Source: Candidatus Pantoea edessiphila
GTDB lineage: Bacteria; Pseudomonadota; Gammaproteobacteria; Enterobacterales; Enterobacteriaceae
Length of the DNA stretch: 64,000 nucleotides
NCBI RefSeq assembly: GCF_002933335.1
Contig: NZ_PDKS01000002.1
Location: forward strand, 1-64,000
Reading direction: 5' to 3'
The notes beneath the pieces are model-generated. The model saw nothing but the letters and a program-made list of their open reading frames with translations, was not told the origin of the DNA and ran no database searches. Made by a program: the position numbers and the translations under genes. Positions 1 through 64,000 of this stretch are shown piece by piece (positions within the stretch are counted from its first letter, which is position 1; each line of letters starts with the position of its first letter).

Positions 1-130
1 TATTTCTACAGATTAAATCACGTAATAAACTCACGTATCTATTCAATAGATATTTATAACATACATTTAAAATGTTAATGCTAAATCTATGAATACCTAC
101 ACAGATTGTCTGATAAATTGTTAAAGAGCT
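1..130 (-). other. 16S rRNA operon leader with boxA (rRNA gene lies outside the window)
   Basis: Read on the minus strand, positions 129 to 99 match, from memory, the E. coli rrn leader upstream of 16S rRNA. The match includes boxA GCTCTTTAACA at 129-119, the NusB/S10 antitermination site, and the sequence after it. A second weaker match, around minus-strand positions 40 to 1, resembles the part of the leader just before mature 16S rRNA. The 16S gene should therefore begin shortly left of base 1 and be transcribed leftward. This agrees with synteny, because E. coli rrnH lies beyond proS in the same relative direction. No mature rRNA sequence is in the window. Confidence 0.85.
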
Positions 131-135
131 TTGCT

Positions 136-164
136 ATGTTAGCTTGTTTAAAGTTATTAGTCAA
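136..164 (-). promoter_or_regulatory. Sigma-70 type promoter of the leftward rRNA operon
   Basis: On the minus strand a -35 box TTGACT (164-159) and a -10 box TAACAT (141-136) are separated by exactly 17 bases. As remembered, E. coli rrn P2 promoters also carry TTGACT at -35. Transcription would start near 130, so boxA would sit at the extreme 5' end of the transcript, much closer than in E. coli. A further upstream P1 promoter is not obvious. The assignment rests on hexamers, spacing and position. Confidence 0.65.
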
Positions 165-190
165 TCTTTAATTTTAATATTACTAATATC

Positions 191-219
191 TTGACTTAAT
201 TATTTATTATTATTAACAT
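191..219 (+). promoter_or_regulatory. Candidate rightward promoter facing proS
   Basis: A -35 box TTGACT (191-196) and a -10 box TAACAT (214-219) are spaced by 17 bases, the same hexamers and spacing as the rRNA promoter on the other strand. A start near 226 would leave about 330 bases of untranslated leader before proS. In DNA this AT-rich a chance match is possible, but proS needs a promoter in this interval. Confidence 0.4.
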
Positions 220-552
220 GATTTACCTTAGCTTAATATTAAATGCATATATCAAATAAATACTATCTTTTATTTTGATAGATTAATATAATGGATTAGC
301 TAATTTACATAGTTAATTATATTTTAGTATTTTTATGTATTACTATTATAAAAAAATTAGATATAGCTGAAAAATATAAATATTATATTTTTATATAATT
401 AAAGCTATTAACTTAAATTTATTTGAATGCATATTAAGATAATTAGTAATTTATTTATTATTTAATAATTAATGTATTTTTTACTGTAGATTATTTTATG
501 TTATGTTGTTTATATTATGTGGTATTATTAATATTTTATCCTTGGATAGTTA
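220..552. other. AT-rich spacer before proS, no gene seen
   Basis: No tRNA, no convincing open frame and no remnant of the E. coli neighbours (trmO, rcsF, metNIQ, gmhB) was recognised. A small hairpin, CTATC with GATAG around a nine-base loop, lies at about 263-281. The ribosome binding site before proS is weak (TTGGA a few bases upstream of its ATG). Confidence 0.5.
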
Positions 553-2271
553 ATGTTCACTAGTAAATACTTGTTGTCTACAAACAAAAAAAATTCTTCA
601 GATAATGAAATAATTAGTTATCAATTAATGTTACGTGCAGGAATCATTCGTAAATTGTCCTCAGGTTTATACATTTGGTTGCCTACTGGTATTCGCATAT
701 TAAAAAAAATTGAAAATATAATACGCAAAGAGATGAATTCAATAGGAGCGTTAGAAATTTTAATGCCAATAGTACAACCTGCTGATTTATGGAAAAAGAG
801 CAATAGATGGGAAAAATACGGTCCAGAATTACTTAAGATAAAAGATCGTCATAATCGTTTATGTGTTCTCGGCCCTACACATGAAGAAGTGATCACTGAT
901 CTAATTAGTAATGAATTACACTCATATAAACAATTACCTCTGAATTTATATCAAATACAAACTAAATTTAGGGATGAGATACGTTCTAGATTTGGCGTTA
1001 TTAGATCTCGTGAATTTATTATGAAAGATGCTTATTCTTTTCATCTATGTCAGGATTCATTAGAAAAAACATATGATGTTATGTACACTTCTTATTGTAA
1101 AATATTTAATCAAATGAGATTAAATTTTCGTGTGGTACAAGCAGATACTGGATCTATAGGTGGTAATATTTCACATGAATTTCAAGTAATAGCAAATAAT
1201 GGTGAAAATCGTATAGTTTTTTCAGATAAATCTATTTATGCTTCTAATATAGATTGTGCAGAAGTGTATATACCAAAAGATAAACTTGCTTTACCAACAC
1301 AACAATTGTTAAAAATTGATATACCAAATGGGGAAAGTATTTTATATCTTATAAATTTTTTGCATATTCCGATTAAAAAAATTATTAAAACAATAATAGT
1401 TAAAGCAAAAAAAGAAAGCGGATATAAATTTTTTGCATTATTAATTCGTGCAGATCATGAAATAAATGAAAAAAAAGTAGAAAAACTTGACTTAGTTAAT
1501 TCACCCCTAATATTTGCAAGTGAAGAAGAAATACGTTTTATTACAGGAACAGAACCAAAATCAATTGGACCAATAGATTTAAAAATACCAATAATTGTAG
1601 ATCATACTGTATCAAACATGAGCGATTTTACTGCAGGCGCTAATGTTGATGGCAAATATTACACTGGAATCAATTGGGGTAGGGATTTACAATTAACTAA
1701 TATTGCTGATATTCGTAACGTAGTTTCGGGAGACTTGAGCCCTGATGGACAAGGCATATTACATGTTACACATAGCATAGAAATAGGACACATCTTTCAA
1801 TTAGGAACTAAGTATTCTGATATAATAAAAGCATGCGTACAAACAGAAGATTGTACTAACAAAAATATATTAATGGGATGTTACGGTATTGGTGTAACAC
1901 GTATTATCGCTGCAGTAATTGAACAAAATCATGATAAATATGGAATTATATGGCCTACTTCATTATCACCTTTTGAAATGGCGATTATCCCAATTAACAT
2001 GTATTCTTCTACTATTGTCAAAAAAACCGTTGAAAATATATACAACCAATTAATTATAAAAAAAGTTGATGTTATTTTAGATGATAGAAAAGAAACTCCA
2101 GGAGTTATGTTTGCAGATATAGAACTTATTGGAATACCATATGTTATAATAATTAGCGAAAGAAATCTTAAAAATAATGATATTGAGTACAAAGTACGTA
2201 GTACGGGTGAAAAAAAAATGATCAAATGCAATAAAATTATTGATTTTTTGTTAAATATTCTTAAAAAATAA
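553..2271 (+). CDS. proS: Prolyl-tRNA synthetase
   Basis: This class II synthetase charges tRNA-Pro in the cytoplasm. Its 572 residues equal the E. coli length. The signature GPTHEE is near residue 107, followed by the motif 2 region [17 protein letters not shown] near 140. The long bacterial editing insertion fills roughly 225-405, motif 3 ([10 protein letters not shown]) is near 445, and the C-terminal anticodon-binding domain follows. The A9 tract at 2210-2218, close to the 3' end, is still in frame. The gene converges on tilS with a 60-base spacer and no strong terminator. Confidence 0.97.
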
Positions 2272-2331
2272 AAAGCTATCATATTTAGTAATATATTAAA
2301 TTAAAATAATAGATATTTTTTATCTTTGTGT

Positions 2332-3651
2332 TTATTTTTTATTCCATAATACTTGCCAACCATATTTGTTATTTGGAATTAATCCGTCATTTGTAATGAA
2401 TAGATTTACTGCGGATATAAGGTTGTCATTATAATATATCAAAGGAATACGATTACGTTCCCAGGGTGGAATATTAAATTTCTGCCATATTTTTTTTATT
2501 TTTAATTTGTTTTTATAGCCAACCAAATAAAAATCACCTCTAGCATAAAATTGAATACTAACTAATTCATGAGACATTGGTAGACGTAATGAATTATTAT
2601 TATAATCAGCTTGAAGAAAACCTAATTTCTCTGGCAATAAGAGAATATTATTTATATTAGGCCATATCATTTTAATGTTTTTTATAGATGATTTAATAAT
2701 TGGTAGACAATAAAGATAATGGCAATATCTACGTATTTCATATCTACCTATTTGTAAGCATGGTTTAGCATCAGTACCTAAAATTATTTTATGATAAATT
2801 AGTTTTAATAACTTGTAAGATGGCATTAACTCCCCTCTTCGGGAAATCCATCTTCTTAATAATGCATAAATTTTTATATTGCTCATTTTCAATAGAGGTA
2901 TTAAATATAAACTTCCATTATTTTGTATAAGATTATTAAGTTGGTTTAATAACAATTCATCAATTAAACGTTCTTGTTCCTTGCATAGTAAACAACTTCT
3001 TGATACAGTTTTTGTAAAATTAGGCCATTTATAAAGTATTTTAGGCAATACAGAATGACGTAAAAAATTACGATCGAAATTTATATTGCTATTACTATCA
3101 TCTTCTATCCATGTAAGATCATGTTTTTTTGCATACTCTTCTATTGATTTACGTGAAAATTCTAAAAAAGGCCTTAATATTTTATTTTTTCCAACTACAA
3201 TTGATGAATGTATAGCAGATAATCCAGCCGGACCACTGCCACGTTTAAGAGCGAGTAGTAATGTTTCACATTGATCATCAAGATGATGAGCAGTTAGTAA
3301 TACTTCTTGATTTTGCAAAGATGATATTAAGGCATTATACCGTTCTTTACGAGCATTAGCTTCTATCCCTTGTTTAGGGTTTTTTTTAATTTTAACGTTC
3401 AATATTCTACAATCTATTTCCCATTTAAAACATATTTCTCTACAATGATTGGCCCAATTATTTGAGTTTTCATTTAATGAATGGTTTACATGTATAGCGC
3501 GTATATTAGATTCAGGATATTTTTTTGTGCATAAATATAAACAATGTAGAAGTACAGTAGAATCAAGTCCTCCACTAAATGCTAACACTATTTTAGAATT
3601 TTTTTTAAGTAAGGAAACAATATTTTCAAAAAACATAGATGGATAACTCAT
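2332..3651 (-). CDS. tilS: tRNA(Ile)-lysidine synthase
   Basis: The enzyme modifies the CAU-anticodon wobble cytidine of tRNA-Ile2 to lysidine, which makes it read AUA. That codon is heavily used in an AT-rich genome. The ATP-pyrophosphatase P-loop SGGLDST lies near the N-terminus, followed by the LTAHHLDDQCETLLL segment and the TilS substrate-binding region. The first ATG is at 3651, giving 439 residues against about 432 in E. coli. A TTG ten codons upstream (3681) is a possible alternative. Neither has a good Shine-Dalgarno sequence. Confidence 0.95.
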   Translation of the reverse strand: MSYPSMFFENIVSLLKKNSKIVLAFSGGLDSTVLLHCLYLCTKKYPESNIRAIHVNHSLNENSNNWANHCREICFKWEIDCRILNVKIKKNPKQGIEANARKERYNALISSLQNQEVLLTAHHLDDQCETLLLALKRGSGPAGLSAIHSSIVVGKNKILRPFLEFSRKSIEEYAKKHDLTWIEDDSNSNINFDRNFLRHSVLPKILYKWPNFTKTVSRSCLLCKEQERLIDELLLNQLNNLIQNNGSLYLIPLLKMSNIKIYALLRRWISRRGELMPSYKLLKLIYHKIILGTDAKPCLQIGRYEIRRYCHYLYCLPIIKSSIKNIKMIWPNINNILLLPEKLGFLQADYNNNSLRLPMSHELVSIQFYARGDFYLVGYKNKLKIKKIWQKFNIPPWERNRIPLIYYNDNLISAVNLFITNDGLIPNNKYGWQVLWNKK

Positions 3652-3768
3652 TATTTTTGTCAATAACAATGGTTTTATCAAATTGAAACCAATGAAATTT
3701 TAGAGTAATTATATCGTGCATTAATCAAATAGCTTTTAAATAATATATTAATTTAATATGTGTTTAAA

Positions 3769-4724
3769 TCAGTTATATCCATAATTCATTAAACGTTGAT
3801 AACGATTGCTTATTATTCTATCAATGCTCAATTTGTCTAAATATTCTAAATCTATTAGCAATTGTCTTTTAAGGTAGTAAGCTATTTTAAATAAATTTCG
3901 ATGTGCTCCTCCTAATGGTTCGCTAATAATACTATCTATTAATTTGAGTTCTTTTAAGTGATTAGCAGTAATACTCATAACTTCTGCTGCTAATGGTGCT
4001 TTATTAATGTTTTTCCATAAAATAGAGGCACAACCCTCCGGTGATATAACTGAATATGTACTATATTCTAACATGTTTACTTTATCACCAATACCAATAG
4101 CTAATGCACCACCAGAACCTCCTTCACCTATAATATTACATATAATTGGTACTTTTAAAATTGACATTGAACGCAAATTATTTGCAATAGCTTCACATTG
4201 ACCTCGCTTCTCAGCACTTACTCCTGGATATGCACCTGGAGTATCTATAAAAGTAATAACAGGCATCTTGAATTTTTCTGCCATTTTCATCAATCGTAAA
4301 GCTTTACGGTAACCTTCAGGCGCAGGCATTCCAAAATTACGAATTATTTTTTCTTTAATTTCTCGACCTTTCTGATGCCCAATTATCATAACTGGACGTT
4401 TATTTAAACGAGAAATACCGCCAATAATTGATTTATCATCAGCGTATAAACGATCACCTGATAGTTCATCAAAATCATCAAATATATTACAAATATAATC
4501 ATAAGTATAAGGTCTTAAGGGATGCCTCGATAATTGTAATATTTGCCATGAATTTAAGTTTGCAAAAATTTTACGAGTTAAATTAATACTTTTTTTTTTA
4601 AATTTTTAATTTCTTCATCAATATTTATGCCTTTATCATACAAATAATTAATTGAGCTTAGTGAATTTATCTTTGCCTCTAGTTCTACTATTGGTTGTTC
4701 AAAGTCTAAATATTTAGGATCCAT
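3769..4724 (-). CDS. accA: Acetyl-CoA carboxylase carboxyltransferase alpha subunit, frameshifted at an A10 tract
   Basis: With AccD, AccA forms the carboxyltransferase that makes malonyl-CoA for fatty acid synthesis. The full product is recognisable from [19 protein letters not shown] at 4724 to [11 protein letters not shown] at 3772, but in two frames. The coding strand has ten A at 4599-4590, around codons 42-45, where eleven are needed. Read literally, translation stops after about 48 residues. With one A added the protein is 318 residues against 319 in E. coli, with no other disruption. The downstream part alone is open from 4389 (206 residues). Conservation on both sides suggests a functional gene rescued by slippage, or a sequencing error. 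The start is 12 bases after the dnaE stop. Confidence 0.9.
4590..4599 (-). other. A10 slippery homopolymer in accA
   Basis: Ten consecutive A on the coding (minus) strand lie exactly at the frame break in accA. Long A tracts allow polymerase slippage, so a share of transcripts would carry eleven A and restore the frame. Such rescue has been described in insect endosymbionts. It is inferred here, not shown. Confidence 0.75.
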
Positions 4725-4736
4725 AATGTACCTGTT

Positions 4737-7700
4737 TTAATTGAACTCAAATTCTATATAGCTATTTCCTAATAGCAACTGTAATTCATTAATTATATTT
4801 CCATCAAGAGAAATTAACCAATTTTTATTAAATATTAATTTTGATTGCATATCTTTTTTATTTACATAAATATTTACGGGAATTGCTCCTAAATTGCTAT
4901 GATTCATTAATTTACTAATCTGATCTAATAATTTACTGTCATATTGAATTCCTGTAATAATTATAGACAATGCACGTACATATTTTAATCGTGCTTGTTG
5001 TATATCCATGATTTCTTGAGCAATTAATTTGACATTAATACCAAAATTATCGATCTTAGTTTGTCCTTTAACTATTAAAATATTATCTTTTTTTAATAAT
5101 GATTGATACTTTTCTAATATTTCTGTGTAAACGATTACTTCTAATCTACCTGTACTGTCATCTAATGTACAAATAGCTAAGCGATTTCTGCTTTTAGTTA
5201 TCATGATTTTTATATCAATTGCCATTCCTACGGCAGAAATTATCCTGCCATTTTGCATTAAATTAGCATCTTTTAAACTAATTCCATTAGAGTAATAATT
5301 AATTTCTTTTAAATAATATTTTATAGGATGACCAGTAAGATATAAACCAAGAGATTCTTTTTCTGCATCAAGTTGTTTTTTTTCAGACCATGGCGCAACA
5401 TTTTTATAATATCTTTTCACTTGTTCTTTTTGATTATTGTCAACTCCGAACATATCAAACTGTCCGGATTCTTGTATATGAGTACTTTGATGTGCAAATT
5501 TAAATGCTTTATCAATTGAACTTATCATTGAAGCACGATTACAATCTAAGCAATCTAGAGCACCAGACATGATTAATTTTTCTATTACTCTACGATTTAT
5601 TTTTTTCATAATAACAACCTTACAAAAATCAAAAAAATTTTTAAAACAACCTTCTTTATTTCTTATATCAATAATCATTTGAATGTGTATTTTACCTAAA
5701 CCCTTAATTGCACCCATTCCATACAAAATTTCTTTTTCTTTGCTAATAAATTCATATAAACTAAGATTTATATCTGGTGGCAGTACCTTGATATTCATGC
5801 GAAAACATTCATCTATTAATTCAACAATTTTTTCCGTGTTATCAATATCTGCAGTCATAGCTGCTGCCATAAACTCAACAGGATAATGAGATTTTAACCA
5901 TAATGTTTGGTATGATATTAAAGCATATGCAGTAGAGTGAGATTTATTAAAACCATATCCAGCAAATTTTTCTAATAAATCAAATATTTTTGTTGCTAAT
6001 ATGACATTAACACCTAATTTTTGCGCACCTTTTATGAAAAAAGATCTTTGATGAGCCATTTCTTCGGGATTTTTTTTACTCATTGCTCGACGTAATATAT
6101 CTGCTTTACCAGGAGTATAACCAGCAAGTACTTGAGCTATCTGCATAACTTGTTCTTGGTAAAGAATAATACCGTAAGTAGATTCTAGTATCGGTTTTAA
6201 AATGTTATGCTGCCAATTAATATCAGGATATGATATAATTTCTCTTCCATGTTTTCTATTAATAAAATTATCTACCATACCAGATTTTAATGGTCCTGGG
6301 CGAAATAGTGCTACTAAAGCAATTATATCTTCAAAACGATCTGGTTTTAACCTCTTAATTAAATCTTTTATACCTCGAGATTCAAGTTGAAATATAGCAG
6401 TAGTCTCTGCACTTTGTAACATATCAAAACTTACTTTATCTTTTAGTGATATTTCATTAATATTAACCAATGGTTTTTCTTGTTTGAGATTCTGAATATT
6501 TACCATTTTTATTGCCGAATTTATTATTGTAAGCGTTTTTAATCCTAAAAAGTCAAATTTAACTAATCCAATATATTCTACATCATTTTTATCAAATTGC
6601 GTAACTTGATTAGCACCATTTTCATCGCAATAAATAGGAGTAAAGTCAGAAATTTTAGTTGGGGAAATAACTACACCGCCAGCATGTTTTCCTATACTAC
6701 GTATAATTCCTTCCAATTTTATTGCTGTATCTATAAGTATTTTAGTATCATCATCTGTTTGATAAAGGTCTAATAATCTCTTTTCATTTAAAAATGCTTT
6801 TTTCAATGTCATTCCTATATCAGAAGGGATTAATTTCGCAATTCTATCTATAAAACCATAAGGATATCCTAATACCCGCCCCACATCTCTAATAACCGCT
6901 TTAGCTGCCATCGTTCCAAAAGTAATAATTTGTGAAACTGCATCTTTACCATATATTTCATTGACATGATTGATTACTTTATCTCTATTATTCATACAAA
7001 AATCAATATCAAAATCAGGCATTGATATGCGCTCTGAATTCAAGAACCTCTCAAACAAAAGATCAAATTTTATAGGATCGATATCTGTAATGTTAAGTAC
7101 GTAAGCTACTAAAGATCCAGCACCAGAACCACGTCCAGGACCTACTGGTATATTATTATCTTTTGCCCATTGAATAAATTCCATAACTATTAAAAAATAG
7201 CTCGGGAAACCCATTTGGTTTATCGTATCAAGTTCAAATTTTAGACGCTTGTAATATTGAACTTTTTTGTTAGTAAAATCTATTGGGTCTTTAAAAAGAT
7301 TTGTAAGTTTATTATCAAGTCCTACTTTTGATTTCTTGATTAAAAAATCTTTTGGACTTATATTTCCTGTAGGGAATTTTGGCAAAAAATGCTTTCCTAA
7401 TTCTAAAGTAACATTACATCTTTTTGCTATTTCTACACTATTCTTCAATGCTTCTGGTATATCAGAAAACAGATTACACATTTCATCTTCACTACGCATA
7501 TATTGTTGCGAACTATAATTGCAAGGACGTTTATCATCATTAATACTCCAACCATTATGTATAGCTACTCTAATTTCATGCGCATAAAAGTCTTGTTGAT
7601 TAACAAAACAGACTTCATTAGTAGCTAGTACAGGAAGCTGTTCATTAATAGATAAATTTACTGCTGCATTTAAGTAATTTTCTTCATCTGGCCGACCTGT

Positions 7701-8216
7701 CCTTATTAATTCTAAGTAATAACGATTAGCAAAATGTTTTTTATAAAAATCCAGACATTTTGTTACTAATGCATTGTTATTTAATAGCAAGCTACAGCCA
7801 ATATCACCTAGACGTCCACCAGAAAGAATAATTAATCCTTCTTTTAATTCACCTAACCAATCTAAATCTATAGTTGGTCCAGCAATTCCATATCCTCTCT
7901 TATAAGCACGAGAAATAAGTAAAATTAAATTATTGTAACCAATATTACTAGAAGCTAAAATGGTAATTTTAGTCAATTTATTGCCAAATAATTTGTTTTT
8001 AACATTAAAATCTGAACCAATAATTGGTTTTATACCAATATCATGAGATTTAGAATAAAATTGTACTAATCCAAATAGATTTGTAAAATCAGTAATAGCA
8101 ATAGAAGGCATGCCTAACAAATAGGCATTTTTTACTAAAGAGTTAATTGTTATCAATCCATCAATAATAGAGTAATCACTATGAACACGTAGATGTATAA
8201 AGCGTGGTATATTCAT
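4737..8216 (-). CDS. dnaE: DNA polymerase III alpha subunit
   Basis: This is the replicative polymerase of the DNA polymerase III holoenzyme, 1159 residues against 1160 in E. coli. The N-terminal PHP domain begins HLRVHSDYS. The catalytic aspartates lie in PDFDIDF near residue 400, with the third in the FDFLGL segment near 555. A beta-clamp-binding motif of the QxxMF type (QFDMF) is near 920, followed by the OB fold and tau-binding C-terminus. The complete length indicates full replicative function. It heads a leftward pair with accA. Confidence 0.98.
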
Positions 8217-8245
8217 AATATTATATTAACTTTGTTTTGTTAGTA

Positions 8246-8854
8246 CTAGGTAATAGCTTTAAATACTGGTTTAAAGCTAAGCCGATGATATGGCGTAACT
8301 CCATATTTTTTTAAATTTTTGATATGATTTTTAGTAGGGTAACCTTTATGTTGTGCAAAACCATAATTGGGATATAATGAATCTAATATGATCATTTCTC
8401 GATCACGCGTTACCTTTGCTATAATAGAAGCAGCACTGATTTCACCAATTATATTATCACCTTTAACAATTGCTTCAATTGGAATTGATATTTTTGGATA
8501 GCTATTACCGTCTACTACAATATAATTTGGAACAATAGATAAATTATTTATAGCTCTTTTCATTGCTAGCATTGTTGCATAAAAGATATTTATCTTATCT
8601 ATTTCCTTAGGTTCTGCATAACCTATACTCCACGCCAAAGAATTTTTTATAATTTTATCATAAAGTAATATTCTTTGACGTTCTGATAATTTTTTTGAAT
8701 CAGAAAGTCCTTCTATAGTTTTAATAGGAGAAAAAATTACAGCAGCAGTTACTACTCTGCCTACTAAAGCTCCTCTTCCTACTTCATCTATACCAGCAAT
8801 TAATGTACATTTATTTTTGCAATTAAACACTCTTAAATCTGATTTTCTTTTCAT
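8246..8854 (-). CDS. rnhB: Ribonuclease HII
   Basis: RNase HII removes ribonucleotides and RNA-DNA hybrids from DNA. The acidic catalytic residues are visible in GIDEVGRG, in the DSKKLS region and in VVDGN. The product is 202 residues against about 198 in E. coli. It lies 30 bases upstream of dnaE on the same strand. In E. coli lpxB immediately precedes rnhB; here that gene is absent and a 379-base spacer stands in its place. Confidence 0.96.
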
Positions 8855-9233
8855 ATATTTCAGATATAGTTTTTTAAATTTTATAATGCATAATATTATA
8901 TCATTTAAACGGATTTATTCCCTAATAAATTTATTAAAAAATCATAACAAGTTTTTATTATAATATTTTACTTACTAGTAATAATATATTCATTGCAATT
9001 TTACTACTACGATAAATTAAACAACAATCATGGTTGGATTTTATTAATAGATCTTATATATTTTATTATGAACTTTAAAATCTCATATAATTTTAGTACA
9101 GTTACTTCAATAAATTTCACATTTAATTCAATAAAAAAACATGGATCTATTATAAACTTTTAGTAAAACTATAGTTCATTTCTCAATGAGGATAAATGTA
9201 AAAGGTAATTAGAGGTAATATAAATTATATTAT
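8855..9233. other. Gene-free spacer at the former lpxA-lpxB site
   Basis: In E. coli lpxA and lpxB lie between fabZ and rnhB. Here 379 bases of AT-rich DNA separate the two survivors. I checked both strands by eye for LpxA or LpxB fragments and found none. The spacer should also hold the promoter of rnhB-dnaE-accA, but no convincing box pair stands out. Confidence 0.6.
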
Positions 9234-9680
9234 TTAATGACGAGCACATAACATGGTAGCTTCGCAAACTATTTTTTTATTAACAGTAGCTATACCTTTG
9301 AAACGAGTGATACTGCAACGTGTTTTTTCAAATTTAACCTTTATAATCATTTGGTCTCCTGGAACTACAGGAAGTTTAAAACGAGCATTTTCTATACCCG
9401 CAAAATAATAAAACTCTTTAGGTTTTAATTTACCAATGCTATTAAAAGCTAATATACCTGTCGCTTGAGCCATTGCTTCTAAAATTAGAACTCCAGGAAA
9501 AATATATTTTCCCGGGAAATGACCTTGAAAAAATGGTTCATTAATAGAAACATTTTTTATCGCTCTCAAGTATTGATGTTTTTTTATTTCTAGCACACGA
9601 TCAACTAATAGGAAGGGATATCTATGAGGTAATAATTCCAAAATATCTTCAATGTTTAGAGTATAAATTTCGGTAACCAA
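9234..9680 (-). CDS. fabZ: 3-hydroxyacyl-ACP dehydratase FabZ
   Basis: FabZ dehydrates 3-hydroxyacyl-ACP in type II fatty acid synthesis. The catalytic histidine lies in [13 protein letters not shown] and the catalytic glutamate in [12 protein letters not shown]. The product is 148 residues against 151 in E. coli. The start is TTG at 9680, with AGGA eight bases upstream; from memory the E. coli gene also starts with TTG. The gene stands alone between two deletion sites (lpxD on one side, lpxAB on the other), which suggests selective retention. Confidence 0.96.
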
Positions 9681-9916
9681 AATACTTGTCCTAATTAAAA
9701 AAAATAACTATTTGATTTAAATCCATAAAAATTAATCCTATTAAAAATTACTGTTATATCAAAGATTAGTATGACAATTCAGACCATTCATGTGTGTTAT
9801 TTACGGTTAAATATATAACAAGATATAAGCACATAATATGACTTAAATAGTCTACTATATTATGTGCAAATAATTACATTAATCAATGTATACTGTTTAT
9901 AAATTTTTAGATATAG

Positions 9917-10414
9917 TTATTTAATGTTTTTTAATACTTCCTTAGTAATATCTTTTTTGCTTAGTATATAAGCAGTAGATTTAGAATCTATTACCACATC
10001 ATAACTGTGTTTTTTTGCAATTTTTTTTATCGTATTGTGGATCTTATCCAAGATTTTATTGCGTTCTTCTATTTGACGGCGAAGTTTGTCTTTTTCGAAT
10101 TTTTGAACTTTAATTGAAAATTCATTATTTTGTTTTGTAATATCTTTTACAAGTTTTTTTCTTTCTGTAAGTTTCATAATTGATTTATTGCGATTTAACT
10201 TAGTAAACTGATCTCTTATTTTACCTTCTTGTATTTTTAGCTCATTTGCACGAATCCTAAATTCACTTTCCAATTTTTTTGAAACATTAGAATTTTGTGG
10301 TATTTTTTGTAAAAGATAATATACATTCACGACAGCAATCTTATCATAAGCCTGCAAATAATTTGAAAAAGTTAAAATAAAAATCAAATATATTAAATGA
10401 AAAAATTGTCTCAT
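9917..10414 (-). CDS. skp: Periplasmic chaperone Skp (OmpH family)
   Basis: Skp is a trimeric periplasmic holdase for unfolded outer-membrane proteins on their way to BamA. The 165-residue product has an N-terminal hydrophobic signal sequence (about residues 5-22), then KIAVVNVYYLLQKIP, typical of the family. A long, lysine- and glutamate-rich coiled-coil arm fills the middle. It follows bamA with a 96-base gap, as in E. coli. Confidence 0.93.
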   Translation of the reverse strand: MRQFFHLIYLIFILTFSNYLQAYDKIAVVNVYYLLQKIPQNSNVSKKLESEFRIRANELKIQEGKIRDQFTKLNRNKSIMKLTERKKLVKDITKQNNEFSIKVQKFEKDKLRRQIEERNKILDKIHNTIKKIAKKHSYDVVIDSKSTAYILSKKDITKEVLKNIK

Positions 10415-10510
10415 ATAGAATTACCTATAATAATTCATTATAATCAAGTTATTGGGATTACAATATTTTATTTGTCATTAACAATCTAATAATTTTTATA
10501 AACATTAATA

Positions 10511-12955
10511 TTACCAGGTTTTACCTACATAAAGTTGAAATTTTTCTATGTTATCTCCTTGATATTGTTTTATTGGTATAGCATAAGAAAATTCTAAAGG
10601 TCCAAACGGTGATAACCATTTAAAAGCAATTCCAGTTGATATTCTAATTTTTTTAGGATCATTATAATTTGGCATATTTTTAATTTTTTCACCTTTATAC
10701 ATGGTATCCCACCTAGTATCCCATACATTTCCAAAATCGCAAAATAATGATGTACGTATTGAATTAGATAATTTTTCATTTAATAATGGAATAGGAAATA
10801 TTAACTCAATACTTCCAGAAAATAAAGCATCTCCTCCTATTGTATTATCTGATATGGTACACTCTCCTGTTGATATGCAATTAGGTGATAATGAATTTGA
10901 TTTTTTTAAATAGACAGATTTTGGTCCGACAGTATTGGTTTGAAAACCTCGAATGCTCTGTGGACCACCAGAATAAAAATTTTCATAAAAAGGCATTTCT
11001 CGTTTTCCAAGTTCTTTACCAAAACCTGAAAAACCTGCACCAAAACCTAAACGTACACTACCCGACAAGATCCACTTATTATCTTCATCAATTGGCACAT
11101 ATTTAGAGCTTTCCAATAAAATCTTAAAAAAATTATTACTTGATTTTAAGAAAGCAATTTTACTATTTAAATTCGTAAAGTTTCCTGTTATAGGTAAAAA
11201 AGGTTGACTAAGTGAATTATAGGTCCAACCAAAATTAAAATCAAAATCATTAGTTAATAATTTAAAATCGTTGTCAAAAAAATCATTGTTTTTAATAGAT
11301 TGAAAATATCGATATATAGATATTTGTTTTGATATATTAAAAATATTATTTTTAGTATAACCCATACCTAGATTTAGTGTACTTGTATTGCTCATTGGAA
11401 AACCTAGTGAAAAATCCCCTCCATAACTTATATTATTATATCCTAAGTTACTATATCCATTAGGTCCATTATCTGAGATCATTCTATTATAAAAAACATG
11501 CTTACTTAAACTAATGCCTTCTACTGAAAAGTAAGGATCGATTAATACAATATCAGCTTTTTTGTGACCATGCTCTTTGAATACATTGATTGTAAAGATA
11601 TTTCCTGTTCCAAATAAATTGTTTTGGCTTATACTGCTTTGAAAATTCAAACTATTGTTTTTACCATATCCAAGTCCAAATTTAATTCCTCCTGTTTTAT
11701 GCTCTGTTACTTTATAAGTTAAATCAATCTGATTTGGGCTATTTGGTAAAAAATTTTTTTCTACTTTAACTTGATCAAAATAATTAGTATTCATAAGAAT
11801 ACGTGTACTTTTATTCACTAGATTATCATTTAACCAAGCACCTTCCATTTGTTCTATTTTGCGCCTTAATACAATATCTTTTGATATGTCATTACCTTTA
11901 AAATGTATTTTACGTACATAGTATCTATTTCCTGAATTAACATTAAAACATATTGTTACTTGTTTATTAACATCATCTATTTTGTAATTTACATGTATAA
12001 TTGGATATGCATATCCATAATCGATAATTGCTTGCTTAATTCTATTTGTAGCCTGATGGACCTTTTCAACACTATATATATCATCCTTGGTAATTTTAAT
12101 AAGATTTTTTAAATGTTCTAATTTATTATTAAGATTACTACTTAATTTTATATCTAATACTTTATATTGATCACCTTCATTAAGATATACGGTAATATAA
12201 ACTCTCTTTTTATTTGGTGTTAAGCTTAATTTGGCAGATTTTACTTTAAAACGTATATAACCATTTTTGAGATAAAACTTGCGTAAGTTTATAACAGCAT
12301 TGTCTAGTTTTTGTTTCTGATAGATTCGACTTTTCAGTATATTCCACCACTTTTTTTTATCTCGAATATCAAATAAAGATAATAATTTACTATAAGTGAA
12401 TTTCTTATTACCAAGAATATTAATTTGATCAATTTTTGAAAATTCACCCTCTTTTAGTATGAATATAATATTAGAATAATTATTAGGAATAGGAGTAATA
12501 ATAGTTTTTATAGTAAAATTGTATTTACCTATATTGGAATAAAATTCTTCAAGTGATTTACTTGTGAGAAAAATCGAGTTTCGGTTTATAACATTACCAG
12601 CTATTATGTTAGCATCTTCAAATATTTTTTCTATTTTTTCTTTATTGATAATTTTATTGCCGATGATAGTCACTTTAGATATAATAGGAAGTTCTTTAAC
12701 CTTAATAGTTAAGGTATCATTATTTTTTATAACCTTCACTTGTTCAAAATTATTAGTAGAATATAAAAATTTAATGATGTTTTTGATTGCAATTTTATCA
12801 ACAACATCACCAGACTTTAATGGTATTTTAGACGATATTAAGTTTAAAGGTATCCTTTTCAATCCTTCAAAATTAATATTTTTAATTTTATCATTGGCGT
12901 AAACATCAATAGCAATTAAAAATAAGAGACTAAATAACAATTTTTTTATTATCAT
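10511..12955 (-). CDS. bamA: Outer-membrane protein assembly factor BamA
   Basis: BamA is the barrel core of the BAM complex, which inserts beta-barrel proteins in the outer membrane. The chosen start at 12955 gives a clean signal peptide ending at DVYA and 814 residues, against 810 in E. coli; an ATG at 12976 is also possible. Five POTRA repeats occupy roughly the first half. The barrel carries the conserved GGPQSIRGF loop 6 signature, and the protein ends in a barrel-type terminal strand with final Trp. Its retention implies an outer membrane with proteins even though local LPS genes are lost. Confidence 0.97.
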   Translation of the reverse strand: MIIKKLLFSLLFLIAIDVYANDKIKNINFEGLKRIPLNLISSKIPLKSGDVVDKIAIKNIIKFLYSTNNFEQVKVIKNNDTLTIKVKELPIISKVTIIGNKIINKEKIEKIFEDANIIAGNVINRNSIFLTSKSLEEFYSNIGKYNFTIKTIITPIPNNYSNIIFILKEGEFSKIDQINILGNKKFTYSKLLSLFDIRDKKKWWNILKSRIYQKQKLDNAVINLRKFYLKNGYIRFKVKSAKLSLTPNKKRVYITVYLNEGDQYKVLDIKLSSNLNNKLEHLKNLIKITKDDIYSVEKVHQATNRIKQAIIDYGYAYPIIHVNYKIDDVNKQVTICFNVNSGNRYYVRKIHFKGNDISKDIVLRRKIEQMEGAWLNDNLVNKSTRILMNTNYFDQVKVEKNFLPNSPNQIDLTYKVTEHKTGGIKFGLGYGKNNSLNFQSSISQNNLFGTGNIFTINVFKEHGHKKADIVLIDPYFSVEGISLSKHVFYNRMISDNGPNGYSNLGYNNISYGGDFSLGFPMSNTSTLNLGMGYTKNNIFNISKQISIYRYFQSIKNNDFFDNDFKLLTNDFDFNFGWTYNSLSQPFLPITGNFTNLNSKIAFLKSSNNFFKILLESSKYVPIDEDNKWILSGSVRLGFGAGFSGFGKELGKREMPFYENFYSGGPQSIRGFQTNTVGPKSVYLKKSNSLSPNCISTGECTISDNTIGGDALFSGSIELIFPIPLLNEKLSNSIRTSLFCDFGNVWDTRWDTMYKGEKIKNMPNYNDPKKIRISTGIAFKWLSPFGPLEFSYAIPIKQYQGDNIEKFQLYVGKTW

Positions 12956-12994
12956 TTGTATTATAATTTTTCCCATTAGATAACTTTATATGAA

Positions 12995-14347
12995 TTATAG
13001 ATTACTTGTAAATTTTGAAAAATCATTAGATAATGCAATTGTTATTAAGATGATGAGAATACTAAAACCTACCCATGAAAAAATATTATATGCTTGATCA
13101 GATAAAGGTTTTCCTGTTAATTTTTCTATTATCAAAAACAATATATGGCCACCATCTAAAATAGGTAAAGGTAGTAAATTAAATAAACTAATATTAATGC
13201 TAATTAAAGATAAAAAGAACAGGTAATGCATTATTCCAAGTTTAGCTGATGCAGTTGCCCCTTTAGCAATTGTAATCGGACCACTCAAATTATCTAATTT
13301 ATAATTACCATTGATCAAGTTAAATATTGAATCAACAATCATTTTAATGATTTGCCAAGTTTTTATGAGAGATTGTCTTAATGCAGCAAATATATTATAC
13401 CTATGAATAATTTTATAATTTTTAGGAAAAACAGTTTGTGACGTTATTAATATATTGTTTTTAATATTGTTTTGAATAAGTTCATTTGCATCAGTCTTAA
13501 ATTTTAATATTTTATTATTACGATTAATTTCTATTTCTATATTTTTTTTTTGAAAATATTTTACATAATTTATGAAAGGTTGTGAACGCAATAATATATT
13601 GCCATCTAACTTAGTGATAATATCTCCCTCTTTTAAATTATATTTATTTAACATATTTATATCACTAATTTTAGTTACTAAAAAATTTACAATTGGATAT
13701 GGTATAATACCTAATACTAATAATGGATCTCTACGTGGAAGATCAAAATTTAATTTATTTAAGTTAAATTCTTTTTTATAAATAATATTTTCGTTAATAT
13801 TAGCAAATGTTAGTGTAACAGTAGAATTTTTATGTTTAGACATTAATGCCATACGTACCGTATCCCAATCGGGAGTTACAATATTATCAACTTTCTTAAT
13901 TTCCGCTCCAGAATTAATATGTGCCTTTCCTATTACTGAATCTTCTATAACTTTACCAATAACTGGAGCATTCATGGTACCGATTTGAAAAAATAAAATT
14001 GAATATATAAAAATAGCCATTATTAAATTAGCTATAGGACCTGCTAAAATAATAAAAATTCTTTGCCAAATTGGTTTTCTGTTAAAGGTTTTGTGCAGTA
14101 AATGTAGAGGAACTTCACATGCACGTTCGTCAAGCATTTTTACATAGCCACCAACAGGAAATATTGAAACAACAAATTCAGTATCATAAAGATTAAACTT
14201 AAAAATTGATTTACCAAAACCAATAGAAAAACGATTTATCTTTACTCCATAATATCTAGCTACAAAAAAATGCCCTAGTTCATGTACCGTCACTAATACA
14301 CTAAAAGTTATTATAAAAACTCCTATATTCCAGATCACATTTAACAT
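12995..14347 (-). CDS. rseP: Site-2 zinc metalloprotease RseP
   Basis: RseP is an inner-membrane protease that in E. coli cleaves RseA in the sigma-E pathway and clears signal peptide remnants. The zinc site HELGH lies in TM1 near residue 22, and the third ligand region LPLPILDGGH lies near the C-terminus. Two PDZ-like domains lie between. Its 450 residues equal the E. coli length. Whether a sigma-E system remains cannot be judged from this window. Confidence 0.95.
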   Translation of the reverse strand: MLNVIWNIGVFIITFSVLVTVHELGHFFVARYYGVKINRFSIGFGKSIFKFNLYDTEFVVSIFPVGGYVKMLDERACEVPLHLLHKTFNRKPIWQRIFIILAGPIANLIMAIFIYSILFFQIGTMNAPVIGKVIEDSVIGKAHINSGAEIKKVDNIVTPDWDTVRMALMSKHKNSTVTLTFANINENIIYKKEFNLNKLNFDLPRRDPLLVLGIIPYPIVNFLVTKISDINMLNKYNLKEGDIITKLDGNILLRSQPFINYVKYFQKKNIEIEINRNNKILKFKTDANELIQNNIKNNILITSQTVFPKNYKIIHRYNIFAALRQSLIKTWQIIKMIVDSIFNLINGNYKLDNLSGPITIAKGATASAKLGIMHYLFFLSLISINISLFNLLPLPILDGGHILFLIIEKLTGKPLSDQAYNIFSWVGFSILIILITIALSNDFSKFTSNL

Positions 14348-14366
14348 GCCTGTATAATCCTCAAAA

Positions 14367-15215
14367 CTATTTCAGATAAAAAACCATAAATAAACTAAAA
14401 ACTGGAACAACCGTAGTTAAACTATCTATGCGATCAAGAATTCCACCATGTCCGGGAATTATATTACTACTATCCTTAATACCGATTTCACGTTTCATCA
14501 TGCTCTCTGTAAGATCTCCCAAAAGAGATGCAAAAGTAATTACAATTGAAAAAATTACTAAATGTTTTTTCGAAAAATCTAAAATTTTTAATTTAAAAAA
14601 TAAAAGATTTATCAAAAACGAAAAAATTAAGCTAAAAGCAAAACCTTCCCATGTTTTATTAGGTGAAATTATAGGTGCTAGTTTATTCTTACCAAAAACA
14701 TTGCCAAAGAAATAAGCACTAGAATCTATACAACATACTAAAAAAATAATATATAGAATCCACCAAGATCCTATAAATTGATTTTTATCATAATTTAAGC
14801 ATCTAAATACTGCTAAGATATAAAAAAAAGGAATAAGAGTAAGAATACCAAAAACAGCACGGATTAAATTAGAGTTGTTCCAGAGAAAAGAAGAGAGAGG
14901 ATAGGTTAGTACCAAAAATAGTGCTATGATCCACCAGGTTAAAGAGATCCATAATAATGTGGTTACTATTAATGAATAGATATTATATTTATAAATATTA
15001 AGAAATAGCATTAATACAAATAATATAAAACCAAATAATATAGACATTATTACACGCTGATATAATAAAATTATACCAGACAAGTTACTCCATTCCCAAG
15101 CTGCAAGAACGCATACAGCTAAAACAATTAACTCAAAATTTAAAGGAGATAATAAAAATACCGCAAAAATTATAAACACAATTAAAATCAAAGCAGCAAA
15201 AAAACGATTTTTCAA
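14367..15215 (-). CDS. cdsA: Phosphatidate cytidylyltransferase
   Basis: CdsA makes CDP-diacylglycerol, the precursor of all phospholipids. It is a multi-spanning membrane protein with the CDS signature GDLTESMMKREIGIKDSS followed by PGHGGILDRIDS near the C-terminus. I chose a TTG start at 15215 because LKNRFFAALIL aligns with the E. coli N-terminus and GGGG lies eight bases upstream. This gives 282 residues (E. coli 285). An ATG at 15263 would overlap uppS by 32 bases and add an unrelated extension. Confidence 0.93.
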   Translation of the reverse strand: MKNRFFAALILIVFIIFAVFLLSPLNFELIVLAVCVLAAWEWSNLSGIILLYQRVIMSILFGFILFVLMLFLNIYKYNIYSLIVTTLLWISLTWWIIALFLVLTYPLSSFLWNNSNLIRAVFGILTLIPFFYILAVFRCLNYDKNQFIGSWWILYIIFLVCCIDSSAYFFGNVFGKNKLAPIISPNKTWEGFAFSLIFSFLINLLFFKLKILDFSKKHLVIFSIVITFASLLGDLTESMMKREIGIKDSSNIIPGHGGILDRIDSLTTVVPVFSLFMVFYLK

Positions 15216-15231
15216 AACAGATACCCCTTTT

Positions 15232-15981
15232 CTATTTGGTAGTATCCGGCAACAATCTACCATAACGTCTTTCTCTTAAATAAAATTCCTTTAAAGCAAT
15301 ATCAAATATGTGCTCATCAAAATCAGGCCAAAGAATATTAGTAAAGTAAAACTCAGCATAAGCTAGTTGCCATAATAAAAAATTACTAATCCTATATTCA
15401 CCTCCTGTTCTGATTAATAAATCTACTTCAGGCAAATTACTAGTAGTCAGGTGAGATGTTAAACTATCTTCAGTTATATGCTCAGGAGATAATAATCCAT
15501 TTTTTACTTTTTTCGCTATTTTTTTTGCACTTTCAGTTATATCCCATCTGCCATCATAATTAATAGCTATGTTTAGTATCAATTTGTTATTGTTTTTAGT
15601 TAACATTTCAGCATATTTAATACGATCTTGGATTATTTTATTAAAAAAAACTACATCACCAATAATACATAAGCAAATACCATGTCTATGAAGATTTTCT
15701 ACTTCTATTTCTAAAGATGATATAAACAACTCTATCAAATCATTTACTTCTTGCTTTGGTCGGTTCCAATTATCTCTACTGAAAGTATATAGTGTTAATA
15801 CTCTAATATTGTGATTTAAAGCAAATCTAATAGATCTTTTTACAGACTCAACACCTGCTTTATGACCATAAATACGCGATCTTCCTTTATTAAGTGCCCA
15901 GCGTCCATTACCATCCATAATAATTGCTATATGATATGGATTATTTATTTGATCGTTATGAATTTTATTATCAAAAGACAT
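15232..15981 (-). CDS. uppS: Undecaprenyl diphosphate synthase
   Basis: UppS extends farnesyl diphosphate to the C55 carrier lipid needed for lipid II. The family signature IIMDGNGRWA with its catalytic aspartate is near residue 22, and the RTGGEYRISNFLLWQ and AYAEFYF segments lie toward the C-terminus. The product is 249 residues (E. coli 253). Its presence with mraY and murG supports a working lipid II pathway. Confidence 0.96.
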   Translation of the reverse strand: MSFDNKIHNDQINNPYHIAIIMDGNGRWALNKGRSRIYGHKAGVESVKRSIRFALNHNIRVLTLYTFSRDNWNRPKQEVNDLIELFISSLEIEVENLHRHGICLCIIGDVVFFNKIIQDRIKYAEMLTKNNNKLILNIAINYDGRWDITESAKKIAKKVKNGLLSPEHITEDSLTSHLTTSNLPEVDLLIRTGGEYRISNFLLWQLAYAEFYFTNILWPDFDEHIFDIALKEFYLRERRYGRLLPDTTK

Positions 15982-16145
15982 ATATCAACAAACATAATAG
16001 ATAATTAATTTTTCCGCAATAAAACAATTTTTAGTTTATTATAGTATGAAACAATTATAATAATAACATTTTTCCATGATCTTTATTTAACTATAACATT
16101 GTCAATTAAATCAATCAAACAGTATTGTTATAATAATTTTCAGTA

Positions 16146-17339
16146 CTAATCAAATAACACTAACATCTTCTCAGTAACATCTCGTGCTATTCGATCTATT
16201 TCCAGTACAGCTTCTAATGTGGCTGGTTCTTGACAAGAAAAGGCTGTCAAAACAGCACTGTTTAAGGATGCAATATCAGTAAATTTAATTTTATGATTTA
16301 AAAAAGCCTCAACAGCAATTTCATTAGCGGCATTTAAGATAGTAGTTGCTGCTTGTCCATCTTTAAAAGCATCTAACATTAATTTTAAACAAGGATAACG
16401 ATTAAAATCTGGTTCAATAAAAGTAAATGCAGAAAGGTTAGTGAAATCGAGCCGTGGTACACTTGTAGTAATTCTTGCAGGCCACGCCATAGTATTAGCA
16501 ATTGGTATACGCATATCAGGATTACCTAATTGGGCTAATACACTACCATCACAATATCTCACCATAGAATGAATTATTGATTGAGGATGTAATATTAATT
16601 CTATTTGATTTGCGTTTGCATTAAATAACCAACGTGCTTCAACATATTCTAAACCTTTATTCATCATTGTGGCAGAATCAACAGAAATTTTACGTCCCAT
16701 AGACCAATTAGGATGAGCACAAGCTTCATTAGGAGAGATTTTATTTAAATTTTTTAAATCTATATTGAGAAAAGGACCTCCTGATCCTGTTAGTATAATA
16801 GATTCTACGCCATTTTTACGTAAATCAGCGTATCCTAGCTGATTTTGCACTGAAAATGGTAAAATTTGAAAAATTGCATTATGTTCACTATCAACGGGCA
16901 GTAATTTTGCATTGTGTTTTTTTACTGCTTCCATAAATATACGACCACAGGTAACCAAAGATTCCTTATTGGCTAACAAAACTGTTTTACCAGCGCGAAT
17001 TGCTGACCACGTGGGTAATAATCCTGATATCCCAACTATAGCAGCCATTACCTGATCAACTTCACTAAGTCTAGCTAATTCACATGCAACTTTAATTCCA
17101 GATAAGACTTCAGTATTTACTTTGAGAGATTTTAATTTATTTCTTACTTTTTTAGCATCTATTTCATTAGCCATAGCAGCATATCGAGGTTGAAATAATT
17201 CACATTGTCGAACCATTAAGTCAATATTTCCACCAGCAACTAATGCTATAACTTGATAAAGCTCAGGATTAACACGAATCACATCTAATGTATTAATACC
17301 AATAGATCCTGTTGAACCCAATAGAGTCAATCTTTTCAT
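16146..17339 (-). CDS. dxr: 1-deoxy-D-xylulose 5-phosphate reductoisomerase
   Basis: Dxr catalyses the NADPH-dependent second step of the MEP isoprenoid pathway, which feeds UppS. The NADPH-binding GSTGSIG is at the N-terminus, and the metal and substrate segments [11 protein letters not shown] and the [19 protein letters not shown] region are intact. I placed the start at 17339, where [14 protein letters not shown] matches E. coli (397 against 398 residues). An ATG 13 codons upstream (17378) is possible. Codon use looks a little less AT-biased than in most neighbours. Confidence 0.95.
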
Positions 17340-17432
17340 GACACTATCCACATGCCGTAAAAAATAATTATTACTCATAAACTTTTAATTAAAAAGTTTA
17401 ATAAATTACTATCTGTTAATTTAACATCATGG

Positions 17433-17990
17433 TTAAAATTTCATTAATTCATTTTCTTTTTTTGAGAGCAACACATCAATTTGAGCAATATATTTAGATG
17501 TTATTTTTTGAATATCCTGTTGCAAATTATGTTCGTCATCTTCGCCAATTGTTTTTTCTTTTAACATAATTCTAATTTTATCATTGTTATCTCTTCTAAT
17601 ATTACGTATAGAAACACGACTTTGCTCAGCAGTATTTCTTACAATTTTAATTAATTCTTTCCTACGCTCTTCAGTCAATGTTGGGATAGGAACATAAATA
17701 TTATCCCCTTCCGAAAGAGGATTTAAACCTAAATCAGATGCTTTAATAGCATTTTTAATTGAAGCAACAATTGAGCTATCAAATACATTAATTTTCAATG
17801 TACGTGAATTTTCTACATTAATATTAGATAGTTTATAAATAGGTGTTAAACTGCCATAATAATTCACCATAATACTATCTAGTAGAGTAGTTGCAGCACG
17901 TCCTGTTCGAATTTTATTTATTATCTTTGTAAATAAATTAATACATTTAACCATACGTACTTCAGTATCTTTTTTAATATCATTAATCAC
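17433..17990 (-). CDS. frr: Ribosome recycling factor
   Basis: RRF splits post-termination ribosomes together with EF-G. Its 185 residues equal the E. coli length. The conserved elements IRTGRAATTLLDSIMVNYYG and the C-terminal helix with SIRNIRRDNNDKI are intact. The neighbours pyrH and dxr keep their E. coli order. Confidence 0.96.
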   Translation of the reverse strand: MINDIKKDTEVRMVKCINLFTKIINKIRTGRAATTLLDSIMVNYYGSLTPIYKLSNINVENSRTLKINVFDSSIVASIKNAIKASDLGLNPLSEGDNIYVPIPTLTEERRKELIKIVRNTAEQSRVSIRNIRRDNNDKIRIMLKEKTIGEDDEHNLQQDIQKITSKYIAQIDVLLSKKENELMKF

Positions 17991-18079
17991 TTTACAAAAC
18001 CCTTGTGTTTTTAATTGATTATGTTTAACAAAAGAAAAATGTTAAATTTTGTTAGGTTGATTCTGTTTAATTATTATTA

Positions 18080-18805
18080 CTAATTTTTAATTATAGTACC
18101 TTCTTTTTGTCCTACTACTATACAGCGCAGTGCGCCGCGTTTGTTTATATTAAAAACATGAATAGGCAAATTGTGGGCACGAGCTAATGTAAATGCAGTT
18201 AGATCCATTATTTTTAATTCTTGATTTAATACCTGAGAATAAGTTAATTGCTCGTATAAAATTGCATCTTCATTATGAGCAGGATCAGAAGAGTATACAC
18301 CATCTACTTTAGTAGCTTTCAATACCACATTCGCTTCAATTTCAATACCGCGCAAACAAGCTGCAGAATCAGTAGTAAAAAAAGGATTTCCAATACCTGC
18401 AGATAATATTACTATATGATTTTTCCCTAAAAGGTCAATTGCTTTTGACCAATTATAATTTTCACAAACTCCTGATAATGGAATTGCTGACATTAAACAA
18501 GCATTTATATAAGCTCGATGTAAGGAATCACGAAGAGCTAGACCATTCATTACAGTTGCTAACATACCTATATGATCACCAACTACGCGATTCATGCCTG
18601 ATCTAGATAGACCCGCTCCACGAAACAAGTTTCCTCCACCAATAACTATTGCAACCTGAACACCTAATGCAATTAATTCTTTTATTTCTTGTGCTAAAAG
18701 ATCAAGAAAACTTGTATCGATACCAAAACTTTCCTTTCCTTGTAATGCTTCACCACTTAACTTCAGAAGAATACGTTGATAAACAGTATTTTTATTATTT
18801 ATCAT
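18080..18805 (-). CDS. pyrH: UMP kinase
   Basis: PyrH phosphorylates UMP to UDP. It belongs to the hexameric bacterial amino acid kinase family, unrelated to eukaryotic UMP/CMP kinase. The N-terminal [11 protein letters not shown] and the [11 protein letters not shown] nucleotide-binding loop are intact, as is the [15 protein letters not shown] region. Length is 241 residues, as in E. coli. Confidence 0.97.
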
Positions 18806-18888
18806 AGCAGACTGTTTCCGAGAAAATTATATAAATGAAATATAAAATTTAGACGATTGTCTATTTCTATTATTACTATTTTATTAAG

Positions 18889-18919
18889 ATATAACAAAAG
18901 CAATGTGATTTATCATTGC
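18889..18919 (-). terminator. Candidate terminator or attenuator between tsf and pyrH
   Basis: On the minus strand GCAATG (18919-18914) pairs perfectly with CATTGC (18905-18900) around an eight-base loop, followed at once by TTTTGTTAT. Its position after the tsf stop fits a weak intrinsic terminator that separates or attenuates pyrH expression from rpsB-tsf. Confidence 0.45.
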
Positions 18920-18974
18920 ATATATTAGACAAAAGCCGTATTTGAAAAGGTTTTTTTTTGAAGATTAAAATTAT

Positions 18975-19802
18975 TTATTCCTTGATGTAATGCATATTAT
19001 TTTTTTCCAATTGTTCTCCAACTTCAAAACGTATAAATTCAATTATTTCAGCGTCTTGTTCTTGTAAAACATCATTAATAGTTTTATTATGATCCATAAC
19101 GAAAATTTGACCAATTAAAGATATTTCATTTTCAAATTTTCTCATACGACCTTCTACTATTTTCTCAGCAATTTCTCTTGACTTAGTAGACTTTTTTGCA
19201 ATTACTATTTGAATTTCTCGTTCTTTTTCAATAATATTGTTGGGTATATCTTCTGGTTTGATAAATATAGGATTACTTGCTGCAATATGCATAGCAATGT
19301 TCTTTATTAGATTTTTACTTATATTATAACCGGAAACTAATACACCTATACGATCTCTATGTAAGTAACACCCCAGTTCTGCACCTTGTAATATACTCAG
19401 TCTGTTGATTTGAATATTTTCGCCTATCTTTGCTACTAATGAAATCCTTTCTTCTTCGAATTGTTTTTTAAGGGAAACAAGATTAATTTCAGGATTTAAA
19501 ACCACACAATTTGTTAACTTATCAGCAAAATTTAAGAAACAAATATTTTTTGTTACAAAATCAGTTTCACAATTTAATTCTAAGATTACACCATAATTAC
19601 CAAAAATTTTCACCCTAATAATACCATTTACCGCAACGTTATTTACTTTTTTTAATGCTTTTATAGAACTAGACTTACGCATATATTCTATTGCTAAATG
19701 GATATCCCCATTTACTTCAATTAACGCTTTTTTACACTCCATTATGCCTGCTCCAGTATATTCGCGCAGTTTTTTTATTAATGCAGCATTAATTTCAGAC
19801 AT
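18975..19802 (-). CDS. tsf: Elongation factor Ts
   Basis: EF-Ts is the nucleotide exchange factor for EF-Tu. The N-terminal UBA-like domain with LREYTGAGIMECKKAL and the core TDFV element (ELNCETDFVTKN) are present. The product is 275 residues against 283 in E. coli, with a modestly shortened coiled-coil and C-terminal part. It follows rpsB on the same strand, as in other enterobacteria. Confidence 0.95.
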   Translation of the reverse strand: MSEINAALIKKLREYTGAGIMECKKALIEVNGDIHLAIEYMRKSSSIKALKKVNNVAVNGIIRVKIFGNYGVILELNCETDFVTKNICFLNFADKLTNCVVLNPEINLVSLKKQFEEERISLVAKIGENIQINRLSILQGAELGCYLHRDRIGVLVSGYNISKNLIKNIAMHIAASNPIFIKPEDIPNNIIEKEREIQIVIAKKSTKSREIAEKIVEGRMRKFENEISLIGQIFVMDHNKTINDVLQEQDAEIIEFIRFEVGEQLEKNNMHYIKE

Positions 19803-19954
19803 TTCAAATCCTCGGTTAATATTTTATATATTTGTCTTAAACTTAAATAAAAATAAAAATTATTTTTTACTAGTTATAAAATTATACCCATAATATTTAT
19901 TTAATATTATACTATACTGCTATATCATCTGTAGAATTGATTTATTAAAATTAA

Positions 19955-20671
19955 TCACATATCTTCCTGTGTTCGGAAATTTTGATGTTCTTGTAAACGA
20001 CTCTCGTGTATCGCTGTAACAACAATACCTAGGTATAAATTAACAGCACGCATTGCGTCATCATTCCCAGGAATAACAAAGTCAACACCATCTGGATTAG
20101 AATTAGTATCCACTATGGCAAAAACCGGTATACCCATGTTATTTGCTTCTTTAATTGCGATATTTTCTTTATGAGCATCAATAACAAACAGTGCATCAGG
20201 TAAACCACCCATATCCTTAATACCGCCTAAACTGTTTTCTAATTTAGATAATTTACGTACACGTAGCAAAGCTTCTTTTTTAGTAAGTTTATTAAGAGTA
20301 CCATCTTGTGACTGGATTTCAAGTTCTTTTAAGCGTTTTATGGATTGTCGAACAGTTTTCCAATTAGTTAACATACCTCCTAACCAATGATGATTAACAA
20401 AAAATTGATCACATTTTAATGCAGATTCTTTTACTGCTTCACTGGCAGCTCGTTTAGTTCCAACAAATAATATTTTACCTTTGCGAAGAGAAATTTTTCC
20501 TAGTTCTAGGATAGCTTGATTAAACATCGAAACAGTTTTTTCAAGATCAATTATGTGTATTTTATTACGAGCACCGTATATAAAAGGCTTCATTTTGGGA
20601 TTCCAGTAACGAGTTTGATGACCAAAATGTGCACCTGCTTTAATCATATTACGCATAGAAATAATTGCCAT
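19955..20671 (-). CDS. rpsB: 30S ribosomal protein S2
   Basis: S2 is a component of the small ribosomal subunit. The start at 20671 gives [20 protein letters not shown], aligned with the E. coli N-terminus, and is preceded by AGAGGT at good spacing. An upstream ATG (20755) would only add a hydrophobic, non-homologous extension. The product is 238 residues against 241. The family signature ends in [19 protein letters not shown]. Confidence 0.97.
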
Positions 20672-21026
20672 TAATACCTCTGAATATTTATTATAGTTAG
20701 ATCTGCATATATAGATATATCGGATTATTATAAAAATAATTTTAAAAATTAACAAATAATAATTAGATTAATACTTACAACACATATCTAACTTTAGATA
20801 ATTATGTACTTATATTAATATTAAACTTTTATAAAAATAATTAATTAGCACTATAGTTACTTTAATTTTATTTTATAGCATACTTTAAATATATAAAATA
20901 AATTATGAGCTATTTATAATAATTAGATGTACTTTGTATAATCATATGTACTTATTTAGCATATGAATGTTAACATAAAAATATTATTAATGTTAGACAA
21001 AATCTTATAATTTTGGAATTAATATA
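20672..21026. other. Divergent regulatory spacer between rpsB and map
   Basis: About 355 AT-rich bases separate the divergent rpsB and map genes. It must carry promoters for both and any rpsB mRNA leader. I saw no tRNA, no reading frame and no hairpin strong enough to assign. The E. coli small RNA tff lies in the equivalent place, but no counterpart can be recognised here. Confidence 0.5.
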
Positions 21027-21818
21027 ATGTCTATTTTTTTAAAAAATAATGAGGAAATAAAAAAAATTCGAATTGCCTGTCATTTAGCTGCTGATGTGTT
21101 AGAAATGATAGAACAATATGTAATACCAGGTATAACCACAGGTAAAATAGATCATATATGTCATGAATATATGATCTATAAACAAAATGTAATTCCAGCA
21201 TGCCTAGGATATAAAGGATTTCCTAAATCCGTATGTATATCTGTAAATGAAGTAGTATGCCATGGTATTCCTAATGATGATCAAATACTAAAAAATGGAG
21301 ATATTGTTAATATTGATGTGACAGTTATTAAAGATTCATATCACGGCGATACATCTAAAATGTTTATAGTTGGAAAACCGACTGTTGAAGGTAAAAATTT
21401 GTGTAAAATTACACAAGAGAGTCTTTATTTAGCTTTAAATGTGGTTAAGCCAGGAATTAATGTAAATAGAATTGGATATATTATTCAAAAACATGTGGAA
21501 TGTCATGGTTTATCTGTTGTACGTGATTACTGTGGTCATGGTATCGGAAAGAATTTTCATGAAGAACCACAAATTCTACATTACACAACAAGAAATAATA
21601 AGATAGTTTTAAAAAAAGGCATGATTTTTACTATTGAACCTATGGTAAATATTGGTAATCATCATGTTTATACTATGATTGATGGTTGGACAGTAAAGAC
21701 TAAAGATCAAAGCTTATCAGCACAATATGAACACACAATTTTGGTAACTAATAATGGCTGCGAAATTTTAACATTACGTAAGGAAGAAGACCTTCCTCCA
21801 TTATTAATTAATAATTAA
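21027..21818 (+). CDS. map: Methionine aminopeptidase type I
   Basis: MAP removes initiator methionine from nascent proteins. The metal ligands are visible: Asp in VNIDVTV, Asp in YHGDTSKMF, His in CGHGIGKNFHEEP, Glu in IEPMV, and Glu in QYEHTI. The product is 263 residues against 264 in E. coli. In E. coli glnD lies between map and dapD; here it is gone. Confidence 0.97.
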   Translation: MSIFLKNNEEIKKIRIACHLAADVLEMIEQYVIPGITTGKIDHICHEYMIYKQNVIPACLGYKGFPKSVCISVNEVVCHGIPNDDQILKNGDIVNIDVTVIKDSYHGDTSKMFIVGKPTVEGKNLCKITQESLYLALNVVKPGINVNRIGYIIQKHVECHGLSVVRDYCGHGIGKNFHEEPQILHYTTRNNKIVLKKGMIFTIEPMVNIGNHHVYTMIDGWTVKTKDQSLSAQYEHTILVTNNGCEILTLRKEEDLPPLLINN

Positions 21819-21975
21819 TAATTTTTTAAAAAAGCAAACCAAACATATTAATGATATTATAAATAGTTATAAAGATGACATGGTTTTTCAACCGAGCTTT
21901 TATTATATTTATCATTATTAATTTAATTAAACAATGTTTAATAACATGATTTATCATAAATAATATGGAAGATTA

Positions 21976-22794
21976 ATGCAAAATCTACGAATTATTATTG
22001 AAGATGCTTTTGAAAACAAAAATAATCTAACTATAGAGATAATAGAAGAGGTAAAACATGCTGTTGATCAAACTATAAATTTACTAGATAATGGGATATT
22101 GCGAGTAGCTGAAAAAAAAGAGGGGAAATGGATAACCAATCAGTGGATAAAAAAAGCTATTTTACTTTTTTTTCAAATAACTAATAATAGTTTGATATAC
22201 GGTGCTGAAACAAATTACTTCGATAAAATAAACATGAAATTTTTTAATTGGGATGATTTGAGTTTTCAGCAAAAAGGGATAAGAGTGGTACCACCAGCAT
22301 CAGTAAGAAAAGGAGCTCATATAAAACAGAACACTATAATAATGCCATCATATATAAATATAGGTGCTTTTGTTGATAAAGGTACCATGATTGATACTTG
22401 GGCCACTGTTGGTTCTTGTGCACAAATAGGTAAAAATGTACATATTTCAGGAGGAGTTGGAATTGGCGGAGTTTTAGAACCATTACAATCTAATCCTACT
22501 ATAATAGAAGATAATTGTTTCATTGGAGCACGTTCTGAAATTGTTGAAGGTGTAATAATAGAGGAAGGATCAGTAATATCAATGGGCGTTTATATAGGTC
22601 AAAGCACCAAAATTTACAATCGCAAAAGCGGAGAGATAAGTTATGGTCGTATACCAGCTGGTTCTGTAGTAGTATCTGGCAGTTTACCTTCTAAAGATCA
22701 TGAGTACAATTTGTATTGTGCTATAATCGTTAAAAAAGTGGATAAAAATACTCGTGCCAAGGTAAGTGTTAATGAAATATTACGAACTATTTAG
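21976..22794 (+). CDS. dapD: 2,3,4,5-tetrahydropyridine-2,6-dicarboxylate N-succinyltransferase
   Basis: DapD catalyses the succinylation step of the lysine/meso-diaminopimelate pathway, which supplies both lysine and the peptidoglycan cross-link residue. The left-handed parallel beta-helix hexapeptide repeats run from about residue 105 to 235 and include [20 protein letters not shown] and [10 protein letters not shown]. The product is 272 residues against 274. MurE in this window carries the matching meso-DAP specificity motif. Confidence 0.97.
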
Positions 22795-22882
22795 CATTTA
22801 TTTCAAATTATATAAATTTTATTTTTATTATACCAATTATATACTACGAGTTATATGTTTGTATTATATTAATATTAATTTC

Positions 22883-22921
22883 TTTATACCAGGTAAAGTG
22901 TCAATCTTTATCTGGTATAAA
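22883..22921. terminator. Bidirectional terminator between dapD and degP
   Basis: A 16-base-pair stem, TTTATACCAGGTAAAG with CTTTATCTGGTATAAA (one G-T wobble), encloses the seven-base loop TGTCAAT. It lies 88 bases after the dapD stop and 13 bases beyond the degP stop, in a convergent arrangement. A-rich and T-rich flanks let it work in either direction. It is one of the strongest hairpins noticed in the window. Confidence 0.75.
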
Positions 22922-22934
22922 TTAATAAGTTTGT

Positions 22935-24374
22935 TTACCTATAAAATAAATATATATTTCTGGCATTTCTTTGCACATTGAAAACTAAAAATGAATGCTG
23001 CTTTTCTAACATCCTGCGCAAATCCCCAAGATTATTAATATTTTTATTGTTTACACTTAATATTAAATCACCTTTTCGAAATCCAATTTTTGCTGCTATA
23101 CTTCTCGATATAATTTTATTTACATAAACTCCTTTATCGTAAGAATTACCATTAGTTAGTTTAGCACCTTCTATATTTTTAGAAATAATTGAAGAATCTA
23201 ATACATTTAAATCTACTTGATCCAATGTGACTAATAAATCGATAAATTTTTTATCTCGTAATATACGTAATTTTACTGTTGTTCCAATAGGCAATAAACC
23301 AATATTATTATAAATAGAAGCAAGACTGTAAATTGGACTATTATTAATTAGTGTAATTATATCACCAACTTTAATGCCGTATTTATAAGCAGTTGAATTT
23401 TTCACAACTCGGCTAACAAAAGCACCGATATTAGAATCAATCTTCATAGTTTTTGCCATTTTTAGATCAACAGGAGAAGCTGATAGACCTAAGTCAATAT
23501 GTCTTACCTGACCATAATTTATTATCTGATTTATTATTTCTTTAACAAGATTACTGGGAATTGCAAATCCTATTCTTGTATTACTACCATCAGGACTAAA
23601 AATTGCAGTATTAAGTCCAATTAACTCCCCTTTCAAATTTACTAAAGCACCTCCAGAATTACCTCGATTAATTGTTGCGTCTGTTTGAATAAAATTTTGG
23701 TAGCCATAATCGTTAAAACCTATACGTCCTATCCCTGATATAATTCCATAGGTTGCAGCTTCTCCAAGTCCATATGGATTACCAATTGCTATAGTATAAT
23801 CACCTACACGTAATTTATCAGAATCTGCCAGCTTCATTACAGTTAAATCTTTTACATCCTTTAATTGAATTAAAGCAATATCTGATTGTATATCTTGACC
23901 TATTAATTTTGCATAATAATGACGATTATCACTTAACCTGACTTCTATTTTTTTAGCATCATTTATTACATGGTTGTTTGTTACTATATAACCTTTGTCA
24001 GCGTTAATTATTACTCCTGATCCTAAATTTTTAAAAATATTACCATCATTATCTTGATTATTATCAGATTCTTCATCATCATTATATATTTTTAGCAAAG
24101 ATTTCAAACTAATTTTTGTATTATGATAAAATATACTATTATTAGATTTTTGTGGTGTATCATTAAATTGTTTTATGTATTGTGGTGTTAGATCTTCATC
24201 TCCTTCTACAAAGACACTAACTACGGCTGGCATAGTTTTTTTGAGTACTGGTGATAAACTAAAAACTCGTTCACTATTATAAGCGGCCTCAGCTGTAGTA
24301 ATATTTATAAAATTACTAATTAATATAATAAAATTAAATATTAATGCATTAAAGATTAACAATATTTTTTTCAT
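22935..24374 (-). CDS. degP: Periplasmic serine protease/chaperone DegP
   Basis: DegP degrades or refolds misfolded periplasmic and outer-membrane proteins. A signal peptide ends near residue 31. The catalytic triad is His135 (VTNNHVI), Asp165 (SDIALI) and Ser240 (RGNSGG). A protease domain with an acidic LA loop (about 95-112) is followed by two PDZ domains. The 479 residues fit DegP (E. coli 474), and the position between dapD and mtn is that of degP, although DegQ is similar in sequence. It joins BamA, Skp and SurA in outer-membrane protein handling. Confidence 0.92.
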   Translation of the reverse strand: MKKILLIFNALIFNFIILISNFINITTAEAAYNSERVFSLSPVLKKTMPAVVSVFVEGDEDLTPQYIKQFNDTPQKSNNSIFYHNTKISLKSLLKIYNDDEESDNNQDNDGNIFKNLGSGVIINADKGYIVTNNHVINDAKKIEVRLSDNRHYYAKLIGQDIQSDIALIQLKDVKDLTVMKLADSDKLRVGDYTIAIGNPYGLGEAATYGIISGIGRIGFNDYGYQNFIQTDATINRGNSGGALVNLKGELIGLNTAIFSPDGSNTRIGFAIPSNLVKEIINQIINYGQVRHIDLGLSASPVDLKMAKTMKIDSNIGAFVSRVVKNSTAYKYGIKVGDIITLINNSPIYSLASIYNNIGLLPIGTTVKLRILRDKKFIDLLVTLDQVDLNVLDSSIISKNIEGAKLTNGNSYDKGVYVNKIISRSIAAKIGFRKGDLILSVNNKNINNLGDLRRMLEKQHSFLVFNVQRNARNIYLFYR

Positions 24375-24816
24375 TGATTAATGATCTCTCAGATTGAAAT
24401 TTGTAATATTAAACTAATACACATGAAGATAGATAAATTCTATATAAAATTTATTTTATGATATTTCACATTGTATATATATTATTTGTTAATTAGTACA
24501 TTTAAGAAACACATATATTAACAATATGCTACTCATGATGAATTAATTTGTTTTATATTCTATAACTAAAATAACTAAGTTTAAAAGCTTATTGCATTAT
24601 AATTTTTTATAGATTAATCAAAATCAAACACTGTTTATGGTACCATACTATATTCTTATTTTTAAAATAAAAAACTAATTTTTTACATATAAAATACAGT
24701 AAAATTATAAATTGAATTATATATTAAATATTTCAAATAAATCACAATTATTAGTAATAAATAGAATATTATTATATCTACACAATATATTTAGTTTTAA
24801 AATTAAGAGATTTTTT
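24375..24816. other. Divergent AT-rich spacer between degP and mtn, former dgt site
   Basis: About 440 bases with no recognisable gene. In E. coli dgt lies between mtn and degP; no fragment of it was seen. The interval must carry divergent promoters for degP and mtn. Confidence 0.5.
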
Positions 24817-25509
24817 ATGATAATTGGCATTATAGGAGCTATGGAACAAGAAGTTAAGTTTTTACTTGATATGATTGATGAATGTAAAATATCTTTAATA
24901 GGTAGATATAAAATTTATACAGGTTTAATAAATAATATTAGAGTAATACTTATACAATCAGGAGTTAGTAAAACTGTTGTTGCAGTCAGTACTACAATCT
25001 TAGTTAATTTTTATAAACCCGACATTATAATCAATATAGGCACAGCTGCTGGTATTTCTTTAGACCTAAAAATAGGCGATATTGTAATAGCTGATCAAGT
25101 TTGTTTTCATGATGTTGATTTGACGACTTTTGGTTATAGTTTAGGACAAGTGTGTGGTTATCCTAAAACATTTTTTACTGATAAAAACTTAGTTTTTCAA
25201 ATGGCAAAGTGTTCTAATCAATTAAAATTTAATATGAAAGTAGGACTAATAGTTAGTGGGGATATATTTATTAATGGTACTATGTCTTTGATTAAGATTT
25301 GTAAAAATTTCCCAAAAGCAATTGCTATAGAAATGGAATCAGCAGCTATTGCTCTTGTTTGTTATGATTTTCAAATACCTTTTATAGTAATAAGATCTAT
25401 TACCGATTTTGCAGATAAAAAATCAAACCTGATTTTCAAAAAACATTTAATTAACAGCTCTAAAAAGTGTTGTGTAGTTATAGATCAATTCTTAAAAACC
25501 TATAAATAA
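24817..25509 (+). CDS. mtn: 5'-methylthioadenosine/S-adenosylhomocysteine nucleosidase
   Basis: The enzyme cleaves adenine from methylthioadenosine and S-adenosylhomocysteine, recycling by-products of SAM use. I chose the ATG at 24817 because MIIGIIGAMEQEV aligns with the E. coli N-terminus and AAGAGA lies six bases upstream. This gives 230 residues (E. coli 232). A start 35 codons earlier would add a non-homologous stretch. The catalytic glutamates (GAMEQE, AIEMESAA) and aspartate (ITDFAD) are intact. Confidence 0.95.
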   Translation: MIIGIIGAMEQEVKFLLDMIDECKISLIGRYKIYTGLINNIRVILIQSGVSKTVVAVSTTILVNFYKPDIIINIGTAAGISLDLKIGDIVIADQVCFHDVDLTTFGYSLGQVCGYPKTFFTDKNLVFQMAKCSNQLKFNMKVGLIVSGDIFINGTMSLIKICKNFPKAIAIEMESAAIALVCYDFQIPFIVIRSITDFADKKSNLIFKKHLINSSKKCCVVIDQFLKTYK

Positions 25510-25530
25510 TAAAATATGTTATTTGACTAT

Positions 25531-25562
25531 AAAAATGTTTTGTTTATATTACAAATATTTTT
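25531..25562 (+). terminator. Candidate mtn terminator
   Basis: AAAAATGTTT pairs with a segment ending AAATATTTTT, with one G-T pair and a bulge near the loop, and runs into further T residues. It lies 22 bases after the mtn stop, between convergent mtn and erpA. The stem is almost all A-T, so its strength is uncertain. Confidence 0.35.
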
Positions 25563-25653
25563 TATTAAAATACACTATCTATTTTAACAAGTCATTATTT
25601 ATAGTATTATGAAAATTCAAAAACAATTTATACAAATATTAATTTTTGATTTC

Positions 25654-25998
25654 TTATATTCCAAATGAAGAACCACAACTACAAGTTATTTTAGCATTAG
25701 GATTAATAACAACAAAACGCGAACCTTCTAAATTTTCTTTGTAGTCTATTAAACTACCATTAAGATACTGAATACTTATAGGATCTATAATTAAGCTTAT
25801 ACCTTGATTTGTAAAAATTATGTCTTCTGCATTTCCTATATCATCTAAAGTAAAACCATATTGAAATCCACTACATCCTCCACCAGATATATATACACGT
25901 AATTTTAAATGATTATTACCTTTATCTTTAATTAATAATTTTATTTTATTAACTGCTGCATCGGTGAATTTTAATGGTATTAATGATTTTATATCCAT
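25654..25998 (-). CDS. erpA: Iron-sulfur cluster insertion protein ErpA
   Basis: ErpA is an A-type carrier that delivers Fe-S clusters; in E. coli it serves the isoprenoid enzymes IspG and IspH. The three ligand cysteines are present in [10 protein letters not shown] and the C-terminal CSCGSSFGI. Its 114 residues equal the E. coli length. Its retention fits the presence of the MEP pathway enzyme Dxr and the Fe-S enzyme LeuCD. Confidence 0.96.
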
Positions 25999-26166
25999 AG
26001 TTTAATTCCAATTAGGTGTTTTAATAAACTTTAATAAGTTAATTTAGTAATATAATTTATATTTTAAAAATGTATTATTAATTACTTATTTTTTGTTTTA
26101 TGTTTTTTAATAAATTTTAATATAATATATGATAATATCATTCTGATAATTTTATTATTAATTATA

Positions 26167-27453
26167 ATGACAATGAATAATTCTAAAAAACTATTTTCTA
26201 ATGCAAAATATTTTATCCCAGGTGGGGTAAATTCTCCTGTAAGATCATTTAATAATGTAGGAGGAGATCCTTTTTTTGTTACTAAAGCCCAAGGAGCTTA
26301 CTTATATGATGTAGATGATAAATGTTATATAGATTATGTTGGTTCATGGGGATCTATGATAATGGGGCACAATAATCATAGAATCCGAAAAGCTACTATT
26401 GCTATAATAAAAAATGGTTTAAGTTTTGGTACTCCTACAGAAACAGAAAATCTTATGGCTCAATTAATTTGTGATTTAGTAACAAGTATAGAAATGATAC
26501 GCATGGTTAATTCTGGTACTGAAGCTACAATGAGTGCTATTCGTTTAGCAAGAGGATATACTAGACGCAGTAAAATAATCAAGTTTAAAGGTTGTTATCA
26601 TGGCCATGTTGATTCTTTGCTATTAAGTTCTGATGAATCATTAATTAATGATAATTATCTAAGTTCATCTGGTATTCCTATTGAGTGTATAAAAAATACT
26701 ATAGTTTGTGAGTATAATGATCTGGATGCAGTTCATAAAATATTCATAAAATATCCTGAAGATATTGCTGCTATTATTGTTGAACCAGTAGCTGGCAATA
26801 TGAATTGTATTTTGCCTAAAGAAAACTTTTTACAAGGATTACGCAATTTATGTGATGAATTTAATTCACTACTAATATTTGATGAAGTAATGACCGGTTT
26901 TCGAGTGGCATTAGGAGGAGCTCAGCAATATTACAATATAGAACCAGATATTACTTGCTTAGGAAAGATAATAGGAGGTGGTTTACCTGTTGGTGCTTTT
27001 GGAGGCAAAAGAGAATTAATGAATAAATTAGCTCCCAATGGACCAATATATCAAGCTGGCACATTTTCTGGAAATCCAGTAGTAATGGCTGCAGGATATA
27101 GTTGTTTAAAACAAATTATAAAACCACATACCTATAAAAAATTAAATTATTTAACCACACAGTTGTGTTTTGGTTTACGTTCAGCAGCAAAAATCAATAA
27201 TATTCCTATAATTATTAATAATATTGGAGGTATGTTTGGATTATTATTTACAAAGGATAGTACTGTTAATTGTTATTCTGATATTTTAAGATGTGATTTT
27301 AACTTATTCAAAAAATTTTTTCATCTAATGTTAGAGAAAGGAATCTATTTAACTCCTTCTCCTTTTGAAACAAATTTTGTATCACTATCACATACTATGA
27401 AAGATATTAAAAATACTGTAGATATTGCTAATATTTGTTTTTCTAAATTATGA
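26167..27453 (+). CDS. hemL: Glutamate-1-semialdehyde 2,1-aminomutase
   Basis: HemL makes 5-aminolevulinate for heme by the C5 pathway, using PLP. The PLP lysine is Lys267 in CLGKIIGGG, and the aminotransferase aspartate is in LLIFDEVMTGFR. The product is 428 residues (E. coli 426). The ATG at 26167 was used; the next ATG two codons on would match E. coli length exactly. In E. coli the region between hemL and dksA holds mrcB and fhuACDB; here only about 280 bases remain. Confidence 0.96.
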   Translation: MTMNNSKKLFSNAKYFIPGGVNSPVRSFNNVGGDPFFVTKAQGAYLYDVDDKCYIDYVGSWGSMIMGHNNHRIRKATIAIIKNGLSFGTPTETENLMAQLICDLVTSIEMIRMVNSGTEATMSAIRLARGYTRRSKIIKFKGCYHGHVDSLLLSSDESLINDNYLSSSGIPIECIKNTIVCEYNDLDAVHKIFIKYPEDIAAIIVEPVAGNMNCILPKENFLQGLRNLCDEFNSLLIFDEVMTGFRVALGGAQQYYNIEPDITCLGKIIGGGLPVGAFGGKRELMNKLAPNGPIYQAGTFSGNPVVMAAGYSCLKQIIKPHTYKKLNYLTTQLCFGLRSAAKINNIPIIINNIGGMFGLLFTKDSTVNCYSDILRCDFNLFKKFFHLMLEKGIYLTPSPFETNFVSLSHTMKDIKNTVDIANICFSKL

Positions 27454-27734
27454 AAATTTTTTATTAAACTTAAATAAATTTAAATCCTCAAATTGAAGAA
27501 AATATCTTAATTTTTATTAAAGTAATTTTGTATAAGTTGTTTTTCTGTATTATTTAATATTAAATAATTTTATACTTTCTACTATAATTAGATTTAAAAA
27601 TAATTTTGCGTAAAATCTGAAAAATTGCACCTATGTATGTTAATGGTTGTTTTTCTTTAATATATGAATATTATTATAAAAAAATATTGATATTAGTAAT
27701 AATGGATGTATGGTTTTTATCAGGAGATAACTTT

Positions 27735-28190
27735 ATGAAAAAAGAGAAAAAACGTAAAATATCATCTCTTAGTATTCTTGCTATAGCTGGAGTAAAAAGT
27801 TACCAAGAAAAACCGGATGAGCAATATATGAATTCTGAACAATTAAATCATTTTCGTAAGATTTTAAGAGCTTGGAAAGATCAACTACAAAAAGAAATAG
27901 ATCGTGGTTTAACTAATATGCAAGATGAAACTTCTAATTTTCCTGATCCCATAGATCGTGCTTCACAAGAAGAAGAATTTAGCTTAGAATTACGCACTCG
28001 AGATAGAGAAAATAAAATAATCAAAAAAATAGAGAAAACATTAAAAAAAGTAGAAGGTGGCGATTTTGGTTATTGCGATTCCTGTGGTATTGAGATAGGT
28101 CTTCGCCGTTTAGAAGCTCGACCAACAGCTGATTTATGTATTGATTGTAAAACAATAGCAGAAATTCGCGAAAAACAAAGAGCCTATTAA
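27735..28190 (+). CDS. dksA: RNA polymerase-binding transcription factor DksA
   Basis: DksA binds the RNA polymerase secondary channel and works with ppGpp to repress stable RNA promoters and activate amino acid promoters. The ATG at 27735 is preceded by AGGAGAT at ideal spacing and gives 151 residues, the E. coli length. The coiled-coil tip DPIDRA and the four-cysteine zinc finger (CDSCG ... CIDC) are intact. It is one of the few regulators left in this window, and a rRNA promoter is at its left edge. Confidence 0.97.
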
Positions 28191-28657
28191 TATATAAGAT
28201 ATAGAATAAGAACATAATAAAAATATTTTTAATACTACACATTATAAATAATGAAAGAATAAACAACAGTCTATCATCATTTAAGCAATAATAGATTTAC
28301 ATGGTAAAGTTATTGTAATAATGGACGATACTTTAATTATATTAAATTATTAATATTATAGAAATATAGAAATAAAAAAGATCATCACATTATAGTTATC
28401 ACTTTTCCTAAAATTCAAAATACTCAAATAAGTAAAGGAAAATATTTTTAGGTTTTATTGCTTTTGTATTTAATACTTAAAGATATTTTAATGTGCATTT
28501 GTTTAAGATTAAATTGATTTTTACTCACTATTAAATTATTGATGACATAATTAATATTATTTTCATGTATCTCTTATCTTAACAAAAAATAATTTTGTAA
28601 TTTAAAATTGTTTTTTATAATTTTAAGGAGGCACCAGTAAAGGTTTGAAATATTATC
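28191..28657. other. Gene-free spacer between dksA and pcnB
   Basis: About 467 AT-rich bases. In E. coli gluQ occupies this interval; no remnant was recognised. A perfect Shine-Dalgarno AAGGAGG lies at 28624-28630, 27 bases before the pcnB ATG, with no good start codon at normal spacing, and a second AAAGG lies at 28639-28643. Confidence 0.5.
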
Positions 28658-29959
28658 ATGATAATGATTCCGCAAATAAGACATATGATATCCTGTAAAA
28701 ATATTAGCAAAAATGCTCTTAAAGTTCTTTATCGCTTAAATAAAGCAGGATATGAAGCATATTTAGTAGGTGGTGGTGTACGTGATTTGTTACTAGGACA
28801 AAAACCCAAAGATTTTGATGTCACTACAAATGCAACTCCTGAACAAATGATTAGATTATTTCGCAACTGTCGTCTAGTTGGTCGTAGATTTATTTTAGCT
28901 CATATAATTTTTAATTCAGAAATCATTGAAGTTGCCACTTTTAGGGGAGATAAAGTAGAAGAGGAATATCAAGATCATTATAAAAGTTTTCATTTTAGTA
29001 AAAATGGTATGTTATTAACTGATAATACATTTGGTAAAATTGAAGATGATGCTTACCGTAGAGATATTACTATTAATAGTCTATATTATAGTATGACTGA
29101 TTTCAGTGTACGAGATTATGTTGGTGGTTTTCGTGATCTGAGAGAAGGTGTAATTAGACTTATTGGTGATCCAGAAACGCGTTATCGTGAAGATCCGGTT
29201 CGTATGTTACGTGTAGCAAGATTTTCTGCAAAATTAAATATGAGTATTGCTCCAGAAACAGCTGAACCAATTCCAAGACTTGCTTTGTTATTACACAATA
29301 TTTCACCTTCACGTTTATTTGAAGAAGCTCTTAAATTATTTCAAACAGGTTATGGTTATCTGACCTACTGTAAATTATGCGAGTATAATTTATTTCAATT
29401 ATTATTTCCAACATTAGCAAATAGTTTTACCAAAAACGGTGATAGCACAACAGAACGTATGTTAATCCAATTATTAAAAAATACAGACAATAGAATCCAA
29501 AATCATTTGCGTGTCAATCCAGTATTTTTGTTTGCAGCAATGTTTTGGTATAGACAATTACAAAGTGCTGAAATAGTGGCTCAAAATAATTCTCACGTAT
29601 TATCATACTATGATGCATTTTCTATTGCTACAAATACTACTTTAGAAGAAGCTTGTAAGGTGTTAGCTATTCCGAAACGTATAACATCCTTAATAAAAGA
29701 TATTTGGAAGTTGCAATTATATATGTCACGTATATATGGAAAAAGAGCTAAAAAATTAGTATTACATCCTAAATTTAAAGTTGCTTATAATTTACTGTCA
29801 TTACGTGCAGCAGTAGAAAATACGCCTGAATTAATAAGACTTAGTAAAAATTGGAACCAACGTCAAATATCATTAGTAAAAAAACAAAACAGTATTATTA
29901 ATAAAATGAGCAATAGTTCAAGTTCATTCCGAAATAATTATAAAATAATTTGCAGATGA
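28658..29959 (+). CDS. pcnB: Poly(A) polymerase I
   Basis: PcnB adds 3' poly(A) tails that expose RNA to decay. The class II nucleotidyltransferase head carries [18 protein letters not shown] near residue 40, with [12 protein letters not shown] and [15 protein letters not shown] following. The basic, arginine-rich C-terminal tail seen in E. coli is much shorter here; the 433 residues end soon after the helical domain. The start is uncertain: the ATG at 28658 is preceded by an in-frame ATT (28652) eight bases from AAAGG, and E. coli pcnB is known to use AUU. Confidence 0.94.
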
Positions 29960-30444
29960 CTATAATTTATATTTCTTTAGGAAGCAATCTTAATGATCCT
30001 ATATATCAAATAAAATCCACCCTAATAGAATTAGATAAAATTCCGCAAACAAAGCGCATTATTACTTCTAGATTTTATATTACCCAACCATATGGATTTA
30101 AAAATCAACCTAATTTTATTAATATTGCTGTAGAAATGGATACTAAACTTTCTCCTGAAAGTTTTCTTCACTTTGTTAAAATAATAGAATCAAAAAAAGG
30201 TCGAGTTCGTAATAAAGAAAGATGGGGACCACGTAATATAGATATTGATATAATGTTATTTGGAAATTTGATAATTAATACTGATTGCTTAACGATACCT
30301 CATTACGATATGGTTAATCGTAATTTCATGTTATTACCTTTAACACAAATAGCTCCAAATATCACATTGCCTAATAATGGTAAATTAATCAAGAGCATTC
30401 TAGATAAATTAGATATAAGCACAATTAGGATATTGAATTTATAA
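29956..30444 (+). CDS. folK: 2-amino-4-hydroxy-6-hydroxymethyldihydropteridine pyrophosphokinase
   Basis: FolK transfers pyrophosphate from ATP to the pterin in folate synthesis. The family signature [15 protein letters not shown] is intact and the N-terminus ISLGSNL is typical. I used the ATG at 29956, which overlaps the pcnB stop as ATGA, implying translational coupling. This gives 162 residues (E. coli 159). An ATG two codons earlier is less likely. In E. coli panBC follow folK; here they are absent. Confidence 0.96.
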
Positions 30445-30453
30445 ATCATATTT

Positions 30454-30472
30454 TATACTATAATATAGTATA
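30454..30472 (+). terminator. Candidate folK terminator hairpin
   Basis: TATACTAT and ATAGTATA form a perfect eight-base-pair stem with the three-base loop AAT, ten bases after the folK stop, within an A/T-rich context. It is all A-T except one C-G pair, so activity is uncertain. Confidence 0.4.
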
Positions 30473-30600
30473 TAGTAAAATAATTTTTAACAATTTTATC
30501 TCCGCAATAGATATCCTGAAGTTTATGATACGACTTGTTATATCACATAATAAATTATACAAATAGCCAATCAATATATTGATTTTAAAAACAGTATATA

Positions 30601-30619
30601 GTTCTAAAAAAATTAGAAC
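30601..30619 (-). terminator. Candidate hpt terminator hairpin
   Basis: GTTCTAA and TTAGAAC form a perfect seven-base-pair stem with a five-base homopolymeric loop, 33 bases beyond the hpt stop. hpt and folK converge here, so the folK and hpt hairpins together would insulate both genes. Confidence 0.4.
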
Positions 30620-30652
30620 ATGACAATTTTAACTATATAAAATATATTATCT

Positions 30653-31183
30653 CTAATTAATTTTTATGACCTTGCCAATGTAAGGTAAGTTACGATACTT
30701 TTGTTTATAATCTATTCCAAATCCAACTACAAACTCATCTGGTATTATAAATCCAACATATTCAATATTGATTTTTATATTTCTTTCTTTTAATTTATCT
30801 AGTAAAGTGCAAATAATTAATGACTTTGGTTGTCGAGATTTCAAGATATTATATACACTTCTTAACGTGTTTCCAGAATCAATAATATCTTCAACAAGTA
30901 ATACATCTTTATCTCTTATATCTTCATCAAGATCTTTTAAAATTTTCACACTATCAGCTCTAGACATCCCAAAATAACTAGATGCAGTAATAAAATCAAC
31001 TCTATGAGGTACCTTTATTACACGACATAAATCTGCCATAAACATAAATGAACCACGAAGCAACCCCACAACCACTATATTATTATTTCTACCATTATAA
31101 TAATTATTAATATCATTACCTAATTCAATGATACGCATAGCAATTGTTTTTTCAGGAATCATTACTTCAATAATATGTTTCAT
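30653..31183 (-). CDS. hpt: Hypoxanthine phosphoribosyltransferase
   Basis: Hpt salvages hypoxanthine to IMP using PRPP. The PRPP signature [13 protein letters not shown] is intact, as is the C-terminal [16 protein letters not shown] that contacts the base. The product is 176 residues (E. coli 178). It suggests use of purines, possibly from the host. Confidence 0.95.
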
Positions 31184-31402
31184 ATATTTAGCCTAACCAT
31201 GATAGTTATAACCTGTTGAGTAGTTATTATTTATTTTTACCACTGTTATCGGTAAATCAAATTATATTAAAATTTGTTGTATATTGAGTGATCATAATTA
31301 TTTATATCTAAAAGAAATAAATTAACCAGTTAAATTCACCAGCTATAAGTGGTGTTTAATATAATTAAACATTTAATGCAAATCATCAAATTATAAATAA
31401 GC

Positions 31403-31434
31403 TAGCATATTATTAATATGCATATAATATGCTA
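31403..31434 (-). terminator. Hairpin at the 3' end of the pdh operon
   Basis: TAGCATATTAT and ATAATATGCTA form a perfect 11-base-pair stem with a ten-base loop, starting one base beyond the lpdA stop codon. Two further inverted repeats follow downstream on the minus strand, at 31354-31370 (GTTTAAT/ATTAAAC) and 31337-31354 (CACCA/TGGTG). The cluster is likely the termination or 3'-stabilising region of aceE-aceF-lpdA. Confidence 0.55.
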
Positions 31435-31435
31435 T

Positions 31436-32851
31436 CTACTTTTTTGTATTTATTAAATCAGTAACAGTTCCTTTAAAAATTTCAGCTGCTAATCCTATAG
31501 ATTCAGATAAAGTGGGATGCGCATGTATAGTTAAAGCAATATCTTCTGCATCACAACCCATTTCAATTGCTAAACCTATTTCTCCTAATAATTCACCTCC
31601 ATTACTTCCTACGATGGCACCGCCAATAATGCGATTAGTTTTTTTATCAAATATTAATTTAGTAATACCATTTTCACATTGAGAAACAATTGCTCTACCT
31701 GATGCTATCCAAGGAAAAATAGATGTTTCATATTTAATACCTTGTTTATTTGCTTCTTTTTCTGTTATTCCTATCCAAGCTACTTCTGGATCAGTATAAG
31801 AAATAGATGGAATTACTTTTGGATCAAAATAATGTTTTAATCCAGAAATTACTTCTGCTGCAATACGTCCTTCATGGATCCCTTTGTGAGCTAACATAGG
31901 ATTACCAACTATATCACCAACTGCATAAATATGAGAAATATTTGTTCGCATTTGTTTATCTACACTAATATAATTATTATTTACTTCAATTCCTGCTTTT
32001 TCAACTGATAAATTTTGACTGTTGGGTATTCTACCAACAGCAACTAATACCGCATCGTAACATGTAACTGTTTTTATATTATCTTTATCTACTATTGTAG
32101 AAACGTAAATACCATCATTTTCTGCTTTTACTGAAGTTATCTTTGTTTTTAACATGATCTTAAACCTAGTACCAATAATTTTCATAAAAGCTTTAATAAC
32201 ATCTTCATCAGCAGATGGTATTATTTGGTCATTCATTTCTATTATTGAAATTTCAGATCCTAATGCTTCATAAATAGTAGCCATTTCTAAACCTATTATT
32301 CCACCACCTATAATTAATAATTTTTTAGGTATTTCTTTTAAGTTAAGTGCATCAGTTGAATTCCATATTCTATTATCTGCATATGGTATTGAGGGTAACT
32401 TAATTGAGCTTGAACCTGCAGCAATTATGGCATTATCAAAATGTATTGTGGTAGTTTTATCGTTGTTTGTTACTAATAACGTATTGGAATCAATAAATTT
32501 TCCTAACCCATTAACAATTTTGGTCTTGCGCAATTTTGCCATATATGAAAGACTATTAGTCAAATTATTAATAATTTTTGATTTCCTGGACCTTATTTGA
32601 TTTATATCTACACATATATCATTAAAATTTACACCTTTATTTCTTAATAATTGCATTTCTTTAATTACTTTTGCAATATGTAACAAATACTTAGATGGAA
32701 TGCAGCCTACATTTAAACAAACACCACCAAGATTAATATAACGTTCTACTATAGTAGTTTCTAATCCCAAATCGCTACAACGGAAAGCAGCAGAATAACC
32801 TGAAGGTCCTCCTCCTATTACTACTACTTTTGTTTTAATATCAATATTCAT
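31436..32851 (-). CDS. lpdA: Dihydrolipoyl dehydrogenase
   Basis: This is the E3 flavoprotein of pyruvate dehydrogenase, also used by 2-oxoglutarate dehydrogenase where present. FAD-binding GGGPSGYSAA is at the N-terminus, and the redox disulfide is Cys45-Cys50 (CLNVGC). NAD-binding IIGGGIIGLEMA is near residue 180, and the catalytic His/Glu pair lies in HAHPTLSE near 443. The product is 471 residues (E. coli 474). It follows aceF by 33 bases. Confidence 0.97.
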   Translation of the reverse strand: MNIDIKTKVVVIGGGPSGYSAAFRCSDLGLETTIVERYINLGGVCLNVGCIPSKYLLHIAKVIKEMQLLRNKGVNFNDICVDINQIRSRKSKIINNLTNSLSYMAKLRKTKIVNGLGKFIDSNTLLVTNNDKTTTIHFDNAIIAAGSSSIKLPSIPYADNRIWNSTDALNLKEIPKKLLIIGGGIIGLEMATIYEALGSEISIIEMNDQIIPSADEDVIKAFMKIIGTRFKIMLKTKITSVKAENDGIYVSTIVDKDNIKTVTCYDAVLVAVGRIPNSQNLSVEKAGIEVNNNYISVDKQMRTNISHIYAVGDIVGNPMLAHKGIHEGRIAAEVISGLKHYFDPKVIPSISYTDPEVAWIGITEKEANKQGIKYETSIFPWIASGRAIVSQCENGITKLIFDKKTNRIIGGAIVGSNGGELLGEIGLAIEMGCDAEDIALTIHAHPTLSESIGLAAEIFKGTVTDLINTKK

Positions 32852-32884
32852 TTTGACCTCTAATGATGCAATTAATTTTATTTT

Positions 32885-34219
32885 TCAAATTATTAAGAGA
32901 CGAATATCAGTTAATATATTGCTGATTAGATTCAGAAAACGTGCACCATCTGCACCATCAATTACTCGATGATCAAAGGAAAGTGAAACAGGCAACATTA
33001 AACGTGATAAAAATTTTTCTCCATTCCAGAATGGTTCAATAGAAAATTTAGAGATGCCTAAAATAGCAACTTCTGGAGCATTTATAATAGGTGTAAAAAA
33101 TTTTGTACCAATGCCCCCTAAACTAGATATAGTAAAGGTTCCATCTTGCATGTCTTCAGCTGTTAATTTTCCTTTAATTGCTTCTTGAGAAATATTTATC
33201 AATTCCATAGATAGTGTAAGAACACTTTTTTTGTCAATATTTTTAAATACTGGAACCAATAATCCCTTCGGAGTATCTACTGCTATGCCAATATTAATAT
33301 ATTTTTTAAGTATTAATTTTTGTAGGTCAGAAGATAACGAACTATTAAATCTTGGCATTTGAATAAGCGCATGATTAACTGCCTTCATAATAAATGCTAA
33401 TAAATTAATTTTTATATTTGGATCTTTTTTCTTAATTTCTATATTTTGTTTATTGCGAAATTCTTCTAGATTAGTAATATCAATTTTATCAAAATGTGTA
33501 ACATGAGGAATTGTTACCCAATTATTACTTAAACGATTTCCAGAAATTTTTTGAATTGTACTTAATTTTATTTCTTCAATATTATTAAAATTGTTTATAT
33601 TACTAATATTTTTGCTGGAATGATTAACTTTATATAAATTAGAGTAATGGTTTTTATTATCATTAGATGATAATTCAAAAAATGTTATAGCTTGTTTTAT
33701 ATGATTATGGATACATTCTTTTAATATTCGATTTTTTTTACCCATGCCCTTGATTTTAGATAAATCAATTCCAAATTTATAGGCCAGGCGACGCACTAAA
33801 GGACTTGCGTGCACATATGTATCATTATTTTCGTTATTTTCTATTTTTTTAATTTCGCTATCTTTCGTATATTTAATTTCTTCCGTTATTTTACTGATCA
33901 GGAGATCATCCTGATCTTCACATTTTTGCTTATTAGAATTCGATATTAATGAAGTTTGTTGGTTTTCATCAATATTAATATTTTTATCGATTGTTTTAAA
34001 TACCATAATTGAAAAACCAGTTTTTACTTTATTGCCAGTAATAATTAGAATATCTTCTACTATACCGTTGTAAGGAGAAGGTATTTCGATAGAAGCTTTA
34101 TTCCCTTCTATAGTGATTAAGGACTGCTCTATTCTTACCATATCACCAACTTTTACTAAAATTTCAGTAACTTCAAATTCTCCTTCTCCAATATCTGGGA
34201 TATTAATTGTAACATTCAT
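32885..34219 (-). CDS. aceF: Dihydrolipoamide acetyltransferase (PDH E2) with a single lipoyl domain
   Basis: AceF is the core acetyltransferase of pyruvate dehydrogenase. It has one N-terminal lipoyl domain with the lipoylated Lys41 (EGNKASIEIP), whereas E. coli AceF has three. A hydrophilic linker of about 60 residues leads to the peripheral subunit-binding domain (SPLVRRLAYKFGIDL, near 140-175). The catalytic domain ends with His417 and Asp421 (DHRVIDGADG). Total length is 444 residues against 630 in E. coli; the difference is mainly the missing lipoyl domains. One lipoyl domain is normally enough for activity. Confidence 0.96.
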   Translation of the reverse strand: MNVTINIPDIGEGEFEVTEILVKVGDMVRIEQSLITIEGNKASIEIPSPYNGIVEDILIITGNKVKTGFSIMVFKTIDKNINIDENQQTSLISNSNKQKCEDQDDLLISKITEEIKYTKDSEIKKIENNENNDTYVHASPLVRRLAYKFGIDLSKIKGMGKKNRILKECIHNHIKQAITFFELSSNDNKNHYSNLYKVNHSSKNISNINNFNNIEEIKLSTIQKISGNRLSNNWVTIPHVTHFDKIDITNLEEFRNKQNIEIKKKDPNIKINLLAFIMKAVNHALIQMPRFNSSLSSDLQKLILKKYINIGIAVDTPKGLLVPVFKNIDKKSVLTLSMELINISQEAIKGKLTAEDMQDGTFTISSLGGIGTKFFTPIINAPEVAILGISKFSIEPFWNGEKFLSRLMLPVSLSFDHRVIDGADGARFLNLISNILTDIRLLII

Positions 34220-34233
34220 TAATAAATCACCTC

Positions 34234-36897
34234 TTAAGCTAAACGTGGATTAATTTTATCAGCATTAATATTGAATTTTTCAATTGCCTCTGCTACTAGA
34301 TTTACATCTATTTTACCACATTCAGATAATTCAGCTAAAGCTGCAATAACAATGTAAGAAGTATCAATTTCAAAATAATGGCGTAAATTTTTACGACTAT
34401 CAGAACGGCCAAAACCATCTGTACCCAAAACCCGATAATTAATCGTAGGGATATATTTGCTAATCTGCTCAGCAAATAATTTTATATAATCTGTTGATGC
34501 AACAGTAGGTATATCTTGAATAATTTGAGCAATGTAAGGTACTCGAGCTTGTTCATTAGGATGTAACATATTCCAACGCTCACAATCTTGCCCATCGCGA
34601 GCTAATTCAGTAAACGAAGTAACACTATATATGTCAGAACTAATATCATATACTTTGGATAAAGTTTCACCAGCTTTGCGTACATGTCTTAATATAGAAC
34701 CTGAACCTAACAATTGAACTTTTATTTTTCCTGATCCGATAGTTTCTAGCTTATAAATGCCTCTACGTATACCTTCTTCAACTCCTTTAGGCATTTCTGG
34801 CATTTGGTAATTTTCGTTTAGAGTAGTAATATAATAGTAAATATTTTCTTGCTTTTTTCCATACATCCGAACTAAACCATCATGCATTATAACAGCTAAT
34901 TCGTAAGCATATGCTGGATCATAAGATATGCAATTTGGTATTGTCAGCGAATAAATATGACTATGACCATCTTCATGTTGTAATCCTTCTCCATTTAGAG
35001 TAGTTCTACCAGAAGTACCTCCTATTAAAAATCCTCTTGCTTGTTGGTCTCCTGCTAACCACATTAAATCACCTATACGCTGAAAACCAAATATTGAATA
35101 ATAAATATAAAACGGAATCATCGGTAAATTATTTGTACTATAAGATGTAGCAGCAGCCAGCCAAGATGATCCCGCCCCTAATTCATTAATTCCTTCTTGC
35201 AATATTTGCCCCTTTTTGTCTTCCTTATAGTAAGTAAGCTGTGCTTGATCTTGGGGTATATATTTCTGGCCGTTTGGATTATAAATACCTATTTGACGAA
35301 ACAAACCTTCCATGCCAAAAGTACGTGCTTCATCAGCTAAAATCGGTACTAATCTATCCTTAATTGAGTTATTTCTTAACATTATGTTTAAAACACGCAC
35401 AAAAGCTATAGTGGTTGAAATTTCTTTTTTTTGTCTCTGTAGAAGTGGTTTAAAATCTTCCAAATTTGGTATATCTAAATTTTCTGTGAATTGAGATTTA
35501 CGTATTGGCAAATAACCACCTAGTTTTTTTCTTTGTTGATGAAGATAATTATATTCATCAGAATCTTTTGTAAAAGTTATGTAAGGTAATGATGCAATTG
35601 CATCATCTTCTATTTCTATGTTAAATCTGTCTCTAATATAACGAAGATCATTTAAATCCATCTTTTTTACTTGATGAGCAATATTTTTACCTTCAGCAAT
35701 TTCTCCCATACCATAACCTTTAATTGTATGTGCTAAAATCAATACTGGTTTATTTTTTATATTTTGAGCTTTTTGTAGGGCAGCGTAAATTTTTTTAGGA
35801 TCATGTCCTCCTCGATTCAAAGCCCATATTTCATTGTCTGACATATCTTTAACAAGATCAGCAGTTTCTGGATATTTACCAAAAAAATATTTTCGAACAT
35901 AAGCACCATCACGTGATTTTAAATTTTGGTAATCACCATCAATAGTTTCATTCATTAATTGTACTAATTTACCACTATTATCTCTATTCAATAAGTTATC
36001 CCAAAGACCACCCCAAATCACCTTTATTACTTCCCATCCTGCACCCTCAAAAATTCCTTCCAGTTCATTAATAATTTTTCCATTACCAATCACAGGTCCA
36101 TCTAAACGCTGTAAATTGCAATTAATAATGAAAACCAAATTATCTAATTGTTCACGAGTTGCAATATTTATGGCACCTTTTGATTCTGGTTCATCCATTT
36201 CTCCATCTCCGAGAAATGCATAAACAGTCTGTTCTGATGTATCTTTTAAACCACGATGTAAAAGATATTTTAAAAATTTAGCTTGGTAAATTGCTGACAA
36301 GGGACCTAAACCCATAGAAACAGTTGGAAACTGCCAAAAATCCGGCATTAATTTAGGATGTGGATAAGAAGATAAACCATTGCCATATACTTCTTGACGG
36401 AAATTATTCATTTGTTCTTCAGTCAAACGACCTTCTAAAAAGGCTCTAGAATAAATACCAGGTGAAATATGTCCTTGAAAGTATACTAAATCTCCTCCAT
36501 CTTTATTGTTAGGCGCACGAAAAAAATGATTAAAACATACTTCGTAAATAGTAGCAGAAGATTGAAAAGATGAAAGATGTCCACCTAATTCTAAATTCTT
36601 ATTTGAAGCTCGTAATACAGATATAATAGCGTTCCAGCGAATAGCAGAACGAATTCGGCGTTCTAAATTAATATTACCTGGATAATTGGGTTCTTTTTCA
36701 ACAGCAATAGAATTAATATAGTCGCTAATGAACTCATTTTTTTGGATTTTAATACCTTTTTTACGGACATTCATTGAAATTTTTTTAATTAGGTACTGTG
36801 CCCGCTCAATACCTTCTTCACGTATAACCGATTCAATCGCCTGTAACCATTCACGAGTTTCAATCGGATCCACGTCATTATAGAACTCATCTGACAT
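34234..36897 (-). CDS. aceE: Pyruvate dehydrogenase E1 component
   Basis: AceE is the homodimeric thiamine-diphosphate decarboxylase of the complex. The thiamine-binding GDGEMDEPES ... NCNLQRLDG motif is near residue 230. The product is 887 residues, equal to E. coli. It leads the leftward aceE-aceF-lpdA operon, with 14 bases to aceF. The repressor gene pdhR that precedes it in E. coli is missing, so control by pyruvate through PdhR is probably lost. Confidence 0.98.
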   Translation of the reverse strand: MSDEFYNDVDPIETREWLQAIESVIREEGIERAQYLIKKISMNVRKKGIKIQKNEFISDYINSIAVEKEPNYPGNINLERRIRSAIRWNAIISVLRASNKNLELGGHLSSFQSSATIYEVCFNHFFRAPNNKDGGDLVYFQGHISPGIYSRAFLEGRLTEEQMNNFRQEVYGNGLSSYPHPKLMPDFWQFPTVSMGLGPLSAIYQAKFLKYLLHRGLKDTSEQTVYAFLGDGEMDEPESKGAINIATREQLDNLVFIINCNLQRLDGPVIGNGKIINELEGIFEGAGWEVIKVIWGGLWDNLLNRDNSGKLVQLMNETIDGDYQNLKSRDGAYVRKYFFGKYPETADLVKDMSDNEIWALNRGGHDPKKIYAALQKAQNIKNKPVLILAHTIKGYGMGEIAEGKNIAHQVKKMDLNDLRYIRDRFNIEIEDDAIASLPYITFTKDSDEYNYLHQQRKKLGGYLPIRKSQFTENLDIPNLEDFKPLLQRQKKEISTTIAFVRVLNIMLRNNSIKDRLVPILADEARTFGMEGLFRQIGIYNPNGQKYIPQDQAQLTYYKEDKKGQILQEGINELGAGSSWLAAATSYSTNNLPMIPFYIYYSIFGFQRIGDLMWLAGDQQARGFLIGGTSGRTTLNGEGLQHEDGHSHIYSLTIPNCISYDPAYAYELAVIMHDGLVRMYGKKQENIYYYITTLNENYQMPEMPKGVEEGIRRGIYKLETIGSGKIKVQLLGSGSILRHVRKAGETLSKVYDISSDIYSVTSFTELARDGQDCERWNMLHPNEQARVPYIAQIIQDIPTVASTDYIKLFAEQISKYIPTINYRVLGTDGFGRSDSRKNLRHYFEIDTSYIVIAALAELSECGKIDVNLVAEAIEKFNINADKINPRLA

Positions 36898-38032
36898 GGT
36901 ATCTTCCTTTTCTTTATCAACCTATTGTAAAATAAATAATAAAAAACTAATGAAAAACCACAATCATGGTGATAATTATAAACAATTTTAATTTATTTTT
37001 TGCTCTTCAATAGCATTTTTAATGCATACAAAACAATTTGATAAAACAACTACAATAAATCAAATCAATTATTACTAATATAGTATGATAGTATCATAAA
37101 ATTATTAAGGTAATAATGTTACTTTTTAAATAAACAACATATTGAAAATATCTAACTTTTCAAAAAATTCTATTTTAGAAAAAAATTTAAAATAATCTTA
37201 TTTACTTAATAAAATAATTTAATATATTACATTATTTTATCTTATGTGAAATTATGCTCTCTGGAATATTACATGTTATGTGAAAATTCTTGAGTTAAAA
37301 TCATTTTCTATAATGTTTGTTGTAATGATTATTTTATTTAATATAATAACATTAATATAGAACTATAAATAAATGATAGCAATACATTTAATTGTTTCTA
37401 TCATCATTCTTGTTTCTTATTCAATTACTTATATAATTTCATTAATAATTTATACTCACCATAAAGTTATGATTTCAATAATTATATTATATCTACAAAA
37501 TTTACTTAAAAACAATATTTTTCAAACATTTATTAGTTATTATTAATAACTAATAAATTAAAAATAAATATTATAGATTAAATGATGAGTGAATACAAAT
37601 TAATATCCTGTTGATTTGTATTTTTTTACTATTAATTAAAAAAATCTTATTTATAATTAAATTGAAATAATATAATAAACATCAAATCTATTAAAGATTA
37701 TAAGTAAATTTAATTTTAATTATATTTTGTTAATTATTAACAGTAATTAGTAATTTTTTCTTAAAAACCATGATTAAACAGTATAAGTATTTATTTTAAA
37801 TAATTTTATATTTGGTTATTATATTGATAATATTAAACATTAATTAAATAAAATCTAAATTAAATATAAAACATTGTCCTGGCTATATAATGTGTACATG
37901 TATAATAATACAACATATACTTCATAATGTAATTATCTACATGAATACATGAAAATGTATCATATATTATTGGTTGTAATAAAAAAATGTTTTTTAAGCA
38001 CAATTTCCAAACGCTTAAAGGGAAACAATAAT
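36898..38032. other. Long gene-free spacer between aceE and nadC
   Basis: About 1.1 kb of very AT-rich DNA between divergent aceE and nadC, the longest non-coding stretch here. It corresponds to pdhR, ampE and ampD in E. coli. No fragment of those genes, no tRNA and no open frame of note was seen. Its one striking element is the perfect palindrome at 37528-37558. It must hold promoters for the pdh operon and nadC; TATAAT occurs at 37886 and 37901, but I could not pair either with a convincing -35 box. Confidence 0.55.
37528..37558. repeat. Perfect 31-base palindrome
   Basis: Fifteen-base arms (ATTTATTAGTTATTA and its exact complement) flank a single central T at 37543. It contains only two G/C bases. 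It lies in the aceE-nadC spacer, about 630 bases from the aceE start and 475 bases from the nadC start. It could be a protein-binding dyad, a cruciform-prone site or chance in AT-rich DNA. Confidence 0.85.
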
Positions 38033-38929
38033 ATGTCTACCAGAAGATATAATTTCAATCATCGCCATAGTGAATTGATCAGATTAGCAAAAGAAGATAT
38101 ACCGGAAGTTGTTTCAAGAGCCTTACGCGAAGATCTAGGTGGTCACATTAATATTGATAATGATATTACAGCTAATTTATTGCCTAAATATGTTATAGCA
38201 TGTGCTCAGATTTTGACACATGAAAAGGGTATTTTTTGTGGTAAAGATTGGATACAAGCAATATTTAACACATTAAATCAAACAGTAAATATAAATTGGT
38301 ATATAAAAGATGGTGAGAAGATGATACCAGGACAGTTATTATTCGAAATTGAAGGACCAGCACGTATACTTGTAATATGTGAACGTACAATACTAAATTT
38401 CATACAAACTCTGTCTGGTGTTTCCACTAAAGTGCATTATTATGTTTCACTTCTGAATAATACTAATACAAAGTTACTAGATACACGTAAAACCATACCA
38501 GGATTAAGAACAGCTCTAAAATACGCTGTAATATGTGGAGGGGGAAATAATCATAGAATTGGATTATCAGAAGCTTTTTTAATTAAAGAAAATCACATTA
38601 TTACTATTGGATCTATCCATAAGTCTATAAAAATGGCATTATCAATATTTCCTAACTATCCTATAGAGATAGAAGTAGAATCAATACAAGAACTAATTCA
38701 AGCTATACATGCTGGAGCAGATATAATAATGTTAGATAATTTTAGTTTTGACGAAATTAATCAAGCAATAAAAATTAATAATGGACGTGTAGCTTTAGAA
38801 GTTTCAGGTAATATTAATGATTTAGAAGTTACAAAAATTGCACAAATCGGAATTGATTATATTTCTATTGGTGATTTAACTAAAAATATACGTTCAATTG
38901 ATATGTCAATGCGACTAATTTTAAAATAA
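38033..38929 (+). CDS. nadC: Nicotinate-nucleotide pyrophosphorylase (quinolinate phosphoribosyltransferase)
   Basis: NadC converts quinolinate to nicotinate mononucleotide in de novo NAD synthesis. The start at 38033 gives MSTRRYNFNHRHSELI, aligned with E. coli, and is preceded by AAAGGGAAA. The earlier ATG at 37949 would add 28 unrelated residues. Active-site segments LDTRKTIPGLR and HRIGLSEAFLIKENHI are intact. The product is 298 residues (E. coli 297). Confidence 0.96.
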   Translation: MSTRRYNFNHRHSELIRLAKEDIPEVVSRALREDLGGHINIDNDITANLLPKYVIACAQILTHEKGIFCGKDWIQAIFNTLNQTVNINWYIKDGEKMIPGQLLFEIEGPARILVICERTILNFIQTLSGVSTKVHYYVSLLNNTNTKLLDTRKTIPGLRTALKYAVICGGGNNHRIGLSEAFLIKENHIITIGSIHKSIKMALSIFPNYPIEIEVESIQELIQAIHAGADIIMLDNFSFDEINQAIKINNGRVALEVSGNINDLEVTKIAQIGIDYISIGDLTKNIRSIDMSMRLILK

Positions 38930-39124
38930 AAATTATTATCAATCATATATCAGACAAAATATTATAATGATCTTAAAGCATTTGTTTGCTATTACTAAAA
39001 TAATAGTAAGTATAACATAATCATTCTAGCTAGTTTTATTTAAATAATTGTTATTTGTGTGTCGTTAATGACATATTTTATTTTGAGTATTTTATAATTG
39101 TATACAGTAAAGAGTCATTTTGTT

Positions 39125-39742
39125 GTGAAAAATATTCCTTATACTATAGCATTGACAGGTGGAATTGGTAGCGGCAAGAGTACTATTTCAAATATTTTTG
39201 CCAGATTAAATATCAATATTATAGATTCCGATGTAATTGCACATGAAATGGTTAAACCAGGATCACATGTTTTAAGAATCATCAATGAACGTTATGGTTG
39301 TTCAATCTTAACTAAAAACGGCACTCTTTTCCGTTCTCGTTTACGTGAAATAATTTTTCAAAATGATAAAGAGAGATATTGGTTAAATAATCTTTTACAT
39401 CCACTAATTGATATAAAAACGAAAGAGTTAAAAAAAACAGTAAAATCCCCTTATGTTATTTGGGTAGCGCCATTATTAATAGAAAATAAATTACAACATT
39501 GTGCTGATCGTATACTAGTAGTTAATGTTAATAAATCAATACAATTAAAGAGAGTACAAGTTCGAGATAATGTTCCAATTTCACAGTTAGAACAAATAAT
39601 TGCAATTCAAGCAACACAACAGCAACGAATGGTTTTTGCCGATGATATTATTGATAATATTGGTACAATAGAAAATACGTTTTTGCAAGTTATTAAACTT
39701 CATAATTTTTATCTTAAGTTAGCAAAAATGAAACAGGGTTAA
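39125..39742 (+). CDS. coaE: Dephospho-CoA kinase
   Basis: CoaE catalyses the last step of coenzyme A synthesis. The P-loop GGIGSGKST is near the N-terminus, and WVAPLLIEN and the ADDIIDN segment are conserved. No ATG is available before the P-loop. I prefer GTG at 39125, 11 bases after AAAGAG (205 residues; E. coli 206), over the TTG at 39098. It is four bases upstream of zapD. Confidence 0.94.
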   Translation: MKNIPYTIALTGGIGSGKSTISNIFARLNINIIDSDVIAHEMVKPGSHVLRIINERYGCSILTKNGTLFRSRLREIIFQNDKERYWLNNLLHPLIDIKTKELKKTVKSPYVIWVAPLLIENKLQHCADRILVVNVNKSIQLKRVQVRDNVPISQLEQIIAIQATQQQRMVFADDIIDNIGTIENTFLQVIKLHNFYLKLAKMKQG

Positions 39743-39746
39743 TATA

Positions 39747-40490
39747 ATGAGTACATCTGTACTGTTCGAACATCCACTAAGTGAAAAAATGAGAACATGG
39801 TTAAGAATAGAATTTATTATAAATCAATTGGATGAAATTTATCCTATTAATAAAACTATTGAAGCATTAATTTTCTTCCGACTAATTGACGAATTATTAG
39901 ATATTTTTGAAAGAGGTGATATAAGAACTCAATTACTAAAAGAGCTAGAACGTCAAAAACAGAAATTACTTATGTGGTCTAATATCCCAGGTGTTGATAT
40001 AAAAACAATTGATCAAATAAATAATAAATTAAAAATTCAATCAGATCAATTAATAAAATCGTTCAGAATTGGCCAGCAATTGAGGGAAGATAGTTTAATA
40101 AGTATAGTGCGTCAAAGGTTAAATATTCCAGGTGGATGTTGTAGTTTTGATTTACCATATTTACATATTTGGTTACACTTTCTACAGGAAAATCGCAATA
40201 ATCAAGTTAAAGCTTGGATTGAAACTTTATCACCGGTTCATAAAAGTTTAGCTATAATTTTGAATTTAATAAGACAAGGAGGAACTTTTCGAACACAAAC
40301 CAGTTTAAACGGATTTTATCAAGATAATGCTATAGGAGCTGATTTATTAAGAATACAACTTGAGACACAGTATTTAATGTATCCTAAGATTTCAGGACAT
40401 AAAAGTCGTTATTCAATTCGTTTCGTACCATTGGACAAAGAACATAATGTGATACCGTTGAAATTTAATTTTCAATTAGCATGTTGTTAA
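39747..40490 (+). CDS. zapD: Cell division protein ZapD
   Basis: ZapD bundles FtsZ protofilaments by binding the FtsZ C-terminal peptide. The 247-residue product matches E. coli ZapD (YacF) in length and begins STSVLFEHPLSEKMRTWLRIE, a strongly conserved N-terminus. Its retention is notable because most division genes of the nearby cluster are missing. It is probably co-transcribed with coaE. Confidence 0.94.
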   Translation: MSTSVLFEHPLSEKMRTWLRIEFIINQLDEIYPINKTIEALIFFRLIDELLDIFERGDIRTQLLKELERQKQKLLMWSNIPGVDIKTIDQINNKLKIQSDQLIKSFRIGQQLREDSLISIVRQRLNIPGGCCSFDLPYLHIWLHFLQENRNNQVKAWIETLSPVHKSLAIILNLIRQGGTFRTQTSLNGFYQDNAIGADLLRIQLETQYLMYPKISGHKSRYSIRFVPLDKEHNVIPLKFNFQLACC

Positions 40491-40621
40491 GTATAATTTA
40501 TTTAAAAACTATATTATTACAAAATAACAACTTAAATCTTTTAATTTGTTAATGAAATACATAAGTTTTATACTTGTTTTTTGACTGTAAAATTAATAAA
40601 TACTGAAAACATATAATTTTA

Positions 40622-43237
40622 TTAAATTAGTGAACCATGACAACGTTTGTATTTTTTACCTGAATTACATGGACATGGATCATTCCTTCCAATTTTATTT
40701 TTTAAATTTTTATTTAAAATATTGTTTTCTTTTTGTTCTATTGTTAACTTATTTAAAGAAATAATAACTTCGTGTTTTATATTTTCTAGCATTACAGTAA
40801 ACATTAGAAATGATTCTTGCTTATATTCTTGTTTTGGATCTTTTTGAGCATATCCTCTAAGATGAATCCCCTGACGCAAATAGTCCATCGCAGCTAAATG
40901 ATCCTTCCACATTGAATCAAGAGTGTGCAGCATTATTTTTTTTTCTGTATTGCGCATAACTATAGAACCTATACGATTTTCAGTTTTTTTATATTGTTCT
41001 ACTGCTTTATCATGGATATATTTAAACAAAATATCTTCTTGCATATTTATTTCTTTTTTTCTATTGAACCATTCTGAAAGGTTAATAGACAAGTTAAAAT
41101 CTACAATTAGAGTATTTTCCAAAACTGTAATATCCCAATTATCTTCGGGTTGAGCAACAATATAGTTTTTTACTACTTTTTCATAAACATCTCTGCGTAT
41201 GTTATTAATAGTTTCACTTATATCATTAACATCTAAAATATTACTACGCTGACTATAAAAAGCACATCTTTGTTCGTTTGTAACATCATCGTATTCAAGT
41301 AGTTGCTTGCGAATATCAAAATTACGATTTTCAACTTTACGCTGAGCATTTGCAATGGCTTTTGTTACCCAATGATGTTCAATAGCTTCTCCTTTTGTAA
41401 TTCCTAATTTACGCATAATATTAGTAATACGATCTGATGCAAAAATACGCATTAAAGTATCTTCCATAGACAAATAAAAACGTGAAGATCCAGCATCTCC
41501 TTGTCGACCAGAGCGACCACGCAATTGGTTATCTATACGCCTAGATTCATGACGCTCAGTACCTATAATATGTAATCCTCCAGATGATATCACTGCATCG
41601 TGAGATTTTTTCCAAGATGATTTGATGTTATCAATTTTACTTTTAGATAATTCTTTTATTTTAGCTATTTCTATTCTCCAATTGCCGCCTAATATAATAT
41701 CAGTTCCACGACCAGCCATATTAGTAGCTATAGTTACTGTACTTGGTTTACCAGCTTGTGCGACAATATCGGCTTCATGTGAATGGAATTTAGCATTAAG
41801 AACACTGTGTTTAATACCAACCTGTTTTAATTTATTGGATATTATTTCAGATTTTTCTATCGAAATAGTTCCAACTAGCACAGGCTGTCCTCGTTCTGTA
41901 CATTTGCGAATATCTTGGATTATAGAATCTATTTTTTCTTTTTCGCTCATATAAATTAGATCTGGAAAATCTTTTCTTATCATGGGACGATTGGTTGGAA
42001 TAACTACAGTATTTAATTGATATATAGAACTAAATTCAAAAGACTCTGTTTCAGCAGTACCCGTCATACCTGCTAATTTATCATAAATACGAAAATAATT
42101 TTGAAAAGTAATTGTTGCTAATGTGCGATTTTCGTTTTGTATTTTTACATTTTCTTTTGCTTCTATAGCTTGATGAATACCATCTGACCAACGACGACCT
42201 TGCATAATACGGCCAGTATGTTCATCAACAATTACTACTTCACCATTTTTTACAATATAATCAACATCCTTAAAAAATAATACTTTTGCGCGGAGAGCAA
42301 CATTAATATGATGCATCAATATTATGTTCATTGAAGAATAAAGTGATTCTCCGGATTTTAGAATATGATTATCAACTAATAATTTTTCTATTTTAGTTAA
42401 CCCTCGTTCCGATATGTGTACTTGGCGCATTTTCTCATCAACCCAAAAATCACCTTCACCTTGGAAATCTTCTGAATCTTCTTTATCTTGCTGTAACAAA
42501 TAAGGCACTATTTTATTAATTGTTATATATAAATCTGAACTATTTTCAGAAGGTCCTGAAATAATTAAAGGGGTACGTGCTTCATCAATTAAAATAGAAT
42601 CCACTTCATCTACTATTGCATAATGTAATTTTCTTTGTACCCTGTCTTCTGGGACAAGCGCCATATTATCACGAAGATAATCAAATCCGTATTCATTATT
42701 AGTGCCATATGTTATATCTGCTGCATAAGCTAATTTTTTGCTGTTTATACACATGCCCGGCAAATTTACACCTATAGTTAAGCCTAAAAACTCAAATAAT
42801 GGTCGATTATTTTCTGCATCTCGGCGAGCTAAATAATCATTTACAGTTACTATATGTACACCTTTTCCTGTCAAAGAGTTTAAATAAGCCGGTAGGGTTG
42901 CAGTTAATGTTTTACCTTCTCCTGTACGCATTTCAGCAATACAACGTTCGTTTAATACTAAACCTCCTATAAGCTGTACATCAAAATGGCGCATTCCAAA
43001 TATACGTTTGCTAGCTTCACGTACTGTTGCAAACGCTTCAGGAATTAAACTATCTAATTGTTCTCCTTGTTTTAATCTTTTACGAAAATCATTAGTTTTA
43101 TTTTTTAGCTGTTCTTCAGAAAGTATCTCAAAATCAGGTTCTAATTTATTAATTTTTTGTATTATTTGATTTAAATTACGAAGAACACGGTCATTGCTAC
43201 TAATAAAAAAATTAGTAAATAATTTTATTAAATTCAT
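40622..43237 (-). CDS. secA: Preprotein translocase ATPase SecA
   Basis: SecA drives protein export through SecYEG. Walker A ([11 protein letters not shown], near residue 102) and the DEAD-like [16 protein letters not shown] are intact. The preprotein cross-linking, helicase and scaffold domains follow. The C-terminal zinc-binding tail [14 protein letters not shown] is kept. The product is 871 residues against 901, shortened mainly in the C-terminal linker. The secM arrest gene that precedes secA in E. coli is not found. An A9 tract at 40944-40936 is in frame. Confidence 0.97.
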
Positions 43238-44039
43238 ATTTTTTTTCTCAAGTTTAATATAATAACATATGATGTGAATATAAATAATTATAAAATTTTA
43301 TCTAAGCACTAATTAATGATACTGTGCAACTATTCTTAGCATAACCGTATGATTATCGTAACTTTGCTTAATATCTTCCTCAAAAGAACAGATCTTTGTC
43401 ATGTCAATATCTACATTATATTCAAATAATTAAGTAGTATTTATTTGTTCATTGTGAATTATAAATATTAAATATAATAAACATAAATTTAATCAGATGA
43501 TATACAGTATATTATCTTAGTTGATATATATAAATATTGTATAATATTGCTAATTGCTAGAAAATGATTTAATATTTTGCTATGTGATTACAAATCATTT
43601 ATAATTATTTGTATTTTAATAGTAAAACACTTTCTACTTATAATGTATTTGCAATATGTTGTTTATAATATTAGAAATTCAAATAATTACTTAAACAAAT
43701 ATGCTATAACTAGAGACATGCAGTAACTTTTAAATTATATAATTATGATAAAATAACATTACTTTAATTCATAGATTATAAATCAATAATCTTTTATTTG
43801 TAATATTCACAAGAATTAAATTTAATTAATGTATTACGTAATAATACCTATTAACAATATCATTGATATATAAAATTATTATAATAATATATAATCAGAA
43901 TGCTATTTTATACCTAAATCAATTTAAACATATCTTAAGTAATTATTTTATTCTAATACTAGATATTTTATTAAAAATAATTAATCAATAAATTGTTGTA
44001 CATATCATAATAAAAAATATATACTTTAATAATCTATTT
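43238..44039. other. Gene-free spacer at the former lpxC-secM site
   Basis: About 800 bases between the secA start and the ftsZ stop, where E. coli has lpxC and secM. It is very AT-rich except for a patch near 43300-43420 that holds a 29-codon open frame. No LpxC motif or SecM arrest sequence was found. It must carry the secA promoter. Confidence 0.55.
43313..43402 (-). other. Unidentified 29-codon open frame in the secA leader region
   Basis: ATG at 43402 to TAA at 43313 encodes MTKICSFEEDIKQSYDNHT and ten further residues ending VAQYH. The patch is less AT-rich than its surroundings. It sits upstream of secA on the same strand, where secM would be. No Shine-Dalgarno, signal peptide or known motif is visible, and I do not recognise it. 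It could be a decayed gene remnant, a leader or chance. Confidence 0.2.
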
Positions 44040-45191
44040 CTAGTCAGATTGCTTACGTAAAAAAGCTGGTATATCTAAGTAATCTGGATCTTTATTTTTT
44101 TGCATTTGATTAAATAATTTCGAAGACTTTTGATCTTTTTGCATTAATGAAATTCCATTTTGCTGATATCTACAATCTATAACTGTTTGGTGGTTTAAAG
44201 GTTTGTTAGGTACTATCTTGATCTCTTGGGATTTATCACTACCTATACCAGTTGCAACTACAGTAACTCGCAATTCATCATTCATTTCAGAATCTAACGA
44301 AGTACCAATAACCACAGTTGCATTATCAGAAGCAAAAGAACGAATAGTATTACCAACTGTTTCGAATTCGTCTAAACGCAAATCAAATCCTGCAGTAATA
44401 TTCACTAATACTCCTCTAGCTCCGGATAAATCAATATCTTCTAATAATGGACTAGAAACAGCTATCTCTGCAGCATCTTCAGCACGATCTTCACCACAAG
44501 CTACACCTGAACCCATCATTGCATATCCCATCTCAGACATTACAGTACGCACATCAGCAAAATCAACATTAATTAGTCCTGGTCGAGTAATCAATTCTGC
44601 AATTCCTTGAACAGCACCTTTTAGTACATTGTTTGCCGCGCCAAACGCATCTAGTAAAGATATACCTCGACCTAATACTTTTAATAATTTGTCATTAGGT
44701 ATAATAATTAGAGAATCAACATATTTAGATAATTCTGCTATACCCTTTTCTGCAAAAGCCATACGTTTCTTACCTTCAAAATTAAATGGCTTAGTTACAA
44801 CTGCCACTGTCAAAATTCCCAAATCTTTTGCTAATTCAGTTACAACAGGAGCTGCTCCTGTACCAGTGCCACCACCCATGCCTGCTGTGATGAATATCAT
44901 ATCAGCGCCTTCTAATGCAGAACGAAGAGATTCGCGATCTTCTTCAGCAGCATTGCGACCTATTTCTGGATTTGCTCCCGCTCCTAATCCTTTGGTAATT
45001 TTGTTGCCAATTTGTATAGTTCTACCTACTGCTGTTTTACGTAAAGCTTGTAAATCAGTATTTACGATAAAAAATTCCACTCCTTCAATACGCTCACGTA
45101 CCATATGTTCTACAGCATTACCTCCTCCTCCACCAACTCCTATAACTTTAATTACTGCCTCATTATTTAATTCAATAGATTCTGACATCAT
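44040..45191 (-). CDS. ftsZ: Cell division GTPase FtsZ
   Basis: FtsZ forms the cytokinetic ring. The tubulin signature [10 protein letters not shown] is at residues 106-115. The GTPase and C-terminal domains are complete, and the last 16 residues ([16 protein letters not shown]) preserve the conserved peptide that binds FtsA, ZipA and ZapD. The product is 383 residues, as in E. coli. A strong AGGAG precedes the start, where two ATG codons are adjacent. Upstream ftsQ and ftsA are absent. Confidence 0.98.
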
Positions 45192-45895
45192 ATTCTCCTT
45201 GATGTGCTATATATTTAAAATATCATTTACTTTATAAGTATTTTTGTACCTAAATTATTTAACAATAATTTATATTATTAATTAATATAAAATTTATATA
45301 ACCAAAATAACAGTTATATAATTGAATAATAACTCTTATATTCTAAATACGTTTTATATATAGAATATTAACACTTCAATTATAGATATAACTTTATTTA
45401 ATAAAAATTATATGATTAAACTAATAATGGGATAACCATCTAAATTAACAGATTGGTCTCTTTAATTACAATAAAACATGAGTAATTAAAATCACTCAAT
45501 AGAACAAAAAGAAAACAATATTTTAAATTATAATAATATTAAGATATATAATTAATTCTTTTGAACTGCAAGCAATAATTAATTTTACCGGCTATTATTT
45601 TATAAATAATAATCATATGATATTTACAATATTTTATAAACATAACAATAATTTAATTAAGATTATAAGTTTTAATTTTCATAAACATTAAAAAATATTT
45701 TTTTGATTATAGCTCATTTTTATATTATAGATAAAAATTTTTATTAAAAATAAAATTATTTTTAATTGATATAAAAATATGCAAATTGAGTTAAAATATT
45801 AAATCAAAAATCAAAATAATAATGACATCGTGCAAGAAATAATATAATTAAATATAATTTATATGATATGCTCTCGTTGAGATGATTTTCGTATT
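45192..45895. other. Gene-free spacer at the former ftsQ-ftsA site
   Basis: About 700 AT-rich bases between ddlB and ftsZ. E. coli has ftsQ and ftsA here, with promoters that feed ftsZ. No FtsQ or FtsA fragment was recognised on either strand. The interval must now supply the ftsZ promoter, but none is clear. Confidence 0.55.
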
Positions 45896-46846
45896 TTATG
45901 TTTTTCTAAAATTATTTTTATTTATTGATAATTCTAATATGTTGATAATTAACTTTGAAAAAGGAATTCCGGCTTTTTCAGCTGCTAAAGGGAATAAACT
46001 ATGAGCAGTCATTCCAGGAGAAGTATTAACCTCTAGTAGATAAAATTCTCCTTCATTATTTGTCATAACATCGATGCGACCATAACTTGTGCATCCTAAA
46101 GAATTCCAAGCAGATGATGCTAATTTTTTTAATTTTAATTCTTGCTGAATGCTTAAATTATTTGAAAAATGATATTTAGTGTTGTCAGATAAATACTTAG
46201 CTTGATAATTGTAAAATTTATTATTAGTTGTTATTTTTATAATTGGTAGTATTTGATTTCCCAAAATACATATAGTATATTCTTCGCCATTCAGAAATTG
46301 TTCTATAATAATATCTTGATCATAATGTAATGCTTTTTTCAGGGCTTTTGGTAGTTCACTCATTGTGTTTACTTTACTAATACCTATGCTAGATCCTTCG
46401 CGATTTGGTTTCACAAATAAAGGCAACCCTAACATGGAAATAGAATGTTTAGTATTTTTATCTAAACCTTGCATGATTTGATTATATGTAAGCCATATAA
46501 AATTGCTAGATTGCAATCCATATCCTTTCCATAACAATTTTGTTCTAATTTTATCTATGGCAATAGATGATGCCATGACTCCACTTCCAGTATACGGTAA
46601 ATTTAATACATCTAAAACCGCTTGTATTTTTCCGTCTTCACCACCTCTGCCATGCAAAGAAATAAATACTTTATCAAAGTTATATTTTTTAATATTTAAT
46701 ATAGATTGATACTTTGTATCAAATGCATAAGCATTAATATTTTCTTTATAAAGCCCAGATAAAACTGCATGTCCTGACATCAAAGAAATATTACGTTCTG
46801 ATGAGATACCACCCATTACTACTGCTATTTTATTATTTTTTCTCAT
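45896..46846 (-). CDS. ddlB: D-alanine--D-alanine ligase B
   Basis: DdlB makes the D-Ala-D-Ala dipeptide for MurF. The ATP-grasp elements LHGRGGEDGKIQAVL, KPNREGSSIGI and LLEVNTSPGMTAHSLFP are intact. The product is 316 residues (E. coli 306). It follows murC with a nine-base gap, as in other dcw clusters. Confidence 0.96.
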   Translation of the reverse strand: MRKNNKIAVVMGGISSERNISLMSGHAVLSGLYKENINAYAFDTKYQSILNIKKYNFDKVFISLHGRGGEDGKIQAVLDVLNLPYTGSGVMASSIAIDKIRTKLLWKGYGLQSSNFIWLTYNQIMQGLDKNTKHSISMLGLPLFVKPNREGSSIGISKVNTMSELPKALKKALHYDQDIIIEQFLNGEEYTICILGNQILPIIKITTNNKFYNYQAKYLSDNTKYHFSNNLSIQQELKLKKLASSAWNSLGCTSYGRIDVMTNNEGEFYLLEVNTSPGMTAHSLFPLAAEKAGIPFSKLIINILELSINKNNFRKT

Positions 46847-46855
46847 AATATTGTA

Positions 46856-48307
46856 TTATATTGTTTTTAATTTAGAATATGCAAGATTAATTGCAATCTG
46901 CCCAATATTTCCAGCTCCTTGAGTTAAAACCACATCATTACCAGATATATATTTTGCTAAAACATCTAATATAAATTCAGGTTTTTTAATTAAAGTAGGA
47001 TTTAATTTACCTATTTTCTGAATAGCATTACATAAAGCATTACTATCAGCTCCTGTGATTTTTTGCTCTCCGGCAGCATATACATCTAATATAAATAGTA
47101 TATCAGCTTTAGATAGTACATTTGCAAAACTATTCAACATATCGCGAGTACGAGTATAACGATGAGGCTGAAAAATCATTAATAATTTTCTAGAAGGCCA
47201 ACCTAATCTTATAGCCCGAATAGTTGCTTCAATTTCTGTAGGGTGATGGCCATAATCATCTATTAATATAGTATTTCCGATATTTCCATCTAGAGATTTT
47301 GTAGGAAATTTGCCCAAAAAATCAAATCTTCTCTTAGTACCTTTAAAATATTTCAGACCATTAATTATTGATTTTTCACTAACTCCTTCATTATAAGATA
47401 CGGCTATTGCAGCTACAGCATTCAAAGCATTATGTCGTCCAGGAGCATTAAGACTTATTTTTAAACATATATGATCTTTTATGGTTAATCTAAAATAGCT
47501 TTTCATGCCAGATTGCACATAATTTTCAATTCTTAAATCAGCATGTTTGCTAAAACCGTAAGTAGTTATTGAGCGATTTATTTGAGGAATTAAGTCACGT
47601 ATAACTGTATCATCTAAACATACAACTGTATATCCATAAAAAGGCACATTATGTAGAAAATCAATAAAAGCTTGTTTTAACTTTTCAAGTTTACCCTGAT
47701 AAGTATCCATATGATCGTATTCAATATTTGTTACTACAGCTACTATTGGTTTCAAATATAAAAATGATGCGTCGCTTTCATCTGCTTCAGCAATAAAGTA
47801 ATTACTATTTCCTGAATTTGCTTGAATAATTCCTGTTTTTGCTATGCAACCATTAACAAATGAAGGATCTAAACCACTTTCTATATATATACTTGCTAAC
47901 ATAGCAGTAGTAGTGGTTTTACCGTGTGTTCCTGCAATAGCAATACCATAACAAACACGCATTAATTCTGCTAACATTTCACCACGGCTTATTATGGGAA
48001 TATTTTGTTTCCTTGCATAAATTAATTCTGGATTATTATTAGAGATAGCACTAGAAATGACAACTACATTGGCGTAATTTATGTTTTTATAATCATGATT
48101 AAAATAAATTTTTGCTCCTAATGTAGATAAATATTCAGTTATTAAATTAGGCATTATATCAGAACCAGTTATATAATATCCTTCATTAATTAATATTTTC
48201 GCAATACCTCCCATCCCATAACCACCAATACCTATGAAATGTATATGATTATTACGCTGAATTTTTGTTTTGATAAAGTTAAATTTTATTAATTTTTTTT
48301 TATTCAT
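46856..48307 (-). CDS. murC: UDP-N-acetylmuramate--L-alanine ligase
   Basis: MurC adds the first amino acid of the peptidoglycan stem. The N-terminal GIGGYGMGGIA Rossmann loop and the Mur ligase ATP-binding GTHGKTTTTAM are present, with the ILIDDYGHHPTEI motif in the C-terminal domain. The product is 483 residues (E. coli 491). Confidence 0.97.
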   Translation of the reverse strand: MNKKKLIKFNFIKTKIQRNNHIHFIGIGGYGMGGIAKILINEGYYITGSDIMPNLITEYLSTLGAKIYFNHDYKNINYANVVVISSAISNNNPELIYARKQNIPIISRGEMLAELMRVCYGIAIAGTHGKTTTTAMLASIYIESGLDPSFVNGCIAKTGIIQANSGNSNYFIAEADESDASFLYLKPIVAVVTNIEYDHMDTYQGKLEKLKQAFIDFLHNVPFYGYTVVCLDDTVIRDLIPQINRSITTYGFSKHADLRIENYVQSGMKSYFRLTIKDHICLKISLNAPGRHNALNAVAAIAVSYNEGVSEKSIINGLKYFKGTKRRFDFLGKFPTKSLDGNIGNTILIDDYGHHPTEIEATIRAIRLGWPSRKLLMIFQPHRYTRTRDMLNSFANVLSKADILFILDVYAAGEQKITGADSNALCNAIQKIGKLNPTLIKKPEFILDVLAKYISGNDVVLTQGAGNIGQIAINLAYSKLKTI

Positions 48308-48360
48308 TACTTTAAGTGGTTTTCTTGTAATTATTACTATAATTGCATGAATATAATCAT

Positions 48361-49431
48361 TTAATTTTTATTTTTAGATAAACTAACTATTTCTTGAGCA
48401 ATCAGTTTAGTTGCATCATATTTTGCTAATTTTCTAGCATTTTGTGCCATTTCAAGTAGTTGTGATCTATCCCAGCTAACAATTGTTTTTACTATATCGT
48501 CGGTTATGGTTTTTTCATCTGGTTCAAATATTTTAGCAGCACCTACTTTAGCAAGATTTAAAGCGTTTAAATATTGATGACGATCTTTATGATGGAATGG
48601 TATAAAAATAGCTGCTAATCCCACAGCAGATACTTCACTGACTGTCAGTGCTCCTGATCTACAAATTATTAAATCTGCCCAAGAATAAGCAGAATAAATA
48701 TCATCAATAAATTCAGTTACAATATGTTGCTGTTGGCCTAAATATATATAACTATCAATTATCTTTTTTTTATCTTGTTTTCCAGTTTGATGCCATATGA
48801 TAATATCTTTACCTAAACAAGATGCAATATTTATCAAAATATTATTAATAATATTAGCACCCTGACTTCCACCTATAGCTAAAATCCTTATAGGACCCCT
48901 TCGACCTGTAAAACGTTCTTTTGGTATAGGTACTTTTAATATATCTTTTCTTATGGGATTGCCAACTAAATAAGCTCCAGGAAAAGCACCAGGAAATCCC
49001 TGCAATACTTTCGTGGCTATTTTAGCTAAATATTTATTAGCTAAACCAGCAATACTATTTTGTTCATGTAATACTAATGGAATGTCATAACTCCAAGCTG
49101 CTAGAGCACCAGGACCTGAAACATAACCTCCTGTGCCTAAAACTATATCTGGTTGATAAGATTTTATTATTTTTCTTGATTTAATAAAGGCATTAAAGAT
49201 AGATATTGGATATAATAACTGAGTTATAATATTTTGTCCTCGTAATCCATGTATCTTAATAAAATGAATTTTGATTCCATATTGAGGCACTATTTTACTT
49301 TCCATATTGGTACGCGTTCCTAACCAACATACATTCCACCTTAGTTTTTCGATCATATAGTGAGCAACAGCTAAACCTGGAAAAATATGACCACCAGTAC
49401 CTCCTCCTATAATCATTAATCTTTTATTCAT
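48361..49431 (-). CDS. murG: UDP-N-acetylglucosamine--lipid I transferase MurG
   Basis: MurG converts lipid I to lipid II on the inner face of the membrane. The N-terminal GGGTGGHIFPGLAVA is the family signature, and GGSQGANIIN and the donor-site region CRSGALTVSE are intact. The product is 356 residues (E. coli 355). The 207-base gap upstream, towards murD, is the former ftsW site. Confidence 0.97.
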   Translation of the reverse strand: MNKRLMIIGGGTGGHIFPGLAVAHYMIEKLRWNVCWLGTRTNMESKIVPQYGIKIHFIKIHGLRGQNIITQLLYPISIFNAFIKSRKIIKSYQPDIVLGTGGYVSGPGALAAWSYDIPLVLHEQNSIAGLANKYLAKIATKVLQGFPGAFPGAYLVGNPIRKDILKVPIPKERFTGRRGPIRILAIGGSQGANIINNILINIASCLGKDIIIWHQTGKQDKKKIIDSYIYLGQQQHIVTEFIDDIYSAYSWADLIICRSGALTVSEVSAVGLAAIFIPFHHKDRHQYLNALNLAKVGAAKIFEPDEKTITDDIVKTIVSWDRSQLLEMAQNARKLAKYDATKLIAQEIVSLSKNKN

Positions 49432-49638
49432 TTATCACCTCATTACCATATTCCTAAAATAATATATCTTTAAATGAATTGTATAGAGTATACTTAACAT
49501 TATATATTATGTAACACCATATTAAATATATGTAACACTCATATTAAATATAAATATTATTATAATAGCTCGTCAAACTAATTAACTACTGTTAAACTAA
49601 TTGACTACGTTATTTTAAACAGGTTCATATTAAGCAAT

Positions 49639-50970
49639 TTAATAATTTATGATTTGTTTTACTAGTTTAATGAAAGTATTTCCTCGATGTTCAAAATTTC
49701 GAAATTGATCAAAACTTGCGCATGCTGGTGATAAAAGTACTGTATCATGAGGTCTAACTAAAAAAGCAATTTGTTTTATTGCTTCTTGCATGGTTTCAGT
49801 AAATGTTGAATTTTCAGGACACAAAGCAGCTATCTTATTACCATCTTGTCCAAAGCAAAAAACTTTGATTTTTCTATTTATAATAGAATTTATTAATAAG
49901 GAAAAATCAGCACCTTTACTGTCTCCTCCTAATAATAACCATAATGTACCTTGTAAAGGCATTATACTGCATAATGCAGATAAGGTGCTGTTAACATTAG
50001 TTGCTTTTGAATCATTAATCCATCTTATTTCTTTATGTTCGCATATTAATTGAAAGCGATGTTTTAGTCCTATAAATGAAGACAATGTTGACAAATTGGA
50101 TCCATATGGTAATTTTAACGCTTCAGCTAAAGCTAAAGCTGATATGGCGTTGATATGATTATGTTTACCAATGATGTTCATTTCGTCTGTATTAAAATTT
50201 TGATTATAATGGATACTTTTTATCCAAACTTTGCCATCTTTATTAAAAAGATAGTAATCACCATGGTGAATACCAAAACTAATATATTTTTGATTTTGCT
50301 TAAAAACCGGGAAAGTTGATTTATCGTCTTGGTTAATCACACAAATCATCGCCTTTTGATATATGCGGATTTTTGCAGCTCGATATTGATTGATACCTAA
50401 TGGATATCGATTTAAGTGATCTTCAGATATATTGAGCACTGTAGCAATATTAGCTTTTAAACTGATAGTAGTTTCTAATTGAAAACTAGATAATTCTAAA
50501 ATATATAATTGTTGCAAAGGTTTTTTTAATAAGCTAAGTGCAGGGACTCCAATATTACCACCTAAAACTACTTTGTAACCCGCTGCTTTTGCCATTTCTT
50601 TTATTAAAGTAGCAACAGTACTTTTACCATTAGATCCAGTAATTGCTATTATAGGAGCATTCAATTCACGACAAAATAATTCTATATCACCAACAATATC
50701 GATTCCTTTTTTAGCTGCTTCTTGCAATTCTGGATTATATATACTTATACCAGGACTCACAACGATTAAATCAGCTTTTAACAAATTATTAATATCAAAA
50801 CCACCAAAATAGCATTTAACATATTTAGGAATCTTTTTTATCATAGGGGGTAATAAACGAGTATCCATTAAAATAGGATTAACACCTTTAGTTAAAAAAA
50901 AATCTACACATGATAATCCCGTTATACCTGCTCCAATAATAACAACTTTTTTATCAGTATATTTAAACAT
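49639..50970 (-). CDS. murD: UDP-N-acetylmuramoyl-L-alanine--D-glutamate ligase
   Basis: MurD adds D-glutamate to the stem peptide. The start at 50970 (MFKYTDKKVVIIGAGITGLS) is two bases after the mraY stop and aligns with E. coli; an ATG at 51030 lies inside mraY and is unlikely. The ATP-binding GSNGKSTVATL and the WINDSKATNVNST segment are present. The product is 443 residues (E. coli 438). Confidence 0.96.
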   Translation of the reverse strand: MFKYTDKKVVIIGAGITGLSCVDFFLTKGVNPILMDTRLLPPMIKKIPKYVKCYFGGFDINNLLKADLIVVSPGISIYNPELQEAAKKGIDIVGDIELFCRELNAPIIAITGSNGKSTVATLIKEMAKAAGYKVVLGGNIGVPALSLLKKPLQQLYILELSSFQLETTISLKANIATVLNISEDHLNRYPLGINQYRAAKIRIYQKAMICVINQDDKSTFPVFKQNQKYISFGIHHGDYYLFNKDGKVWIKSIHYNQNFNTDEMNIIGKHNHINAISALALAEALKLPYGSNLSTLSSFIGLKHRFQLICEHKEIRWINDSKATNVNSTLSALCSIMPLQGTLWLLLGGDSKGADFSLLINSIINRKIKVFCFGQDGNKIAALCPENSTFTETMQEAIKQIAFLVRPHDTVLLSPACASFDQFRNFEHRGNTFIKLVKQIINY

Positions 50971-50972
50971 AA

Positions 50973-52052
50973 TTAACGAATCTTTAATGTAATCAATCCT
51001 AATAAAACAAATATAAAAGAAACAATCCAAAAAAATAAAATAATACGAGGTTCAGACCATCCTTTTAGTTCATAATGATGATGAATAGGTGCCATTAGAA
51101 AAATTCTACGACCTAATAATTTAAATGAACTTACTTGTAATATAACTGAACAAGCTTCAATTACAAATATTCCCCCCATAATAAATAATAATAATTCTTG
51201 TCGCAACAATACAGCAATTGTGCCTAATGCTCCACCGAGTGCTAATGAACCAACATCACCCATAAAAATTCTTGCAGGATAAATATTGAAGTATAAAAAA
51301 CCAATTCCTGAACCTATAATAGAAACACAAAAAACTATTAACTCTTTAGCATAGCTTATATAAGGTATATGCAAATATGCAGAAAAAGTTATACTACTAG
51401 TTAACCAAGATACTATACTTAATCCAATGGCTACAAATATGATAGGAACAATAGCTAATCCATCTAAACCATCAGTTAAGTTAACTGCATTTCCAGTTCC
51501 TACTATAACAAAATATGACAGTATGACATATAATATCCCTAGATGAGGCATAAAATCTTTTAAAAATGGTATTACCAACTGTGTTGAAATAGTATTGCTT
51601 CCAAAAAAATATAGCAATGATATAATAATAGAAATAATAGACATCCATAAGTATTTCCATCTAGCTATCAAACCCGATGAACTTCTATAAATTACTTTGC
51701 GATAGTCATCTATAAAACCAATTATACCAAATCCAACAAAAACAGTTATTAAATACCATATATAAACATTAGATAAACGTGACCATATTAACGTTGAAAT
51801 TAAAACTGATACAATTATTATTATCCCACCCATTGTAGGTGTACTATGCTTTCTAAGATGAGATTTGGGACCATCATTACGTACGACTTGATTTATTTGT
51901 AATTTTTTCAACCAATAGATAAAGTAAGATCCAATATGCATTGATATATATAAAGAGGTCAAAAAACTACTAATAACACGAAAATATAAATGTGAAAATA
52001 CATTAAAACCAGAATAAAAATTAGTTAAATAATCAATTAGAAAAACAAGCAT
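50973..52052 (-). CDS. mraY: Phospho-N-acetylmuramoyl-pentapeptide transferase
   Basis: MraY makes lipid I from the UDP-MurNAc-pentapeptide and undecaprenyl phosphate. It is a polytopic membrane protein of 359 residues (E. coli 360) with ten predicted spans. Active-site segments [21 protein letters not shown] and the C-terminal [13 protein letters not shown] are intact. It lies eight bases after murF. Confidence 0.97.
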
Positions 52053-52060
52053 AGTTTTCC

Positions 52061-53404
52061 CTATAATAACTCTTGTACTATTTGTTCCATGTTAGCACTA
52101 CGAGATCCTTTAATTAAAATAATAATTTTTTGGTGCTTAAATAACAACAATTTTAAACGTTTAATTAATGTTTTTTTATTTATATAATGCTCACCTATTA
52201 TACTGTTTTCACTGATTAAATGACTGTGTTTTCCTATGCTTATTATAAGATCTATTGACATATTTCTAGAATATATACCTAACGAACGGTGTATCTGATT
52301 ACTCTTGTCTCCTAATTCAGCTAAATCGCCCACAACCATTACACGATAACCTGTCATTGATGATAATAATTTCATTGCTGCTTTCATTGAACCTACATTA
52401 GCATTATAACTGTCATCTAATAATATTTGATACCTAGATAAGTATATAGGAAATAATCTACCTGGAATAGCATTGAATGTTCTTAGACCATTGCTAACAG
52501 CCTCTAATTGTATTCCTAAAGAAAGAGATAGTGAAGTTGCAGCTAATGCATTAGAAATATTATGTATTCCTATTAGTGGAATATTAAGCTCTAGAGAGCC
52601 AAAAGGTGTTTTGACACTAAAACTAGTACTGGTTTCATTAGTAATGATATTATAAGCAAAAAAATCACTAAATCGATTTTTTAAAGAAAATCTCCAAACT
52701 GTTTTGTTTATTAAGTATTTTTGCCAATTTAACCAATCATTACTATCATCATTTATAATAGCAATTCCCTTATTAGAAAAATTATTAAAAATTTCACCTT
52801 TCTCTTTTGCAATATTACTTAATGATCCAAAACCTTCCAGGTGTGATGCTGAAATATTATTTACTAATACGTTTTCTGGATATACTAATTTAGTTGTATA
52901 ACTTATGTCACCCTGACGAGCTGCTCCTAGTTCAATTACTGCATATTTGTGTTCGTTTGTTAGACGAACTAATGTCATAGGTACTCCAAATTTGTTGTTT
53001 AAATTACCTTGATTACATAGAGTGTGACCACATTGATGCAAAATTGCAGCTGTCATTTCTCTGACAGATGTTTTACCTGTAGATCCCGTTAGTGCAACAA
53101 TACGAGTTGGTACTTGTTTTCGTACCCAAGCTGAAAATATGCCAAATGATGAAGTGGTATCTCTTACTACTACTTGTGGTATAGATATTGGCAAATATTT
53201 ATTTACCAATAAAGCTTTAGCACCTTGAGAAATAGCATCATAAGCAAAATTATGCGCATCAAAACGTTTACCTATAATAGCAATAAACAAACTGCCTGAT
53301 ATTATTTGTTTTGTGTTAGTAGAAATACAATCAAATAAGCAATTATTTCCATAAAGTTTACCATCAGTTATTTCCGCTAATTTACTTAAGGAAACTGATA
53401 TCAT
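52061..53404 (-). CDS. murF: UDP-N-acetylmuramoyl-tripeptide--D-alanyl-D-alanine ligase
   Basis: MurF adds D-Ala-D-Ala to complete the pentapeptide. The start at 53404 ([12 protein letters not shown]) lies one base after the murE stop and matches E. coli; the longer frame from 53464 would overlap murE. The ATP-binding [11 protein letters not shown] and the [13 protein letters not shown] motif are intact. The product is 447 residues (E. coli 452). Confidence 0.96.
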
Positions 53405-53405
53405 T

Positions 53406-54890
53406 TTAAATTTCCAATAATGATAGGATTGTTTTATGATCCGAGTGTTCAAAATAACGATCACCTATAATTTGATATTCTTCATGACCTTTTCCTGCAA
53501 CTAAAATCAAATCATCATTTTTAGCCTGCATAATTGATTCACTAATTGCTTGCGATCGATCATTTATTACATTAACAGATGATAAATCTGAAAAACCACT
53601 TAAAATATCTTGAGTAATTTTATTTTGATCTTCCTTACGAGGATTATCTGCAGTAACAACAGTAATATCAGCAAATTTTTCAGCAATTGATGCCATAAGG
53701 GCTCTTTTACTTTTATCTCGATCTCCACCACAGCCAAATAAACACCAAAGTTTACCTATACAATATATACGTGATGATATTAAAGCTTGTTTTAATGCTT
53801 CTGGAGTATGAGCATAATCTATTATTACTTTTGGTTTACCTTTTTTAGATAATATTTCCATTCGACCTTTTATGGGTTTTAATTTAGATGAAACTTGCAA
53901 TAAATCCTTTAAAGGATAATCAAGAGAAAGCAAAGTTGATAAGGCTAGAAGTAAATTGCTAATATTAAAATTTCCAATAAGAGAACTATTAATCTTACCT
54001 AAACCCCAACTGGAACTAAAATCTATACTTAATGCATGTTTATTAAAATTTATTTTGGTAGCTTGTATCCAACGTTTACTTATTATTTTGATTAGAAGAT
54101 TGTTATTTATACTTACTGCAACTGCATTAGGAAAATCAAGTAACCATTGATAACCAATTTTATCATCAGCATTAATTATAATTTGTTCTAATTTATGTTT
54201 TAAAAAAAATGATTGTTTAGCCGCAGTATAATTTTTCATGTTTTGATGATAATCAAGGTGATCATGAGTTAAATTGGTAAACACTCCAGCTGAAAAAACT
54301 ACATCGGCTATACGGTGTTGCGTTAATGCATGTGAAGATATTTCCATTGCGGTAAAATTGACATTTTCTTTATCTAATAGATAAAGGATTTTTTGTACAT
54401 TAATAGCAGATTCTGTTGTATTATATGTTTTATTTAAATTGCCAACTAACCCGTATCCCATAGTTCCCATTATCGCACTTTTTTCTCCAAGTAGTTTTAC
54501 CCATTGTGACAATAGATTAGTTACAGTAGTTTTGCCATTTGTTCCTGTTACTCCAATAATTTTTTGTTTTTTTCCGGGATTTTCGTAATAAATTCTACCT
54601 AAAGTTGATAACTTTTTATTAAGTTCTGATAAATAAATAATCGGAATTCCACTGTAATTATCAATTTTACCATTGGATCTATCATATGATTCAGCTAATA
54701 CAGCAACAGCACCATTCCTAATTGCTTCTGAAATAAAATTTCTTCCGTCAACAAAACATCCTAAAACGGCTACGAATAAGTCACCTTTTTTTATTTTTCG
54801 ACTATCTATTTGTATTTGATTAAAAAAACAATTCGGGATATATGCAATCCATTTGTTAAGTAAATCACTAAGGTTGTTAATCTTGTTCAC
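53406..54890 (-). CDS. murE: UDP-N-acetylmuramoyl-tripeptide synthetase (meso-DAP adding)
   Basis: MurE adds meso-diaminopimelate, linking this cluster to dapD. The ATP-binding GTNGKTTVTN and the DNPRK motif that reads meso-DAP are both present, with the YAHTPEALKQAL segment. It starts with GTG at 54890; from memory the E. coli gene also uses GTG. The product is 494 residues (E. coli 495). The ftsI and ftsL genes that precede it in E. coli are gone, leaving 141 bases to rsmH. Confidence 0.96.
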   Translation of the reverse strand: MNKINNLSDLLNKWIAYIPNCFFNQIQIDSRKIKKGDLFVAVLGCFVDGRNFISEAIRNGAVAVLAESYDRSNGKIDNYSGIPIIYLSELNKKLSTLGRIYYENPGKKQKIIGVTGTNGKTTVTNLLSQWVKLLGEKSAIMGTMGYGLVGNLNKTYNTTESAINVQKILYLLDKENVNFTAMEISSHALTQHRIADVVFSAGVFTNLTHDHLDYHQNMKNYTAAKQSFFLKHKLEQIIINADDKIGYQWLLDFPNAVAVSINNNLLIKIISKRWIQATKINFNKHALSIDFSSSWGLGKINSSLIGNFNISNLLLALSTLLSLDYPLKDLLQVSSKLKPIKGRMEILSKKGKPKVIIDYAHTPEALKQALISSRIYCIGKLWCLFGCGGDRDKSKRALMASIAEKFADITVVTADNPRKEDQNKITQDILSGFSDLSSVNVINDRSQAISESIMQAKNDDLILVAGKGHEEYQIIGDRYFEHSDHKTILSLLEI

Positions 54891-55031
54891 TAAGTTTTCT
54901 CATTTATTTAAAATAATGTTTTATAAACAATAAAAATTAATTTATTAAATATATTAAACTAGAATCACTAGCCGTTTAATGAGATTAATGCAGAAAATTA
55001 ATTTACATGATATACTCGAGTTTATGAAAAT

Positions 55032-55967
55032 TTAACAAATTTTTTCAGCTACACGTAATATGGCACTATGTGATCTGGGATTGTTGTTTTTTTCTAAATA
55101 TCCAGGATATAGTTTGCCTATTGATTTTAGTTGGATATTACTAATCTCTATAAGTTGTTTTTCTGTAATAGGTAAACCATAAGGCACCTGTAAAGGTTTG
55201 CTGAAATCATGTATAAAGTTTTTAACTATTCTATCTTCTAATGAGTGGAAACTTATAGTACATAATCGTCCTTGAAAAGATAGTATTTCAAGGGATCTTG
55301 CCAATATAATTCTTAATGCTTCCAGCTCTTTATTAATCCAGATGCGTATAGCTTGAAAGCTACGTTTGGCAGGGTGTTTAAATTTATTTTTTACCGGAAT
55401 AGAATGTGTAATGATTTTAGCTAGTTCTTTTGTTCTTGTTATCGGTAATATTTTATTGCGTGCTGATATAGCATAAGCTATTCTTTTAGAGAATTTTTCT
55501 TCTCCATAGGTTTTTAATACATAAGCAATTTCTTTTGCACTGGAATTTAACAACCAATTTTCAGCAGAAATTTCAGTACTAGGGTCCATTCTCATATCTA
55601 ATGGTCCATCATTCATAAAAGAAAATCCCCGATTGCAATCATCTAATTGTGGAGATGAAACTCCAAGATCTAATAAAATTCCATTGATCTTACCAATTAA
55701 ATCCAGTTTGGATGCATATAATTTTAATTCAGAAAAATTTCCTTTTATAATTGTAAAACGAGGATCTTTTATATTCATACCTTCTTTAATAGCTTCGGGA
55801 TCTCTATCTATTGCAATTAATCTTCCATTAATACCAAGCTTTGAAAGAATTAATCTCGAATGTCCACCTCTACCAAAGGTGCCATCTATATAAATACCAT
55901 TTTTTTTAATATCTAAGCTATCAACAGCTTCATATAACATAACAGTATTATGTTGTAACTTTTTCAT
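55032..55967 (-). CDS. rsmH: 16S rRNA m4C1402 methyltransferase
   Basis: RsmH (MraW) methylates C1402 of 16S rRNA. The SAM-binding [13 protein letters not shown] near residue 30, [14 protein letters not shown], and the C-terminal [12 protein letters not shown] are intact. The product is 311 residues (E. coli 313). It is the only survivor of the mraZ-rsmH-ftsL-ftsI head of the dcw cluster. Confidence 0.96.
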
Positions 55968-56150
55968 ATATAATAATTATTTATTATTGATATTAATCTA
56001 AAACTATTTTTTACTTAAAAATTAGTTTAAATTAATTAATGTTATAAAATATATATAGTATTTTAAAATCTACTAACCAAGTAAGTGTGAATATATATCA
56101 AAAAAATAAGATAATTGCAAAATTTATTTTTGTGGTTATCAGGGAGTAAA

Positions 56151-56651
56151 CTAATGTTTATTAATTGTAGTATAATTACCACGTAATAGTCCTATAATTC
56201 CCGAACGCACAATCTCAATAATTTCTGTTGTACTTTTAATAATACTTAAAAAAGAATCTAATTTGTTAGTAGTGCCTACAAGTTGTACTGTATAAATTAT
56301 CTTAGTAACATCAACAATTTGACCCCTAAATATTTCTACTATTCTTTTGATTTCTTCTCTTTTACAACCCCTTGATTTTACTTTTACTAGCATTATTTCA
56401 CGTTCCACACAAAATGTTTGATCTAATTCAATAACATATAATACATCAATTAATTTGTGTAATTGTTTTTCAATTTGTTCTAATATTTTTGCATCGCCAA
56501 ATGTTTGAATAGTCACGCGAGATAAAGTCGGATCATTAGTAGGAGCTACAGTCAAACTTTCAATATTATAGCCACGTTGTGAAAACAACCCTACTACACG
56601 AGATAAAGCTCCAGATTCATTTTCTAGCAAAATTGATAAAACACGACGCAT
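56151..56651 (-). CDS. ilvH: Acetolactate synthase III small (regulatory) subunit
   Basis: IlvH carries the valine-sensing ACT domain that activates and feedback-regulates IlvI. The N-terminal [29 protein letters not shown] is a typical ACT fold and is complete. The product is 166 residues (E. coli 163). It is three bases after ilvI. The fruR (cra) gene that follows in E. coli is absent. Confidence 0.96.
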
Positions 56652-56654
56652 AAT

Positions 56655-58376
56655 TTAAGTTCTCTCCTTTTTATTTAACCACATTTCATTCATGCTACCA
56701 CCGCGAATCTGCATTGGGTATACATGTTCATCTTCATCAACGTTAATATCTACGAATACTAATTTACCTTCAGATATAATATCTAAAGCTAACAATAATT
56801 TTTCTTTTAATTCACAAGAACTTTCTATTTTTATACCAACGTGACCATATGATTTTGCTAAATCAACAAAGTTAGGTAATGATTTCATATATGATTGTGA
56901 ATGTCTTCCTGAATAAATCATATCTTGCCATTGTTTCACCATACCCAATACATTATTATTTAAATTTAAAATTAAAATTGATATGTTATATTGCAGAGCT
57001 GTTGAAAGTTCTTGTATATTCATCTGAATACTGCCATCTCCAGTAACACAAATGACAGTTTCTTTTGGTAAAGCAATCTTAACTCCTAATGCAGCTGGCA
57101 AACCGAAACCCATAGTTCCAAGTCCTCCAGAATTAATCCAACGGCGCGGTTTATCAAAATAATAATAAAGAGCTGTAAACATTTGGTGTTGACCAACATC
57201 GGAGGTTATATAAGCATTGCCTCTTGTTAGCTGAAAAATAGTTTCAATTACTGCTTGAGGTTTAATTTTTTTACTTTTACGATCAAAAGATAAACAATGT
57301 TTATTGCGCCATGAATAAATTAGTTCCCACCAATTTTTAAGTTTATTAAAAGATTTAAATTCAATTTGTTTAATTAAATCTAACATAACATTTAAAATTT
57401 GTTTTATATCACCTATAATTGGTATGTCTGATAATATAGTTTTTGATATTGAAGTAGGATCTATATCAATGTGCATTATGATGGCTTCAGGACAATATTT
57501 TTGTATATCGTTCGTTGTACGATCATCAAAACGGACCCCAATAGCAAAAATAAAGTCAGCATTATGCATTGCCATGTTAGCTTCATAAGTACCATGCATA
57601 CCTAACATACCCAAAGATTGCTTATGTGTTCCTGGAAATGAACCTAAACCCATAAGTGAAGTTGTTACTGGAATATTTAAGCATTCAGCTAGCTCTAATA
57701 GTTCATTTGCACAGTTAGAATTAATTGATCCTCCTCCAGAATAAATAATTGGTTTTTTGGAATCTAAAAGTTTTTTCAATGCGGTTTTTATTTGATTTTT
57801 AGGTATTTTAAAGATAGGATTATAAGATCTTATGCTTACCGAATTAGGCCATTTATAAGGCAATTTATTATTAAGATTTAATATATCTTTAGGTAAATCT
57901 ATTACTATTGGTCCTGGTCTACCACTTGATGCTAACCAGAAGGACTTTTTTAAGATAATCGGAATGTCTTCAGTGCTCTTTACTAAAAAACTGTGTTTGA
58001 CAATAGGACGAGAAATTCCAACCATATCACATTCTTGAAAAGCATCATATCCAATTAGTGCAGAAGAAACCTGACCAGACAAAATAACTAAAGGAATAGA
58101 ATCCATATATGCTGTAGCAATACCAGTTATAGCATTTGTTGCTCCTGGGCCTGATGTTACTAATACTACACCTACATTACCAGTTGCACGTGCTAAACCA
58201 TCGGCCATATGTACAGCTCCTTGTTCGTGCCGTACTAAAATATGATCAATTCCTCCTATAGTTTGTAAAGCATCATAAATATCTAATATTGATCCTCCTG
58301 GATATCCAAATATTTGTTTTATACCCTGATCTATTAGAGAACGAATAACCATTTCAGCTCCTGACAACATCTCCAT
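56655..58376 (-). CDS. ilvI: Acetolactate synthase III catalytic subunit
   Basis: IlvI performs the first common step of valine, leucine and isoleucine synthesis using thiamine diphosphate and FAD. The catalytic Glu lies in [13 protein letters not shown] near residue 48, and the thiamine motif [12 protein letters not shown] ... NLNN lies near 430. The product is 573 residues (E. coli 574). A strong GGAGG precedes the ATG. The operon is divergent from leuABCD, and the intervening leuO regulator has been lost. Confidence 0.97.
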
Positions 58377-58450
58377 TATTTGCCTCCAAAGCTTAGTAAA
58401 TTTAACTTATTTTCCATTGTTTTTTTAGGTATGGTATTCACTAATATATG

Positions 58451-58469
58451 TACCTTTAATATAAAGGTA
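58451..58469 (-). promoter_or_regulatory. Inverted repeat in the ilvI leader
   Basis: TACCTTTA and TAAAGGTA form perfect eight-base arms around a three-base loop, 75-93 bases upstream of the ilvI start codon. It may be an operator-like dyad or an mRNA hairpin. E. coli ilvIH is controlled by Lrp, but I cannot identify this as an Lrp site. Confidence 0.5.
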
Positions 58470-58805
58470 TGTATTTTTTGTTTTAGGAAATTTTAAATAA
58501 AAAATCATACTTTATATATAAAAATAAAATTATTTGAATATAGATAATTTGTAATTATTATATTTATTGAAAGTAAGAAATAAAAAGATTTATTATTTCA
58601 TTTTTTAAAAATTCAGCATTAATTCAATAATATATATATAATTTTCAAACAAAAATAATCGGGTTTTTTATAAAAAATCAGTATAGTTTATACAGATTAT
58701 ATTAATAGCACTATTCAAATGATGACTATTTCAGCCTTTTCAGTATAAGTGTTTTAATTTATTTGATATAACAATAATATTCTTAAATATCAAAAATTAT
58801 TATTT

Positions 58806-58842
58806 TAAAACAAAAACCCGAGAATATTACGGGTATTTCTCG
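58806..58842 (-). terminator. Terminator-like hairpin with an alternative pairing
   Basis: On the minus strand ACCCG (58834-58830) pairs with CGGGT (58820-58816) and is followed by TTTTGTTTT, the form of an intrinsic terminator. An overlapping, mutually exclusive stem pairs CGAGAA (58842-58837) with TTCTCG (58824-58819). The first stem can also form in the leuA leader on the plus strand, but without the T tract. It would stop transcripts running out of leuA towards ilvI, or act as part of leuA leader control. Confidence 0.45.
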
Positions 58843-58877
58843 TATATATCATCAAGCAAAAAAACAAGGATAAAATA

Positions 58878-62951
<4,074 letters not shown>

Positions 62952-62952
62952 A

Positions 62953-63561
62953 ATGTTAAATAATTTTATTCAACATACTGGAATTGTTGCTCCTTTAGAT
63001 ATAGTAAATATAGATACTGATACGATTATTCCTAAACAATTTTTACATAAAATATCACGTATTGGTTTTGGTAAAAATTTATTTCATAATTGGAGATATG
63101 AAGATGTAGAAGGAAAAAAATTAAATTTGGATTTTATACTTAATAAAAAAGAATTTCAATTTGCAAGTATATTATTAACGCGTGAAAATTTCGGATGTGG
63201 ATCATCTAGAGAACATGCTGTTTGGGCTTTAATGGATTTTGGTTTTCGTGTAATTATAGCACCAAGTTTTGCAGATATTTTTTATAAAAACAGCATTAAC
63301 AATAAACTTTTACCAATACAATTAAGCATAAAAGAAATAAATGAAATGTTTTATTTAGTTGTAAATCATTACGGTGTTATGTTTAAAGTAGACATAAAAA
63401 AATTAAAAATAATCACAGAAAATAAAATTTATCAATTTGAAATAGATGATTATCATCATAAATGTATGATGAACGGTATAGATAATATTACATCAACATT
63501 AGAACACGAATCATTAATTTTAAATTATGAACAGAAAAATCCTGATTTTTTTATAAATTAA
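62953..63561 (+). CDS. leuD: 3-isopropylmalate dehydratase small subunit
   Basis: LeuD supplies the swivel domain of isopropylmalate isomerase. The signature NFGCGSSREHA is intact. The start at 62953 (MLNNFIQHTGIVAPLD) is one base after the leuC stop and matches the E. coli N-terminus; AGGAGA lies 12 bases upstream. A longer frame from 62911 would overlap leuC. The product is 202 residues (E. coli 201). Confidence 0.96.
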   Translation: MLNNFIQHTGIVAPLDIVNIDTDTIIPKQFLHKISRIGFGKNLFHNWRYEDVEGKKLNLDFILNKKEFQFASILLTRENFGCGSSREHAVWALMDFGFRVIIAPSFADIFYKNSINNKLLPIQLSIKEINEMFYLVVNHYGVMFKVDIKKLKIITENKIYQFEIDDYHHKCMMNGIDNITSTLEHESLILNYEQKNPDFFIN

Positions 63562-63825
63562 AAATTTAATAAACTAATTTGACTGTTAATTATACACTAT
63601 CTATTATGGTCTTTTTTTCATTAATTAATATTATTCCAGATTAATCTATTAGTTATAGTAGAAATTAATCAATAATTATTCAAGCTACTATTCTACTATT
63701 ACCTGAATATATAATATACTCTACTATCAGTATATCATGTTTAATAAAACAATGCTATTAATTAATAATTAATGAAATTATATGTTTTATTACAATGAAT
63801 AATTATCTATGGAATAAGAAATAAT

Positions 63826-64000
63826 ATGAAAAATTGGAAAATATTAATTATTATATTACTGGTCAGTGCTAATCTGTGTGCTAAAACTAAATTAACTGAT
63901 AGTATTGCTGCAATAGTTAATAATGATATAATTCTCGAAAGTGAAATAAATGAGAATATAAATAATTTAAATATTACACAATATATTAACAATGGACAGT
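63826..64000 (+). CDS. surA: Periplasmic chaperone/peptidyl-prolyl isomerase SurA, N-terminal part
   Basis: The first 58 codons of surA run off the right edge. They encode MKNWKILIIILLVSANLCA, a signal peptide whose first residues match E. coli SurA, then TDSIAAIVNNDIILESEIN, which aligns with the start of the mature chaperone domain. SurA escorts outer-membrane proteins to BamA. In E. coli lptD lies immediately upstream in the same operon; here only 264 non-coding bases separate surA from leuD. Confidence 0.92.
   Translation, partial: MKNWKILIIILLVSANLCAKTKLTDSIAAIVNNDIILESEINENINNLNITQYINNGQ

Follow-up and report, generated by a model that had tools for sequence, protein, structure and literature searches.

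The accA gene, which encodes a subunit of acetyl-CoA carboxylase and is essential in Escherichia coli, appears in Candidatus Pantoea edessiphila as two pieces separated by a single missing base in a run of ten adenines, and this raises the question whether full-length AccA can still be produced and by which route. A first-pass annotation of the region had described the split as an isolated case and had proposed slippage during transcription as the rescue. Here, the locus was re-read in the window, i.e., the whole stretch of 64,000 nucleotides under study, and compared among six genomes (G000-G005) of the Candidatus Pantoea edessiphila genus-level group, symbionts of Edessinae stink bugs, with G000 as the source of the window.

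Structure of the accA locus

On the minus strand (3769-4724), accA starts with an ATG at position 4724 and runs into ten A at 4599-4590 (Table 1). Frame 0 ends after 48 codons with a stop reaching position 4578; past the tract, the -1 frame provides 273 open codons before a stop ending at 3769. Re-reading of both frames and the presence of two Pfam AccA pieces bear out the original description of a gene that is one base short at this tract. The single-base break sits inside a long A run, the setting in which slippage is recognized in symbionts. When the complete G000 genome (840,997 bp on 11 contigs; GC content of the accA contig 0.278) was searched with the Pfam AccA model, two pieces only were obtained, both from the split gene (positions 30-310, E 1.3e-131, and positions 1-40, E 4.8e-4), which speaks against a second accA, a possibility that the first-pass annotation had raised as an objection to rescue. 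The downstream piece scored 465 bits against the NCBIfam accA model with its cut-off of 319. The retention of fabZ, noted before as a sign of active fatty acid synthesis, was confirmed by an intact gene in the window, and accD and accC are likewise intact in all six genomes. A damaged second biotin-carboxylase-like stretch with stops occurs in G001 (G001:C5:252197-253512) and is absent from the five other members of the genus. A promoter scan returned 13 matches vs. 11.7 expected and was thus uninformative; as a side observation, two terminator-like matches fall inside accA, vs. 0.5 expected.

Table 1. Positions of accA parts, neighboring genes and a comparison tract in the window.
Feature	Position	Strand	Evidence
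accA upstream frame, AccA N-terminus, 48 codons + stop	4578..4724	-	Pfam AccA positions 1-40, E 4.8e-4; third-position-biased changes in 2/3 split pairs
A10 tract, point of frame change; downstream frame is -1 relative to start	4590..4599	-	A10 at same codons in G001 and G002
accA downstream frame, AccA core, 273 codons + stop	3769..4590	-	NCBIfam accA 465 bits; third-position-biased changes, no indel in six species
dnaE, intact, upstream neighbor of accA	4737..8216	-	
tilS, intact, downstream neighbor of accA	2332..3681	-	
fabZ, intact; indicates that fatty acid synthesis is retained	9234..9680	-	
rseP (12995-14347), comparison tract, in-frame A10	13542..13551	-	not kept as A10 in four other species

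Conservation of the break and selection on both halves

Three of the six genomes (G000, G001, and G002) contain a split accA, each with exactly A10 at identical codons, and the gene is intact in G003, G004, and G005, where the homologous place carries no run of seven or more A, A7, and A5, respectively. As the exactly-A10 split recurs in two other members of the genus, it is more than a product of chance, and accA can no longer be viewed as an isolated case: three species share its break, which is one of many in the genus. In a tree of 107 orthologues (40,484 columns), calculated without outgroup, G000, G002, and G001 are set apart from G004 and G005 with a support of 100; in a rooted five-gene tree, G000, G001, and G002 form a clade with a support of 68. 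Given the identical A10 split in three species grouped by the trees, the simplest reading is that one A was lost once, presumably in their common ancestor. The break has been kept across species divergence in these three of six genomes, and we regard it as a genuine, conserved frameshift in an essential gene.

Differences between the three pairs of split species were counted by codon position. Over the 273 downstream codons they amount to 27/13/84, 38/21/94, and 42/22/100, a third-position bias with p between 5e-15 and 1e-12; over 42 upstream codons they amount to 5/3/12, 11/5/17, and 11/5/14, with one-sided p of 0.013, 0.023, and 0.09, the bias being weakest in one pair. The downstream frame has equal length and no indel in all six species, and only 12-21% of about 90 contig genes have a ratio below that of downstream accA in the three split pairs. 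Purifying selection thus acts on both halves of accA among the split species, least visibly on the 42 upstream codons (p 0.09), and the gene is free of damage other than the tract break.

Frame breaks along one contig

For a single 150-kb contig, all frame breaks between orthologues of five species were recorded with no preselection of tracts. Those located at runs of A8 or longer concerned accA (three species), dusA of G002 (A10), pdxA of G004 (A9), and a yhbP-like gene of G005 (A8), and all lacked a single base. Where runs were shorter or absent, breaks went in both directions; among them, an lptB-like gene of G000 is broken beside A6 and is one base short. This last break (G000:C5 ~126,923, L219, outside the window) occurs in G000 only and affects the Walker B region. 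Further breaks away from long runs were met in dusA and other damaged genes of G000, and G001, G002, and G005 added a small number of weak or spurious cases; an apparent cluster in four species was dismissed as the shadow of an antisense frame. The dusA gene has several damaging changes in G000 (G000:C5 ~143,470-144,430) and the A10 break in G002 (G002:C7:8663), is open in G001 and G005, and gave no match on the contig in G004.

Broken and in-frame coding runs numbered 0 and 520 for A7, 1 and 225 for A8, 1 and 79 for A9, and 4 and 8 for A10, the in-frame counts being drawn from 107 five-way orthologue groups and the broken ones from the whole contig; five of the eight in-frame A10 tracts belong to dapD. 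This gene (window 21976-22794) has in-frame A10 in G002, G004, and G005, with two tracts each in G002 and G004, and none in G000 and G001. In-frame A9 tracts were common to both genomes in 8 of 25 comparisons between G000 and G002 and in 6 of 32 between G000 and G001. Since in-frame dapD A10 and in-frame A9 tracts are also kept, the persistence of a tract alone is weak evidence for rescue.

One-way breaks at long tracts in six genomes

A screen of the six genomes for runs of at least ten A gave 142 tracts, of which 141 were examined with their flanks (G003:C6:438 was left out). Twenty-three of them break a recognizable gene, and all 23 breaks, in 16 genes, are one base short. A further 59 tracts are in frame (57 by script and two by hand), and the remaining 59 are non-coding, lie at edges or have no assignment. 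If both directions were equally likely, a uniform direction in 16 of 16 genes, each counted once, would have a probability of 2^-16. Breaks were found in several species for accA (three), rluD (three), fdhD (three), and ygfA (two), and in one species each for nadK, ispE, dusA, hemW, pqiC, murC, era, holB, holA, pdxB, lptF, and a small rhodanese gene. G000 has five of them, i.e., accA, nadK, rluD, fdhD, and the rhodanese gene. One break in the opposite direction, in ygfA of G005 at A9, was met outside this screen; A9 tracts were screened on the census contig only.

The script had assigned 23 tracts to a class requiring one additional base and six to a class requiring two. On review by hand, a T16 tract in G005 (L269) with a sub-threshold Pfam match only was excluded from the former class. 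Of the latter, acnA (G002) and holD (G003) were re-placed as in frame and L171 of G000 was moved to the one-base class, its true upstream frame being one base short, while L273, L277, and L305 of G003 gave no Pfam match when the upstream piece (L273, L305) or both pieces (L277) were scanned. L171 is the small gene with a rhodanese domain (Pfam E 6e-4, just under the cut-off), which we take to be thiI. The names of the 23 breaks derive from an HMM match of one fragment each, several under the curated cut-off; the other fragment was assessed visually or by comparison with intact orthologues (accA, rluD, nadK, ygfA, fdhD). For pqiC, the 53 residues encoded upstream of the tract gave no match in Pfam.

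Caveats apply to two of these genes. In G000, nadK is broken at A10 (G000:C4:27822; L159, L330) and is intact in the five other genomes; an ATG overlaps the frame-0 stop (ATGA), so that reinitiation and expression in two pieces are possible. The A10 break in fdhD (G000:C9:27203, G001:C10:27527, G002:C11:20409) precedes the conserved core and may therefore need no rescue; an intact fdhD occurs in G004, and none was detected in G003 or G005. Tract instability through loss of mismatch repair was rejected on the basis of mutS, the one gene looked at, which is intact in all six genomes.

Recurrence of the accA site outside the genus

A family-wide search gave AccA matches in 251 of 295 genomes. Four genomes were chosen by eye among the matches listed for low scores or doubled matches: accA is split at the same site in G078, elsewhere in G280 and G164, and near its 3' end in G308, with a frame change close to the codons of the A10 site and no poly(A) run. 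The site was then compared in 127 accA loci, which include some genomes twice and exclude the window's own locus. The longest A runs at the site codons are A13 in L354 (G078), A11 in L123, and A10 in L126, L121, L113, and L114; L121, L123, and L126 are in frame through the site. Four of the 127 loci have no open frame through it, namely L113 (G001), L114 (G002), L354 (G078), and L355 (G308, GC 0.52). In G078, a 0.6-Mb genome from a different genus of the same family, accA is thus broken at A13 in the same codons and in the same direction; as this is a single genome, a sequence error is possible there.

Possible routes to full-length AccA

A break shared by three species, together with continued selection on accA, implies that the full protein is probably made by slipping on the run. 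We consider it likely (probability about 0.7) that RNA polymerase does so: it would slip on the A run of an accA DNA that lacks one A and would add one A in a share of the transcripts; these would encode full-length AccA, and unaltered transcripts would yield a peptide of 48 residues. That the cell produces full-length AccA, and that slipping occurs during transcription and not on the ribosome, we infer from the sequence comparison. The earlier interpretation is partly supported: the break is real and inherited, in a gene under continued selection, and transcriptional slippage is retained as the likeliest rescue, although a -1 slip of the ribosome would give the same protein.

Such a ribosomal slip has a precedent in dnaX of E. 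coli, where a -1 frameshift on an A run is aided by stimulators and both products are used. The accA tract resembles dnaX in its A run and in the -1 relation between the frames, and dnaX-type frameshifting on A runs is discussed in a review (PMC5009743). A10 contains the heptamer A AAA AAA in the phase needed for a -1 shift, and identical full-length AccA would result; the uniform direction of the remaining breaks also agrees with this route. Nevertheless, we consider it improbable: the sequences downstream of the tract in the three split species have no common RNA structure (z -0.58, 0.27, and -1.53, with differing folds), no Shine-Dalgarno-like stimulator was seen upstream by eye, and seven A would be enough, yet the breaks on the contig cluster at A10. 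Unlike dnaX, accA has no stimulator that was found, and its short product of 48 residues has no evident use.

Readings without any rescue, or without full-length AccA, fare considerably worse. An assembly error hiding an in-frame A11, an objection already raised in the first-pass annotation, would fit the data insofar as undercalling would produce one direction everywhere. It is very unlikely because the break is common to three genomes, because coverage of 86-940x is published for genomes of the group, with newer strains sequenced by Illumina MiSeq (PMC8032781), and because rluD was called as A11 and in frame in G005 vs. broken A10 in G000, G002, and G004 (G001 has a shorter, in-frame run at this site); in-frame A11, A13, A14, and A16 were also called elsewhere in the genus. 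It is even harder to regard accA as a young pseudogene being lost. Frame 0 does end at 48 codons and dusA shows that tract-broken genes can sit in a decaying set, but both halves of accA and the selection on them were retained after the species split, as were accD, accC, and fabZ. Two separate AccA peptides, the downstream one arising by reinitiation, seem least credible of all. A long open frame does exist downstream, but its first ATG, GTG or TTG occurs at 4389, 67 codons beyond the tract and within a conserved region, and the ATT that G000 and G002 have close to the break is ACA in G001.

In Buchnera, homopolymers contained 151 of 157 transcription insertions and only 16 deletions (PMC5574713), and such an insertion bias predicts that tracts one base short survive; that study observed no transcription error by which a frame was restored. 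In known endosymbiont cases, 12-50% of transcripts are corrected according to a review (PMC5009743). Deletion-biased slippage during DNA replication could generate the same direction without rescue or filter. We advance only tentatively, and in view of the caveats for nadK and fdhD, that a sizeable set of genes in the genus, some of them essential, may be permanently one base out of frame, that the insertion bias of RNA polymerase may filter the survivors such that only one-base-short tracts persist, and that the Leu-Lys-Lys-Lys-Ser site of AccA may be a recurrent trap where AT pressure creates a long A run and where two or more symbiont lineages have suffered independent breaks.

Relation to known systems and implications

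Poly(A) frameshifts rescued by transcriptional slippage have been described for Buchnera and Blochmannia (Tamas 2008; Wernegreen 2010; PMC3017870), with eight such genes, including dnaX and dnaG, in B. vafer (PMC3017870) and four to seven in other Blochmannia (PMC4389277). The present case shares with them an AT-rich reduced symbiont genome, a break of one base within a long A run with intact flanks, the occurrence of some breaks in several species and the involvement of essential functions. It differs in the stink-bug symbiont lineage, in affecting an acetyl-CoA carboxylase subunit with identical A10 in three species, in a break direction that proved one-way at A10 and longer when counted across six genomes, and in the break at the same site in G078. 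The titles and abstract openings of the literature searched did not mention slippage in accA of this symbiont group, and a word search of the main text of PMC8032781 for accA, frameshift, and homopolymer was negative. The kind of phenomenon is thus already known; what this case adds is a new lineage, a conserved break in an essential gene, a uniform direction of breaks and a site that recurs.

For the annotation of reduced genomes this means that tract-broken genes need not be pseudogenes. Any AT-rich symbiont can serve to test the one-way direction: breaks that an added base repairs should survive and those that require loss of a base should not. If the proposed slippage is true, three species would share an enzyme subunit that relies on a copying error in each generation, which would clearly exemplify error-dependent inheritance of function.
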